Source: Chitinophagaceae bacterium
GTDB lineage: Bacteria; Bacteroidota; Bacteroidia; Chitinophagales; Chitinophagaceae
Direction: 5' to 3'
NCBI GenBank assembly: GCA_025933775.1
Contig: JAICZH010000004.1
Span: forward strand, 1-57,995
DNA: 57,995 bases
The notes beneath the pieces were generated by a model that worked only from the letters and a program-made list of their open reading frames with translations, was not told the DNA's origin and ran no database searches. The first letter of the stretch is position 1, and each line of letters begins with the position of its first letter. Below, piece by piece: positions 1-57,995 of the stretch. The position numbers and the translations under genes were made by a program.

Positions 1-188
1 CAAGAGTTACTGCTTTTTTTAATGGCATCTTAGTGCAAAATAATTTCGAATTAAAAGGTCCAACACGCTACATCGGGCTTCCCACTTACAAAGGCGCTGC
101 ACATGGCGCTGCTCCTATAAAATTGCAGGCTCATGGAGATAAGAGTAAACCTATTAGTTTTAGAAATATCTGGGTGAGAGAGTTGTAA
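1..188 (+). CDS. C-terminal end of a DUF1080 (3-keto-disaccharide hydrolase-type) protein, partial
   Basis: The reading frame enters from the left edge (first full codon at base 3) and stops at 186-188. The visible 61 residues include NNFELKGPTRYIG, HGDKSKPISFRNIW and a final VREL. This is the usual end of the DUF1080 beta-sandwich, a family of secreted sugar-cleaving or sugar-binding enzymes in Bacteroidota: a 'GP.. hG ...pI.FRNIwvreL' tail. Only the tail is seen, so signal peptide, catalytic residues and total length are unknown. Its neighbour sbcD begins 190 bases later on the same strand and is probably a separate transcription unit. The family assignment rests on the tail motif only. Confidence 0.7.
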   Translation, partial: RVTAFFNGILVQNNFELKGPTRYIGLPTYKGAAHGAAPIKLQAHGDKSKPISFRNIWVREL

Positions 189-380
189 AAAAGTTATCTA
201 ACGGTGATGGGTAAACGAAAATAATTGAGATAGAAATAATGCCTGAATTGTTGATTGTATATTTATGAAAGACAATAAAAAAGAATTAGCCATCCATCTT
301 AATATTTTTTAAAATCTTTGTTTGGCGTTGGTTGTGGGGTAAAAATAAGAATTGTTCATTCAATTCAATATTTTTACAGA

Positions 381-1601
381 ATGAAAATTCTCCATACGGC
401 AGATTGGCATTTAGGAATTAAGCTTCATAAAAAAGATTTGGCTGAAGACCATAAGATCTTTTTTAAATGGCTTATAAATCTCATCGTAGAAAGAGGCATC
501 GAAGCGCTTTTGATTTCGGGAGATATTTTTGAACACGCCAATCCCACATCCGAAGCACGCCAACTCTATTATTCATTTCTACGGCAGCTTATTCATGTAA
601 AATGCAAGGTAATTATTACAGCGGGCAATCATGATTCTCCTGCAGTTTTAAACGGCCCAAAAGATATACTTGCACTGCTAAATATTCATATTGCTGCAAG
701 CATTCCGTCGTCAAATGAAGAAAGTGTCATTGAGTTGAAAAATAAAAAAGGAGAAACAGAATGTGTTGTGTGCGCAGTTCCATATTTGCGTGATGCGGAT
801 ATTAGAATGGCAATGGAAGGCGAAACTTACAAGAATAGAGTGGAACACAAATTTTTAGGAATGAAAACTTATTTTGAAACGATAGTAAACTATGCGTCTC
901 AAAAATATGGAGAAAATATTCCAGTGATTTTGATGGGACATTTATTTACTTCGGGCGTTACCGTTTCGGATAGTGAAAGAGACATACAACGCGGAGGATT
1001 GGAAATGTTTAGCGCAAATGATTTCCCTAAAAATTGTAAATACATAGCTTTGGGACATATTCATAAGCCGCAGAGAGTTGGTAACAGTGAAACCATCAGG
1101 TACTCCGGATCGCCCATCCCATTAAGCTTTAGCGAAAAGAATGATAAAAAAATTGCTTTGGAATTAAAGGTTTCTAACAATTGTATTCAACAGGTGCTGG
1201 TTCATGAAATACCACCGGCAAGAACACTGCGCAGATTTTCCGGAAGCTTTAAAGATGTACAAAAAAATATAAAGGCTTTTAAAAATGATAAAGACCTGAA
1301 GTGCTTTGCAGAATTAGAGATCATTGAAAAAAACCACGATTCATCGCTCACAGTTAATCTTCATAAATTCATTACTGAGTTTGAAAGTGATGATGTGGAA
1401 ATACTTTCTTATAAATTTAAATTCATAAATAAAACGCCTGATTTTTATCAGCTTCATGCTGAAAATAAAAATATAGAAGATTTAACTCCAAAAGAAATTC
1501 TGTTAAAGAAACTGGAAACAGAAGAAGTGGAAGAAGACAAAAAAAATTTAATAATTGAAGCTTTTGACGAGCTGCTACATGAAATGGTTGAGAACGATTA
1601 G
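381..1601 (+). CDS. sbcD: Exonuclease subunit SbcD (Mre11-type nuclease)
   Basis: A protein of 406 residues starting at ATG 381; an in-frame upstream start at 318 would add 21 residues with no family resemblance. The Mre11/SbcD metal-binding motifs appear in order: DWHLG (near residue 8), SGDIFE, GNHD, GHLF and LGHIHKPQ. With SbcC it forms an ATP-dependent complex that opens DNA hairpins and blocked ends and trims them as an exo/endonuclease. The stop at 1599-1601 is two bases before the sbcC start, so the two are translated from one message. SbcCD destroys long palindromes in vivo, which is relevant because this window is rich in short ones. Confidence 0.95.
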   Translation: MKILHTADWHLGIKLHKKDLAEDHKIFFKWLINLIVERGIEALLISGDIFEHANPTSEARQLYYSFLRQLIHVKCKVIITAGNHDSPAVLNGPKDILALLNIHIAASIPSSNEESVIELKNKKGETECVVCAVPYLRDADIRMAMEGETYKNRVEHKFLGMKTYFETIVNYASQKYGENIPVILMGHLFTSGVTVSDSERDIQRGGLEMFSANDFPKNCKYIALGHIHKPQRVGNSETIRYSGSPIPLSFSEKNDKKIALELKVSNNCIQQVLVHEIPPARTLRRFSGSFKDVQKNIKAFKNDKDLKCFAELEIIEKNHDSSLTVNLHKFITEFESDDVEILSYKFKFINKTPDFYQLHAENKNIEDLTPKEILLKKLETEEVEEDKKNLIIEAFDELLHEMVEND

Positions 1602-1603
1602 CG

Positions 1604-4600
1604 ATGAAGATTTTAAAAATCAAAATTAAAAATATCAATTGCCTGCGATGCGAATGGGAAATTAATTTTCAATCGCCACCACTCTCGCATGCGGGATTGT
1701 TTGCCATTACCGGCCCGACAGGTTCCGGCAAATCCACCATACTCGATGCCATTACCTTAGCTTTGTTCAATAAAATACCCCGCTTTGAATCGGATACCAT
1801 CACCAAAAACTTTATAGAAAAATCAGGTTCCATCATTACAAGAAGTGAAACAGATTCTTTTGTAGAAGTAGCGTATAGCTGCAGCAAAGGAATCTTCTGC
1901 TCCAAGTGGTCAGTTGCTATCAATAAACGCGGAGGCCTTCGCGAAACTGATATGGAGCTCATTGATGCATCCACCAACAAGCCCGTACTTTCAGGCAAAA
2001 AAGAAGTTCCCAAAAAAAATACGGAATTAATTGGGTTAACTTATGATCAGTTTATTAAATCTATATTGCTTTCGCAAGGCGAGTTTGCAAGATTTTTGAA
2101 ATCAAAAAAAGATGAGCGGGGCAAGCTTTTAGAAGACATTACAGGAATGACAATTTATAGAGAATTGGGAAAAAAAGCGTTTGAAAAATTTAAAGAAAAG
2201 AATGAGGTTATTAAATCAAAAATTGATATTATAGAATCAGAAGAAGAGCAATTATTGTCCCAAGAAAAAGAAAATGAGTTAGATGAATTTATTCAAGCTA
2301 TAAATAAAGAAATTCAAAAAGCAGAAGCTAATCGTTCGGCAATAGAAAAAGCGATTGATGTTAAAAACCAGATTCAATCAATAGACGATGAAATTGAAAA
2401 AAATGCTAAGGAAGAAGAGCAGATAAATAAAGAGCTTGAAGATTTCAATAAAGTAAATGCAGAACGCATGCTCAACCATAATCGGCTTTTGCCATATTTA
2501 AATGAGATAAGGAATTATCACGCCAATTATGATTCTATACAAAATATAAAAGAAGAGATAAAAAAGAAAGAACCGGAATTAGAAGATAAAAGAAAAGCAG
2601 TAAATGGTACTCTAAGCTCTATAAGCGAATTCATAGGTTTGGAAGTTGAATCACACAATGCACTTAAAGCCCTAACAGACTTCGGTATTAAAGTATCACA
2701 TCACATTACAAATAGACTCAATGCAGAAAAAGCTTTAAGCCTTCAAAAAATAAAAATTTCAAATCTTCTCAAAAAGGCAGCCCTTGTTCGTTATAAAAAC
2801 TTTGAAGCCAGCAATATGATAGATGAATTAAAAGAAAAATTAAGTAAGGAGATTTCTTCCATTATATCCTTCAAGGAGCAACTGGTAAACCAAACGAAGA
2901 TAAAAACAGAGAATATAGATAAGCAAAAAGAATCATTAAGTGCAAGGTTGCAAACTATGAAAGATTTAAAAAACCAGGTAGAAAATTTTGCAGAAAATCA
3001 AAAAAAAATTAATGCTAAAGAACAGCAAATAAAAGAAGCGTCAGCGTTTATTAACAATAATCAACCTATTCTTAAAGATATTACGATTTCAATAAATTCA
3101 GTCAACATTAAGATAAATGAAGTAAAAGAAAAACGGGAAAAAAAGTTAAGAGAAAAAAATTTAGAAGATGATCGGGAATTATTAAAACAAGGTGAGCCTT
3201 GTCCATTGTGCGGTTCGCTGCATCATCCATACGTTCATGAATATTTTAATAATGTTAGTGAGCTTACAAAAAAATTACAGGATTTAGAAATTGAAGTAAG
3301 CCAGTTTGAAACAAAAAAACAAGAACTGCAAAATGAGATAAGTACACACACCGGTACTTTAAATGTGCTCAAAAAAGAAATGAGTGATATTGAAAAAGAA
3401 ATGACCATACAGAAAAATAAAATAAGCGATCACAAAGAGCGGCTTAAAATTGTGAAGATCGGAAATGTACATACAATTGAATTAACAATAGCAGAACTTG
3501 AAGAATCTATAGAAGCGATTAGCAAGTTTGAAAAATTAGATTCTGATAAAAGGGAATTAGAAAATTTTAAAGAAGATGTAGATGAACTTGCTTTAAGCAT
3601 AAACGAATTTGCAAAAGCAAAACAAGAAGTGGAATTGCGTTACAATGGAAGCAACATCCGTGGTGATTGTGACTTGCTGCGCAATCAGCTTACAAAGCTC
3701 AATGATGACATTCAAAGCATGGAGGCAACATTAAATGCTAATAAAAACCGGCTTGAAGAATTGGCTAATCATCAAACAAAAATAGAAGCCACCGTAAATC
3801 ACATTTTTAAATCATTCGGCTATCCGGATATTTTATCATCTTTTAAAGACGTGCTTCCCGATGCTGAATTTAATAACCTAACCCAACAATTATCCAATTT
3901 GAATGGAAATATAAAAAGGATAAATGCACTCACGTTGAGCGCTAATGAAAGAAAGCAGCAGCAACTTTTGAGTGATGATGCCACAAAGTCAAAAGAACAA
4001 CTGCTGGAAGAGTTAGATTCAACCCTGCAGCAATTAGAAAAAGATAAACAAAATCTTGATGAGCACCGTGCACAAAAAATGCAAAATGAATCGAGAAAAA
4101 ATAGAATAACCAGGTTAAAGCAACAAGTGGATGAAACCAGGCAAGCCAATCTTAAGTGGGAACTTCTTAGCAAATACATCGGCGATGCACTGGGAAAAAA
4201 CTTCAGCACTTTTGCCCAGGGGCTTACATTAAAAAAACTGATTCAGCTTACCAATGTACGGCTGCAAAAGCTTAACGACAGGTACTTTCTCGACATGCCG
4301 TTAGAAGATGAAGACGATGACCTTGTTATAATAGACACTTATCTGGGCGAAGAAAGAAGGTCGGTGAAAACCCTCTCAGGCGGAGAAACATTCATCGTGA
4401 GCCTGGCTCTTGCTTTGGCATTATCAGACTTAGCATCAAGAAATGTAAAAATTGAAAGTCTGTACATTGATGAAGGCTTTGGCAGCCTCGATCCTGAAGC
4501 GTTGGATATGGCTATCTCTACACTTGAGCAACTTCAGGTAGAGAGTAATAAAACCATTGGCATTATATCACATGTTGATTCGCTGAAGGAAAGAATAGAA

Positions 4601-4657
4601 ACGCAAATTCAATTAGAAAAAAACAGTAACGGCTTTAGCAAAATTGTTATTAAATAA
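1604..4657 (+). CDS. sbcC: Exonuclease subunit SbcC (Rad50-type SMC ATPase)
   Basis: A protein of 1017 residues. It has an N-terminal Walker A (GPTGSGKST, about residue 38), a long lysine/glutamate-rich coiled coil, a zinc hook CPLCG near residue 532, a returning coiled coil, the ABC signature LSGGETF near 924 and Walker B LYIDEGFGSLD near 950. This is the complete Rad50/SbcC architecture. The hook dimerises two SbcC arms and the heads clamp DNA for SbcD. ATG 1604 follows the sbcD stop by two bases. No transcription terminator is obvious after its stop; the hairpin at 4727-4753 has its T-run on the other strand. Confidence 0.95.
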   Translation: MKILKIKIKNINCLRCEWEINFQSPPLSHAGLFAITGPTGSGKSTILDAITLALFNKIPRFESDTITKNFIEKSGSIITRSETDSFVEVAYSCSKGIFCSKWSVAINKRGGLRETDMELIDASTNKPVLSGKKEVPKKNTELIGLTYDQFIKSILLSQGEFARFLKSKKDERGKLLEDITGMTIYRELGKKAFEKFKEKNEVIKSKIDIIESEEEQLLSQEKENELDEFIQAINKEIQKAEANRSAIEKAIDVKNQIQSIDDEIEKNAKEEEQINKELEDFNKVNAERMLNHNRLLPYLNEIRNYHANYDSIQNIKEEIKKKEPELEDKRKAVNGTLSSISEFIGLEVESHNALKALTDFGIKVSHHITNRLNAEKALSLQKIKISNLLKKAALVRYKNFEASNMIDELKEKLSKEISSIISFKEQLVNQTKIKTENIDKQKESLSARLQTMKDLKNQVENFAENQKKINAKEQQIKEASAFINNNQPILKDITISINSVNIKINEVKEKREKKLREKNLEDDRELLKQGEPCPLCGSLHHPYVHEYFNNVSELTKKLQDLEIEVSQFETKKQELQNEISTHTGTLNVLKKEMSDIEKEMTIQKNKISDHKERLKIVKIGNVHTIELTIAELEESIEAISKFEKLDSDKRELENFKEDVDELALSINEFAKAKQEVELRYNGSNIRGDCDLLRNQLTKLNDDIQSMEATLNANKNRLEELANHQTKIEATVNHIFKSFGYPDILSSFKDVLPDAEFNNLTQQLSNLNGNIKRINALTLSANERKQQQLLSDDATKSKEQLLEELDSTLQQLEKDKQNLDEHRAQKMQNESRKNRITRLKQQVDETRQANLKWELLSKYIGDALGKNFSTFAQGLTLKKLIQLTNVRLQKLNDRYFLDMPLEDEDDDLVIIDTYLGEERRSVKTLSGGETFIVSLALALALSDLASRNVKIESLYIDEGFGSLDPEALDMAISTLEQLQVESNKTIGIISHVDSLKERIETQIQLEKNSNGFSKIVIK

Positions 4658-4721
4658 GATGAAGGGCTAGGTCCAACCATTAAGGTTTAAAAATATTTTT
4701 ATAAGAAAAATAAAATTGAAT

Positions 4722-4753
4722 AAAAAATCCTTCATCTTTTAAAAATGAAGGAT
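4722..4753 (-). terminator. Rho-independent terminator of tRNA-Leu(GAG)
   Basis: Arms ATCCTTCAT (4727-4735) and ATGAAGGAT (4745-4753) pair perfectly over 9 bp. Read on the minus strand the hairpin is followed by a run of T (4727 down to 4722). It sits five bases past the end of tRNA-Leu and terminates that transcript. Confidence 0.75.
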
Positions 4754-4757
4754 CACG

Positions 4758-4841
4758 TGCGGCAAAGGAGATTCGAACTCCCACACCCTTTCGGGCGCTA
4801 CCACCTCAAAGTAGTGCGTCTACCAGTTTCGCCATCGCCGC
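4758..4841 (-). tRNA. tRNA-Leu, anticodon GAG, intact
   Basis: 84 nt on the minus strand. The acceptor stem GCGGCGA pairs with TTGCCGC (one G-U), with discriminator A at 4758 and no encoded CCA. The anticodon stem CTACT/GGTAG encloses loop TTGAGGT, giving anticodon GAG. A short class-II variable arm (GCGCCCGAAAGGGTGT region) and T-loop TTCGAAT complete a leucine tRNA. A second copy, split by three insertions, lies 336 bp upstream in the same orientation. Confidence 0.93.
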
Positions 4842-4875
4842 ATTTTTATAATACCGTAAATTCAAATTTTTTTTA

Positions 4876-5133
4876 TTACTTTTCAACTTTAGTTAATGCA
4901 TTTATATTTTTTAGAAATTCTTTTCCAACTCCTGATTTATAATATATTTCTTTTTTCCTCGCTCCTTCTCTAGTAGTAAAAGTTTCAAAATAAATAAGTT
5001 TAAAGGGAATGTATGCTTTTGTCGAACGATTCTTTCCTTTATTGTGTTCACTCACTCTTCTATCTACCATATTCGTCAATCCAACATAAATATAATTTTT
5101 TACTAAACTTTTTATTGCATATACATAAAACAT
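4876..5133 (-). CDS. Small GIY-YIG endonuclease-superfamily protein
   Basis: A protein of 85 residues with the GIY-YIG fold signature: FYVYAIKS at the N terminus (the 'GIY' strand as VYA), YIYVGLT (the 'YIG' strand as YVG), R26 in DRRVSEHNKG, and the later GARKKEIYYKS stretch. This is the stand-alone URI/COG2827 type, a single domain related to the UvrC N-terminus and homing nucleases, common in Bacteroidota and of unknown cellular role. A -7 box ends five bases before the ATG, so its mRNA may be leaderless. The gene lies between two same-strand copies of tRNA-Leu, one disrupted by palindromes. That arrangement suggests a mobile or tRNA-associated origin (inference). Confidence 0.88.
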   Translation of the reverse strand: MFYVYAIKSLVKNYIYVGLTNMVDRRVSEHNKGKNRSTKAYIPFKLIYFETFTTREGARKKEIYYKSGVGKEFLKNINALTKVEK

Positions 5134-5137
5134 TATT

Positions 5138-5145
5138 CAAAAATA
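5138..5145 (-). promoter_or_regulatory. Bacteroidota -7 box upstream of the GIY-YIG gene
   Basis: Minus-strand TATTTTTG fits the TAnnTTTG consensus. It ends five bases before the GIY-YIG start codon, so the predicted transcript begins at or next to the ATG. Confidence 0.5.
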
Positions 5146-5190
5146 TTTTTAAAAAAGTTTATTCAATAAAAAGTTTGTGTGGCAAAGGAG

Positions 5191-5210
5191 ACCTCCTGCC
5201 TATAGACAAG
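5191..5210. repeat. Degenerate 20-bp palindromic element in the T-arm of the tRNA copy
   Basis: The sequence acctcctgcctatagacaag occupies the gap between ggcaaaggag and attcgaactc, which are contiguous in the intact tRNA. It shares 14 of 20 positions with the element at 5288-5307, so it is an older, decayed member of the same family. Confidence 0.75.
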
Positions 5211-5250
5211 ATTCGAACTCCCACACCCTTTCGGGCGCTACCACCTCAAA

Positions 5251-5270
5251 CCTGCCTGCCGGCAGGCAGG
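5251..5270. repeat. Perfect 20-bp palindrome in the anticodon arm of the tRNA copy
   Basis: The sequence cctgcctgccggcaggcagg equals its own reverse complement. It is very GC-rich compared with the AT-rich surroundings. It splits the anticodon stem one pair above the loop, precisely between bases that are adjacent in the intact tRNA. Confidence 0.92.
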
Positions 5271-5287
5271 GTAGTGCGTCTACCAGT

Positions 5288-5307
5288 CCTGCCTGCCGGT
5301 AGGCAAG
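5288..5307. repeat. Near-perfect 20-bp palindrome in the D loop of the tRNA copy
   Basis: The sequence cctgcctgccggtaggcaag differs from the perfect element at 5251-5270 at three positions and keeps most self-complementarity. It interrupts the D loop without loss or duplication of tRNA bases. Confidence 0.9.
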
Positions 5308-5325
5308 TTCGCCATTGCCGCAAAT

Positions 5326-5358
5326 AAACCTATAAGTTTTTTAAAACCTTATAGGTTT
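5326..5358 (-). terminator. Hairpin downstream of the sensor kinase gene, probable terminator
   Basis: Arms AAACCTATAAG (5326-5336) and CTTATAGGTTT (5348-5358) form an 11-bp stem about 40 bases beyond the stop of the minus-strand kinase gene and just upstream of the split tRNA. The trailing T content is weak (TTTATTT), so termination may be partial. Confidence 0.5.
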
Positions 5359-5367
5359 TGACAGATG

Positions 5368-5375
5368 CAAATTTA
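5368..5375 (-). promoter_or_regulatory. Possible -7 box ahead of the split tRNA-Leu
   Basis: Minus-strand TAAATTTG matches TAnnTTTG exactly. It lies between the kinase stop and the hairpin, so the split tRNA could be transcribed independently. No clear TTG -33 element was found. Confidence 0.3.
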
Positions 5376-5397
5376 ATAAAACCCTTTCATTAAAAAT

Positions 5398-6549
5398 CTA
5401 TGTATTCAATACAATCCTGAAAGTAGTGCCCTTGTTGGGTTCCGAAGATTTTAAATACAATTGCCCTTTATGAAATTTTTCTATTATTCTTTTTGAAAGA
5501 GAGAGCCCCAACCCCCATCCGCGTTTTTTGGTGGTAAAGCCCGGTTTAAAAATTTTTGATATATTATTTTTATGAATGCCTTTGCCATTATCGGCCACAT
5601 CAATAATTACATGGTCCGGCGATTGTTTAATTTTTATAATTATCGTTCCCTTTCCCTCCATGGCATCTAATGCATTTTTCAAAAGATTTTCAATTACCCA
5701 ATCAAACAATGGCCCTGAGATTTTTGTAATCACGGGCGCTTCCGGCGCTTCTACTAAAAAATTTACTTTATCAGTTGCTCTTCTTTTTATATAAGTTACC
5801 ATTTTTTGAACCTGCTCTGTAATGTTATTATCTTCGAGCTTTGGAGCACTCCCTATTTTACCAAAGCGATCGCTAATAAGTTTTAAGCGATTCACATCTT
5901 TTTCCATTTCTGATGAAATAGGATTAAAATTTTCTTTTTCTTTCAGCATTTCTACCCAACCTTCGAGCGATGAAATAGGCGTGCCTAATTGATGAGCGGT
6001 TTCCTTTGCCATGCCCGCCCACACTTGGTTTTGAGTAGATTTATTCCTAATTGAAATCGCGTATAAAGTAATAATGATAAATAGCGCTACAACCAATAAT
6101 TGCACCATTGGATAATATCTTACCTGCTTCAGCAAATCAGAATCGCCATAATAATATTTATTAATAAGCAACGGCTTATTACTGATTTGAACCGTTATTG
6201 GCGGATGTTGTTTCTTAAATTCTGTAAGTTTTTTCCGAACATAATTGCTATCGTTTTTTACAAGTGTAGAATCAAGATTTAAAACTTCGCCGGACGGTTT
6301 ATCATTTTCATCTGTTTCAATTATTGGTATGTCTTTATTTTCGGAAGTAATGATGTTAGTAAGATCCAACGCAGGTTTTTCGGTAGTTTCAGCGCGGGTT
6401 TTTAAAGCCTGCACCCACACGTTTACTTTTTGCCTTTCTTCAATTGCTATTTTTTTTGCTAAATAATTTGAATAAAAAATAGTGCCGGTAACAATTGCAA
6501 CAGCAATGAGCGTAAGCCATGTTCGTAAATGTAAAAGCGGGCCAAACAT
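5398..6549 (-). CDS. Membrane sensor histidine kinase
   Basis: A protein of 383 residues. One transmembrane segment lies at about 11-29, an extracytoplasmic region at 30-148 and a second transmembrane segment at about 149-166. The dimerisation/phosphoacceptor helix has AHQLGTPISSL (His about 186), followed by the ATPase domain with N-box ENLLKNALDAM, G1 DNGKGI, F-box IFKPGFTTKKRG and G2 GWGLGLSLSK. This is the AHQLGTP class of orthodox kinase found in Bacteroidota. There is no receiver or DNA-binding partner next to it; the next genes on its strand are the tRNA region, so its response regulator is elsewhere. The ligand is unknown. Confidence 0.9.
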   Translation of the reverse strand: MFGPLLHLRTWLTLIAVAIVTGTIFYSNYLAKKIAIEERQKVNVWVQALKTRAETTEKPALDLTNIITSENKDIPIIETDENDKPSGEVLNLDSTLVKNDSNYVRKKLTEFKKQHPPITVQISNKPLLINKYYYGDSDLLKQVRYYPMVQLLVVALFIIITLYAISIRNKSTQNQVWAGMAKETAHQLGTPISSLEGWVEMLKEKENFNPISSEMEKDVNRLKLISDRFGKIGSAPKLEDNNITEQVQKMVTYIKRRATDKVNFLVEAPEAPVITKISGPLFDWVIENLLKNALDAMEGKGTIIIKIKQSPDHVIIDVADNGKGIHKNNISKIFKPGFTTKKRGWGLGLSLSKRIIEKFHKGQLYLKSSEPNKGTTFRIVLNT

Positions 6550-6616
6550 TTAAATGATTATTGTCAAATCTAAAATCTATTTCTCATAAATGCAGAAAAT
6601 GAAATTTAAAATCTTT

Positions 6617-6624
6617 TATGTTTG
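6617..6624 (+). promoter_or_regulatory. -7 box of the glycosyltransferase gene
   Basis: TATGTTTG fits TAnnTTTG and sits 20 bases before the TTG start codon at 6645. It supports transcription beginning near 6630 and supports the non-ATG start. Confidence 0.5.
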
Positions 6625-6644
6625 TAAAAATTAAAAATAAATAA

Positions 6645-7670
6645 TTGAATTCATTACCATCAGTAGCGGTTGTAATTCTTAACTGGAATGGAAAAAATTT
6701 TCTTGAAAAATTTCTACCATCAGTAATGTCGTCATCCTATAAAAATCTTTCGGTAATTGTTGCAGACAATGCATCTGACGATGATTCAGTTTCCTTTTTA
6801 CAAAAATATTATCCGCAAATAAAAATTATTCTTAATAAAAATAATGAAGGATTTGCCAAAGGCTATAATTCAGCGCTGAAAAGCGTTTCGGCTGATTATT
6901 ATATTTTGCTCAATAGCGATGTACAAGTAACCGAAGGATGGATTGAGCCTGTTATTTCAATTATGGAAACCGATAAAAAAATTGCAGCCTGCCAGCCTAA
7001 AATTTTATCGTTTGAAAATAAAAATCAATTTGAATATGCAGGCGCTTGCGGTGGTTTTATTGATACACTTTGTTATCCATTTACACGCGGGCGCATTTTT
7101 GAAACATGCGAAACAGATAACGGGCAATACAATAATCCCATGCAAATTTTTTGGGCTACGGGCGCCGCTTTATTTGTAAGAGCAACAATTTTTTATGAAA
7201 TGAATGGCTTTGATGAATATTTTTTTGCACATCAGGAAGAGATTGATCTGTGCTGGCGAATGCAAAGAGCAGGTTATAAAATTTATGTAGAACCAAAATC
7301 AAAAGTTTATCATGTGGGCGGCGGCACATTGCCAATGGGCAATCGCAAAAAAGTTTTTTTCAACTTCCGAAATAACCTCGTTATGATGTCGAAAAATTTA
7401 CCTGTTGCAGAAAAAATTTGGAAAATTCCTTTGCGAATATTTTTGGATGCAGTAGCGGCTTTCCGTTTTTTAATTGAAGGTGATTTTCCTACTTTTATTT
7501 CCATCGCTTCGGCGCAAATGCATTTTATTGAATGGATATTTGTTGGTAAAAAAAATAAAAAATTACCAAAATTATATTTAAAAAAAATGCCCGCAACCTA
7601 CGATGGCAGCATCGCATGGCAATATTTTATAAAAAAGAAAAAAACATTTTCTGAAATTATTTCTTTATAA
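6645..7670 (+). CDS. GT2-family glycosyltransferase
   Basis: A protein of 341 residues, apparently starting at TTG 6645; the family N-terminus (SVAVVILNWNG) begins five residues later and no ATG lies upstream. GT-A fold motifs are present: VADNASDD, NEGFAKGYN, the metal/nucleotide-sugar DxD equivalent LLNSDVQV near residue 92 and the acceptor-side acidic motif HQEEIDLCWRMQRAG near 200. This layout is typical of rhamnosyltransferase-like enzymes building surface polysaccharide. No other polysaccharide gene is adjacent, so the acceptor is unknown. The protein looks cytosolic or peripheral. Confidence 0.9.
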   Translation: MNSLPSVAVVILNWNGKNFLEKFLPSVMSSSYKNLSVIVADNASDDDSVSFLQKYYPQIKIILNKNNEGFAKGYNSALKSVSADYYILLNSDVQVTEGWIEPVISIMETDKKIAACQPKILSFENKNQFEYAGACGGFIDTLCYPFTRGRIFETCETDNGQYNNPMQIFWATGAALFVRATIFYEMNGFDEYFFAHQEEIDLCWRMQRAGYKIYVEPKSKVYHVGGGTLPMGNRKKVFFNFRNNLVMMSKNLPVAEKIWKIPLRIFLDAVAAFRFLIEGDFPTFISIASAQMHFIEWIFVGKKNKKLPKLYLKKMPATYDGSIAWQYFIKKKKTFSEIISL

Positions 7671-7695
7671 AAAATGATTTTTAAATTCAATCGGT

Positions 7696-7703
7696 TATTT
7701 TTG
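7696..7703 (+). promoter_or_regulatory. -7 box of the small membrane protein gene
   Basis: TATTTTTG matches TAnnTTTG and ends 19 bases before the ATG at 7723. Confidence 0.5.
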
Positions 7704-7722
7704 CGAAGCAAAATTTAATATT

Positions 7723-7929
7723 ATGGAACACGAAGAAGTTTTAGATAATTCTGATAAGGATATTGCGCACAATTGGGTTACCTCTTCCCGGTTTCTTTTT
7801 TATTGCCAGGTAATAATATTTATTGCAATGATCTTGGGCGGTTGCTATACTATGTATGTGCATCGTTATAAAGGCAAGCCCGATGTAGAAGTTCCGGGCA
7901 ATACCTTGTACAATCCGCAATACAAATAA
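7723..7929 (+). CDS. Small single-pass membrane protein, unknown function
   Basis: 68 residues: an acidic N-terminus (EHEEVLDNSDKD), one hydrophobic segment at about 24-42 (LFYCQVIIFIAMILGGCY), then a short basic-polar tail ending NPQYK. A good -7 box lies just upstream, and the segment is clearly hydrophobic with charged flanks, so it is likely a real gene. I do not recognise the family. The tail PGNTLYNPQY resembles small conserved Chitinophagaceae proteins only in general character. It stands alone between a glycosyltransferase and tRNA genes. Confidence 0.6.
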   Translation: MEHEEVLDNSDKDIAHNWVTSSRFLFYCQVIIFIAMILGGCYTMYVHRYKGKPDVEVPGNTLYNPQYK

Positions 7930-7954
7930 ATTTTGCGCAGGCATCTGTAATTAT

Positions 7955-7962
7955 TATTTTTG
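7955..7962 (+). promoter_or_regulatory. -7 box of the tRNA-Gly region
   Basis: TATTTTTG lies 27 bases before the tRNA-Gly relic and about 100 bases before the intact tRNA-Gly; both are on the plus strand and could share this promoter. Confidence 0.45.
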
Positions 7963-7988
7963 CAATCCTTTTATAGTTCTTAACATAA

Positions 7989-8042
7989 GCGGGAATAGCT
8001 CATTTGGCAGCGTCCCGAAACTTCGGGACCAAGTTCAAATGA
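7989..8042 (+). pseudogene. tRNA-Gly relic with a palindrome in place of its middle
   Basis: Bases 7989-8010 (gcgggaatagctcatttggcag) match the 5' part of a glycine tRNA, including acceptor 5' strand and D arm. Then a hairpin, arms gtcccgaa (8012-8019) and ttcgggac (8022-8029), replaces the anticodon arm. A T-loop-like gttcaaat follows and no acceptor 3' strand remains. It lies directly before an intact tRNA-Gly. The inserted hairpin is a different sequence from those in the tRNA-Leu copy. Confidence 0.6.
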
Positions 8043-8063
8043 TAAAAAAGTTTTTTACAAATT

Positions 8064-8136
8064 GCGGAAATAGCTCATTTGGTAGAGCGCGACCTTGCCA
8101 AGGTCGAGGTGGCCGGTTCGAGCCCGGTTTTCCGCT
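8064..8136 (+). tRNA. tRNA-Gly, anticodon GCC
   Basis: 73 nt. Acceptor GCGGAAA pairs with TTTCCGC, discriminator T at 8136, no encoded CCA. Anticodon stem-loop GACCTTGCCAAGGTC gives GCC. T-arm CCGGTTCGAGCCCGG. A strong terminator follows at 8145. Confidence 0.95.
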
Positions 8137-8144
8137 CACTGTTT

Positions 8145-8168
8145 CCCGACTATGTCGGGTTTTTTTTT
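8145..8168 (+). terminator. Rho-independent terminator after tRNA-Gly
   Basis: Stem CCCGAC (8145-8150) / GTCGGG (8154-8159), three-base loop, then nine T residues. Confidence 0.9.
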
Positions 8169-8178
8169 GAATGTGTTT

Positions 8179-8264
8179 ACCCGGGTGGTGGAACTGGTAG
8201 ACACGCAGGACTTAAAATCCTGTGATCAGCAATGGTCGTGTGGGTTCAACTCCCATCCCGGGTA
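8179..8264 (+). tRNA. tRNA-Leu, anticodon UAA
   Basis: 86 nt. Acceptor ACCCGGG pairs with CCCGGGT, discriminator A at 8264, no encoded CCA. The anticodon loop CTTAAAA in stem CAGGA/TCCTG gives UAA. A long class-II variable arm (TGATCAGCAATGGTCG region) identifies leucine. It starts only 11 bases after the tRNA-Gly terminator T-run. Confidence 0.94.
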
Positions 8265-8268
8265 CAGC

Positions 8269-8296
8269 GCCTCAGCAAATTTTGTTGAGGCTTTTT
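8269..8296 (+). terminator. Rho-independent terminator after tRNA-Leu(UAA)
   Basis: Stem GCCTCA (8269-8274) / TGAGGC (8286-8291) followed by TTTTT. The 280 bases from here to the next gene hold no recognisable gene. Confidence 0.85.
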
Positions 8297-8578
8297 AATG
8301 ATATGTATTTTGTGTATATTTTTTTTTCTCATCGGGGTTGAAAATAATCAATAATCATTTTCTACTAAGGTTAAAAACACAAATAAGTAAACAATATGCA
8401 TCAAGTTTTTTTTATCACCTTTTAAAAACAATTTACAAAATATACATTCAGGTATGTTATTTGTAAAACCTTTCTTTGAATAACATCATTATTTTTTTAA
8501 AATAGCACTAATGCATTCGATAAAATATGATTCGCTATTTTTTTAAATAAAAGGTATCTTTATTTACTATAAAAACAA

Positions 8579-11500
8579 ATGAAAAAAACAGAAAAAAAAT
8601 CCAAAGTTGTTTCTTCGCCCGCATCGGCATCAAAAGATTTTTTTCCTGTTGTGGGCGTTGGCGCTTCTGCCGGCGGCCTCGAAGCCTTCAAAAAATTAAT
8701 AAAAGCCATCCCCGCAAATTCAGGAATGGCCTACATTTTAGTGCAGCATCTCCATCCGGGTTTTGAAAGCGCACTGCCCGAAATATTACAAAGAGAAACG
8801 GCTATACCGGTAGTGGAAATAAGCAACAATATAAAAATATATCCCGATCATATTTTTGTTATCCCTTCTAATAAAATACTTGCTGCAACCGACGGCATGC
8901 TGAAACTGAGCGACCGAAAAAAAGATGAAAAGCCTAACATGATTATTGATACTTTTTTTTCAACCCTTGCAGAAGTACATCAATCATTTGCCGTAGGCGT
9001 CATTCTTTCCGGCACCGGAAGCGATGGCACCGCCGGGCTGAAAGATATTAAAAACCAGGGTGGCTATACATTTGCACAAACCATGGAAAGCGCATCTTAC
9101 GATGGAATGCCACAACACGCCATTGAAGCCGATGTGATAGACTTTGTACTTGCTCCCGAAAATATTCCTGCAAAGATTATAGAATTACAAAAATCTTTTA
9201 GCATACCGCCCCTTGGCGATGATATCGTTTTAAAAGATAAAAATATTGAAGAAGGCTTTCGGCAAATACTTGCGCTGCTGCGCATCCGCATGAATATTGA
9301 TTTTAATTTTTATAAACAAACCACCGTGCGCAGACGCATCATACGCCGCATGGTAATTCTTCATTTAGAAACATTAACTCAATACCTCGATTATCTTAAA
9401 AATAATAAAACCGAGCTGGATATTCTTTTTCAGGATTTGCTTATTCCCGTTACTTCTTTTTTCAGAGATCATATAACGTATGATATATTGGGCGCAGATA
9501 TAATTCCTCAACTTATAAAAGATAAATCGGTACGCAATCCGCTGCGGGCTTGGGTTGCAGGCTGCTCTACCGGGCAGGAAGCCTACTCAATCGCCATGTA
9601 CCTTTACGATTATATCAATGCACACCAGCTCAGTGTGAGAGTACAAATATTTGCTACCGATATTTCAGAAAAATCTATTATAAAAGCAAGAACCGGCATC
9701 TATAGCAAAAAAGAATTAGACGATATTAATGAAAGCCAGATACCACAATATTTTAATAAGATTGATGGCAGCTACCAGGTAAAAAAAGCCATCAGAGATA
9801 TGTGCATATTTGCCGTGCAAAATTTTTTAAAAGATCCTCCTTTTGCAAAAATGGATTTTATAAGTTGCCGCAATGTGCTTATTTATTTTACTCCTTTTTT
9901 GCAAAGAAAAGCGCTCACCGTTTTTCATTATTCGCTCAACGAAAAAGGAATTTTATGGCTCGGTAAGTCGGAAACGCAAGGCAATTCATCAGAATTATTT
10001 ATTCCTTATGGCAAAGATAAATTTTATGTAAGAAAACAAGGTTCAGGCAAGTTTATGAATGTAGCCAGCGAGCGAAGCGAAGCGGTAGCCACAGAAAAAA
10101 ATTTATTACAAAGCAAAGAAATAAAATCGGAAGACTTTCAAAAAAATGCTGATGAAATATTGCTTTCAAAATATACACCCGCCGGCGTGGTAATAGACAA
10201 CCAGTGGGATATTGTACAGTTTCGCGGCGCCGTGGGCGATTTCCTGGAACCCTCGCCAGGTAAGGCCAGCCTCAATATTTTACGAATGGCTAAAGACGGA
10301 CTTGCTTTTGAACTGCGCAACGCTTTGCAAAAAGCAAAAGTAACCAAAGAAACTTTTTTGCGAAGCGATATATCGCTTAATAATAATGAGTATATAACCA
10401 TTGAAGTAGTTCCGTTGGTAAATATGACCGACCTGCATTATCTCGTTCTTTTTAAAAAACAAGAAGGGCTTCAGCAAATTGAAATTACTGCAACGGGAAC
10501 AAAAAAAACAAAAACAAAAACAGACCGCAAAGATGCACGCATACACCAGCTTGAAAAAGAACTGGCGCAGGCACGCGAAGATATGCGCTCCATCACCGAA
10601 GAGCAGGAGGCAGCCAATGAAGAGCTGCAAAGCAGCAATGAAGAGCTGTTGAGCGGAAGCGAAGAATTGCAAAGCCTTAATGAAGAACTGGAAACAAGTA
10701 AAGAAGAATTGCAAAGCACCAATGAAGAATTGATAACGGTAAACCAGGAACTGTACGACCGCAATGAACAACTGAGTCAATTGCGCACATTTGCCGAAGC
10801 CACCGTGTCTGTATTGCACGAGCCGCTGCTGGTGCTCAATAAAGATTTTATAGTTACCAGCGCCAACAATGCTTTTTACAAAACATTTGAAATAACGGAA
10901 GAACAAACGCTCGGTAAAAATTTATTTACGTTGCAAAATAATAAATGGAATATTCCCTCATTGCACGATGAATTATTAAACATAAAAAACGAAAAAGAAA
11001 AATCCATTTCAAAAGAGTTGGAATTTACATCCAGCAGCGGTGGCAAGCGCACCATACTCTTTAATATGCAGCCGATAAAAAGAGAGAATGGGGAAAAACT
11101 TATTTTATTGGCGATGGATGATATTACCGAACGAAAAGATATTTCTAAAAATCTTAATGAACAATTGCTCGAAAGAAAGCAGAGCGAAAAAAACTTAAGA
11201 TTGATATTGCAATTTATGCCCCAAATGATGGTAACCTTTTCGCCCGCCGGAGTTGCTACTTTTTTTAATCAATATTTTCTGGATTACTCCGGCCTCACCT
11301 TCGATGAAGCTACCATTGGCAGCGGCTGGAAATTTTTAATACATCCATCCGAAATGGAATCGCTTACCAGCATGGCAAAGCATTCATTTAAAACCGGCGA
11401 AGATTTTTACAAAGAGATCAGGATTAAAAGATTCAACGACGGCACGTATCGCTGGAACATAGCAAAAGGAACACCCATTAAAGATAAAGAAGGAAAAATA

Positions 11501-12241
11501 ATATCGTGGATAGGAACCGCTATGGACATACATGAGCAAAAACTAAAAGAGCAAAAGAAGGATCAATTTATAAGCGTGGCCAGCCACGAAATGAAAACGC
11601 CGCTCACCACTGCAATGGCTTATTTGCAATTAGTGGCCCAAAGCATTGATAAAGGAAATGATAATTTGATGATGTACACCAGGAAGGCTACTGAAAGCGT
11701 GCAACGCCTCAACAGCCTGATAGCAGAATTGCTGGATGTAAGTAAAATACAACATGGCCGCCTGGCTTATAAAGTAGTTATTTTCGATTTTAATAAATTG
11801 GTAGATGAAACCATACAAAGTATTTTGTATTCATCGCCCGAATTTATTATAGAAAAAAAAGGATCCCTGGGCCGGCAGGTGGCCGCCGACAAAGACAGGC
11901 TGCAGCAGGTTTTGATCAATTTATTTTCTAATGCTATAAAATATTCTGCCGAAAATCACAAAATAGAAGTAAGCATTAAAGAAGATGAAGAAACATTTAC
12001 CGTAGCCGTAAAAGATTTCGGCATCGGCATTACCAGAAATAATCTTACCAAAATATTTGATCGCTATTACCGGGTAGAAGATGATGCGGTGCACTCGCAG
12101 GGGCTGGGCATCGGCTTATTTATTTCGCAGGAAATAATACAAAGGCATGGCGGCAGGCTGTGGGCCGAAAGTGAGCCGGGCAAAGAAAGCATATTTTATT
12201 TTTCCATGCCGTTTACATCGGATCCAAATGGAAAAAAATAA
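8579..12241 (+). CDS. CheB-CheR-PAS-histidine kinase fusion protein
   Basis: 1220 residues, soluble. Order of domains: CheB methylesterase (about 22-205; VGVGASAGGLEAF with the catalytic Ser, HLHPGF, SGTGSDGTAG); CheR methyltransferase (about 225-470; RRIIRRM helix, SAM site AGCSTGQEAYSIAM, CRNVLIYF); a long glutamate-rich coiled coil (about 654-737); two PAS domains (about 745-985); a HisKA helix with SHEMKTPL (His about 1002); and an ATPase domain (QVLINLFSNAIKYS, DFGIGI, IFDRYYRVED, GLGIGLFIS). CheB here lacks its usual N-terminal receiver. No chemotaxis gene (cheA, cheW, receptor, flagellar) is nearby, so it probably does not act on classical receptors. It may sense through PAS and signal to a receiver such as the one at 12593. 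Confidence 0.95.
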   Translation: MKKTEKKSKVVSSPASASKDFFPVVGVGASAGGLEAFKKLIKAIPANSGMAYILVQHLHPGFESALPEILQRETAIPVVEISNNIKIYPDHIFVIPSNKILAATDGMLKLSDRKKDEKPNMIIDTFFSTLAEVHQSFAVGVILSGTGSDGTAGLKDIKNQGGYTFAQTMESASYDGMPQHAIEADVIDFVLAPENIPAKIIELQKSFSIPPLGDDIVLKDKNIEEGFRQILALLRIRMNIDFNFYKQTTVRRRIIRRMVILHLETLTQYLDYLKNNKTELDILFQDLLIPVTSFFRDHITYDILGADIIPQLIKDKSVRNPLRAWVAGCSTGQEAYSIAMYLYDYINAHQLSVRVQIFATDISEKSIIKARTGIYSKKELDDINESQIPQYFNKIDGSYQVKKAIRDMCIFAVQNFLKDPPFAKMDFISCRNVLIYFTPFLQRKALTVFHYSLNEKGILWLGKSETQGNSSELFIPYGKDKFYVRKQGSGKFMNVASERSEAVATEKNLLQSKEIKSEDFQKNADEILLSKYTPAGVVIDNQWDIVQFRGAVGDFLEPSPGKASLNILRMAKDGLAFELRNALQKAKVTKETFLRSDISLNNNEYITIEVVPLVNMTDLHYLVLFKKQEGLQQIEITATGTKKTKTKTDRKDARIHQLEKELAQAREDMRSITEEQEAANEELQSSNEELLSGSEELQSLNEELETSKEELQSTNEELITVNQELYDRNEQLSQLRTFAEATVSVLHEPLLVLNKDFIVTSANNAFYKTFEITEEQTLGKNLFTLQNNKWNIPSLHDELLNIKNEKEKSISKELEFTSSSGGKRTILFNMQPIKRENGEKLILLAMDDITERKDISKNLNEQLLERKQSEKNLRLILQFMPQMMVTFSPAGVATFFNQYFLDYSGLTFDEATIGSGWKFLIHPSEMESLTSMAKHSFKTGEDFYKEIRIKRFNDGTYRWNIAKGTPIKDKEGKIISWIGTAMDIHEQKLKEQKKDQFISVASHEMKTPLTTAMAYLQLVAQSIDKGNDNLMMYTRKATESVQRLNSLIAELLDVSKIQHGRLAYKVVIFDFNKLVDETIQSILYSSPEFIIEKKGSLGRQVAADKDRLQQVLINLFSNAIKYSAENHKIEVSIKEDEETFTVAVKDFGIGITRNNLTKIFDRYYRVEDDAVHSQGLGIGLFISQEIIQRHGGRLWAESEPGKESIFYFSMPFTSDPNGKK

Positions 12242-12268
12242 TAACAAATCAAACCTTACAAATTTTTA

Positions 12269-12290
12269 TTAACCTAACAGGTTTTTTATT
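12269..12290 (+). terminator. Weak terminator after the CheB/CheR kinase gene
   Basis: A short stem AACCT/AGGTT around AAC (12270-12282) is followed by a run of T. A complementary copy, AAACCTGTTAG, occurs at about 12317-12327, so a longer alternative hairpin is also possible. Confidence 0.4.
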
Positions 12291-12324
12291 TTCAAAAAAA
12301 TAAGTAAAGAATAATTAAACCTGT

Positions 12325-12490
12325 TAGTTATGAATGCATTTGCGCCATCAATTGCATCGGTTTTTAACCCGATGTAAAAAAAATTGATACAGGCTTTAGC
12401 CAAATTTTTTATTTAATTTTTTTGACTAAAGCCGAAACACTTGTAATCATTGAACCCACAGGCTAAAGCCATGTGGCAATTCGAACGGGC
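12325..12490. repeat. REP-like intergenic hairpin region
   Basis: This 350-base gap holds no gene but several inverted repeats. CATCGG/CCGATG lie at 12355-12374. GGCTTTAGCC (12392-12401) is matched by its exact reverse complement GGCTAAAGCC (12461-12470), with an extra CTAAAGCC at 12426-12433. Flanks TTGATACA and TGTGGCAA extend the arms imperfectly. It resembles extragenic palindromic units mobilised by Y1 (RAYT) transposases, but no transposase is in this window. Confidence 0.45.
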
Positions 12491-12592
12491 AGCATGTCAA
12501 AAAAATGTCAGATATTTTATTTTTTCAAACAATTCCATAACTTTAATATCCCGTTTTGAAAACTATTGTTTTAAAAATTCTAAAAACTGCAA

Positions 12593-13006
12593 ATGAACGC
12601 CAAAAAAAACGGGCTGGCCATTCCTTCAAAAAAAAATAATAAAGCGCCGTGTATTTTAATTTATGATGATGATGCAGAAATTTTATTTCTGTGCAAAATA
12701 ATACTATCTCAATTGAATTACCGGGTAGAAACACTTCAGCAATGCAACGATATAATAAGCGATGTCAAACGCATAATGCCCGATATTATTTTAATGGATA
12801 TATGGATACCTGAGATTGGCGGAGAAAAAGCCGTAAGCATTTTAAAAAAAAATCAGTTAACCAACTATATTCCGGTTATACTTTTTTCAGCACATGGCGA
12901 AGTAAAAGAAATCAGCCGGAGAGTGAGTGCCAATGGCTATCTTGAAAAGCCATTTGATATAAAGGTGCTGAAAAATACTATTGCAAAAAATATTTGCAAA
13001 GATTAA
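12593..13006 (+). CDS. Single-domain response regulator
   Basis: 137 residues, a stand-alone receiver. An acidic pocket IYDDDAE follows a basic N-terminal extension of about 18 residues. The phosphoacceptor is Asp in IILMDIWIPEIGG (near 66), the switch residue is Ser in LFSAHG and the conserved lysine is in YLEKPFD. There is no output domain, so it acts by protein contact or as a phosphate carrier. It follows the CheB/CheR-kinase on the same strand 350 bases later, and that kinase is the likeliest donor (inference). The 458 bases after it, up to 13464, hold a repeat element, a possible small RNA and a terminator. Confidence 0.92.
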   Translation: MNAKKNGLAIPSKKNNKAPCILIYDDDAEILFLCKIILSQLNYRVETLQQCNDIISDVKRIMPDIILMDIWIPEIGGEKAVSILKKNQLTNYIPVILFSAHGEVKEISRRVSANGYLEKPFDIKVLKNTIAKNICKD

Positions 13007-13067
13007 ACTTTTGAACTGCTTTACTAACGGCACCGCCTACACGAAAATAAATTAGTAACAATTTTTT

Positions 13068-13169
13068 AGTATTGCAAAGAATGCAAATGTTTCGCAAAGA
13101 TCGCAGAAAGATTTTCCTTCAATTATAAAATAATGTCTTTTTTTTCTTTGCGTTTTTCATTGCGATCCT
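13068..13169 (-). repeat. ~100-bp CGCAAAG element, copy 1 (inverted relative to copy 2)
   Basis: Read on the minus strand this 102-base segment aligns along its whole length with 14185-14285, roughly 80% identical by eye. Shared blocks include ATGAAAA, CGCAAAGAAAA, ATAATTGAAG, CTTTC and GCGATCTTTGCGA. Each copy begins with CGCAAAG-type and ends with CTTTGCG-type motifs, so each is itself an imperfect inverted repeat. Confidence 0.8.
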
Positions 13170-13261
13170 ATTTTGTAAAAAAATTTTAATCCGATAAATT
13201 AATTACTAAATTATGACTTGAAAAAATTGTAATTATTCTAAAATTTTTCTATTTTGCAAGA

Positions 13262-13354
13262 GTTGTAAAAATTAAGTTTATTACACACATTTAATTTTTA
13301 TGATAAGTTAGTTTTGGTACGGCTCCGGTTTTTACCGGGGCCAATTTTTTTTTT
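13262..13354 (+). ncRNA. Possible short untranslated transcript ending in a strong terminator
   Basis: A promoter-like TTG, 20 bases, TATTTTG ends near 13258. About 60 bases without an open frame follow, then a strong terminator at 13321. No neighbouring gene obviously needs this terminator; the preceding receiver gene stops 310 bases earlier. The promoter is one base short of the TAnnTTTG consensus, so this is only a candidate. Confidence 0.25.
13321..13354 (+). terminator. Strong Rho-independent terminator
   Basis: Stem GGCTCCGG / CCGGGGCC (one G-T pair) around TTTTTA, followed by AA and ten T residues. It ends either the candidate small RNA or read-through from the receiver gene. Confidence 0.85.
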
Positions 13355-13464
13355 GTCTTTCAATTAAAAATCTTTTGAACCGCAAAGGCACAAAGGCGCT
13401 AAGTTTCGCATCGCCAAATTTTTTTTTTGATACTTTTACCACTTTACTTTTAAAAATTAAACGA

Positions 13465-14157
13465 ATGAAAAATATGATTATCGGCATAAGCGATTGCGGT
13501 AAATTTTTCAATTATGAAAATTGGATGAAAGAGCCGGGAATTGAAATAATAAAATTAAGCTACCGCCAAAATAATTTTAATGATATTGAAAAATGTGATG
13601 GAATTGTATTAACTGGCGGCGAAGATGTAAACCCGAGGTTATACAATCAGCCTGAGTTTTTGCGATACTGCAACCCGAAAGAAATTGATGAAAAAAGAGA
13701 TGAGTTTGAATGGAAAATATTGCAACATACCGAAGAAAAACAAAAACCATTATTGGGAATATGCCGCGGATTGCAAATAGCAAATGTATTTTATGGCGGC
13801 ACATTAGTTCCGGATATACCTGCATTTGGAAAATACAATCATTCAAAATTTGAAAATAAAACCGACAGAAAACATTGGATTGATGTAGATACTAATTCTT
13901 TTTTATACCAGATTGTTTCAGAACAAAAAGGAGAAGTAAACAGCGCACACCACCAAAGTGCAGATATGCCAGGATATGGTCTGGTGGCTAATTCCATGTC
14001 GCCCGACGGAATTATCGAAGGAATGGAGAGAAGGCTGGAAACACAATCATTTTTATTATTGGTGCAATGGCATCCTGAAAGAATGGAAAACCTGCAAAGT
14101 AACTTTTCAAAAAATATTAAACAAAGTTTTTTGGATGCAGTAATAAATGCAAAATAA
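13465..14157 (+). CDS. Class I glutamine amidotransferase-like (gamma-glutamyl hydrolase/PuuD family) protein
   Basis: 230 residues from ATG 13465; upstream in-frame codons run through repeat DNA and have no family match. Motifs are those of the peptidase C26 group: GIVLTGGEDVNPRLY, the nucleophile elbow LLGICRGLQIAN (Cys), VNSAHHQS and the His-Glu pair in VQWHPERM. Relatives hydrolyse gamma-glutamyl bonds, for example gamma-glutamyl-GABA in putrescine breakdown. The substrate here is not determined. It is monocistronic and enclosed by two inverted copies of a ~100-bp repeat (13068-13169 and 14185-14285), so its position may result from cassette-like movement. Confidence 0.88.
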   Translation: MKNMIIGISDCGKFFNYENWMKEPGIEIIKLSYRQNNFNDIEKCDGIVLTGGEDVNPRLYNQPEFLRYCNPKEIDEKRDEFEWKILQHTEEKQKPLLGICRGLQIANVFYGGTLVPDIPAFGKYNHSKFENKTDRKHWIDVDTNSFLYQIVSEQKGEVNSAHHQSADMPGYGLVANSMSPDGIIEGMERRLETQSFLLLVQWHPERMENLQSNFSKNIKQSFLDAVINAK

Positions 14158-14184
14158 ATTAAGTGCAAGAAAAATTGTATCGCA

Positions 14185-14285
14185 AAGGACGCGATGAAAA
14201 CGCAAAGAAAACAAAGATGCTGATTCATAATTGAAGTAAACCCTTTCAGCGATCTTTGCGAGACCTTGGCGATCTTTGCGTTACT
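14185..14285 (+). repeat. ~100-bp CGCAAAG element, copy 2
   Basis: A full-length imperfect match to the reverse complement of 13068-13169. It contains CGCAAAGAAAACAAAG, ATAATTGAAG and two GCGATCTTTGCG blocks. A third partial piece, CGCAAAGGCACAAAGGCG, occurs at about 13379. It occupies most of the gap between two convergent genes. Confidence 0.8.
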
Positions 14286-14328
14286 AAGAAAACGAAAACT
14301 CATTCATTATAATAATAGTTTGTGGTTA

Positions 14329-14892
14329 TTATATTAATCCTGTCAATTTATAATAACCAATGTTAAGTATGTCTTCAACCGGGTTATCAGTTTGCGAAAG
14401 AACAATACGATATTTGTTTTTAAATTCAACCGGAAGAATATCTTCAATTTCAAAAACATCATCCACATCTACACCATACTTATCATCAATGTGGGAAGTG
14501 GCTCCCGTAAAACCAGTGTGTTTATAAAATGCTGTTTGCTTAGCGGCTTGTATGGCAACTGATTTATTTTCGCAAGCGACTATCATTTTATAATGATATT
14601 CTTCAAATTCATTTTTTTTATATCCGCCAAGGTTCAAAAAAAATAATTTCTTTTTTTTATCTTCATCAATTGAAAGTGTTTGTTCTCTATTTACCACATG
14701 CACACTGCATCCATCCACATAATTTATTTGTCTCCATGCATCAATATGAATTTTTCCGCTTGCCTCAGGCCAGGCTTCTATCATAGACGGGGCCAGGCTT
14801 TTAATGGATTCGGCAATTCCAAAAAAAATATCATGTTGCTCTGTGTTTCTGCCCGGTGGAGTGCATCCTAATAAAATCATAAACAGTTTCAT
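14329..14892 (-). CDS. DUF1543 domain protein
   Basis: 187 residues. The N-terminus KLFMILLGCTPPGRNTEQHD and the following FFGIAESIKSLAPSM, KIHIDAW and VDGCSVHVV match the DUF1543 pattern, which is repeated in the second half as FLNLGGYKKNEFEEYHYK. These are small cytosolic proteins of unknown function, common in Bacteroidota and Gammaproteobacteria. It begins 17 bases after the DUF4184 gene stops and is probably co-transcribed with it. No catalytic residues are known for the family, so no function is offered. Confidence 0.82.
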   Translation of the reverse strand: MKLFMILLGCTPPGRNTEQHDIFFGIAESIKSLAPSMIEAWPEASGKIHIDAWRQINYVDGCSVHVVNREQTLSIDEDKKKKLFFLNLGGYKKNEFEEYHYKMIVACENKSVAIQAAKQTAFYKHTGFTGATSHIDDKYGVDVDDVFEIEDILPVEFKNKYRIVLSQTDNPVEDILNIGYYKLTGLI

Positions 14893-14909
14893 GAAATAAT
14901 ATTTTTATT

Positions 14910-15683
14910 TTATTTATTTCTTGCTTTATTGAGCTTTTTATACATCTGTCGTTTTTTATTTTCATTAAATACAATTGATAAAAATACAATGCCGATTAAT
15001 GCGCCGGAGATCATTGTTACAATTACATCTTCGTGCCTGTGATGATGCAGCAGCGAATCGAGGTACAATCTTGCACTCAAAACAAATATCATTATTAAAA
15101 AAACGATCAGCCAAAAATTGAAAATATTTTTATGACCTGTATATTTCACTTCGGGAAAACGGAAAATATACATGATCATAATGAGGCCGCCCACCACCGA
15201 ACTTGCATATTGAAAAATAGTGGCACCGAAAAATGAATAACTTAATACATGTGTTTTTTCACTCAATGCAGGAATGGATTCGGCAAAATAACCGCCATCG
15301 TGCGTAAAGCTATCCCAAAATAAATGCGAGGCAATGCCCACCAGCAGTGAAATAATTACCACGATTACATTTTTACGGAAATAATTATTCCAGTTAAATT
15401 TTTCAAAAACCGAAAACCGTACATTGAGGCTAAAAGGAAGATATTGAATTAAAGTATTTCTTACTACATTATGAAAAATAAAAATCAGTGCAAGGCCCAA
15501 AGGAAGATCGAACCAAAACATACCGGGCCACGTATGGCTATATTTACTGAAATCTTTCATCCGGATAAAATATTCAAAGTCGGGCGTCATGCTTCCCATA
15601 ATTAAACCGCTGAGTGAATAATATTTTTTAGGAAGATAGGTAGCAGGCAACACGATAGCCGGGTGAGAAAAAGTAAAAGGCAT
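14910..15683 (-). CDS. DUF4184 multi-spanning membrane protein
   Basis: 257 residues. The N-terminus MPFTFSHPAIVLP, then GLIMGSMTPDFEYFIRM, and later ASHLFWDSFTHDGGYF, give His/Asp-rich motifs typical of DUF4184, related to the zinc-dependent phospholipase C / YdjM-type membrane hydrolases. About five to six hydrophobic segments follow. The likely place is the inner membrane and the activity is unproven. It is the first gene of a two-gene unit with DUF1543. The 185 bases between it and cysM hold nothing recognisable. Confidence 0.82.
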   Translation of the reverse strand: MPFTFSHPAIVLPATYLPKKYYSLSGLIMGSMTPDFEYFIRMKDFSKYSHTWPGMFWFDLPLGLALIFIFHNVVRNTLIQYLPFSLNVRFSVFEKFNWNNYFRKNVIVVIISLLVGIASHLFWDSFTHDGGYFAESIPALSEKTHVLSYSFFGATIFQYASSVVGGLIMIMYIFRFPEVKYTGHKNIFNFWLIVFLIMIFVLSARLYLDSLLHHHRHEDVIVTMISGALIGIVFLSIVFNENKKRQMYKKLNKARNK

Positions 15684-15868
15684 TATTTGTTTATAAATTT
15701 TTTTTAAATGATAAGATATTTGAGTGTTGTAGTATCAGAAATTATTAAAAATAATTGAAAATAATTTTTATAGTATTTGTAAAATTATTAATAATGTTGA
15801 ATGGGAAAAGTGCTTTATAAAAAAAGTATGTTAAGAAAAGATGGCAGATTGGTTTTTTATTTAAAATT

Positions 15869-16741
15869 TTATTCAAACAAATCGCTGCTTAAATACCTAT
15901 CGCCGCGATCGCATACAATAAAAACAATAAGGCCCGAAGATAATTCTTCAGCTAATTGAACTGCTGCGAAAGCTGCGCCGCCACTGCTCATTCCGGCAAA
16001 GATACCTTCTTCTTTTGCAAGCCTGCGTGTCATTTCTGTTGCTTGTTGTTGCGATACATTTATAATCCTGTCAACTCTCGATGCATCAAATATTTTTGGA
16101 AGATATTCTTTGGGCCATCTTCTTATTCCCGGAATGGAAGATGCTTCCGTAGGCTGGCAGCCTGTTATTTGGATATTTTTATTTTGTTCTTTCAAATACA
16201 TGCTGCAACCCATAATGGTTCCGGTAGTGCCCATGGCGCTTACAAAATGAGTAATGTTTTTATTTGTGTCTTTCCATATTTCGGGGGCGGTGGTTTTATA
16301 ATGCGCTTTATAATTATCCGCATTGGCAAATTGATTGAGCAAATAAAATGCTTCTGTTGCAGATTTTTCTTCTGCATAATCGCGGCATGCTTCTATACTT
16401 TCAAGCAAAGTTACTTTTGCGCCAAATGCTTTCATCGTTAACACACGTTCATGCGTAGATGAAGATGGCATTACTAATTCAATTTCTATTCCGTATAATT
16501 TTGCAATTAATGCTAATGCAATTCCGGTATTGCCGCTGGTGGCTTCTATGAGTTTTGAATTTTTATTTATATCGCCTCTTTCCAAAGCGCTTCGTATCAT
16601 ATTCAACGCTGGCCTGTCTTTTACGCTTCCCCCGGGATTATTTCCTTCGAGCTTGGCAAAAATTTTTACGTTTTTATTTTTGTTGATATGTTGAAGTTCT
16701 ATCAAAGGCGTGTTGCCAATTGTATCTAAGATCGTTGCCAT
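15869..16741 (-). CDS. cysM: Cysteine synthase (CysM-type, PLP-dependent)
   Basis: 290 residues. PLP lysine lies in GGSVKDRPAL (about residue 41), the phosphate/substrate loop is EATSGNTGIAL, and the PLP phosphate loop is SAMGTTGTIMG. It converts O-acetylserine plus sulfide, or in CysM-type enzymes thiosulfate, to cysteine or S-sulfocysteine. The LEGNNPGGSVKDR motif and short length are closer to CysM than CysK. It starts six bases after epsC, so acetylserine is made and used by the same operon. Placement downstream of a thiosulfate-dehydrogenase-like cytochrome hints at thiosulfate as sulfur source (inference). Confidence 0.92.
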   Translation of the reverse strand: MATILDTIGNTPLIELQHINKNKNVKIFAKLEGNNPGGSVKDRPALNMIRSALERGDINKNSKLIEATSGNTGIALALIAKLYGIEIELVMPSSSTHERVLTMKAFGAKVTLLESIEACRDYAEEKSATEAFYLLNQFANADNYKAHYKTTAPEIWKDTNKNITHFVSAMGTTGTIMGCSMYLKEQNKNIQITGCQPTEASSIPGIRRWPKEYLPKIFDASRVDRIINVSQQQATEMTRRLAKEEGIFAGMSSGGAAFAAVQLAEELSSGLIVFIVCDRGDRYLSSDLFE

Positions 16742-16747
16742 AAATTT

Positions 16748-17563
16748 TTAAGAGTTAACCAATTTTCCTTCAATAACGGTTATCTCAGGATTATGAAAAA
16801 CCAATGAGCCCGGCGGAATGCTTTTGGTAAGCCAAACATTTCCGCCAATTACGCTGTGATGGCCAATAATCGTTTCACCGCCTAAAATGGTAGCACCCGA
16901 ATAAATAATTACATGATCCTGCACGGTAGGATGTCTTTTTATAAACACTAATGTTTTATCAACACTCATGGCGCCCAAAGTAACGCCCTGGTATAGTTTT
17001 ACATGATTTCCTATTTCGGCAGTTTCGCCAATAACAATACCTGTTCCATGATCAATAAAAAAATGATCGCCGATTAATGCGCCGGGATGAATATCAATAC
17101 CGGTTTTTGAATGCGCATGTTCTGTAAGAATACGCGGAAGCAAAGGAACACCGAGCTTTAATAGTTCATGCGCCATCCGGTAAAAGCATAATGCATAAAA
17201 ACCCGGGTAGGCACGAATTACTTCAAACTCTACTCTCGCCGCCGGATCACCGGTATGCAATGCATAAATATCGGTATTCAATAAGCGGTATATTTCAGGA
17301 ATTTTTTTAAAAAACAGTTCAGCTACTTCTTCATTATTGCAAACGCCACATGCTCTTGTAGCGTTTAAAATTTTTACAAGTTCTTTTTGCAACCTGTTAT
17401 ATTCTTCTTCAATTTCAATAGCTGAAGAATAAGAAGACATAGATAATTCAGGATATAGAAGGCCTATAACATTTAATGCCCACGCAGCAATAACATCGTT
17501 GCCGGGCACAATTTCTTTTTGCTGTTGCTTGTTTAAAAGTTGATTAAAGAAAGTAGTGTACAT
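16748..17563 (-). CDS. epsC: Serine O-acetyltransferase EpsC
   Basis: 271 residues. An alpha-helical N-terminal half is followed by a left-handed beta-helix of hexapeptide repeats (GIDIHPGALIGDHFFIDHG, GIVIGETAEIG, VKLYQGVTLGAM). It includes the catalytic Asp-His pair in FIDHGTGIVIGE. It transfers acetyl from acetyl-CoA to serine, the committed step of cysteine synthesis. The long N-terminus and EpsC-type core distinguish it from short CysE. It lies between the OsmC gene (25 bases) and cysM (six bases) in one transcription unit; CysM and serine acetyltransferase commonly form a complex. Confidence 0.92.
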   Translation of the reverse strand: MYTTFFNQLLNKQQQKEIVPGNDVIAAWALNVIGLLYPELSMSSYSSAIEIEEEYNRLQKELVKILNATRACGVCNNEEVAELFFKKIPEIYRLLNTDIYALHTGDPAARVEFEVIRAYPGFYALCFYRMAHELLKLGVPLLPRILTEHAHSKTGIDIHPGALIGDHFFIDHGTGIVIGETAEIGNHVKLYQGVTLGAMSVDKTLVFIKRHPTVQDHVIIYSGATILGGETIIGHHSVIGGNVWLTKSIPPGSLVFHNPEITVIEGKLVNS

Positions 17564-17588
17564 TTATAAATCATTCATGGTCGAAATA

Positions 17589-18029
17589 TTATGCCAACAT
17601 TTTTTCGGGGTTAATAACATTTACCCGCCAGGTTATTTCTGTTCCGCTTCTTCTGAGTGTTTCTGCCACTGAGCAATGTTTATCAATTGAAAGCGCCGCG
17701 GCTTTTTTTGCTTTTTCCTCATCAATATTTCCATGCAGTTCAAAATAAATTTCTACCGATTTCCAAAGAGATGGAATTTTATTTTGTTCTCTTTCGCCGG
17801 CAATTTTAATTTTAAAGTGTTCAACGGTTTGCCTTTGTTTTTTTAAAATAGATACCATATCAACAGAGCTGCAACTTCCCAAACCTGCCAGCATGAGCTG
17901 CATTGGTCGAAAGCCATAATTGCTTCCTCCGTTTTCAATGCTGGTATCTGTTTGTAAAATATTTCCGTTTTCATCTTTTGCCTGAAAGCCAAAGTCGCCG
18001 GTCTTTCTTTCCATTTCTATAATATTCAT
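17589..18029 (-). CDS. OsmC-family thiol peroxidase/redox protein
   Basis: 146 residues. The two conserved redox cysteines of the OsmC/Ohr fold are present: one in GLGSCSSVDMVSILKK and one in DKHCSVAETL. These proteins reduce organic peroxides or persulfides with a reactive thiol. It is first in an operon with epsC and cysM, and a -7 box sits about 20 bases ahead of its ATG. The context favours a role in protecting thiols or handling sulfane sulfur during cysteine synthesis (inference). Confidence 0.9.
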   Translation of the reverse strand: MNIIEMERKTGDFGFQAKDENGNILQTDTSIENGGSNYGFRPMQLMLAGLGSCSSVDMVSILKKQRQTVEHFKIKIAGEREQNKIPSLWKSVEIYFELHGNIDEEKAKKAAALSIDKHCSVAETLRRSGTEITWRVNVINPEKMLA

Positions 18030-18048
18030 TCTATTATTTTTTGTTTGG

Positions 18049-18056
18049 CAAAATTA
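18049..18056 (-). promoter_or_regulatory. -7 box of the OsmC-epsC-cysM operon
   Basis: Minus-strand TAATTTTG fits TAnnTTTG exactly and ends 19 bases before the OsmC start codon at 18029. Confidence 0.55.
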
Positions 18057-18133
18057 ATGAAAGAGATATGGTTTATTTCAAATAAAACTAAACAAGGCGT
18101 TAAAACGGCAGGAAGCATAATTGTTTTCAAAAA

Positions 18134-19114
18134 TTATTTTTGCATTTTTTTTCTTGCCTCTTCTATTGGTTTGAAAGGGCCGTATTTATGTTGTTGTTCT
18201 GAAAACGTATCGCTATAAGGACCCACAGGATTATCAATTTCTTTTTTTGAAATATCAGGATAATCAATTTTATTTTTTATTAAAGGCCTTGGCTGGCTGT
18301 TTACGAATGCAGCAACATCCCAGGCTTCTTCGGTAGAAAGTTTAGGATGTAAATAATCCGATTCGAGATAAGGCATATTATTTTTTACAAAACCTGCAAA
18401 GCCGGTGAGGCGATATAAACCCGCGCCGGTATTATAACTATGCGGCCCCCATAAAGGTGGATAAATGTATCCTGATGCATTTGCATTAAATAAACCTTCT
18501 CCATTTTTTCCATGGCAACGTTGGCAATTATTTACAAAAACAATTTTTCCTTTTGAAGGATCAGCAGCTCTGTCCAAATATTTTAGTTTCATAATTCCGG
18601 AGCCTAATGGTTTCACGCCGGCAGGAATGCCATCACCAATCCAATGCATATAAGCAATGATGGCTTGCATTTCATGGCTGGTGGTGTCAATAGCGCTTCC
18701 GTTCATGCTGCGTTCAAAACAATCATTTACTCTTCTTGAAATGGACATCATTTTTCCGCTGCGGTTACTAAATTTTGGATAGGTAGCAATTACTGCGCTG
18801 AAATTATTTCCCCAGGGAATGATGCCGCCCTGTACATGACAGTTCTGACAGTTCATTCCGTTGGAAGTCTTTGCTACTGTGCCTTTCGGGCCAAAGTAAT
18901 AATAAGTGTTTTCAATAAGATCGTGGCCCAAGCGCACTAATGAATCTTCTGGTTTTATTTGATATTTATTCCATCCATACCAGGGCGCTGGTGAAGTAGT
19001 ATCGGTAATGATTACTTTTTCATTGGATGTTTTACAAGATGAAAAAAGCGAGTTGAAAAAAATAATAGATATAATTACTGAAATGAATGGTATTGATTTT
19101 AATAAACTACTCAT
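18134..19114 (-). CDS. Dihaem cytochrome c lipoprotein, TsdA (thiosulfate dehydrogenase)-like
   Basis: 326 residues. A signal peptide ends in lipobox LFSSC near residue 27. Two haem-binding CxxCH sites are CQNCH (with QGGIIPWG following) and CQRCHGKNGEG. The segment RRVNDCFERSMNG followed by an EMQAIIAYMHWIG helix is characteristic of the TsdA N-terminal domain, which couples two thiosulfates to tetrathionate or the reverse. It would be anchored on the periplasmic side of a membrane. It is upstream of OsmC-epsC-cysM on the same strand (104 bases), though OsmC has its own -7 box. Function as a thiosulfate enzyme is family inference; an unspecialised dihaem cytochrome is the alternative. Confidence 0.8.
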   Translation of the reverse strand: MSSLLKSIPFISVIISIIFFNSLFSSCKTSNEKVIITDTTSPAPWYGWNKYQIKPEDSLVRLGHDLIENTYYYFGPKGTVAKTSNGMNCQNCHVQGGIIPWGNNFSAVIATYPKFSNRSGKMMSISRRVNDCFERSMNGSAIDTTSHEMQAIIAYMHWIGDGIPAGVKPLGSGIMKLKYLDRAADPSKGKIVFVNNCQRCHGKNGEGLFNANASGYIYPPLWGPHSYNTGAGLYRLTGFAGFVKNNMPYLESDYLHPKLSTEEAWDVAAFVNSQPRPLIKNKIDYPDISKKEIDNPVGPYSDTFSEQQHKYGPFKPIEEARKKMQK

Positions 19115-19479
19115 ACATACACTAATTAATGAGAAAGTTTTTTTAAGCAGTAAGCCATATATACCCAGGTTTAAAATTTGCTTTCTAAGGTTAATCTTAT
19201 TTTGTTATTAGCTCATAAAAGATTTAAGCGCACAAAAGCATAAATAATTTTCAGGATTTAATGGGATTCGTAAGACTCAAACCACGATTAAGATATTATT
19301 ATTTATCGAAGATGAAAAATATTTTTCACAAATTTAATTGCCATAAAAGTTTTTTTTACTTAAAAAAAGATAAGAGAAAGGGTTTTGTGCAGATGTCAGA
19401 ACATTTCAATGGCTTCATTACGACTACATTTTGAATAAATCTTTAACTTACCATTCAATTTGCTAATGCATGGTTTGTT

Positions 19480-19487
19480 TATTTTTG
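19480..19487 (+). promoter_or_regulatory. -7 box of the TamB-like gene
   Basis: TATTTTTG matches TAnnTTTG. It lies 20 bases before a possible CTG start (19507) and 68 before a GTG (19555). The rest of the roughly 390-base gap from 19115 holds no recognisable gene. Confidence 0.5.
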
Positions 19488-19554
19488 TTGCTCAATTTTT
19501 CTTTCCCTGAAAAAAGGTTATAAAATATTTGTAAGAATACTACTGGCATTTTTT

Positions 19555-22500
19555 GTGCTTATTGTTGTGCTTTGGATTTTATTGCAGACAAGTTTTTTCC
19601 AGAATTTTTTAGTAAGAAGAATTACACATCGTTTGTCAAAAGACCTGAATACAACGGTTTCCATTAAGCATGTTGACTTTGAACTTTTTGATAAAATGCT
19701 TTTGGAGCAAACCCTTGTGCTCGATCACAATCATGATACATTATTGTATGCAGGCGTTGTAAAGGTGAGCATTACCGATTGGTTTTTTTTTAAAGATCAT
19801 ATTACTTTAAAATATGTGGGCCTTGATAATGCAGTGATAAATTTAAATCGCACCGATTCCGTTTGGAACTATCAATTTTTAATAGATTATTTCTCCGGAA
19901 ATTCTTCAAAGAAAAGAGATAGCACTTCCAATTCTATACAATTGAATTTGCAACAAATAGAATTAAACCGTTTTAAAATTTGGCAACAGGATAAATGGAA
20001 AGGAACTGATTTATTGGTTTCATTAAATAGTCTTCATCTCAATGCCGATACTTTTGATCTCAATAAAAATATTATTCATGTACGTGCACTCACACTCGAT
20101 CATCCGCTTTTTGCACAATACGATTATACAGGCAATGAACCGGACGATACTACAACTGCGTCTATGCGTGACCGTGAGATTGATACAACTGATACAAAAT
20201 GGAATACTGACAATTGGAAATTATCAGTAGATAAAATTGAGATCAACAATGGCGGACTTGCCATTGACAAACAAACGGACAGGCCGGTATATACAGATAG
20301 ATTTGATGATCAGCACATCTTTGTTTCAAGCCTTAATGGAACGCTGAAGAACCTTTATTTTACTGATGATACATTGCAAGCCGGTTTGCAACTTTCAGCA
20401 AAGGAAAGAAGCGGTTTAGTTATAAAAAAATTATCCGCAGATTTTAAATTTTCGCCAAAGCTGATGGAGTTTAATCAGCTCGATTTAATTACCAACAGAA
20501 GTCATCTTACTAATTATTATGCGATGCGCTATAATAATTTTAATAGCGATATGCAAAATTTTATTCACGATGTAAAAGTAGAAGGTGATTTTCAAAAGAG
20601 TGAAGTGAGCAGCGATGACCTTGCTTTTTTTGCACCGGAAACTAAAACATGGAAAGAAAATTTTTTACTAAGCGGAAATGCGAAAGGGACGATTGATAAT
20701 TTAATTGCAAAAAATATAAGCATAAAAGCAGGCGCAAATAATTATTTATCCGGTGAAATAAGTTTGCGCGGACTTCCGGATATTAATGAAACATTTATTG
20801 ATTTCAGGGCGAATGAATTTAAAACAAACTACAATGAACTGGCAAGACTCATCCCCGAGCTGAAAACCATTAGCAATCCCAATCTCAGCGCTTTTGGAAA
20901 TATTAATTTTAAAGGAAGTTATACTGGATTTCTTCGCGACTTTGTTACGTATGGAACGTTGCAAACCGATATCGGAACGTTGCAAACGGATCTTCAAATG
21001 AAAGTTCCTGAAATTGGGAAACCAGTGTACAGCGGCAAAATATCAACCAATAATTTTCAACTCGGAAAATTTATTAACAACAGCCAGATCGGTAACATTG
21101 CATTTAATGGAAAAATAAATGGCAAAGGGTTTAATGCAAATGATGTGGATATTGATATTGATGGAAACATCAGCAGGGTTGATTTTAACGGTTACGCCTA
21201 TACTAATATTTTTGCTCATGGAAATTTTAAGAAAAAACTTTTTTCGGGAAATGCAAGCATTGATGATCCCAATATCAGGATTGATACTTTAACCGGCTCA
21301 ATAAATTTCAGCCGCACGGATCCGGAGTTTCACTTAAATGCAAATGTTGGTAAACTTAATCTGAAGCAATTGGGTTTTACCAATGACAGTGTTTCTTTAA
21401 CCGGAAATTTTAATCTCGATTTTACCGGAAATAATATTGATAATTTTTTAGGCTCCGCAAAAATTTACAATGCCATTTTGCTCGATAACAATCAACATTT
21501 ATCATTTGACTCGCTTGCAATAAATTCATCTATTGAAAATGAAAAAAAATATTTAACGCTTGAAACAAATGAGCTTGAAATTACTTTAAACGGTAACTTT
21601 AAAATTCTGGAATTGCCGGATGCATTTCAATTATTTTTAAATAAATACTATCCGGCTTACATTAATAAGCCAAAACAAAAAATAGAAAATCAGGATTTTA
21701 CTTTTTCAATTAAAACAAAAAATGTAAGTGATTATCTTGCGCTTTTCAATAAAAAACTTGGTGGCCTTAATAATTCAACTTTTATAGGAAATATTAATGT
21801 TGAAAAAAATACATTGAACATTCAGGCAGATATTCCACAATTTAATTTTACCAATATCAGCTTTAATAATATCAATTTTACAGGCGTTGGAAATCAGGAC
21901 ACGCTTGCCTTTGACGGTGATATTGATGATGTGATATTTAACGATAGCCTTCATGCGCCCGGAACAAAAATTCATATCATTGCTCACAACGATTTATCGG
22001 ATGTAACCATTAGTACATCTGCGAATAAAACATTGAATGCAGCAAATCTTTCTGCAAGAGTACAAACCAATGCAAATGGTTTTAAACTCACACTTAATCC
22101 ATCTTCATTTACATTAAGTGAAAAAAAATGGATTATTGCCGAAGGCGGAATATTAGAACTTAATAAAAATAAATTATTCGCAAACAATATAAAATTTACG
22201 GAAGACGGCCAGGAAATTGATGTATCCACTCAGTCCTCGGATGTTGATTCAACCAACGATGTTTTGGTTGGAATAAAAAAATTAGAAGTAGGAGATTTTG
22301 CACCTTTATTTTTTAAAACGCCAAAAGTAAATGGATTGTTGAGCGGAAATATTCTCATCAATGATCCATTTAAAAAATTGAATGTAAAATTTAATACAGA
22401 TATAGAACAGTTTCATTTTGAAAATGATTCCATCGGATTGCTTGCCGTAAATGGTGAATATTTAAACACTTCCGGAAATGTAATCCTTCATGCCATTTCC

Positions 22501-24285
22501 AACAATCCACTGTATAATTTTGTAACAGATTTTTTCTACACGCCAAAAGATACTACCAGTAATCAATTGAATGGAACGGTTTCGCTCAATCATTCGGAGA
22601 TAAATATTTTAGAAAAATATCTTAGCAATATTTTCAGTAACATTTCCGGCAAGGCAACAGGTAATCTGCACATTTCAGGAACCACTTCAGATGCAAAGCT
22701 GACGGGCAAAGTGAGCCTCGACAGTACAACCATCACAGTGGATTATACCAAATGTCGTTACATTTTTGATAACAATACAATCATAACTTTTAATCCTGAT
22801 GAAATGGATTTCGGAACATTTAAAATAAGAGATACGCTTAATAATACGGCAACGGTAAGCGGCAAAATATATCATAGTTTTTTTGATAATTTTTTCTTTA
22901 ATGATCTGCATTTAAAAACCGATGCAAAAGGAAATGCTCCTGCAAAATTTGTTTTATTAAATACTACTTCAAAAGATAATAAAGAATTTTATGGAAACGT
23001 AATTGGTGAAGCAGAATTATCGCTAACAGGTTTTATTTCGGATATGAAAATGAATATCAGCGGGCAACCTACCGATAGCAGCCATATTTATTTGCCTACC
23101 GGCGAAACTGCTGAAACAGGTTCATTGGATTATATTGATTTTATAAAATTCGGACATGAAATGAAACCCGATCTTACCGCGCATGAAAGTTCCAATATAA
23201 AAGTGAATATGAACATCACCGCTAATCCATTTGCGAAAATAGATGTGATACTTGATGAAACTACCGGAGATGTAATAAAAGCGCAGGGAAGTGGTAAGCT
23301 TAATATTACTGCCGGCACTACAGACCCGTTAACGATAAGAGGAAGATATGATATTGAACAAGGACAATACACATTCAATTTTCAAACTTTTTTAAAAACT
23401 CCTTTCACCTTGCAACAAGGTTTTATTGAATGGCAGGGCGATCCTTATCTTGCCAACCTCAATATTGACGCTATTTACAGGGCAACCAATGTTGACCTGA
23501 GCAATATACCTTCCAGCGCAGGACTTACTACTGTCAAAGGTGATGTGGATATAATTTTTAAACTGCGCGGAACTTTAAAAGAACCGCAGCCAACATTTGA
23601 ATTTCAATTTCCATTTGATAATCCTTTAAAATCCGATCCTATCGCAACGGAGTATTTAAAAACATTTCAGAACGATCAAAATGAATTGAACAGGCAGGTA
23701 ACTTCTCTGTTGCTTTTTAATACTTTTATGAGCAGTCAGCAAGGATTGCTGAGCACCAATAACACAGGAAATTTTGTAACAAGAAGTGTTGGACAAATAT
23801 TATCTTCCACACTTACTTCATCATTAAATACCTGGTTGCAAAAATTATTGAATACAAATTCGGTTAATCTTTATACCAACATTAATACATCTGATTTTAA
23901 TTTTCAGAAAGGTGTTACACAAAAAGAAATTCAAAACGTAGGAAACTTTGGAGTGAAAACGGCGTTTCTAAAAAACCGCTTGCTGGTTAACTTTGGCGGC
24001 AATGTAGATTATAAGCTGGTGCAAAACACCAGTAACTCCAATTCTAATTTTTTATTTACGCCTGATGTTTCATTTGAATATTTAATTTCTCCGGATGGAA
24101 GGTTGAGAGTGATTGGCTTTAATCACAGCGATGCAGACATTGGCGATTTTACCGGCATTACGAGACGCAACAGAACAGGAGTGCAGCTTTCTTACCAAAA
24201 AGAATTTGATACGTTTACCGAATTTTTTACCAATCAAAAAAAGAAATTTAGAAAGCCTGTTGCCGATACTACGTCGAGGAATTAA
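19555..24285 (+). CDS. TamB-like translocation/assembly (DUF490) protein, AsmA-type giant
   Basis: At least 1576 residues. An N-terminal membrane anchor (VLWILLQTSFFQNFLVRR) precedes a very long run of beta-rich repeats. The C-terminal DUF490/TamB domain has GRYDIEQGQYTFNFQ, FIEWQGDPYLANLNIDAIY and FEYLISPDGRLRV. Such proteins span the periplasm and are thought to shuttle lipids or help assemble outer-membrane proteins. The first usual start is GTG 19555, but the frame is open upstream. Residues from CTG 19507 (KKGYKIFVRILLAFF) restore the lysine-rich leader and full hydrophobic helix expected of the family, so the true start is probably near 19507. No TamA/BamA partner is adjacent. Confidence 0.9.
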   Translation: MLIVVLWILLQTSFFQNFLVRRITHRLSKDLNTTVSIKHVDFELFDKMLLEQTLVLDHNHDTLLYAGVVKVSITDWFFFKDHITLKYVGLDNAVINLNRTDSVWNYQFLIDYFSGNSSKKRDSTSNSIQLNLQQIELNRFKIWQQDKWKGTDLLVSLNSLHLNADTFDLNKNIIHVRALTLDHPLFAQYDYTGNEPDDTTTASMRDREIDTTDTKWNTDNWKLSVDKIEINNGGLAIDKQTDRPVYTDRFDDQHIFVSSLNGTLKNLYFTDDTLQAGLQLSAKERSGLVIKKLSADFKFSPKLMEFNQLDLITNRSHLTNYYAMRYNNFNSDMQNFIHDVKVEGDFQKSEVSSDDLAFFAPETKTWKENFLLSGNAKGTIDNLIAKNISIKAGANNYLSGEISLRGLPDINETFIDFRANEFKTNYNELARLIPELKTISNPNLSAFGNINFKGSYTGFLRDFVTYGTLQTDIGTLQTDLQMKVPEIGKPVYSGKISTNNFQLGKFINNSQIGNIAFNGKINGKGFNANDVDIDIDGNISRVDFNGYAYTNIFAHGNFKKKLFSGNASIDDPNIRIDTLTGSINFSRTDPEFHLNANVGKLNLKQLGFTNDSVSLTGNFNLDFTGNNIDNFLGSAKIYNAILLDNNQHLSFDSLAINSSIENEKKYLTLETNELEITLNGNFKILELPDAFQLFLNKYYPAYINKPKQKIENQDFTFSIKTKNVSDYLALFNKKLGGLNNSTFIGNINVEKNTLNIQADIPQFNFTNISFNNINFTGVGNQDTLAFDGDIDDVIFNDSLHAPGTKIHIIAHNDLSDVTISTSANKTLNAANLSARVQTNANGFKLTLNPSSFTLSEKKWIIAEGGILELNKNKLFANNIKFTEDGQEIDVSTQSSDVDSTNDVLVGIKKLEVGDFAPLFFKTPKVNGLLSGNILINDPFKKLNVKFNTDIEQFHFENDSIGLLAVNGEYLNTSGNVILHAISNNPLYNFVTDFFYTPKDTTSNQLNGTVSLNHSEINILEKYLSNIFSNISGKATGNLHISGTTSDAKLTGKVSLDSTTITVDYTKCRYIFDNNTIITFNPDEMDFGTFKIRDTLNNTATVSGKIYHSFFDNFFFNDLHLKTDAKGNAPAKFVLLNTTSKDNKEFYGNVIGEAELSLTGFISDMKMNISGQPTDSSHIYLPTGETAETGSLDYIDFIKFGHEMKPDLTAHESSNIKVNMNITANPFAKIDVILDETTGDVIKAQGSGKLNITAGTTDPLTIRGRYDIEQGQYTFNFQTFLKTPFTLQQGFIEWQGDPYLANLNIDAIYRATNVDLSNIPSSAGLTTVKGDVDIIFKLRGTLKEPQPTFEFQFPFDNPLKSDPIATEYLKTFQNDQNELNRQVTSLLLFNTFMSSQQGLLSTNNTGNFVTRSVGQILSSTLTSSLNTWLQKLLNTNSVNLYTNINTSDFNFQKGVTQKEIQNVGNFGVKTAFLKNRLLVNFGGNVDYKLVQNTSNSNSNFLFTPDVSFEYLISPDGRLRVIGFNHSDADIGDFTGITRRNRTGVQLSYQKEFDTFTEFFTNQKKKFRKPVADTTSRN

Positions 24286-24300
24286 GATTAAAATTTTTTT

Positions 24301-24369
24301 ATTACACGAATTATAATTTGGGTAAAATAAATGATTAAATGCATTGTTTTAAATTCGTGTAATTCGTGC
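24301..24369. repeat. ACGAATT/AATTCGT inverted-repeat element
   Basis: attacacgaatt (24301-24312) is the exact reverse complement of aattcgtgtaat (24352-24363), and the right end continues to AATTCGTGTAATTCGTGC. The same 18-base right end recurs at 41063-41080. It fills the gap between the convergent TamB-like and helicase genes and could act as a bidirectional terminator hairpin. Confidence 0.65.
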
Positions 24370-24384
24370 GCAAAATACGTGTTA

Positions 24385-26937
24385 TCATCTCTCCAATTGC
24401 ATTTGCATACGCTTCACTCTATCTTCCAATTTTTCTGAAGTAAGATTTTCTCGCATGCTATCTACTTTTATCGGGAAACAAAAAGGCGTAAGCCTGTTGG
24501 GAAATGTAATGATGATTTTGCTTTTTTGAATTCGTTGCAGCATGTTGCGTAAACGTTCTTCTTCCATTTGCTGCTCCATTACTTCGTTGAAGGATTGTCG
24601 TAATAATAAATTATTCGGTTCGTATTCTGTAAATACATTAAACAATAATGATGCTGATGCTTGCAGGTGTCTTGCTTTTTTTTGTTCGCCCGGATAGCCC
24701 ATAAAAATTAATCCGCCAATCACGGCAATATCTCTGAATTTTCTTTTTGCCATTTCCACGCTGTTCAGGCTTCGCTGAATATCATTCAATAAATTTTCCG
24801 GTGAAAATAATTCATACGAATTAGTATCATCAAGCGGTATCGGTTGATCGCTTAATAATTCAAATCCATAATCATTCATTGCAAGCGAAAAAGTAATTGG
24901 TGTGATGCGACTGATGCGATAAGCTAAAACCGCTGCCATGGCTTCATGCACCAATCTTCCTTCAAAAGGAAAAACAAAAAGATGAAAGCCATCCTTTGTT
25001 TCAATATGCTCAATCAGCAATTCATTTTGTTTTGGAATATGTGAAAGATATTCTTGTAATTCAAAAAGTGGTTGTAATATTTTTATTTCTTTTGGTTGCT
25101 TATTGCCTGTTGCCTGTTGCATATTGTTTGCAGCTTCATCAAATTTTTTTCTCAGCATAAATCCAAGATTAGCGGAGAGCGGCATCCTGCCTCCCTGCCA
25201 GCTGGGTATTCTTGATTTTTTAGAATTTGATTTTCTTACCAATGCTGTCATTTCTTTTATCATTACAAACTCAACCGTTCTTCCTGCAAGTGTAAATGCA
25301 TCGCCCGGTTGCAGGCTGGCAATAAACCATTCTTCTATAACACCGATAAATCCGCCGCTCATAAATTTTACTTTCATCATCGGCTCGCTTACAATAGTGC
25401 CGATGTGCATCCGGTGGCGCATGGCCATTCTCCGGTTATTTATTTTATATAAACCATCAATAATTTCTATTTTTTTATAATCATCATATTGATTTAATGC
25501 AACACCGCCAATGGTTATAAATTGTAGAATCTGCAACCATTCAGTTTCAAGAATATCTTTATAACAATAAGTAGTTTTTATTTCTTTAAAAATTTGTTCA
25601 GGAAAAAATCCATCAGAGATGGCAAGTGTTGTTAAATATTGTATCAACACATCAAAGCATAAAATTCTTGGTTCACGGCTTTCAATTAATTTTATTTCTG
25701 TTGCTTCTTTTAATGCAGCCGCTTCCATTAATTCAAGTGAATGAGTTGGTAAAAAATAAATTTTACTTACTTCTCCGGGCCTGTGTCCGCTTCTTCCGGC
25801 TCTCTGTAAAAAACGTGCAACACCTTTTGGAGAGCCCACTTGTATCACTGTTTCTACAGGACGAAAATCAACGCCAAGATCAAGGCTGGCCGTGCAAACC
25901 ACTGCTTTCAATTTTCCTGAATGTAAATTTTCTTCCACCCAACTTCTTAAATCCTGCTCAATGCTTCCATGATGTAATGCAATGGCGCCGGCCAGTTCCG
26001 GACACGCAGTTAATAAAGATTGATACCATAATTCACTCATGCCCCGAGTATTGATAAAAATCAATGTTGTTTTGCTTTCCAAAATAATCGGTATCACTTT
26101 ATCCACCAGCTTTAAACCTAAATGACCAGCCCAGGGGAATTTTTCTATTTCATCAGGAAATATTGATTTAATTTGAATGGGCTTATCAATGTTTGCAGTT
26201 ACCGTTACATGGTTTGATCTGACCCCCGGCTCTTCTCCAAAGAAGAGGGGAGAAAGCAATACTTCTTTTGCCTGATCAAGATTCCCGATTGTTGCAGATA
26301 TACCCCAAACAGAAAGCCCCCTCTCCCCCGAAGGGGGAAATAAGAAAGATTTATTCTCATCAATTGTTTTATCTGAAATACAATTTATAATTCTTGATAT
26401 TGCGAGTTCCACCTGCACGCCTCTTTTTGATCCGAGCAATTCGTGCCATTCATCAACAGCAATAATTTTTAATGATTTAAAAACATCTGAATAATTTTTT
26501 TGCGCTAATAAAAGATGGAGACTTTCCGGAGTAATGATAAGCACTTCCGGCATTTGCCGTTTTTGTTTCTGCCTTTCGTTGATGCTGGTATCTCCATTGC
26601 GAATACCTACTTTCCAATTCATTCCTAATTGATCAATTACTTCTTCCATTGCTCTTCCAATATCTGTTGCTAATGCGCGCAATGGCGTTATCCATAAAAG
26701 TTGTAAATTATTTTTTGATTTTGATTTATAATTTTCAGGATGTTCATTTATAAAATCAATAACTGCTCCCAGGAATACAGAAAACGTTTTGCCGCAGCCC
26801 GTTGGCGCATTTACCAATCCTGATTTTTTATTAATAATGTGTTGCCAGGTTTCTTCCTGAAAAGCAAATGGAATATATTCTTTTGATGTAAGCCATTGCT
26901 GAATTATTTTATAACCGGAAGTATTCTTTAATATCAC
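24385..26937 (-). CDS. Lhr-type (ligase-associated) DEXH-box DNA helicase
   Basis: 850 residues. Walker A APTGCGKT (44-51), TPLRALA, GDTSINERQKQ, TPESLHLLL, box II DEWH (162-165), SATIGNL, FINTRG, HHGS, TASLDLGVDF and the RAGRSGHRPG motif VI are all present. A winged-helix and Lhr-core C-terminal half follow. Relatives unwind DNA and, in the ligase-associated subgroup, sit with an ATP-dependent ligase and a beta-CASP exonuclease; neither is adjacent here. Two in-frame inserts, at about residues 198-208 and 229-241, coincide with GC-rich palindromic DNA and flank the SAT motif. They look like mobile repeats fixed in surface loops. Confidence 0.9.
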   Translation of the reverse strand: MILKNTSGYKIIQQWLTSKEYIPFAFQEETWQHIINKKSGLVNAPTGCGKTFSVFLGAVIDFINEHPENYKSKSKNNLQLLWITPLRALATDIGRAMEEVIDQLGMNWKVGIRNGDTSINERQKQKRQMPEVLIITPESLHLLLAQKNYSDVFKSLKIIAVDEWHELLGSKRGVQVELAISRIINCISDKTIDENKSFLFPPSGERGLSVWGISATIGNLDQAKEVLLSPLFFGEEPGVRSNHVTVTANIDKPIQIKSIFPDEIEKFPWAGHLGLKLVDKVIPIILESKTTLIFINTRGMSELWYQSLLTACPELAGAIALHHGSIEQDLRSWVEENLHSGKLKAVVCTASLDLGVDFRPVETVIQVGSPKGVARFLQRAGRSGHRPGEVSKIYFLPTHSLELMEAAALKEATEIKLIESREPRILCFDVLIQYLTTLAISDGFFPEQIFKEIKTTYCYKDILETEWLQILQFITIGGVALNQYDDYKKIEIIDGLYKINNRRMAMRHRMHIGTIVSEPMMKVKFMSGGFIGVIEEWFIASLQPGDAFTLAGRTVEFVMIKEMTALVRKSNSKKSRIPSWQGGRMPLSANLGFMLRKKFDEAANNMQQATGNKQPKEIKILQPLFELQEYLSHIPKQNELLIEHIETKDGFHLFVFPFEGRLVHEAMAAVLAYRISRITPITFSLAMNDYGFELLSDQPIPLDDTNSYELFSPENLLNDIQRSLNSVEMAKRKFRDIAVIGGLIFMGYPGEQKKARHLQASASLLFNVFTEYEPNNLLLRQSFNEVMEQQMEEERLRNMLQRIQKSKIIITFPNRLTPFCFPIKVDSMRENLTSEKLEDRVKRMQMQLER
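26219..26253. repeat. Palindromic element inserted in frame in the helicase gene (1)
   Basis: CTCTTCT / AGAAGAG (26230-26247) with loop CCAA, flanked by a C-run and G-run. On the minus strand it encodes SPLFFGEEPGVRS, a stretch unlike the surrounding helicase sequence. Confidence 0.65.
26315..26343. repeat. Palindromic element inserted in frame in the helicase gene (2)
   Basis: A GC-rich patch whose core CCCCC-GAA-GGGGG lies at about 26325-26337, preceded by another C-run. On the minus strand it encodes FPPSGERGL just before the SAT motif. Local base composition contrasts sharply with the AT-rich gene. Confidence 0.6.
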
Positions 26938-27156
26938 TAAACTAAATTAGGATACAATTTTTTAAATTAGTTTTTTGGTACAATATTTAATTTATGTTTA
27001 AACTTTCTAAATGCATTTCAAAATAGGAATGGTGAAAAACAAAAAGCCCAAGCATAAAAAAATGGGAAAATAAAGGTGCATTTATATCTTATAGAAATAC
27101 AAAATTGGTTGCATTAAGACCCACTCAAATGATAAAAAGTATTTTTTTAATAGTTG

Positions 27157-27164
27157 TAAATTTG
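27157..27164 (+). promoter_or_regulatory. -7 box of uvrB
   Basis: TAAATTTG fits TAnnTTTG; the uvrB ATG follows after only eight bases, so the leader is very short or absent. Confidence 0.55.
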
Positions 27165-27172
27165 CATCCCGT

Positions 27173-29203
27173 ATGCGTTTTCAACTCAACTCATCATATC
27201 AGCCAGCAGGCGACCAGCCGGAAGCTATAGAACAACTTACCAGAGGTATTTTAGAAGGAGAAAAATATCAAACATTATTAGGTGTTACCGGAAGCGGTAA
27301 AACTTTTACTATGGCGAATGTAATTCAAAATGTACAACGGCCTACGCTTGTTCTTACGCATAACAAAACGCTGGTAGCCCAGTTGTATGGTGAGTTTCGT
27401 CAATTTTTCCCTGATAATTCTGTTGGCTATTTTGTTTCTTATTATGATTACTATCAGCCAGAAGCATATATGCCTGTGAGTGATGTGTACATCGAAAAAG
27501 ATTTAAGCATTAATGAAGAATTAGATAAATTAAGATTGGCTGCTACATCACAATTATTAACCGGCAGAAGAGATATTATTGTGGTTGCAAGTGTGAGTTG
27601 TATTTATGGGATTGGCAATCCAAAAGATTTTGCTGAAGGCGTTGTGTGGATTAAAGAAGGAGAAACTATAAGCCGCCAGGGATTTTTACATTCATTGGTA
27701 AATGGATTGTATTCAAGAACGCAAGGCGATTTTGCAAGAGGCACCTTTCGGGTAAAAGGCGATACGGTTGATATCAATCTTCCATACATGGATAATGGTT
27801 ATCGCATTACTTTTTTCGGAGATGAAATTGAAAGTATTGAAACGCTTGAACTCAGCACTGGCAAAAGGATTCAAAAGGTTGAGGATGCTGCTATTTTTCC
27901 TGCAAATTTATACATTGCTCCAAAAGATAAACTGCAACAAATATTGTATGAGATACAGGATGAATGTGCGAGGCAAACAGAATATTTTAAAAGCATCGGG
28001 AAATATATTGAAGCGCAAAGAATTTCTGAACGTGTAAATTATGATGTAGAGATGATTCGTGAATTAGGTTATTGCAACGGTGTAGAAAATTATTCAAGAT
28101 TTTTTGACAGAAGAGAGCCCGGCACAAGGCCTTTTTGTTTATTGGATTATTTCCCTCCCGATTTTCTTTGCATTCTTGATGAAAGCCATCAAACGATTCC
28201 ACAAGTAAGTGGAATGTATGGAGGTGATAGATCAAGAAAATTAATTTTAGTGGATTATGGATTTCGGTTGCCTTCAGCATTAGATAATCGCCCGCTGAAT
28301 TTTAATGAGTTTGAAAACATGCTCAATCAAACCATTTATGTAAGCGCAACACCCGGCGATTATGAATTGGAAAAAACGGGAGGCATAGTGGTGGAGCAGG
28401 TTGTAAGGCCAACGGGATTATTAGATCCTCCGATTGAAATACGTCCTTCCATAAATCAGATTGATGATTTGCTGGATGAAATTGATAAAAGAGTTACAAA
28501 GGGCGATCGCGTTTTGGTTACTACATTAACCAAACGTATGGCAGAAGAAATGGATAAATATTTACACCGGATAAATATAAAATCAAAATATATTCATAGC
28601 GAAGTTGATACGTTGGAAAGAGTTGAAATATTGCGCCAGCTTAGGCTTGGTGAAATAGATGTTTTGGTTGGCGTAAATCTTTTGCGCGAGGGACTTGATC
28701 TACCAGAAGTGTCGCTGGTAGCCATTTTGGATGCAGATAAAGAAGGTTTTTTACGCAATGAAAGATCGCTTACACAAACCGCAGGCAGGGCTGCGCGTAA
28801 TGTAGAAGGATTGGTAATTTTTTATGCTGATAAAATTACCGAAAGCATGCAAAAAACAATTGATGAAACCACACGCAGAAGAGAAAAACAAATTCAATAT
28901 AATGTGGAGCACAATATAACACCCACGACTATACGAAAATCTGTTGAACAAATTATGGGGCAAACGTCTGTGCTGGATATAAAAGGTTATAATGAAAAAT
29001 CGCATTACGCTGTGGATGAAATTGTAACCGTTGCAGCAGAAGATGAAGTGGAGTATAAAACCATTCCGCAAATGGAAAAAGCAGTTAAAGCTATAAAAAG
29101 CAAAATGGAGAAAGCCGCACGAGACCTGGATTTCATGGAAGCCGCACGATTACGCGATGAAATGTTCCGGATGCAAAAAGAGTTGGGAGAAATGAAAAAT
29201 TAG
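27173..29203 (+). CDS. uvrB: Excinuclease ABC subunit B
   Basis: 676 residues, the usual UvrB length. The N-terminus RFQLNSSYQPAGDQPEAI, Walker A GVTGSGKT, the DNA-clamping beta-hairpin FVSYYDYYQPEAY, DESH (ILDESHQTIPQ), GVNLLREGLDLPEVSL and TAGRAARN are all present. A C-terminal UVR motif that binds UvrC (EKAARDLDFMEAARLRDEM) completes it. It verifies DNA damage after UvrA loading and positions UvrC for dual incision. It is divergent from the Lhr-type helicase, with 235 bases between them, and has its own -7 box. Confidence 0.97.
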   Translation: MRFQLNSSYQPAGDQPEAIEQLTRGILEGEKYQTLLGVTGSGKTFTMANVIQNVQRPTLVLTHNKTLVAQLYGEFRQFFPDNSVGYFVSYYDYYQPEAYMPVSDVYIEKDLSINEELDKLRLAATSQLLTGRRDIIVVASVSCIYGIGNPKDFAEGVVWIKEGETISRQGFLHSLVNGLYSRTQGDFARGTFRVKGDTVDINLPYMDNGYRITFFGDEIESIETLELSTGKRIQKVEDAAIFPANLYIAPKDKLQQILYEIQDECARQTEYFKSIGKYIEAQRISERVNYDVEMIRELGYCNGVENYSRFFDRREPGTRPFCLLDYFPPDFLCILDESHQTIPQVSGMYGGDRSRKLILVDYGFRLPSALDNRPLNFNEFENMLNQTIYVSATPGDYELEKTGGIVVEQVVRPTGLLDPPIEIRPSINQIDDLLDEIDKRVTKGDRVLVTTLTKRMAEEMDKYLHRINIKSKYIHSEVDTLERVEILRQLRLGEIDVLVGVNLLREGLDLPEVSLVAILDADKEGFLRNERSLTQTAGRAARNVEGLVIFYADKITESMQKTIDETTRRREKQIQYNVEHNITPTTIRKSVEQIMGQTSVLDIKGYNEKSHYAVDEIVTVAAEDEVEYKTIPQMEKAVKAIKSKMEKAARDLDFMEAARLRDEMFRMQKELGEMKN

Positions 29204-29223
29204 TATTAAAATAAATCACTTTG

Positions 29224-30483
29224 TTATGCGGCAGGTTGTTCTTCGGGCAATTCTATAATAAAGGTAGCTCCTTCACCAGGCTTACCCACCGCGGTTATAA
29301 AGCCATTGTGTTTTTCTACAATTTTTTTACAAATTGATAAACCAACTCCAGAGCCCTGGTATTCGTGATAGCTGTGCAGTCTTTTAAAAATTACAAATAT
29401 ATCATCTTCATAAGCCGGATCAAAACCAATTCCATTATCTGAAACGGATATTCTGTAATAGCTGAGGTTGCGGAGATTCTTTATTTTTTCCGAAGAAATA
29501 TTAATAGAAAGTTGGGTATCTTTTTTTCTGAATTTAATAGCATTGTTTATTAAATTATAAAACAGTTGGCGTATTAAAGAAGGTATTACACAAAGCACCG
29601 GCAAGTCGTTAATAAGTATGTGCACGTTATTTTTTTCTATTTCAATTTCCAGTTCCAATAAAGCTTCATTCACTAATTCATTCAGGTGAGTGTTTATAAA
29701 ATCATTTGAATGAACAGTCTTTCTTGAAAACTGCAGCAGGTCGTTAATAAGAGATTGCATCCGGTGAGAAGAGCTTTCAATTTTTTTCAAATATTTTTCT
29801 ACATCGGAAGGGTTGTTTTGTTTTACTAAAATTTTATCGCTAAAAACCATTATTTTTCTCAGCGGTTCCTGAAGGTCGTGCGAGGCAACATAAGCAAAGC
29901 GATCGAGTTCTTCATTGATGGCAAGCAGGCGTTCATTATTATCAATAAGCTGTTTGTTTAGCAACTTTACTTTTTCTTCCGATATTTTTCGTTCTTCAAT
30001 TTCTTTTTGCAAAGATTTATTGGTTGCTAATAATTTTTTTTCATGAATAATAAGTTGTTGATTTTTTCGATATAATTCTACAAAAACTCCTACTTTGGCT
30101 CTCAGCAATTCGGAGTGAATGGGTTTATAAATATAATCAACTCCGCCCATGCGGTATCCTTTAAAGATAGATTCTTCACCCTGGTTGTGAGCGGTTATAA
30201 AAATAATGGGAATGTGTTTTAATTTATCTCTCTCGTAAATGATGGTTGCTGTATCAAACCCGTTAAGGTCGGGCATTTGCACATCCATAAGGATGAGGGA
30301 AAAGTCGTGTTGTTTTAATAAAATTTTTAGAGCTGCTCTTCCAGAATTGGCTTTTACGATAGTATAATTATCATTTTCTAAAAGTGTTTCAATAGAAAAG
30401 AGATTATCTTCCCTGTCGTCAACAATTAAAATTTTAATATCGTTTTTGCTATGTATTTCTTTTATATCTTTTAGGGTAGCCAT
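29224..30483 (-). CDS. Receiver-histidine kinase protein
   Basis: 419 residues, soluble. An N-terminal receiver (about 15-130) has IVDDRED, phosphoacceptor LILMDVQMPDLNG, FITAHN and YIYKPIHSE. A coiled coil follows (about 135-195), then a HisKA helix with SHDLQEPLRKI and an ATPase domain (FYNLINNAIKF, DNGIGFD, IFKRLHSYHEYQGSGVGLS). The receiver-first order suggests it is switched by another kinase. It begins five bases after the 2045-residue multi-HAMP kinase stops and must be co-transcribed with it, so that kinase is a probable upstream partner (inference). Confidence 0.93.
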   Translation of the reverse strand: MATLKDIKEIHSKNDIKILIVDDREDNLFSIETLLENDNYTIVKANSGRAALKILLKQHDFSLILMDVQMPDLNGFDTATIIYERDKLKHIPIIFITAHNQGEESIFKGYRMGGVDYIYKPIHSELLRAKVGVFVELYRKNQQLIIHEKKLLATNKSLQKEIEERKISEEKVKLLNKQLIDNNERLLAINEELDRFAYVASHDLQEPLRKIMVFSDKILVKQNNPSDVEKYLKKIESSSHRMQSLINDLLQFSRKTVHSNDFINTHLNELVNEALLELEIEIEKNNVHILINDLPVLCVIPSLIRQLFYNLINNAIKFRKKDTQLSINISSEKIKNLRNLSYYRISVSDNGIGFDPAYEDDIFVIFKRLHSYHEYQGSGVGLSICKKIVEKHNGFITAVGKPGEGATFIIELPEEQPAA

Positions 30484-30488
30484 TGCTG

Positions 30489-33400
30489 CTATTTTTTATA
30501 TAACCACACTCTCATTAGCGACATGAGTTGATCAATTTTTAAAGGTTTGGTTATATAATCGGAAGCGCCTGCTTCAATACATTTTTCTCTATCGCCTTTC
30601 ATTGCTTTTGCTGTTACTGCTATTATGGGCAATGAATTGTTTTTATGTTCTCGTCTTATTTTTTGAATGGTTTCATAGCCATCCATTTCCGGCATCATTA
30701 TATCCATAAGTACAATATCTGTTTCATTATTTTCGCTAAGAAGGTTCATCGCTTCTTTGCCGCTCTCGGCAGTAATTGTATTTATATTGAACCTTTCAAA
30801 TGTGGAAGTAAGTGCAAATAAATTACGAACGTCATCATCTACTACTAATACATTTTTGCCGGCTAATACATCTTTTTTGGAACGAAGATCTTCAATCATT
30901 TTTCTTTTTTCAGGAAGAAGATCTTTATGGTCAATATGCAAAAGCATAATAGTTTCTTCTAATAAAAGATCGAGCGATTGAACATCTTTTAAAATAATTT
31001 TATTGGCATATAGTTTTAATTTGGATCTTTCTCTTGCTGAAAAACTTTTGGCAGAATAAATTATGACAGGCGTCATTTGTAATTTTTTAATGGCGCTTAT
31101 TTCTGTTACAAATTCCATCCCTGCAATATCGGGAAGCATATAATCTACAATAATACAGTCGTATGAATTTTTCTCAATTAATTCTAAAGCGGCTTTGCCT
31201 AAATTGGTAATTTCAATTTCTATCAAATCTCCGTTTTCAAGAATTTTAGCAACCTGTGAAGAATCGAGTTCATTGTCTTCCACAATTAATAACCGCTTCG
31301 GCTTTTTATTGCTGAATTCTGCAATGTCGTTAAATAAAATATTTAATGCTTCTGCCTTTAATGGCTTGAGATGGAAGCTGCGTGCGCCGCGTTGCATAGC
31401 CAATAAACGATTTTCTTCGCCCGAAATAAGATGAACCGGAATGTGCCTGAAATTTATATCATTTTTAAAAAGGTCCAGAATGCGCCATCCGCTGGCATCG
31501 GGCAATTTCACATCCAGGGTTACAGCAATAGGGATGTATTTATTAGCAAGGTCAAATACTTCGCCAAAGTTGGTAGCCACTACTATTTTCAAATCTTTTT
31601 CATGCGCTTTTTCAATCATAATTTTTCCAAACCGAAGGTCGTCTTCCACTACAAGAACTACTTTTTCTCCGGCAATAATATTATTCCTGTCGTCGCCAAC
31701 TTCATTGATCACTTCTTTTAATACATCCATTTCTTTTGTTTCAGAAACTTTTACAGTGGGCACAGATTGAATAACTACATCACCGGTGCCATCTTCAAGT
31801 TTGTATTCACTTACTTTAAGATTTGAATGTTTTTCTTTTTTTGCAATTGCCGAATTGTATTCAATCGGAAGGAATAAAGTAAATGTGCTTCCCAACCCGG
31901 CTTCGCTTTCGAGTTCAATAGTTCCGCCTAAAAGATCGGCAAGTCCGCGGCTGATTGATAATCCTAATCCGGTGCCGCCATACTTTCTACTGGTAGAGCC
32001 TTCGGCCTGTTGAAAGGCTTCAAAAATAATATTTTGTTTATCTTTTGAAATTCCAATGCCGGTGTCTTTAATTTCAAAAGCCACTACCCGCCTTGCAGAA
32101 TCCAGCGCCGGATGGCCTTGTTTCCAATTATGATTGGCTTCGTATATTTTTAGTTTTACTTCACCTTTTTCAGTAAACTTAAATGAATTGGACAATAAAT
32201 TTTTTAATATTTGATTGAGCCTTTGCGCATCAGTTTCCAGGCTGCCGGGTAATTTTTCATCCATTTCAATATTAAACCGTAAATTTTTATTTTCAGAAAT
32301 ATGCTTGAAAGTGGTTTCAACAAAAGCGGTGATAGCGCTGAAACGAAGGTTAATAAAATCAGTAGAAATGTACCCGGATTCAATTTTAGAAATATCCAGA
32401 ATATCATTAATCAATTGAATAAGATCATCGCCGCAACTGTGAATTGTTCTTGCATACCTTACTTGCTTTTCATTCAGGTTACCTTCATGATTTTCGTATA
32501 ATTGCTGGGCCAATATTAATAAAGAATTCAATGGTGTACGCAGCTCATGCGACATGTTTGCAAGAAATTCCGATTTATATTTGGAAGTAATTTGCAATTG
32601 CTCGGCTTTATCTTCGAGCGACCTCCTGGCTTCTTCTACTTCTTTATTTTTTGCTTCTACTTCTTCTTTTTGTTTAATCATCAGTTGCGCCCTGTCTTCA
32701 AGTTGTTCATTGGTTCTTCTTAATTCTTCGGTAAGCGATTGAGATTGCTCCAGCAATCCTTCAGTTCTGGAATTGGCTTCTATTGTATTTAATACAATGC
32801 CGATGCTTTCTGTAAGCTGGCTTAAAAAATCGAGGTGGGTTTCGCTGAATGCATCAAAAGATGCCAGTTCAATAACTGCTTTTATTTCGGTTTCAAATAA
32901 AACCGGAAGAACAATTAAATTTACAGGAGATGCTTTTCCTAATCCTGAATTTATTTTAATATAATTTTTAGGAAGATTGGTTAATAATATTCTTTCTTTT
33001 TCCACAGCACATTGTCCTATCAAACCTTCGCCTAATGCAAATTCTTTAGAGGCTTTTATTTCATCGCCATAAGCGTAAGCGGCAAATAATTTTAATTTTT
33101 GATTTTGAATATTTTCATCTTGTTGTAAAATATAAAACATTCCTTTTTGTGCATTTACTACTTGAGCAAGCTCAGAAAGGATTCTGCGCGTTACTGTGTT
33201 TAAATCTTTTTGTCCTTGCAGCATTTGTGTAAACTTTGCAAGATTCGATTTCAACCAGTCTTGTTCCTGGTTTCGTAAGGTTGTTCGTTTAAGATTTACG
33301 ATCATCTGGTTAATGGTATCTTTCAACTCTTCCACTTCACCTTTGGCTTCTACCCTGATCATTTGAGTAAGATCGCCTTTCGTTACAGAGGAAGCAACAT

Positions 33401-36400
33401 CAGCAATTGCACGAACCTGTGTTGTTAAATTTTCTGCAAGCTGGTTTACATTTTCGGTAAGATTTTTCCAAATACCAGAAGCGCCGGGAACACTTGCTTG
33501 GCCGCCAAGCCTCCCTTCTACGCCCACTTCGCGGGCAACAGTAGTAACCTGGTCCGCAAAAACGGCGAGTGTGTCAATCATTTCATTTATGGTATCCGTT
33601 AACTGGGCTACTTCGCCGCGGGAAACGATAGATAATTTTTGTTTCAGGTTTCCCGTTGCAACAGCTGTTACCACTTTTGCAATTCCGCGTACCTGGTTGG
33701 TTAAGTTGGATGCCATCATGTTTACTGAATCTGTCAAATCTTTCCAGGTTCCTGCAACGCCTTGCACTTCTGATTGACCTCCCAACTTTCCTTCGGTGCC
33801 TACTTCTCTTGCTACACGCGTCACTTCATAAGCAAATGAATTCAATTGATCAACCATTGTATTGATTGTATTTTTTAAATCAAATATTTCTCCTTTCACA
33901 TCAATGGTTACTTTTTTTGAAAGATCACCTGATGCAACTGCTTTGGTTACTTCAGCAATATTTCTTACTTGTGAAGTAAGGTTACCTGTCATTTGATTTA
34001 CAGAATCAGTAAGATCTTTCCACGTTCCGGCAACACCTGGTACAAATGCCTGGCCGCCCAGCTTTCCATCGGTTCCTACTTCTCTTGCCACACGGGTTAC
34101 TTCCGATGCGAATGCGCGCAACTGATCTACCATTGTATTCAATGTTTCTTTCAACTGCAATATTTCTCCACGCACATCCACTGTAATTTTTCTGGACATA
34201 TCACCATTTGCAACTGCAATGGCCACGTCTGCAATATTTCTTACCTGAGCTGTAAGGTTTCCTGCCATTTGATTTACAGAATCAGTAAGGTCTTTCCATG
34301 TTCCAGCCACACCGGGCACATTCGCCTGTCCGCCGAGTTTTCCTTCCGTACCTACTTCTCTTGCCACACGAGTTACTTCCGATGCAAAAGCCCTGAGCTG
34401 CTCCACCATTGTATTAATGGTATTTTTTAATTCAAGAATTTCTCCTTTTACATCCACTTCAATTTTGCGTGAAAGATCTCCATTAGCAACGGCGGTAGTT
34501 ACTTCAGCAATGTTTCTTACCTGTGATGTTAAGTTGGAAGCCATCTTATTTACCGAATCAGTTAAATCTTTCCAAAGTCCTTCTACGCCCGGCACATCTG
34601 CCTGACCACCGAGCATTCCTTCGCTTCCCACTTCTCTTGCAACACGAAATACTTCTGAACCAAATGAATTTAACTGGTCAACCATTGTATTGATGGTATT
34701 CTTTAATTCAAGGATTTCTCCTTTTACATCCACAGTAATTTTTCTGGATAAATCTCCTTTTGCTACAGCGGTTGTTACTTCGGCAATGTTTCTTACCTGC
34801 GCTGTAAGATTAGAGCCCATTTGATTTACTGATTCGGTTAAATCTTTCCATGTTCCGCCTACACCTTTTACTTTTGCCTGTCCGCCCAGCTTCCCTTCTG
34901 TACCTACTTCCAATGCAACTCTTGTTACTTCCGATGCGAAAGAGTTGAGTTGATCCACCATGGTGTTGATTGTTTTTTTCAATTCAAGAATTTCACCGGC
35001 AACATCCACCGTAATTTTTTTTGATAAATCACCATTGGCAACTGCTGTTGTTACTTCTGCAATGTTTCGCACCTGAGCAGTAAGATTTGATCCCATTTGA
35101 TTTACGGAATCTGTAAGGTCTTTCCATGTTCCGCCAACGCCCTGCACCTTTGCTTGTCCCCCCAACTTGCCTTCTGTACCTACTTCCAATGCTACACGAG
35201 TTACTTCCGATGCAAAAGAGTTGAGCTGATCCACCATTGTATTGATCGTATTTTTTAATTCAAGAATTTCTCCCTGCACATCTACAGTAATTTTTTTAGA
35301 AAGGTCGCCGTTTGCAACTGCTGTGGTTACATCAGCAATATTGCGAACTTGGGCCGTAAGATTAGAGCCCATTTGATTTACGGATTCCGTTAAATCTTTC
35401 CATACGCCGCCTACGCCTTTTACAGTTGCCTGGCCGCCGAGTTTTCCCTCCGAACCAACTTCTCTTGCCACGCGGGTTACTTCCGCAGAAAAAGAATTCA
35501 ACTGATCAACCATTGTATTGATGGTGTTTTTTAATTCAAGAATTTCACCTTTTACATCTACTGTAATTTTTCTTGAAAGGTCGCCTCTTGCAACTGCGGT
35601 AGTTACTTCCGCAATGTTTCTTACCTGGCCTGTAAGATTGGAAGCCATTTGATTTACAGAATCAGTAAGGTCTTTCCAGGTTCCTGCAACGCCTTTTACT
35701 TCGGCTTGTCCGCCCAGTTTTCCATCTGTTCCTACTTCTCTTGCTACACGGGTTACTTCCGATGAAAATGAATTCAACTGATCTACCATTGTATTGATGG
35801 TATCTTTTAATTCAAGAATTTCTCCCTGTACATCTACTGTAATTTTTTTGGATAAATCTCCTTTGGCAACTGCTGTGGTTACCTCGGCGATGTTTCGCAC
35901 TTGTCCTGTAAGGTTTCCTGCCATTTGATTTACAGAATCGGTAAGGTCTTTCCAAACGCCGGCAACTCCCTTTACTTTTGCTTGTCCGCCAAGGATTCCT
36001 TCGGAGCCTACTTCCCGTGCAACACGGGTTACTTCCATCGAAAAAAGGTTGAGCTGTTTTACCATATCATTTACTTCTTTGGCAATTCTTCCAAACTCAC
36101 CCTGTAATAAATGATCACCTATTTTTAAAGGCATTTCCTGCGAAAGATTTCCTTTTGCAACAGAACTTATCACATGAGCTATTTCAATAGTTGGATGCAC
36201 GAGGTCGGAGATGAGATTATTGATTGAATCAACACCGGTATTCCATGAGCCTCTTGCCGACCTTGGCAACTCAACTCGATGGCCAAGCTTTCCCTGCTTT
36301 CCAATGGTGTTGCGTGCGAGCGTTAACTCTTTAAACCAAATTTCATTTAATGAAATAATTTCGTTGAGTGTATCGCAAATTTTTCCATTTATCCCCATTC

Positions 36401-36626
36401 TGTCTATTGGCATGCGCACAGTAAAATCCCCATTCTTAATATTATTTAATACATGAAGCAATTCAAGATCATTCAACTTATCTTCAAACTGGAAAGAATG
36501 CGTATTAATTTTTTCTTTACTCTTTCCGTTTGTTTTTTTTAAAGTTATAGTGCCGGCGGAGGTTTTATCGTTTGTTGATAACCTGGAATGAATAGGCTTT
36601 ACAAAACCTTTTGTGTTCTTTTTCAT
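30489..36626 (-). CDS. Giant soluble multi-HAMP hybrid histidine kinase with three receivers
   Basis: 2045 residues with no membrane segment. After a degenerate first unit come ten near-identical 92-residue HAMP repeats (about residues 190-1119), each with [23 protein letters not shown] and [15 protein letters not shown] domain (about 1130-1290), a coiled coil, HisKA with [10 protein letters not shown] (His about 1357), an ATPase domain with DTGIGIS and [11 protein letters not shown], and three receivers follow. Receiver phosphoacceptors are in [16 protein letters not shown] and [11 protein letters not shown]; the second lacks a normal Lys region (ILKDVQS). The order resembles fungal Nik1/Os-1 group III osmosensing kinases. 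A GC-richer insert HPALDSARR lies inside the ATPase domain. A -7 box precedes the gene. Confidence 0.95.
33310..36060. repeat. Ten-copy ~276-bp tandem repeat within the multi-HAMP kinase gene
   Basis: The coding repeat recurs every 276 bases; for example the CCGCC(C/A)AG(C/T)TTTCC block lies near 33503, 33777, 34053, 34330, 34605, 34881, 35156, 35432, 35708 and 35984. The middle copies are nearly identical in protein, whereas the end copies (nearest 33400 and 36000) diverge. Confidence 0.9.
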
Positions 36627-36655
36627 AGAAATTTATTAGATAAATTAATGTATAT

Positions 36656-36663
36656 CAAACCTA
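36656..36663 (-). promoter_or_regulatory. -7 box of the multi-HAMP kinase operon
   Basis: Minus-strand TAGGTTTG fits TAnnTTTG; it ends 29 bases before the start codon at 36626. A TTG lies about 21 bases upstream of it. Confidence 0.55.
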
Positions 36664-36759
36664 CAACAAAACGCATTTAAAAAGCAATTTTTATTTTGGA
36701 TGAAATGTTATTTAAGCATGTTTTAGTCTAAATTCATATCTTTAATGGTAATATAACTT

Positions 36760-37185
36760 ATGGAAAAAGACAGCGATTTTTTGCAGCACAAATTACCTGC
36801 CAAATTTATATTGCTCGGAGAAGATGATATTGATGACAAGGAATTACTCGAAGAAATTTTCTGCGAGGCCGATGCATCGGTAAGGTTACAATTTTTTAAT
36901 AATGGAAAAAAAGTGATCACCCATCTTGAAACATGTAGGGAGCCACTTCCGTGTTTAATTATTTTAGATTTTAATATGCCCGAATTAAATGGCGCTGAAA
37001 TATTAAAAATGTTATCTGCCAACAAACGCCTTGCCCCGATTCCCAAAATAATATGGAGCACTTCCAACGCTCCAGTTTATAAAAGCATTTGTTTAGAATA
37101 TGGCGCAAGAGATTATCTGGTGAAGCCTTCCACCATTAGCGATCTTCAGAATATGGTAAAATATATGCTAGCTTATTGCCAATAG
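36760..37185 (+). CDS. Single-domain response regulator (Rcp1-like)
   Basis: 141 residues. Acidic pocket GEDDIDD, phosphoacceptor Asp in LIILDFNMPELNG, switch WSTSNA and Lys in YLVKPS. The ordering and spacing fit small receivers of the Rcp1/CheY type without output domain. It is divergent from the multi-HAMP kinase and lies 51 bases upstream of a soluble histidine kinase gene on its own strand, which is its likely partner. It probably passes phosphate to or from the kinases of this island. Confidence 0.92.
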   Translation: MEKDSDFLQHKLPAKFILLGEDDIDDKELLEEIFCEADASVRLQFFNNGKKVITHLETCREPLPCLIILDFNMPELNGAEILKMLSANKRLAPIPKIIWSTSNAPVYKSICLEYGARDYLVKPSTISDLQNMVKYMLAYCQ

Positions 37186-37236
37186 TGATGTAAAACGTTG
37201 CGATAACTAAAGTTGATAATTGCAAAAAAAAATAAC

Positions 37237-38043
37237 ATGACGCCACAAAAATTGTTATATGAACAAAGAATTCAACAATTGGAAACGGAATTGCAAAATG
37301 CCCGAACTACGATAGAACAATTTAAAAAAGAACAGGATGAATTTATTGCAATTGCCTGTCATGATTTGGAGGCGCCTCTTCGAAAGCTTTCTACTTTTAT
37401 AGAACGTTTCATTGCAAAATATAAAAAAACGAAACCCGATGATGATACAGTCATTTATATTGATCGCATTCAATCAACCCTGGCAGATATGCGCTCTATG
37501 ATCAATGATCTTTCCGATTTATTTGAATGCACTCACTCCCATAGCAATTTTAAAGAATGCAACCTGAATGAAATATTACAAATTGTTTTAAAAGAAATGC
37601 AACCTGTTATTAAAAAAAGTAATGTAAAAATTATTTATTCAAAACTCCCCACTGTTCAGGCAAATTCGGTTCAATTAAAAAATTTATTTCAAAATCTTAT
37701 AACGAATGCTATTAAATTCCGTAAAAAAGATTCTTCTTTGCAAATACAAATATCCGCATCACAGATGAATGAAGAAGATCATCAAACTTTTAATTTTATA
37801 AAAAATGGTATTTATTTTAAAATTGAAATTATAGATAACGGCATTGGATTTGAGGAGCAATATTCTGAAAAAATTTTTCAGCCATTTATAAAACTGCATG
37901 GAAAGTCTGCGTATGAAGGCAATGGATTTGGCCTGGCGAAATGTAAAAAAATTGCTGAAAAACATGAAGGCTTTATAATGGCAAAACCCGTCAAAGATGG
38001 CGGCGCCAGGTTTATATTAATTTTACCCGAGACACACAAATAA
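37237..38043 (+). CDS. Soluble histidine kinase
   Basis: 268 residues from ATG 37237; an in-frame TTG 24 bases earlier is less likely. A short N-terminal coiled coil (about 5-40) leads into a HisKA helix with CHDLEAPLRKL, followed by an ATPase domain: LFQNLITNAIKF, DNGIGFE and GNGFGLAKCKKI. There is no sensory domain, so input must come by interaction, perhaps with the receiver encoded 51 bases upstream. The next gene starts three bases after its stop, giving a three-gene unit receiver, kinase, receiver-PAS-kinase. Confidence 0.92.
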   Translation: MTPQKLLYEQRIQQLETELQNARTTIEQFKKEQDEFIAIACHDLEAPLRKLSTFIERFIAKYKKTKPDDDTVIYIDRIQSTLADMRSMINDLSDLFECTHSHSNFKECNLNEILQIVLKEMQPVIKKSNVKIIYSKLPTVQANSVQLKNLFQNLITNAIKFRKKDSSLQIQISASQMNEEDHQTFNFIKNGIYFKIEIIDNGIGFEEQYSEKIFQPFIKLHGKSAYEGNGFGLAKCKKIAEKHEGFIMAKPVKDGGARFILILPETHK

Positions 38044-38046
38044 CAT

Positions 38047-39594
38047 ATGCTTACGGCAAACAAAATAAAAATATTGGTAGTAGATGATGATGAAGATGAC
38101 TACTTCATAATCTCCGATTTTATTAATGAAATTGATAAAAATAAATTTGTAATTGATTGGTGTAATAGTTATCAATTGGCTATTGAAAAATTTTCACGCA
38201 GCGAATATCATATTTATTTTGTGGATTACAGGCTGGGAAATAAAACCGGTTTGCAATTGCTGAAACAAGCTGCCCGCCTGGAATGTAACGATCCCATTAT
38301 TTTATTAACAGGAAAGGGCAATAAAGAAATTGATATAGAAGCCATGAAAAATGGCGCTACCGATTATCTTATAAAATCGGAACTGAATGCAGAAAAACTT
38401 GAACGATGCGTTCGTTATTCACTCGACAGAGCCGCTTATTTAAAAGCAATTAAAGAAAGTGAAAACCGATTAAAAACTTTTTTCAGAAGCGGGCCCGATG
38501 CCATCATTGTTATTAATGAAAAGGAAGAAATTTTGGAATGGAACCCGCAGGCAGAAACTATTTTTGGTTTTACCGCCAAAGAAGCCATTGGTAAAATATT
38601 ATCACAAACCATTATTCCGAAACAATATCGCAAAGCCCATAAAAAGGGAATGTTTCATTTTTTAGAAACCGGCGAGGGGCCCGTGCTAAACAAAACAACA
38701 GAGGTAACTGCGCTGCATAAAGATGGGCATGAATTTTATATTAATCTCAGCATTTCATCTGTAAAAATAAAAGACGAATGGTTATTTATTGCTTTCCTTT
38801 CTGATATTACGGAAAGAAAAAAAACCGAAGAAGCTTTAATACACAAAGAAGCAGAATTATTACAGGCACGGATGCTCGAAGAAAAGAAAAATGAATTTCT
38901 TTCTATTGCCAGCCACGAATTAAAAACACCTTTAACGACTTTGAAAGCCTATGCCAACATGGTATTTGAGCTGAGTAAAAATAATTCTTCTGAAGCAATA
39001 CAGCAATATCTTTTAAAAATAGATCAATATTCCAATAAATTAAATTTTCTTATTAATGAACTATTGGATGTATCGAGAATACATGCGGGAAAACTATCGC
39101 TTAACCATACCGAAGTGGATACAAAACATTTTTTGCCCAATGTGCTTAATGCCATGCAGCAAATTACTTTAACCCACAAAATAATTTTAAAAGAAAACGA
39201 ATCTGCAACAGTGCGGATGGACCCGCTTCGGCTTGAGCAGGTAATTACCAACATTATAAGTAATGCAGCAAAGTATTCGCCGGGCAAAGAAAACATTATT
39301 GTAAATTCTGTAAAAAAGAATGGTGAAGTAATTGTTTCTTTCAGAGATTATGGTATTGGAATTCCTAAAGAAAAACTTACAAAAATTTTCGATCGTTTCT
39401 ACCGCGTTCCCGAAGAATCAAATAAATTCAGCGGTTTGGGAATCGGTTTATTTGTATCGTCTGAAATTGTAAAACAACATGGGGGCAAAATATGGGCTAC
39501 GGCTAATAACGATGAAGGAAGCACTTTTTATTTTAGCTTGCCAACGGTGAAGAAAATTAAAAAATCATTAAGTTCCGCGCAATTGGAGCGATAA
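38047..39594 (+). CDS. Receiver-PAS-histidine kinase
   Basis: 515 residues, soluble. A receiver (about 1-125; VVDDDEDD, phosphoacceptor IYFVDYRLGN, LLTGKG, YLIKSE) is followed by a PAS domain (about 138-255; DAIIVINEKEEILEWN, ITERKK) and a HisKA helix with SHELKTPLTT. An ATPase domain follows (VITNIISNAAKYS, DYGIGIP, IFDRFYRVPEE, GLGIGLFVSSE). Last gene of the plus-strand signalling unit. The 230 bases after it hold nothing recognised. The ligand of the PAS domain is unknown. Confidence 0.93.
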   Translation: MLTANKIKILVVDDDEDDYFIISDFINEIDKNKFVIDWCNSYQLAIEKFSRSEYHIYFVDYRLGNKTGLQLLKQAARLECNDPIILLTGKGNKEIDIEAMKNGATDYLIKSELNAEKLERCVRYSLDRAAYLKAIKESENRLKTFFRSGPDAIIVINEKEEILEWNPQAETIFGFTAKEAIGKILSQTIIPKQYRKAHKKGMFHFLETGEGPVLNKTTEVTALHKDGHEFYINLSISSVKIKDEWLFIAFLSDITERKKTEEALIHKEAELLQARMLEEKKNEFLSIASHELKTPLTTLKAYANMVFELSKNNSSEAIQQYLLKIDQYSNKLNFLINELLDVSRIHAGKLSLNHTEVDTKHFLPNVLNAMQQITLTHKIILKENESATVRMDPLRLEQVITNIISNAAKYSPGKENIIVNSVKKNGEVIVSFRDYGIGIPKEKLTKIFDRFYRVPEESNKFSGLGIGLFVSSEIVKQHGGKIWATANNDEGSTFYFSLPTVKKIKKSLSSAQLER

Positions 39595-39824
39595 GTTTAA
39601 AAACAAAAACTGCGTTTATGCCTTACCGTTATACTTTATTGCAATAAATTTCCGAAGCTATAATATTTAGCCATTATCTATCTCTATACATATAACCAGG
39701 CTGTTGAAAAAATCATTTCCAACAAATAAAATTCATTCTGCAATCAGCCAATTTCGCAAAATCTAAACACTGTTAATTTATTCTTTGGCATACTATTGGT
39801 ATTTTTTTAGAAAAAATAAACATT

Positions 39825-40178
39825 ATGAAAAAGATCCTATTAAGTATGCTGATATGCGGAAGCATATTATCTGCATCAGCTCAGGCAACCGATAGTACTA
39901 CAAATACTACCGTTACCACTACACACAAGTATTATTATTATCCTTCATCAAATATTTATTACGATGAAGCTTCAGGAAATTATTGGTATTGGGATAAAGG
40001 CTCTTCGCAGTGGATGATGGCGCAAACGCTCCCATCTACAATAACGCTGCAAAAAAAACCGGAATATCCGATAACTTATAATGGAAATGATCCATGGAAA
40101 AATAATACGGCCGATATGAAAAAATATAAAGTAAAGAAAAACGGTACGATAAAAATTAAACCTAAAGACAAAGATTAA
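39825..40178 (+). CDS. Secreted small protein, unknown family
   Basis: 117 residues. A clear signal peptide (MKKILLSMLICGSILSASAQ, cleavage after about residue 20) is followed by a Thr/Tyr-rich region with KYYYYPSSNIYYDEASGNYWYWD and a lysine-rich tail. The YYDxxSGNYWYWD pattern looks like a small aromatic beta-hairpin repeat. I do not recognise a named family. It is monocistronic, with a strong terminator after it at 40201. Confidence 0.7.
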   Translation: MKKILLSMLICGSILSASAQATDSTTNTTVTTTHKYYYYPSSNIYYDEASGNYWYWDKGSSQWMMAQTLPSTITLQKKPEYPITYNGNDPWKNNTADMKKYKVKKNGTIKIKPKDKD

Positions 40179-40200
40179 TGAATTTAAAATTAAAGATAAA

Positions 40201-40224
40201 AAACCTGCTGATGCAGGTTTTTTT
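40201..40224 (+). terminator. Rho-independent terminator after the secreted protein
   Basis: Stem AAACCTGC (40201-40208) / GCAGGTTT (40213-40220), loop TGAT, then a T-run to 40224. Confidence 0.9.
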
Positions 40225-40234
40225 ATTTGAAAAG

Positions 40235-40321
40235 ACAAATTCATAAAATGACTTCCGCTATTAGTTCGCCATCAAAACACCGTTCATCATCAAAAAAAAC
40301 AAAGTCATTTTATGAATTTGT
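40235..40321. repeat. Perfect 20-bp inverted repeat around a 47-bp spacer
   Basis: Bases 40235-40254 are the exact reverse complement of 40302-40321. The spacer is 47 bases. The right arm ends 20 bases before the glutathione peroxidase start codon, so it overlaps that gene's promoter or leader. A perfect 20-base match is far beyond chance at this distance. It could be an RNA hairpin, a miniature element or a recombination site. Confidence 0.85.
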
Positions 40322-40341
40322 ATCTTTATAAAAAAAATAAA

Positions 40342-40890
40342 ATGAAAAAAATATTCATTGCCTGCGCATCGTTGATGCTGGCATCGTTTATTCAACCACC
40401 GAAAACTTCTTTTGTAAAAGCATCTATTTATGATTTTAAAGTTCCGGCATTAAGCGGCGGCACTATTGATTTCTCACAATTCAAAGGAAAGAAAATATTA
40501 ATTGTGAACACAGCATCCAAATGTGGTTATACTCCACAATACGAATACCTCGAAAAATTATATGAAAAGTATAAAGATAAACTGGTGATAGTGGGTTTTC
40601 CTGCCAATAATTTTGGAAGCCAGGAGCCGGGAACTAATGATGAAATAAAGGCTTTCTGTACTAAAAATTATGGCGTTACTTTTCCTATGGCTGCAAAAGT
40701 TTCTGTAAAAGGCGATGACATTGCTCCTATTTACAAATGGCTTACCGATAAATCAGAAAATGGCGTAATGGATGCAGATATTAAATGGAACTTCACTAAA
40801 TTTTTATTAGATGAACATGGAAATTTAATTGCAAAGTTCGATAGCCAGGTAGGCCCCATGAGCGATGAAATTTTGAAATATTTAAATTAA
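40342..40890 (+). CDS. Glutathione peroxidase-family thiol peroxidase, exported
   Basis: 182 residues from ATG 40342, which directly precedes a signal peptide (MKKIFIACASLMLASF). Family motifs: VNTASKCGYTPQY with catalytic Cys in place of selenocysteine, GFPANNFGSQEPG (Gln) and KWNFTKFLLDEHG (Trp, Asn). It reduces hydroperoxides, in bacteria usually with thioredoxin-like donors, here in the periplasm. An upstream in-frame ATG at 40312 lies inside the inverted repeat and would hide the signal peptide. No redox partner is adjacent. Confidence 0.92.
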   Translation: MKKIFIACASLMLASFIQPPKTSFVKASIYDFKVPALSGGTIDFSQFKGKKILIVNTASKCGYTPQYEYLEKLYEKYKDKLVIVGFPANNFGSQEPGTNDEIKAFCTKNYGVTFPMAAKVSVKGDDIAPIYKWLTDKSENGVMDADIKWNFTKFLLDEHGNLIAKFDSQVGPMSDEILKYLN

Positions 40891-40901
40891 GTTTTTCTTT
40901 G

Positions 40902-41080
40902 TTACACGAATTTAAAACACGAATTACGCGAATAAAAAATAAAATTTTATTCGTTCAGGTAATTCTCTTTCTTAATTAAATTATCCTTAGTATTAAAGAT
41001 TTTATTTTTTAAACTAATGAATTGTTCATGATAAGATATTTCTTTTTAATTCGTACAAAGTTAATTCGTGTAATTCGTGC
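40902..41080. repeat. ACGAATT/AATTCGT element, longer relative of the one at 24301
   Basis: The left end has TTACACGAATT (40902-40912) and ACACGAATTACGCGAA; the right end has TTCGTACAAAG, then AATTCGTGTAATTCGTGC (41063-41080). The right 18 bases are identical to those at 24352-24369. The interior is AT-rich without a gene. It fills most of the 234-base gap before holB. Confidence 0.6.
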
Positions 41081-41124
41081 CATCTAATTCCTGTAATTGA
41101 TTTTAAAAAATTTGTGTTATCGAA

Positions 41125-42336
41125 ATGCAGTTTGAAAATGTAATTGGCCTGCAGGCTACCAAAAAACATTTGATTGACATGGTACAGCAAAACAGGCTAA
41201 GCCATGCATTATTATTTTTGGGAAAAGAAGGCAGTGGCTCACTTGCAATGGCATTGGCATTTTCGCAATATATCGTTTGCACATCATCAAAAAATGAATT
41301 CTCATCTCAAGCCGCATTATTTGTAGCAGATATTATTGCTTCAGGTAAAACGGATGCCACAGATTCATGCGGCCATTGTGCTGCGTGTATTAAAGCACAA
41401 CAATTTATTCATCCCGATATTCATTTTTCATTTCCTGTAATTACAAAAAAATCGGGAACACCTTCCGTAAGTAACGATTTTATAAATGAATGGAGAGAGT
41501 TTATTGCCACACAACTTTATGGAAATGTGTATGACTGGCTGCAATTTATAGGCGCAGAAAATAAGCAGGGAAATATAACTGCCGAAGAATGCAACCAGAT
41601 CATTCATAAATTAAGCTTAAAATCTTTTGAAAGTAAATATAAAGTTCTCATCATGTGGATGCCCGAATTTTTGGGTAAAGAAGGAAACAAGCTTTTAAAA
41701 CTTATTGAAGAGCCACCACCCGATACACTTTTTATTTTTGTTGCAGAAGATGAAAATGCCATTTTACCAACCATTTTATCAAGAACCCAATTAATAAAAA
41801 TTCCTTCATTAAATAAAGATGAAATTGAAGAAGCACTCATTCAAAAAGCGAATGCAACTGCTGAACGCGCTGCACAGGTAGCTGCATTAAGTGAAGGAAA
41901 TTATCGCGAAGCCTTGCAAATATTACAAGCTGCAGAGCAAGACTGGCAGGGGCTTGTAAGAGACTGGCTCAATATCATTTTAAAAAATAATACAGCAGCA
42001 CAACTAAAATGGATTGATGAGACAGGCCAGCTTGGGCGCGAAAAACAAAAACAATTTATCCGTTATTTTATTCATTTGCTGCGTCAGGCAATAAGGCTAC
42101 GATTTTTGTATTCTTACAAAAGTGATAATGATTTGCAAATTCCTTCTAATGAAATTGATTTTGCCAACAGGTTCAATAAAATGTGCAGTATAGAAGCAGA
42201 AGAAGCCATCATAAATGAACTGGACAAAGCCATTTTTTATATTGAAAGAAATGCGCATGCAAAAATGTTATTTCATGCGCTGTCAATAAGGCTATATCAT
42301 ATTATTAAGGATAATTCGTTAATTTTGGTGAATTGA
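41125..42336 (+). CDS. holB: DNA polymerase III delta' subunit-like clamp-loader ATPase
   Basis: 403 residues. The N-terminus FENVIGLQATKKHLIDMVQ, RLSHALLFLGKEGSGS (altered P-loop), zinc-binding CGHCAAC, WMPEFLGKEGNKLLKLIEEPP and the sensor motif ILSRTQ match the delta' family. It is part of the clamp-loader complex that places the beta clamp on DNA. Delta' is normally not a working ATPase, consistent with the degenerate P-loop. It is followed by the PSP1 gene on the same strand after 232 bases with no recognisable feature. Confidence 0.88.
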   Translation: MQFENVIGLQATKKHLIDMVQQNRLSHALLFLGKEGSGSLAMALAFSQYIVCTSSKNEFSSQAALFVADIIASGKTDATDSCGHCAACIKAQQFIHPDIHFSFPVITKKSGTPSVSNDFINEWREFIATQLYGNVYDWLQFIGAENKQGNITAEECNQIIHKLSLKSFESKYKVLIMWMPEFLGKEGNKLLKLIEEPPPDTLFIFVAEDENAILPTILSRTQLIKIPSLNKDEIEEALIQKANATAERAAQVAALSEGNYREALQILQAAEQDWQGLVRDWLNIILKNNTAAQLKWIDETGQLGREKQKQFIRYFIHLLRQAIRLRFLYSYKSDNDLQIPSNEIDFANRFNKMCSIEAEEAIINELDKAIFYIERNAHAKMLFHALSIRLYHIIKDNSLILVN

Positions 42337-42568
42337 GGAACATGAATTTTTGCAGATGTCTTTATATTTTTTTTGAATTAATTTTTCAGCAATACGCATT
42401 TTCGTTTATACTTGACCGCTAGGAGGCCAATTATAGTTTATAAAAAATAGTAAGATTTATTTTCTAACCACAAACAGAAAATATTTCAAATATTTAATGC
42501 TGCTTTGTTTGTAAATATCTGCACATTCATCTTCCTTTATTATTAATTATTTTTTTTAGAATATAAAT

Positions 42569-43792
42569 ATGAGTTGTATAAGTTGTAGTACCGGCAAGCC
42601 CAATGGTTGCAAGAGCAATGGCGGATGCAGTACCGGAGGTTGTAACCGGATGAATGTGCACGACTGGCTTGCCAATCTTCCTTTCAGCGATCCTGAAAGT
42701 AATTGCCGGATTATGGAAGTTTCATTCAACCAGGGAAGCCGGAAAGATTTTTATCGCAACAATTCTTTACGCATTTTTGAAAAAGGCGATGTGATTGCTG
42801 TGGAAGGCATCAATGGATTTGATGTAGGAACCGTAAGCATTACAGGCGAATTAGTGCGCCTTCAATTAAAAAAACATGGCATTAAAGAAGATGCAGATTT
42901 TAAAAGAGTGCTGCGCATTGCAAGCGACAGCGATATTAATAAATGGAAAGAAACCAAAGCCCACGAGCATGAAGTATTGATGCGAAGCAGGGCCATTGCA
43001 AGGCAATTAAAAGTAGATCTGAAAATGGCTGAAGTAGAAATACAGGCCGACAGCCGCAAAGCAACATTTTTTTACATTGCTGATGATCGGGTTGATTTTC
43101 GCGAACTTATAAAAGTATATGCATCCGAGTTTAAAGTAAAAGTAGAAATGAAGCAGATAGGCGCAAGGCAGGAAGCCGGAAAAGTAGGCGGCATCGGCAG
43201 TTGCGGAAGAGAACTGTGTTGCAGCACCTGGCTTACCGATTTTAAAAGTGTAAATACTAACGCTGCGCGTTATCAAAATCTCAGCATTAATCAAACGAAG
43301 CTAAGTGGCCAATGCGGAAGATTAAAATGCTGTCTTAATTATGAGTTGGACACTTACCTCGATGCGTTGCAACATTTTCCTGACGATGCAGAAATGATTG
43401 AAGTAGAAAAAGGGCGCGCCTTTTTAATTAAGAAAGATATTTTCCGTAATCTGATGTGGTATTCCATGCAGGATAGCACAAGGCATTATCCCCTTACCAT
43501 TGAAAGCGTAAAAAAAATTCAGGAACAAAACAGGCAAGGTATAAAACCACAGGCATTGGAAACAGTAGAAGTGATTAATGAGAAATTAAAAGAAGCCGAG
43601 CCAGAATTTGTTGATGTGGTTGGTCATATTACTTTGAAATCGCTTGAAAAAAATAGCCGCAAACGCAGAGACAATCGCAATAAAAAAAATACAACCCCTA
43701 ATAAACAGCAACAACAAAATCAACCAAGAAATAACCAGAATATTCAACGGTCAAATAATACAAATCAACGACCACCGCGAAAGCAAAACTGA
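42569..43792 (+). CDS. ricT: PSP1-domain protein (RicT homologue) with cysteine-rich N-terminus
   Basis: 407 residues. The N-terminal 28 residues hold five cysteines (CISC, C, GGCSTGGC). The PSP1 core follows: FEKGDVIAVEG, MRSRAIARQLKVDLKM, FFYIADDRVDFRELIK, RQEAGKVGGIGSCGRELCC and QCGRLKCCLNYE. Its C-terminus is Gln/Asn-rich. RicT/YaaT in Firmicutes helps phosphorelay and RNase Y complexes via an iron-sulfur cluster; the many cysteines suit cluster binding here. In many Bacteroidota this gene sits by holB, as it does here, and is followed by gldH, which is absent here. Confidence 0.85.
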   Translation: MSCISCSTGKPNGCKSNGGCSTGGCNRMNVHDWLANLPFSDPESNCRIMEVSFNQGSRKDFYRNNSLRIFEKGDVIAVEGINGFDVGTVSITGELVRLQLKKHGIKEDADFKRVLRIASDSDINKWKETKAHEHEVLMRSRAIARQLKVDLKMAEVEIQADSRKATFFYIADDRVDFRELIKVYASEFKVKVEMKQIGARQEAGKVGGIGSCGRELCCSTWLTDFKSVNTNAARYQNLSINQTKLSGQCGRLKCCLNYELDTYLDALQHFPDDAEMIEVEKGRAFLIKKDIFRNLMWYSMQDSTRHYPLTIESVKKIQEQNRQGIKPQALETVEVINEKLKEAEPEFVDVVGHITLKSLEKNSRKRRDNRNKKNTTPNKQQQQNQPRNNQNIQRSNNTNQRPPRKQN

Positions 43793-43951
43793 TAAAATAT
43801 TTAATGCTGAATTTTATTGGCAATAATATTTTTTTTAAAAAAATATTTTATGCAAAGAAGCGACGAACTAAGTTTTTAAAAGAGAACCTGCAACTCTGCA
43901 ACTCTGCGAGAAACCTTTTTTGTAAATAATTTTTCTTCTTTATATTGCCGC

Positions 43952-44854
43952 ATGTCAATTACCATTTCAAATCTTACTAAAACTTATGGAACACAAAAAG
44001 CGATTGATAACATTTCATTCGATGCATGCAACAATGAAATAGTTGGTTTTTTAGGTCCGAATGGCGCCGGTAAATCAACCACTATGAAAATTGTTACAGG
44101 TTATCTTCAGAGTGATTCAGGTAATGTAATGGTAAATGGAATAGATGTAAATGCCCATCCGATAGAAACAAAAAAACAAATTGGCTATTTGCCCGAAGGA
44201 AATCCTTTGTATTATGAAATGTATGTGCGTGAATATCTCAGTTTCATTGCACGTGTTCATCAAATAAAAAATATAAAAAAAAGAATTGAAGAAGTAATTG
44301 ATATAACCGGTTTGCGAAACGAAAGCAATAAAAAAACCGGACAATTGAGCAAAGGCTATAAACAACGCGTGGGACTTGCTGCAGCCCTCATTCATAATCC
44401 CGATGTGCTTATTCTTGATGAACCAACCAGCGGACTTGATCCCAACCAGATTATTGAAATAAGAGAAGTGATAAAAGAATTGGGCAAAAATAAAACCGTA
44501 CTTTTTTCATCACACATTTTGCAGGAAGTAGAAAGTATTTGCGACAGAATTATTATTATCAATAAAGGAAATATTGTAGCCGATGATACACTCGTTAATT
44601 TGCAAGCAGCTAATAAAAATTTGAATACAGTGGTAGTGCAGTTTGGCGAAAAAATAAATATTGATTTATTACTTGCATTAAATGATGTTCAAAGTGTAGA
44701 AGAAATATCCGGCCAATATTTTATACAAACAACAGATGCAGAAAAAATAAAAAAACAATTATTAGAATTTAGTTTACAAAACAATCTCGATATACTTTCT
44801 TTGCAAAGCAAAAGTAAAAGCCTGGAAGAAGTGTTTAGAAATGTAACGAATTAG
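43952..44854 (+). CDS. gldA: ABC transporter ATPase, GldA-type
   Basis: 300 residues. Walker A GPNGAGKST, Q-loop IGYLPEGNPLYYEM, signature LSKGYKQRVGLA, Walker B VLILDEPTSGLDPNQ and the switch His in LFSSH are all intact. The length, GYLPEGNPLY motif and C-terminal LEEVFRNVT match the GldA subgroup, which in gliding Bacteroidota works with GldF and GldG. Neither permease gene is adjacent, and the next gene is enolase. The gene name is therefore by similarity only; another drug/lipid ABC-2 system is possible. Confidence 0.75.
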   Translation: MSITISNLTKTYGTQKAIDNISFDACNNEIVGFLGPNGAGKSTTMKIVTGYLQSDSGNVMVNGIDVNAHPIETKKQIGYLPEGNPLYYEMYVREYLSFIARVHQIKNIKKRIEEVIDITGLRNESNKKTGQLSKGYKQRVGLAAALIHNPDVLILDEPTSGLDPNQIIEIREVIKELGKNKTVLFSSHILQEVESICDRIIIINKGNIVADDTLVNLQAANKNLNTVVVQFGEKINIDLLLALNDVQSVEEISGQYFIQTTDAEKIKKQLLEFSLQNNLDILSLQSKSKSLEEVFRNVTN

Positions 44855-44928
44855 AAGGTTTGTTTTATAATAAAAAAACTTTAGAAATCGAATTAAAAAA
44901 ACTTTTTAATAATTAAACCAACAAATAA

Positions 44929-46221
<1,293 letters not shown>

Positions 46222-46285
46222 AGTTATTCACACCGTTTTTAAAATAATAACTTGAAATGAATAATTTAAATATTAAAAATTAAAT

Positions 46286-46588
46286 ATGCAAAAACTTCGT
46301 AAATTTTTTAGTAATAAATATCTCATAACGGGCATAGCTTTTGCAATATGGATGGGGTTCTTTGACAGAAATGATATTTCGCTGCAATGGAAACGAATAA
46401 ATGAATTAAAAAAATTACAGCAAAGTGAAAAGGTAATGGACCGGCAAATTACCGATACAAAACATGAGCTTGGTTTATTAAAAAACAGCCCCGCCACTTT
46501 AGAAAAATATGCAAGAGAAAAATACCTGATGAAAAAAGATAATGAAGACCTTTTTGTAATTTCTTACGATTCATCTGCGGCTAAATAA
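46286..46588 (+). CDS. Septum formation initiator (DivIC/FtsB-like) protein
   Basis: 100 residues: a short cytoplasmic basic start, one membrane helix (about 11-25), the DRNDISLQW motif and then a coiled coil rich in Lys/Glu/Gln (about 33-65) and KYAREKYLMKK. This is the bitopic coiled-coil layout of FtsB/DivIC, which bridges FtsL and FtsQ in the divisome. Placement directly after eno supports this. Sequence similarity in this family is low, so the name is by architecture and context. Confidence 0.8.
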   Translation: MQKLRKFFSNKYLITGIAFAIWMGFFDRNDISLQWKRINELKKLQQSEKVMDRQITDTKHELGLLKNSPATLEKYAREKYLMKKDNEDLFVISYDSSAAK

Positions 46589-46664
46589 AATATAATATTT
46601 CTGAAAAAAGAGCGTTTATTGTTTTAGGATTGGATATTATTTATTTTTAAAGCACCTATATTTC

Positions 46665-46901
46665 ATGACTAAATTTACACCAGAAGACCTGGTTCAGTAT
46701 CTCTATAAAGAGATGTCTGAACAAAAATCTACTGCAATAAAAGCGGCATTAGATACTGATTGGGATTTACGGGAATCTTTTGAACAATTAAAAGAAGCAC
46801 AAAAAAATCTTGAACCTATTGAGCTTTCTCCAAGGGATGAAGCAATAAATAAAATATTGCAACATACTACAAAAAATGTAGGACAATTACATTCTCATTA
46901 A
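46665..46901 (+). CDS. Small conserved-looking acidic protein, unknown function
   Basis: 78 residues, probably helical: KFTPEDLVQYLYKEMSEQKS, then an amphipathic stretch (WDLRESFEQLKEAQKNLEPIEL) and a short tail ending GQLHSH. No zinc-binding cysteines. The first half resembles the N-terminal helices of anti-sigma factors, but no sigma factor is adjacent, and I do not assign a function. A terminator follows at 46927. Confidence 0.6.
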   Translation: MTKFTPEDLVQYLYKEMSEQKSTAIKAALDTDWDLRESFEQLKEAQKNLEPIELSPRDEAINKILQHTTKNVGQLHSH

Positions 46902-46926
46902 ATCATTTAAAAAAACTATTTTAGCT

Positions 46927-46953
46927 CCCGCCCCGAAAAGCGGGATTTTTTTT
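46927..46953 (+). terminator. Rho-independent terminator between the small gene and nth
   Basis: Stem CCCGC (46927-46931) / GCGGG (46940-46944), then A and eight T residues. The nth ATG follows the last T directly. Confidence 0.85.
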
Positions 46954-47646
46954 ATGACAAAAAAAGAAAGGTATCAATTTGTAACAGATTATTTTTTATC
47001 CCATGCTCCTAATGCCGAAACAGAATTAATTTATAAAGATCCGTATCAATTGCTCGTTGCAGTTATTCTTTCTGCGCAATGCACCGATAAAAGAGTAAAC
47101 GCAACAACACCTTCTGTATTTTTAAAATTTCCGGATTTTTTATCTTTAAGTAAAGCCACTTTCGAAAAACTTTTTTCTTTAATAAAAAGTATTTCTTATC
47201 CAAATAATAAAACAAAACATCTTATTGCCATGGCAAAAATGGTAATGCAAGATTTTGGGGGAAATATTCCAATGACGGTTGACGAACTTATGAAATTACC
47301 GGGCGTTGGCCGCAAAACTGCAAACGTTATTACATCGGTAATAGATGAGCAACCGAATATGGCTGTGGATACTCATGTGTTCAGAGTGGCTGCCCGAATA
47401 GGTTTAACAACAAATGCCAGCACTCCGTTTGCAGCCGAAAAACAATTAATCAAAAATTTTCCAACACATTTAATTCATAAAGCGCACCACTGGCTTATAT
47501 TGCATGGGCGATATATTTGTGTAGCACGCAATCCCAAATGCAATATTTGCGGATTAAAACCTGCTTGTAAATATTATAATAAATCGTCACGAATAAAACC
47601 GATTATCACGAGTGATGATTTAAAAATTATTTCTGATAAGGAATGA
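46954..47646 (+). CDS. nth: Endonuclease III (DNA glycosylase/AP lyase)
   Basis: 230 residues. Motifs: ILSAQCTDKRVN, the helix-hairpin-helix LPGVGRKTANVI with catalytic Lys, catalytic Asp in VDTHVFRVAARIG, and the 4Fe-4S ligands C-x6-C-x2-C-x5-C in CVARNPKCNICGLKPAC. It removes oxidised pyrimidines and cleaves the abasic site in base-excision repair. The ATG starts immediately after the upstream terminator's T-run, so its message must begin inside that region or arise by read-through; no -7 box is evident. Confidence 0.95.
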   Translation: MTKKERYQFVTDYFLSHAPNAETELIYKDPYQLLVAVILSAQCTDKRVNATTPSVFLKFPDFLSLSKATFEKLFSLIKSISYPNNKTKHLIAMAKMVMQDFGGNIPMTVDELMKLPGVGRKTANVITSVIDEQPNMAVDTHVFRVAARIGLTTNASTPFAAEKQLIKNFPTHLIHKAHHWLILHGRYICVARNPKCNICGLKPACKYYNKSSRIKPIITSDDLKIISDKE

Positions 47647-47652
47647 AAAAAA

Positions 47653-49494
47653 CTACAGGTATTTTTTTATTTCATTTACCAGTTCCAATTTAGTGAAAGG
47701 AATTCCCATTATTTTATTATAACCTTTTGCATCTACTAAATATTGATCTCTTATTATTTTTATAAGTTGTCCATTGTTGAGTTCGGGTATTAAAATATGC
47801 TCAAAATTTTTCAATATATCGCCAAGATTTTTTGGAAAAGGACGAACATAACGGAGATGAGTATGCGAAACGGAGTAACCTTGCTGAAGCAATTCGGCAA
47901 CGGCAGATTTTATGGCGCCATAGCTGCTTCCCCAGCCAAGAACCAATACCTTTCCTTTTCCCGGGCCGTTATCAATTTTTTGTTCAGGAATAAAATCAGC
48001 AATTTTATCAACTTTTTCCTGGCGTATTTTTATCATGAGCTGATGGTTTTCGGGATCATAACTTACATTGCCTGTTATATTTTGCTTTTCAAGTCCTCCT
48101 ACGCGATGTTCAAGGCCTGCAAAGCCAGGAATAGCCCATGGTCGCACTAAATTTTCATCTCTTAAATAAGGCTGAAAAACTTCTTCATGATCGCCTAATT
48201 CTTTTTTAAATTTTACTTCTATAGGTGGTAAGTCTTTACTCTCAGGATATTTCCACGGCTCGGCGCCATTGGCAATATATCCATCACTTAGAAATATAAC
48301 GGGCGTCATGTGTTGCACTGCAATTTTTACCGCTTCATATACAGCTTCAAAACAATCGCTGGGCGTGGATGCCGCAATTAATGGTATCGGGCATTCGCCA
48401 TTTCTGCCATAATATGCCTGCAATAAATCGCTTTGTTCTGTTTTAGTAGGCAAGCCTGTAGATGGGCCGCCTCTTTGAATATCGCAAATGATTAATGGAA
48501 TTTCCAGCATCACTGCAAGCCCCATTGCTTCTGCCTTTAAAGCCATTCCAGGGCCGCTTGTGGTAGTAACGCCGAGGCTTCCTCCGTATGAAGCTCCAAT
48601 AGCTGAAGATATAGCTGCAATCTCATCTTCAGCCTGAAAAGTTTTTATGCCAAAAGATTTATGGCGGCTTAGTTCATGCAAAATATCGCTTGCCGGTGTA
48701 ATGGGATAAGAGCCTAAAAATAATTGTAGTCCGCTTTTTTGCGAAGCTGCAATTAAGCCATAAGCAAGGGCCTGGTTGCCCATGATGCTTCGGTAATTAC
48801 CGGCAGGCATCTTTGCTTTTTCAACAGAATATCTTGTTGTAAAAGTTTCGGTAGTATCGCCATAATTGTAACCTGCCTGTAATACTTTAATATTACTGTT
48901 TAGAATATCTGCTTTCTTCGAAAATTTTTCTTTTAAAAAACGAATCGTATTATCCATATCCCGATTATACATCCAATATAAAAACCCGAGCACAAACATA
49001 TTTTTGGCGCGGTCTTTTTCTTTGGTTCCCATCTCAAATTCTTTCAATGCTTCCCTGGTAATTTTAGTAACGTCCATTTTTATTACCTCATATCCCTCAA
49101 GGCTTCCGTTTTCTAAAGGATTTACGCCATCAGGATAATTAGCAAGTCGCAGATTTTTTACATCGAAGCCATCTACATTTACAATTATTTTTCCACCTTC
49201 TTTTAAACCCCTTAAATTGGTTTTTAAAGCGGCTGCATTCATCGCCACCAATACATCGTAAGAATCGCCGGGAGTAAATACTCTGTCGCTTGAAAAGCGC
49301 AGCTGGTAGCCGCTTACGCCGGGTAATGTTCCTAATGGCGCCCGTATTTCTGCCGGGAAATCCGGAAAAGTAGAAAGGTCAATACCTAGTAGTGCCGTGT
49401 TGTTGGTAAATTGAGTTCCGGTAAGCTGCATTCCATCTCCGCTATCGCCTGCAAATTTTATTACTACGTCTTGTAGTACTTCTTCTTTGATCAT
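47653..49494 (-). CDS. korA: 2-oxoacid:ferredoxin oxidoreductase, fused gamma-alpha subunit (KorA)
   Basis: 613 residues. The N-terminal gamma domain (about 1-200; IKFAGDSGDGMQLTG) is joined to the alpha domain (LGSYPITPASDILHELS, SGPGMALKAEAMGLA, GGPSTGLPTKTEQSDL) and a C-terminal domain. It would convert 2-oxoglutarate (or a similar 2-oxoacid) plus CoA to the acyl-CoA with ferredoxin reduction. The beta subunit carrying thiamine diphosphate is normally the next gene but is not here: the downstream neighbour is convergent nth. The beta gene is presumably elsewhere. Confidence 0.92.
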   Translation of the reverse strand: MIKEEVLQDVVIKFAGDSGDGMQLTGTQFTNNTALLGIDLSTFPDFPAEIRAPLGTLPGVSGYQLRFSSDRVFTPGDSYDVLVAMNAAALKTNLRGLKEGGKIIVNVDGFDVKNLRLANYPDGVNPLENGSLEGYEVIKMDVTKITREALKEFEMGTKEKDRAKNMFVLGFLYWMYNRDMDNTIRFLKEKFSKKADILNSNIKVLQAGYNYGDTTETFTTRYSVEKAKMPAGNYRSIMGNQALAYGLIAASQKSGLQLFLGSYPITPASDILHELSRHKSFGIKTFQAEDEIAAISSAIGASYGGSLGVTTTSGPGMALKAEAMGLAVMLEIPLIICDIQRGGPSTGLPTKTEQSDLLQAYYGRNGECPIPLIAASTPSDCFEAVYEAVKIAVQHMTPVIFLSDGYIANGAEPWKYPESKDLPPIEVKFKKELGDHEEVFQPYLRDENLVRPWAIPGFAGLEHRVGGLEKQNITGNVSYDPENHQLMIKIRQEKVDKIADFIPEQKIDNGPGKGKVLVLGWGSSYGAIKSAVAELLQQGYSVSHTHLRYVRPFPKNLGDILKNFEHILIPELNNGQLIKIIRDQYLVDAKGYNKIMGIPFTKLELVNEIKKYL

Positions 49495-49585
49495 ATTTTT
49501 TTGATGAAATAATTTATTTGTTTACAAATTTAAAAGTTTACCGGCGAAATTGTATCAATTGTTTTTTATTTATGACATTATTTAA

Positions 49586-49747
49586 AAAAGCTTATTTCTT
49601 TCTAAACATTATACTTTTTTTAATTTTCAAAAAAAAGAAAATGATTTAACTATTAAGCTTCGTTTAGGCGACACCGTTAGTGTATGCAAACAATGTAAGA
49701 ATTTTGTTTCAGAAAAATTAAAAAAGAATGCCAAAGTTGTTATCTAA
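49586..49747 (+). pseudogene. Possible gene remnant with a CxxC motif
   Basis: An open stretch of 53 codons without ATG reads IKLRLGDTVSVCKQCKNFV, then a lysine-rich end. It looks protein-like but has no start, and its stop overlaps the convergent TMEM175 stop. In another frame ATG 49572 opens a hydrophobic MTLFKKAYFFLN that stops at once, compatible with a frameshifted relic. I do not recognise a family. Confidence 0.2.
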
Positions 49748-50460
49748 TTTTTTGCTTCTTCGTGAGTGGCCACATCGCTTTTAGGAATAATTTTTTTTTG
49801 AATTATTTCATCTCTTTCCGCTCTTTTTTCAAGACTGCCCATTCCCCAGTGAAGTATAACAGGAATAAGCAACAGACTGCAATAAGCTACTATTGGCGAT
49901 AAAAAAAATAAGAGGAATGAAAGAATAAAGCCCAACGGAATTACCAGGCTTCTGTAAACGCCCAATCGGATTCTTGATTTGGAAATTTGCCGGGTAAGCA
50001 TGTGTCTTTTGGGGTTGCTTACATAAATCCAAACCCAATAATTCATCATGCCGGTTAAAAACATATTAAATGCATATACGCCATAAGGTATTTTTAAATT
50101 AATATCGGCGCTGTATTCGCCAAGCAATGCAGCGCTGAAGGGTAATGTAACTACGGTTAATAAAAATCCAAGGTTAATCCAGATTAATGAAGTTGAATTT
50201 TTTACAACGTAACCAAAAATTCGATGATGTACCGACCAGTAATGCCCTACAATTCCAAAGCTGATAACAAAGCCCAGAAATTTCAAACCCATTGCGCTTA
50301 ATGAATGCCACAACAATTTGTCTGTTGCATTATTTAAAACGGGAATTTTTATTTCAATAATTAATAAAGTAATGGAGATGGCAAATACAGCATCACTGAA
50401 ATAAGTAAATCTTTCAACCTGGAAATATTGCCTTTCTTTATCGTGTTTTGGCTCTTGCAT
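49744..50460 (-). CDS. TMEM175-family potassium channel protein (DUF1211)
   Basis: 238 residues. The hallmark of the family, R-x3-FSDAVFAISITLLI at the first helix (about 17-32), is present, and five more hydrophobic segments follow. Bacterial TMEM175 proteins form potassium-selective channels from four such subunits. The gene stands between korA and the TauE/SafE gene with about 106 bases upstream. A lysine/glutamate-rich C-terminal tail is cytosolic. The channel role is family knowledge. Confidence 0.88.
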   Translation of the reverse strand: MQEPKHDKERQYFQVERFTYFSDAVFAISITLLIIEIKIPVLNNATDKLLWHSLSAMGLKFLGFVISFGIVGHYWSVHHRIFGYVVKNSTSLIWINLGFLLTVVTLPFSAALLGEYSADINLKIPYGVYAFNMFLTGMMNYWVWIYVSNPKRHMLTRQISKSRIRLGVYRSLVIPLGFILSFLLFFLSPIVAYCSLLLIPVILHWGMGSLEKRAERDEIIQKKIIPKSDVATHEEAKN

Positions 50461-50566
50461 GGTTCTTTAAAATTGATCACTGAAAATAAACAATTAATGT
50501 TTCAGTTATATAAAGTTATTTAATTCCTGCAAAAGATTAATACAATAATCGCAAACAAAAGTTTAT

Positions 50567-51403
50567 TTATACATTAGTTAATCGCAATATTAAAATTCTT
50601 ACCCCCACCAAACCCAAAGAAACAGCCAGGGCTTTTATAATAATTTTTCCTTTTATTTTTCTTGATAAAAAAGCGCCCATTTGTGCGCCGAATATTACAC
50701 CGGCTGCCAACAAAAGCGTCATTTTTAAAATAACAGGATCGTTATAATTCCCATTATAAATATGAACTATTACACTTACCGTAGCCATAATAGCCAAAAT
50801 AAAATGTGAAGTGGCCGTGGCAATATGCACCGGAAACCTAAGCCACTCGCTCATTGCAGGCACATGAATAATGCCACCGCCAATGCCCAGCAACGGAGAA
50901 AAGTAACCCACAAATAAACTTAATATGGAACCTTTTTGTATGTCGTAATAATAATCATACACTTCATTCCATTTGTCTGTAATTTTTTGATGAATCCATC
51001 TTTTTTTGGCAACAACAGGTTTTGAAATTGTTTGTTTTTTACCGCCTTTTAAAAATAAAAAAACAGACAATGCTAATAAAACAATTCCAAAAACTACATC
51101 AAATATTTCACGCGAAATATATTTGGTTGTTAAAACGCCAAGAATAGAACCAGGAATCGTGCATGCGCCAAATATTAATCCAGCTTTAAAATCCACTCTG
51201 CCAGATGAAACATAAGCAACTGACCCGGAAATTGCATTGCAGGCAACAATCGCCATTGAAATAGCAGTAATAGTTTCCGAAGAAAAATCAGGGCGCATGA
51301 AAATTAATAATGGAACCAGTATAAAGCCGCCACCAGCGCCTATTAGCGTGCCAAGCGTACCAATCATAAATCCCAATATTATTAATAAAATGAAATTATC
51401 CAT
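50567..51403 (-). CDS. TauE/SafE-family membrane permease
   Basis: 278 residues with about eight membrane helices. The N-terminus GFMIGTLGTLIGAGGGFILVP and the repeat GYFSPLLGIGGGIIHVPAM carry the two G-x-GGG motifs of the TauE/SafE (DUF81) fold. Members export sulfite, sulfoacetate and related organic anions; the substrate here is unknown. The sulfur cluster at 15.9-19.1 kb is too distant to argue for a link. The 205 bases upstream hold the terminator of the sigma-factor operon. Confidence 0.9.
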   Translation of the reverse strand: MDNFILLIILGFMIGTLGTLIGAGGGFILVPLLIFMRPDFSSETITAISMAIVACNAISGSVAYVSSGRVDFKAGLIFGACTIPGSILGVLTTKYISREIFDVVFGIVLLALSVFLFLKGGKKQTISKPVVAKKRWIHQKITDKWNEVYDYYYDIQKGSILSLFVGYFSPLLGIGGGIIHVPAMSEWLRFPVHIATATSHFILAIMATVSVIVHIYNGNYNDPVILKMTLLLAAGVIFGAQMGAFLSRKIKGKIIIKALAVSLGLVGVRILILRLTNV

Positions 51404-51542
51404 GCAGTTGTATTCGCCGGCAAAAGAAATTTATATCATCAGAATAAAAAAAATAAAGTTACTATAAAAGCTGTATGAATTTAAATGCTACTTATTTCAC
51501 GCTACTTATTTTTATAAATAATAATCTATAAAATTTTTTTGC

Positions 51543-51580
51543 AAAATAAAAAAAGGTTTGTCCGAAAACAAACCTTTAAA
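51543..51580 (-). terminator. Terminator of the sigma-factor/Spy operon
   Basis: Stem AAAGGTTTGT (51552-51561) / ACAAACCTTT (51568-51577), loop CCGAAA; on the minus strand a T-rich tail follows. It lies 30 bases past the stop of the last operon gene. Confidence 0.85.
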
Positions 51581-51608
51581 AAATACTCAATCTTAATCAC
51601 TATTTTAT

Positions 51609-51986
51609 TTAGCTACCGCTCGATTGCATATTTCTTCTTTGCGGACGGAGCGATGGTTCTATATCTTTATATTTTTTAAACTGATCGTCTGTAAAAATTG
51701 CTTTTAATTTATCATCGCGGTCGTTCATCATTTTTTCAAATTCACTTCTGTCGGGCCGGTTACCGCTGGCTCTTGCATCTTCACGCATTTTATCCTGCGC
51801 TGTGTAATAATCAGTAAACACCGTTTTGGTTTTATCTTGTTGCGTTTGATCGAGCTTGAGTGTATCAGTAATTTTATCCATAACAGACTGTACGCGCTCT
51901 TCAACAGTACGGCGTTGCATTTGAGCGCTTGCGCCCATTGTTACTGCAAACAAAAGTGCAAGCAGCATTGTGATTTTTGTTTTCAT
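51609..51986 (-). CDS. Secreted Spy/CpxP-like protein
   Basis: 125 residues from ATG 51986. An upstream in-frame ATG at 52055 overlaps the previous gene and gives a poly-lysine stretch, whereas from 51986 a clean signal peptide (MKTKITMLLALLFAVTMGASAQ) results. The mature part is helical, charged and Met-rich (MREDARASGNRPDRSEFEKM, DDQFKKYKDI), with LKLDQTQQDK resembling the LTxxQ motif of Spy/CpxP periplasmic chaperones. Last gene of the operon headed by the outer-membrane barrel. An envelope-stress chaperone role is inferred. Confidence 0.8.
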   Translation of the reverse strand: MKTKITMLLALLFAVTMGASAQMQRRTVEERVQSVMDKITDTLKLDQTQQDKTKTVFTDYYTAQDKMREDARASGNRPDRSEFEKMMNDRDDKLKAIFTDDQFKKYKDIEPSLRPQRRNMQSSGS

Positions 51987-52029
51987 AATTGATTTTTGTT
52001 TTTGTTTTTTGTTTTTTTTTAAAAATTTT

Positions 52030-52527
52030 TTATTTATTTTTTTGATCATGATCATGGCCCGGTCTGCCGGTCATGCGAATCAATACTTTTTTTATAGTTG
52101 TATCAAATTTTTGTAATTGGTCGGGCGTGCAAATATTTCGCACCATTTTAAAATGATTGAACATGTGCATGTCGAGCGCTTTTTGTTTTTCAGCAATTGC
52201 ATTTGCACGATTATTTATAATTGAATCAGGAGCCTGCGAAGCATAAAGTAAATTATAAAAATCCATTTTTGATTTTCGCAATTCATCAAATAAAATGTGC
52301 ACGCTGTCTAATTGTTCTTTTCTTAACGACTGATAATTGTTCAATTGATCTTTTGTAAAACCAACTTCCCTTTGCAATATTTCTGACATACCATTTTGAT
52401 CTCTGCCATGCTGATTTCTTTGAACGGGTTTATTCAAAACCAGAAAAAAAATAAGCATCACAATATTTGTTATCAAAAGAAAAACAATGATTGAAACGAG
52501 CGATCTGTTTTTGGTTACTGCATTCAT
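52030..52527 (-). CDS. Membrane-anchored Spy-like (heavy-metal sensor-type) protein
   Basis: 165 residues. One membrane helix at about 10-32 (LVSIIVFLLITNIVMLIFF) anchors a helical domain outside. VGFTKDQLNNYQSLRKEQLD corresponds to an LTxxQ-like motif, and the C-terminus is His/Asp-rich (GRPGHDHDQKNK), which could bind metal. This is the usual Bacteroidota 'periplasmic heavy metal sensor' layout. Its ATG overlaps the stop of the preceding membrane gene by four bases (ATGA), so translation is coupled. It probably works with the sigma/anti-sigma pair. Confidence 0.8.
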   Translation of the reverse strand: MNAVTKNRSLVSIIVFLLITNIVMLIFFLVLNKPVQRNQHGRDQNGMSEILQREVGFTKDQLNNYQSLRKEQLDSVHILFDELRKSKMDFYNLLYASQAPDSIINNRANAIAEKQKALDMHMFNHFKMVRNICTPDQLQKFDTTIKKVLIRMTGRPGHDHDQKNK

Positions 52528-52865
52528 GGTTTAGAGTTTTCAAATTCATATAAAGTGGCGCTCACCTGGCTGTATTCATCTGCAGTAGCCAGTTCCGGGC
52601 CATTTTGTGTAACTGAATTGGTTGTATTGCGGGTGTTGTTTGAAAAAAGAATAACCATTGCATTTATGAATATGACCAGGCAAATACAAGCGAATGCAAC
52701 AATAGGCCTTGACACAAAAGATGAAATTTTAGTCCACGCATTTTTTTCATTTTGCATTCTTGCTTCAAGCCTTGTAAAAAGAAAAGGGCGCGGCGATGCC
52801 TTTTCAATTTTATCAATACTGTGCATGGCTGCATCAATTTTTTTATGTATGAATTCGTCTTTCAT
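52524..52865 (-). CDS. Single-pass membrane protein, probable anti-sigma factor
   Basis: 113 residues. A cytoplasmic N-terminal region of about 50 residues (KKIDAAMHSIDKIEKASPRPF) is followed by one membrane helix (about 52-72; IVAFACICLVIFINAMVILF) and a short polar outside part. No zinc-binding anti-sigma motif is present. It follows the ECF sigma factor gene by 67 bases in the same operon and is translationally coupled to the next gene, so the role of sigma regulator is suggested by position. Confidence 0.6.
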   Translation of the reverse strand: MKDEFIHKKIDAAMHSIDKIEKASPRPFLFTRLEARMQNEKNAWTKISSFVSRPIVAFACICLVIFINAMVILFSNNTRNTTNSVTQNGPELATADEYSQVSATLYEFENSKP

Positions 52866-52932
52866 TGTTTGTTATTTTTAGACGTTATTTTTAATTAAAT
52901 CCTTTATAATATTGTATAAATTTTGTTAAGCC

Positions 52933-53517
52933 TTACCTTTCATTTTCATTAAATGTTGTATAATATTCTTTTAATATTTTTCTCAGATTTTCCTTCGCCC
53001 GATGCAATAAGGCATCCACTGCCGATTCGCTTAATTTCATCACTTCACTAATTTCAATATAAGATAATCCTTCTACTTTATTAAGTGCAAAAGCAGTTTT
53101 TTGATTGGATGGTAATTGCTGCATCGCTTTAAAAAGAACTGCTGCATTTTCTTTATTTTCCATGCTTGCGCCGGGATGAAAAAAATCCGGCGGATCAATT
53201 ACTGCTTCATCATTTTTACCATACAGGCTTTGTATAAATGCAAATCGTTTTTTTCTTTTTTTTCTGCGAATGTGATCCATCGCTTTTGAAACCGTAATGC
53301 GATACAACCATGTTGAAAATTTTGATTCGCCTTTAAAAGATGAAACCGATTCAAACACTTGTATAAATGTTTCCTGCGTTACATCTTCGGCGTCTTCTTC
53401 ATTTTGTAAAATTCCCAACGCTGTATTATAAACCATGCTCTGCCAGGTTTCCACAATAGTTTTAAAAGCTGTACGGTCTCTTTGTTTAAGCAGCTCTATC
53501 AATTCTGTTTCAGTCAA
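52933..53517 (-). CDS. ECF-type RNA polymerase sigma factor
   Basis: 194 residues. Region 2 (about 22-92; ALGILQNEEDAEDVTQETFIQVFESVSSF, FSTWLYRITVSKAMDHIRRKK) and region 4 (about 135-185; LPSNQKTAFALNKVEGLSYIEISEVMKLSESAVDALLHRAKENL) are complete. It directs RNA polymerase to stress-type promoters. It starts 17 bases after the outer-membrane barrel gene ends and is followed by the membrane anti-sigma candidate and two Spy-like genes. The whole resembles an envelope-stress regulon controlling itself. Confidence 0.93.
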   Translation of the reverse strand: MTETELIELLKQRDRTAFKTIVETWQSMVYNTALGILQNEEDAEDVTQETFIQVFESVSSFKGESKFSTWLYRITVSKAMDHIRRKKRKKRFAFIQSLYGKNDEAVIDPPDFFHPGASMENKENAAVLFKAMQQLPSNQKTAFALNKVEGLSYIEISEVMKLSESAVDALLHRAKENLRKILKEYYTTFNENER

Positions 53518-53534
53518 AACAAATTATTTATATG

Positions 53535-56423
53535 CTAAAGAGAAGGCCCATTGTGGCCGCCGCCATTAAAGGGTTGGCCGCCAAAACTGCGAAAATTTCC
53601 TTCTCTTTCATTATTATTATTGGCAGGGGCTTTACCAAAGTTCTTTAATTTATAGGTAAACGTAAGCATAAAATATTGTTGCAGTACCTGGTTTTGTACA
53701 TCCTGAATGTATGATTCGGTTACATTGCGTGTAATACTTTTATTTTGTTTCAACAAATCAAACACGGATAATTTTAATTCTCCGGCCTGGTTCTTTAAAA
53801 ATTTTTGCCCAACAGCAATATTCCACAACCAGTAATTCGTATTATAACCTCCGGATAATCCTTTATAATATTCGTTGGTTAAATCATTATTGAAAAATAA
53901 ACCTTTTTTGGTAAGGAGGTTAAGCTCAACGCCGGCTGATTGTGTAAAATAATTATTATTCAATGTTGGCTGAATGGTATTTTTTACATTATTAATATTG
54001 GCAGAATAAGATAAATTAAAATCAACATACTCGCTGATGTTGCTGGATAATACGGCTCCTAAATTATAATTATACGTATTGGAAATATTGCTCACATTAT
54101 TCAATAATCCGGGAAGTTTTGTATAACTGAATCCTGCATTCCAGTTAAGATTTGATTTTAAAAATTTTATGGGCATACCAAAAGTAAAAAATGATCTTGC
54201 GCTTATGTAACCATTCAGGTTTATAGGTTTTGATATTTGCGAACCCTTGAAAAGCGTGATGGTATTGGATAATGCCGAATCTTTGGAAGCCGTGTATGTT
54301 GCATTAGCCACATAATTATTTATTTGTTGTAAAAAAATATTTGCAAAAAAACTTTGACTTTTTAAACTATTGGTATAAGTATATCGTGCAATTAAATTAT
54401 TAGTGTATTGTTGTTGCAAATCAGGGTTGCCGGTTGTATAAAAAAACTGGTTGGAATTATTAATTACATTTTGCAATTGAGTTACAGATGGCGGGCTTAC
54501 CGAGCCACGATAAATAATCCGTAAATTACTTTTTGAAGAAAGTTTAAATCGGGAAAAAACATTTCCAAGAATATTGCTGTACGAATTATCAATATGAGAC
54601 ATTTGCGGAAAAACCTGGTCGCTTTTTAGTTCACTGTATTGATAAGAGATTCCTGCGGAAATCATATTATTTCTATCGCCGTGCCGATAAGTGATTCCGG
54701 CATTTTGTGTATTGTACGTATTAGTAAATTTATTGCTGAGGCTTGTATCCAGCAAAGAATATTTTGATGAACTATTATCATAATTAAAAGTTTCCTGGTC
54801 GGCATTATTATTAGAAAATGAAGGATTATAATTTGCCTGCAACTGTCCTTTTTTTCCAACAGGTTCGGTATAAACCAAATTAAAACCGTATTGATTATTA
54901 TGATTTGATTGGTTGGATAATTGTTGCAAAGAATCTGTTACGATGGTGGATTTATGATAAATATTTACTGCGGTTAAATAATTATTGCCAAGTTTATCGC
55001 TTGAGCTGTTGCTGATGCCAAGTGAAATACTTCTTCCTCTTTTGGCAAATGCATGGCGAAACAAAATTAAGTTGCTTAAATTATTTCCATGAAACTTACT
55101 GCTAATATCATTATCCGTTTGGCTGATGATATTTTGTTTTTCAACATCGGCATAGTTAATTCCATTTACAAAATTGATTGAATTATTATCCTGAAAATTT
55201 AGATTAGAAGTTACTAAAATAGAATTGTTGGAATCTATTTTATAATTCAGCCTGAAATTTACCCGGTTGTTATAATTCTTATTATCGGAAAGTGTATTTT
55301 CATCATAATAATTGCTGCTGTCGGCAGTGATAATGTTTTGTTGGTTGAGCGTTTGATTATTGGAAGTATTGCTGTTATTAAAAAAATAACTTCCGGTTAC
55401 ATCAATTTTTTTGCCCCATGCATCACTATAATTAATGCCAAATGCATTGGTTTTTGCAATACCATTTTGCTGCCCCACTGTGAAGTTACTTTGGTTTCCC
55501 CCTCTGAAATTTCCACCACCGCCGCCGCCACGCCTTCCGCCGCCACCGCGGTTTCCGGAGCTTGTTACACCCAACAAGTCCTGTGATGAAAAATTTTGCT
55601 GGTTCACATTATTCGTTAAGCCAATGAGCGAAATTCTTCTGTCGTTATTAAAAAAACTTACATTACCTCCGGCGCTGTATCTTCCATCAGTTCCATAACC
55701 TGCAAACACACGCCCGAAGTTACCATTGCGCATATCTTTTTTGGTAACAATGTTTATCGCTTTAGTTGTATTGCCATCATCAAAACCAGTAAGCTGCGCC
55801 TGATCACTCAATTTATCAAACACTTGAATTTTATCAATCACTTCTGCAGGAAGATTGCGTAAAGTTGCTGTGGCATCATCACCAAAAAAATCCCGGCCAT
55901 CCACTGTAACTTTTTTTACGGTTTCGCCTTGAGCAGTTACCGTGCCGCTTTTATCAACTGTTATTCCCGGCATTTTTTTAATGAGATCTTCACTCGTCGC
56001 ATCAGGATTTACTTTGTACTGACTGGCAGCATAATCAAGCGTGTCGCCATTTTGCTTTACCGGCGGCGGCGTACTATTTATAATGACGGTCTGAAGTGTT
56101 TTTGCGTCTCTTGAAATTTTAATAACTCCCAAATCATTTGTATTGGCTGCAATAGTAATAGTTGTAGCTGCCGTTTGATATCCGATTGATGTGGCGCTAA
56201 GCGTATAATTTCCCGGAACCACATTATCGAAAGTAAAAATTCCTTTATTATTAGTTACTGAAGAAAATTCATGGGAAGATGAATCGAGCGAGTTTAATTT
56301 TATGGTTGCATTTGGAACTGCTATGCTATCAGAAACATCCATCAAAACCCCTTTTACAGATTGTGCATTGGCGCCCGAAGAAATTATTATGGTAAATAAA
56401 ATAGCAAGTATAATCCGATGCAT
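53535..56423 (-). CDS. Outer-membrane beta-barrel protein with carboxypeptidase regulatory-like domain
   Basis: About 962 residues from ATG 56423; another ATG at 56444 adds seven residues before the signal peptide (MHRIILAILFTIIISSGANAQ). A CarboxypepD_reg-like domain (about 20-105) is followed by a plug-like domain (PPVKQNGDTLDYAASQYKV, TSEDLIKKMPGI, VTVDGRDFFGDD) and an outer-membrane protein family barrel (strands rich in Asn/Tyr/Ser). A glycine-rich stretch with RGGGG and FRGG lies near residues 280-300. No TonB box or SusD partner is visible. It is first in the operon with the ECF sigma factor, unlike the common FecIR order. Confidence 0.88.
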   Translation of the reverse strand: MHRIILAILFTIIISSGANAQSVKGVLMDVSDSIAVPNATIKLNSLDSSSHEFSSVTNNKGIFTFDNVVPGNYTLSATSIGYQTAATTITIAANTNDLGVIKISRDAKTLQTVIINSTPPPVKQNGDTLDYAASQYKVNPDATSEDLIKKMPGITVDKSGTVTAQGETVKKVTVDGRDFFGDDATATLRNLPAEVIDKIQVFDKLSDQAQLTGFDDGNTTKAINIVTKKDMRNGNFGRVFAGYGTDGRYSAGGNVSFFNNDRRISLIGLTNNVNQQNFSSQDLLGVTSSGNRGGGGRRGGGGGGNFRGGNQSNFTVGQQNGIAKTNAFGINYSDAWGKKIDVTGSYFFNNSNTSNNQTLNQQNIITADSSNYYDENTLSDNKNYNNRVNFRLNYKIDSNNSILVTSNLNFQDNNSINFVNGINYADVEKQNIISQTDNDISSKFHGNNLSNLILFRHAFAKRGRSISLGISNSSSDKLGNNYLTAVNIYHKSTIVTDSLQQLSNQSNHNNQYGFNLVYTEPVGKKGQLQANYNPSFSNNNADQETFNYDNSSSKYSLLDTSLSNKFTNTYNTQNAGITYRHGDRNNMISAGISYQYSELKSDQVFPQMSHIDNSYSNILGNVFSRFKLSSKSNLRIIYRGSVSPPSVTQLQNVINNSNQFFYTTGNPDLQQQYTNNLIARYTYTNSLKSQSFFANIFLQQINNYVANATYTASKDSALSNTITLFKGSQISKPINLNGYISARSFFTFGMPIKFLKSNLNWNAGFSYTKLPGLLNNVSNISNTYNYNLGAVLSSNISEYVDFNLSYSANINNVKNTIQPTLNNNYFTQSAGVELNLLTKKGLFFNNDLTNEYYKGLSGGYNTNYWLWNIAVGQKFLKNQAGELKLSVFDLLKQNKSITRNVTESYIQDVQNQVLQQYFMLTFTYKLKNFGKAPANNNNEREGNFRSFGGQPFNGGGHNGPSL

Positions 56424-56539
56424 ACAATAAAGTTGATTAACCATTTGACGATATAAAAAAATAAAACCTGTGGTTATTACATAAGCGGCAAAAAATCATT
56501 TTTAAAAACTTTCATTTTAATACAGCAAATATTATTTTA

Positions 56540-56560
56540 GTAAGGAATTTCATTTCTTAC
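56540..56560 (+). promoter_or_regulatory. Leader hairpin upstream of the DUF1579 gene
   Basis: GTAAGGAAT (56540-56548) pairs with ATTTCTTAC (56552-56560), nine pairs including one G-T, with a three-base loop, 14 bases before the ATG. It may affect message stability; its role is unknown. Confidence 0.35.
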
Positions 56561-56574
56561 ACAAAAAAAATTTT

Positions 56575-57144
56575 ATGAAAAAGATTGTTTGTATCACTTA
56601 TTCTTTACTGGCATTAAGCGCTTTTACCAAATTACATTCGCAGGATAATGCGGCCATGAAAGCCTGGCAAGAATATATGACGCCCGGCTCCGTTCACAAA
56701 ATGCTTGCAGCAAGTAACGGCACATGGAACGAAGATATCACTATGTGGATGACGCCGGATGCGCCGCCTACAAAAAGCACTGCTACTGCAGAAACTAAAA
56801 TGATAATGGATGGCCGTTACCAGGAATCCGTTTCAACAGGCTCTTTCAACGGAATGCCTTTTGAAGGAAGAAACCTTTTGGGCTATGATAATGCAAAAAA
56901 GATTTTTCAAAGTTCGTGGATAGATAATATGGGAACCGGAATTATGGAAATGCATGGCACTTGGGATGAGCCAACTAAAACAATAAATTTTACCGGAACC
57001 ATGGTAGATCCAACATCTGGTAAAGATATGAATGTAAGAGAAACTTTTACTTTTGTAGATGATAACAATCAATTGATGAATATGTATGCAACACAAGATG
57101 GCAAAGAGTATAAAAGCATGGAAATAAAATTTACAAGAAAATAA
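56575..57144 (+). CDS. DUF1579 exported protein
   Basis: 189 residues. A signal peptide (MKKIVCITYSLLALSAFTKLHS) is followed by a single lipocalin-like beta domain. Family marks are ASNGTWNEDITMWM, MIMDGRYQESVSTGSFNGMPFEGRNLLGYDNAKK and KDMNVRETFTFVDDN. DUF1579 proteins are periplasmic or secreted and of unknown function; their fold suggests binding of a small hydrophobic ligand. It diverges from the barrel gene and has its own terminator at 57181. Confidence 0.88.
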   Translation: MKKIVCITYSLLALSAFTKLHSQDNAAMKAWQEYMTPGSVHKMLAASNGTWNEDITMWMTPDAPPTKSTATAETKMIMDGRYQESVSTGSFNGMPFEGRNLLGYDNAKKIFQSSWIDNMGTGIMEMHGTWDEPTKTINFTGTMVDPTSGKDMNVRETFTFVDDNNQLMNMYATQDGKEYKSMEIKFTRK

Positions 57145-57180
57145 AAAATAGTTTAATAAAAATTACTTTACTAAAACTAG

Positions 57181-57203
57181 CCCGGCAAATAACCGGGTTT
57201 TTT
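57181..57203 (+). terminator. Rho-independent terminator after the DUF1579 gene
   Basis: Stem CCCGG (57181-57185) / CCGGG (57193-57197), then six T residues. Confidence 0.8.
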
Positions 57204-57267
57204 ATTTCATTAACACAACTAAAAATCATTTCAATTATCTTGCAGCTTTAAAAAATAAATTTTGAAT

Positions 57268-57780
57268 ATGGATTATAATAAAATTGTTTCGGTTACCGGA
57301 TTAACAGGTTTGTATGAACTTATTTCATCAAAGTCAGATGGAGCAGTGCTGCGCTCTTTAGAAGATAACAGCACCAAATTTGTAAGCACACGGCTGCATA
57401 ATTTTTCGCATCTGGAAAGCATTGAGGTGTTTACTACAAAAGATAATACCAATCTTGCCGAAGTGTTTTCTGCAATGAAAAAAAGTAAAGACAAAATGCC
57501 CGATGCCAACGGCGATGCAAAAGTTCTCAAAGCCTATTTTGAAAAAGTATATCCTGATCTTGATTTTGATAGAGTATATACCAGCGATATGAAAAAAATG
57601 ATTAAGTGGTTACATATTTTAGAAAAAAATAAAATAAAAATTGAATCAAAATCTTCTGAAGAGGCCGGCGAAAATGTAAGCGATAATGCCAATGCAAAAC
57701 CAATACAAAATCCACACGTAAAAGATCTGAAGCCGCAAAATATATCGCCGCGTAAAATAGAAAGTCGGGGAGTGAAGTAA
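57268..57780 (+). CDS. DUF5606 domain protein
   Basis: 170 residues from ATG 57268; a TTG two codons earlier is possible but unneeded. The N-terminus MDYNKIVSVTGLTGLYELIS, then STRLHNFSHLESIEVFTT and FEKVYPDLDFDRVYTSDMKKMIKWLHIL match DUF5606. This small cytosolic Bacteroidota family begins with an RNA-binding-like SH3 barrel. The C-terminus is low-complexity and basic. Its function is not known. It lies upstream of the M3 peptidase gene on the same strand, separated by short 7-bp tandem repeats. Confidence 0.82.
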   Translation: MDYNKIVSVTGLTGLYELISSKSDGAVLRSLEDNSTKFVSTRLHNFSHLESIEVFTTKDNTNLAEVFSAMKKSKDKMPDANGDAKVLKAYFEKVYPDLDFDRVYTSDMKKMIKWLHILEKNKIKIESKSSEEAGENVSDNANAKPIQNPHVKDLKPQNISPRKIESRGVK

Positions 57781-57826
57781 TGGTGAGTTATGAAGTGTGA
57801 ACTAAAATCTTTTCACTTTACCTTTT

Positions 57827-57861
57827 ACCCGATACCCGAAACCTGAAACCTGATACCTGAT
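57827..57861. repeat. Five tandem 7-bp repeats (ACCTGAT-type)
   Basis: The units are acccgat, acccgaa, acctgaa, acctgat and acctgat. They lie nine bases before the M3 peptidase ATG, where copy-number slippage could change spacing to an upstream promoter. Confidence 0.8.
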
Positions 57862-57870
57862 ACCTTCACC

Positions 57871-57995
57871 ATGATACAAGCATCTGCCGATATAAAAAAA
57901 TCAGAAAGAAAATTTATTCCCAAAGATTTATCTATAACCAACTGGCAATCTATTGAACCTTTTTTTAAAGAATTATCTGAAAGAAAAATTAATTC
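57871..57995 (+). CDS. M3-family oligoendopeptidase, N-terminal part only
   Basis: The first 41 residues are visible before the window ends. The pattern FIPKDLSITNWQSIEPFFKE followed by LSERKIN matches the conserved start of Bacteroidota M3 metallopeptidases ('...F.iT.W..l.pyf..L..R.I.s'). The catalytic HExxH lies beyond the edge, so activity cannot be judged. It would hydrolyse short peptides in the cytosol. The start ATG 57871 is chosen because it directly precedes the family's N-terminal pattern. Confidence 0.65.
   Translation, partial: MIQASADIKKSERKFIPKDLSITNWQSIEPFFKELSERKIN

Follow-up and report, generated by a model that had tools for sequence, protein, structure and literature searches.

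The window analysed here, a stretch of 57,995 nucleotides (nt) from a Chitinophagaceae bacterium (contig JAICZH010000004.1), carries on its minus strand a small GIY-YIG nuclease gene lying between two copies of a tRNA-Leu(GAG) gene, one intact and one interrupted, next to a histidine kinase-like gene (Table 1). An earlier note on this DNA had described the interrupted copy as an 84-nt tRNA gene enlarged by three 20-nt insertions, and this description holds: read from 5321 down to 5178 on the minus strand, the copy equals the neighbouring tRNA-Leu(GAG) plus three insertions of 20 nt. The two acceptor-stem differences that it had reported are likewise present, of which G6 to A creates an A-U pair and G71 to A breaks a pair, and the inserts indeed lie within or next to the D, anticodon and T loops, with no target duplication and no base lost. 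ARAGORN and Rfam both call the neighbour, and neither calls the interrupted copy. Insert 2 lies one base pair below the anticodon loop of the ARAGORN model by our own reading, and was assigned to the stem class in our cloverleaf mapping.

The proposal that the three inserts differ in age needs correction for insert 1. Insert 2 is a perfect palindrome, and insert 3, whose placement is ambiguous, matches the palindrome at 12 of 20 positions at best (5191–5210). Insert 1 agrees with it in 18 of 20 positions; it is no decaying copy but has the form of a common subfamily, which occurs at seven places in one relative (G015) among the matches listed. In the window's own genome (G000), the palindrome has 12 places when up to three mismatches are allowed, of which two are at 5178–5321, and a reversed control pattern gave none. 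The earlier note had overlooked the GIY-YIG ORF between the tRNA copies. The odd tRNA gene looks like the redundant half of an apparent mobile cassette, in which a nuclease gene is enclosed by two tRNA copies.

Table 1. Features of the cassette and its flank in the window.
Feature	Position	Strand	Remarks
Intact tRNA-Leu(GAG)	4757..4841	(-)	ARAGORN; Rfam 46.8 bits
GIY-YIG endonuclease ORF, 85 aa, one domain	4876..5133	(-)	PF01541, E 2.8e-15
Spare tRNA-Leu(GAG) copy, 84 + 60 nt	5178..5321	(-)	three 20-nt inserts; acceptor changes G6A, G71A
Insert 3, diverged, 20 nt inside span	5189..5211	(-)	3' edge of T loop, nt 70-73
Insert 2, perfect palindrome CCTGCCTGCCGGCAGGCAGG	5251..5270	(-)	after nt 31, anticodon stem-loop edge
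Insert 1, CTTGCCTACCGGCAGGCAGG	5288..5307	(-)	D loop, after nt 14
Histidine kinase-like gene	5398..6549	(-)	named by eye from sequence

The encoded protein belongs to the GIY-YIG superfamily by its match to PF01541, by its predicted fold (mean pLDDT 89.1) and by residues Y5, Y16, G18, R26, H30 and E62, which are invariant in nine relatives; we take these Y, Y-x-G, R, H and E residues to be the catalytic residues of the domain. The nearest folds were UPF0213 and Slx1, followed by I-TevI, the first match alone falling under an E value of 0.001. Homing enzymes usually carry a separate DNA-binding module, and none was found in the 85-aa protein by domain search or in the predicted structure. Because the enzyme has a single domain without such a module, and because its fold is close to that of the branched-DNA nuclease Slx1, sequence-specific cutting is putative, which counts against the explanation favoured below.

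Relatives carry the corresponding empty site. In 13 of 29 tRNA-Leu(GAG) loci of relatives, the kinase gene (44–84% identical to that of the window, and orthologous or similar) was directly followed by one intact tRNA in the same orientation, and no GIY-YIG gene was found in the fetched stretch of these 13 loci. At several of them, DNA alignment matched the flanks of the single tRNA with the sequences that border the window's pair of copies on the outside. As for the remaining loci, the tRNA had the opposite orientation in four, the kinase was not found in 11, and one, that of relative G031 (L064), likewise carried a GIY-YIG gene, which counts against the favoured explanation.

We next turn from the locus to the nuclease family, for which a profile (family A1) was built from nine tRNA-linked proteins, palindromes playing no part in the choice of loci. 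Within the order, 134 of 298 genomes contain family A1; for the phylum, at a stricter cut-off, the figure is 127 of 395. From the matches listed, 89 A1 loci were taken, several genomes giving more than one and the window being among them. ARAGORN placed a tRNA within 250 bp of 74 of these 89 loci, compared with 9 of 306 random 230-bp windows and none of 10 Y1 transposase loci. Of these 74 loci, 39 also contain a second version of the adjacent tRNA that is split by an insert of 16–69 nt; the number was 38 when all called tRNAs were excluded, and zero of 74 when one random foreign tRNA per locus served as the query. The other 35 loci yielded no split copy in this automatic test, which counts against the favoured explanation. 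Beyond the order, a tRNA was present at 25 of 28 loci and a split copy at 16 of the 28, and family A1 nucleases beside a tRNA were also found on contigs of Patescibacteria, Omnitrophota, Elusimicrobiota and Chlorobiota. Association with tRNA genes, as in SegB-like homing endonucleases, characterizes these loci. The seeding of A1 from tRNA-linked proteins counts against the favoured explanation; in the unseeded Pfam family, the stretch fetched contained a tRNA at 11 of the 30 best loci. That the cassette resides on phages or plasmids was considered and rejected, as just two weak phage records and one plasmid record matched.

The inserts are diverse in sequence and mostly GC-rich hairpins. The 20-nt palindrome accounts for 12 of the 39 split-copy loci (≤ 4 mismatches), the other types comprising 28-nt CCCGCCCGG...CGGACGGG hairpins, TCCGAAGGACTCCCTTGGA types and hairpins of up to 56 nt. 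Stability places 37 of 46 distinct inserts within the most stable 5% of same-length random windows from their own locus; the inserts at L353, L354 and L385 are unconvincing as hairpins and count against the favoured explanation. As to position, 33 of the 46 fall entirely within a D, anticodon or T loop, 4 are ambiguous and 2 belong to the variable arm; the other 7, insert 2 of the window among them, are in stems and again count against it. The loop share exceeds the 34% expected (binomial p 2e-7, with combinations taken as independent, which related cassettes partly are not). Different hairpins may occupy one and the same site in different genomes: this was seen after nt 22 of tRNA-Arg(TCG) in L427, L435 and L437, and also in tRNA-Arg(CCG) and tRNA-Leu(GAG). 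L315, a locus from another family, shares with the window the D-loop site in tRNA-Leu(GAG) and, by eye, the anticodon site too. Spare copies upstream of their intact partner have the insert in the D/anticodon part in 22 of 25 cases, and downstream ones in the variable/T part in 16 of 20 (Fisher p 9e-6 for the 5'/3' contrast), a rule that is partly built in because many spare copies are truncated.

The palindrome was also sought directly in tRNA genes. Scanning GTDB genomes for the palindrome followed by a T-arm motif within 61 nt gave 91 stretches and 99 rows, mostly from Bacteroidota or Patescibacteria, some of them without a recognisable tRNA. Folding of the tRNA-located copies without tRNA alignment (60 groups) returned 0.108 against 0.066 for edges and 0.250 against 0.237 for loops (one-sided Wilcoxon p 0.98 and 0.86 respectively); as this is uninformative, insert positions were read by cloverleaf parsing. 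A simple parser placed 75 of the 99 rows, related rows being counted separately, and 29 of these fell between nt 21 and 22, 31 and 32 or 38 and 39, that is, at stem-loop edges. A small GIY-YIG ORF lay within 1.5 kb in 33 of the 99 rows, on the same strand in all 33 and within 200 nt in 28, compared with none within 1 kb of 107 non-tRNA palindrome loci. The 66 rows without such an ORF within 1.5 kb count against the favoured explanation. An intact copy of the same tRNA was often found a few hundred bases from the interrupted one. Several tRNA-like stretches of one genome contain the palindrome in Patescibacteria REEB16 (L168, L171, L194, L202 and L222); they have no GIY-YIG gene within 1.5 kb of the palindrome, and L202 has one beside another tRNA. 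In three Chloroflexi genomes (L167, L199 and L208), the palindrome ends ∼8 nt upstream of tRNA-Arg(TCG).

Genome-wide, the palindrome is a dispersed repeat. With up to two mismatches it was present in 27 of 59 genomes, the window's own included, at up to 45 copies. In G033, about a dozen palindromes lie within 33 kb (L085-L096, 1.20–1.23 Mb), mostly at one site of a dispersed repeat, between GAGG and AATC. Another dispersed repeat has the palindrome at or near the junction of CATGA and TTTATGG, in several genomes of the same genus (L017, L025, L070, L074, L075, L100, L105, L120, L131, L132 and L134). Palindrome counts correlated weakly with those of Y1_Tnp genes (rho 0.39, p 0.002) and of GIY-YIG genes (rho 0.28, p 0.03) across the 59 genomes, both values being uncorrected for kinship. 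Y1_Tnp is present in 49 of the 59, the window's own genome included; among the matches listed for G000, G015 and G033, no Y1 gene was seen by eye within 5 kb of a palindrome copy. We rejected the GIY-YIG enzyme as mobiliser of the palindrome on account of its weak correlation and its absence within 1 kb of the 107 non-tRNA palindromes.

The nuclease phylogeny tracks the tRNA isotype, not the host family. The tree comprises 100 nuclease domains (77 columns, with many forks unresolved). On it, 25 isotype changes were counted over 97 rows, compared with 59.6 after shuffling (minimum 51 of 300 shufflings), while host family changed 37 times over 73 rows, compared with 40.9 (minimum 36). On 72 of the host-family rows, isotype changed 19 times against 46.1 (minimum 40). 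One Leu clade unites Bacteroidota, Chlorobiota, Omnitrophota and several Patescibacteria. Tandem arrays occur too, for example in G017 (L288, at G017:C23:203400-210800), which has 15 units of 360 bp with a GIY-YIG gene; the units that were read contain a broken tRNA-Asp and another palindrome, and one intact tRNA-Asp adjoins the array.

We favour, with moderate confidence, the explanation that a homing-like cassette, mobile and specific for one tRNA isotype, lies in the window and that its hairpins put the nuclease target in the spare tRNA copy out of action. Observation covers the layout of the cassette and its wide occurrence, the empty sites of relatives, the loop location and hairpin character of most inserts, and a nuclease tree that follows isotype; cutting of tRNA genes, homing and immunity are inferred. 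A tRNA-isotype-specific GIY-YIG cassette would have entered the tRNA-Leu(GAG) gene beside the kinase gene, with the outcome that two tRNA copies, one intact and working and the other spare, flank the nuclease gene. By analogy with the phage enzyme SegB, the nuclease would cut tRNA genes of its own isotype, and GC-rich hairpins, here the genome-common 20-nt palindrome, would occupy those loops of the spare copy that it recognises or cuts; placed at the cut or recognition site, they would protect the spare copy, which would no longer be a target. The cassette would presumably home, using homing-like repair to spread to intact tRNA genes of its isotype. A point against this is that its own intact copy keeps the presumed target, so that immunity would depend on the sequence around the gene, on inefficient cutting of the donor or on some other device. 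A bolder version, which we put forward with considerable reserve, is that the single-domain nuclease, acting in the manner of Slx1 on extruded tRNA arms, may itself place or capture the hairpins at stem-loop junctions of tRNA genes. Such a cassette, if real, would represent a class of mobile element not known before, which duplicates an essential tRNA gene, keeping one copy working and the other hairpin-marked as self against re-cutting. The cassette as favoured here would already offer a directly testable case of a homing parasite surviving within an essential gene family, would account for tRNA pseudogenes and for tandem nuclease arrays met in annotated genomes, and would put mobile hairpins to the test as protection marks.

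The chief rival, possible but in our judgement rather unlikely, is neutral decay, whereby the redundant copy collects mobile hairpins already present in the genome (REP-like and moved, perhaps, by Y1 enzymes), as nothing selects against them, and the loops reflect a local site preference. Suitable hairpins are indeed dispersed: the palindrome has 12 places in G000, 52 in G015 and 30 in G033 (≤ 3 mismatches), and for a second family of hairpins the numbers of places in three genomes are 9, 3 and 1. A base preference exists as well, since T stands just left of the insert in 4 of 72 non-tRNA groups; the kinship-uncorrected correlation with Y1_Tnp and the truncation or mutation of several spare copies also fit. 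What neutral decay accommodates poorly is the crowding of two or three inserts into one 84-nt copy when ten other places are found genome-wide, the enrichment in loops within tRNAs (33 of 46) when no loop preference is seen elsewhere, and the use of one site by different hairpin sequences in different genomes. It is improbable, in turn, that the hairpins serve to block recombination between the tRNA copies or to silence a harmful second tRNA, which would stabilise the cassette with nuclease recognition playing no part. The two copies are direct repeats able to delete the cassette, and the array of 15 units in G017 retains one ARAGORN-intact tRNA, the units read holding a broken copy; however, any mutation would suffice for this purpose, and the recurrence of loops per isotype and the preference for hairpins are left unexplained.

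Two further readings go back to the earlier note, which had suggested that the 20-mer targets hairpin loops, had proposed scoring its copies in relatives for hairpin context, and had offered splicing or trimming of the RNA as the alternative. For the scoring, the palindrome was excised in 72 deduplicated non-tRNA context groups, and what remained on either side was folded under DNA parameters. The mean hairpin-loop probability at the junction was 0.242, compared with 0.268 in the groups' own flanks; 21 of the 72 groups were above their own background, and 7 of 72 reached at least 0.7, compared with 10% of background positions. Away from tRNAs the copies are therefore scattered with no preference for loops, the outcome that the note had named as refuting its reading, and general hairpin targeting by the 20-mer was rejected. 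The part of the suggestion that survives is precise, recurrent insertion in tRNA loops, at 33 of 46 inserts against 34% expected. Despite striking single cases (L083, L112 and L127), we thus regard an element that inserts into hairpin loops anywhere as very improbable. Hardly credible, finally, is a functional interrupted tRNA from which the hairpins are spliced or trimmed. Some interrupted copies do form a near-perfect cloverleaf outside the insert; however, spare copies have stem mismatches, and an intact full-length tRNA-Arg(TCT) is present in 9 of 10 genomes, the contig of the tenth ending shortly after the interrupted copy. The one candidate for a sole copy, the tRNA-Asn of L193, proved to have a second, intact copy, so that an intact copy exists in 10 of 11 genomes checked and a functional, interrupted sole copy fails for L193 and for the nine tRNA-Arg(TCT) genomes.

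Mobile DNA favours tRNA genes as points of entry, and both group I introns and homing endonucleases occur in them. The cassette shares with group I introns the tRNA gene as target and the logic of homing, but its inserts (16–69 nt, mostly hairpins) are too short for self-splicing, and the working copy is a separate one. Slx1 and UPF0213 provide the closest solved sequences and folds to the window nuclease. We know of no link between UPF0213 and tRNA genes, and Slx1, judging from the titles of structure entries, differs in working with Slx4 on branched DNA. The REP/RAYT systems, which the available part of their description presents as GTAG- or CGTC-tagged palindromes possibly mobilised by IS200/IS605-like Y1 transposases (PMC3733652), are similar in having short dispersed palindromes. 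In our palindrome contexts, inspected by eye, the flanks vary and share neither the GTAG nor the CGTC end tag by which REP/RAYT would be recognised. In CPR bacteria, insertion sequences with homing endonucleases have been described in rRNA genes (PMC11270868, available in part), so that in Patescibacteria, too, a structural RNA gene houses an endonuclease; as far as that part goes, those insertions concern rRNA genes and not hairpin-bearing tRNA copies (PMC11270868).

The closest parallel is SegB, a free-standing GIY-YIG enzyme of T-even phages. According to the accessible portions of two accounts, SegB cuts inside tRNA genes, its motif RAWTSGAAC being found at 23 of 83 sites (PMC13096335), and it drives the tandem amplification of tRNAs together with its own gene (PMC13096335; T4 review PMC2988022). 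The reverse complement of this motif, GTTCSAWTY, is by our own derivation the common core of the T arm; in tRNAs bearing the motif, just 8 of 36 inserts interrupt it, which counts against the favoured explanation. The window shares with the SegB system a GIY-YIG enzyme encoded beside tRNA genes (PMC13096335, PMC2988022, as available in part). Unlike SegB, the cassette is chromosomal, encodes a single domain of 85 aa, forms lineages that follow the tRNA isotype, and has a second tRNA copy plugged by hairpins. Such plugged copies receive no mention in the accessible portions of the SegB and T4 accounts (PMC13096335, PMC2988022), and no title or abstract opening among those listed in the literature searches, which covered few subscription papers or preprints, described tRNA copies interrupted by hairpins beside a GIY-YIG gene. 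The cassette looks like a member of the tRNA-linked GIY-YIG homing elements, and its hairpin-plugged copy like the mark of an apparently undescribed parasite lifestyle in essential tRNA genes.
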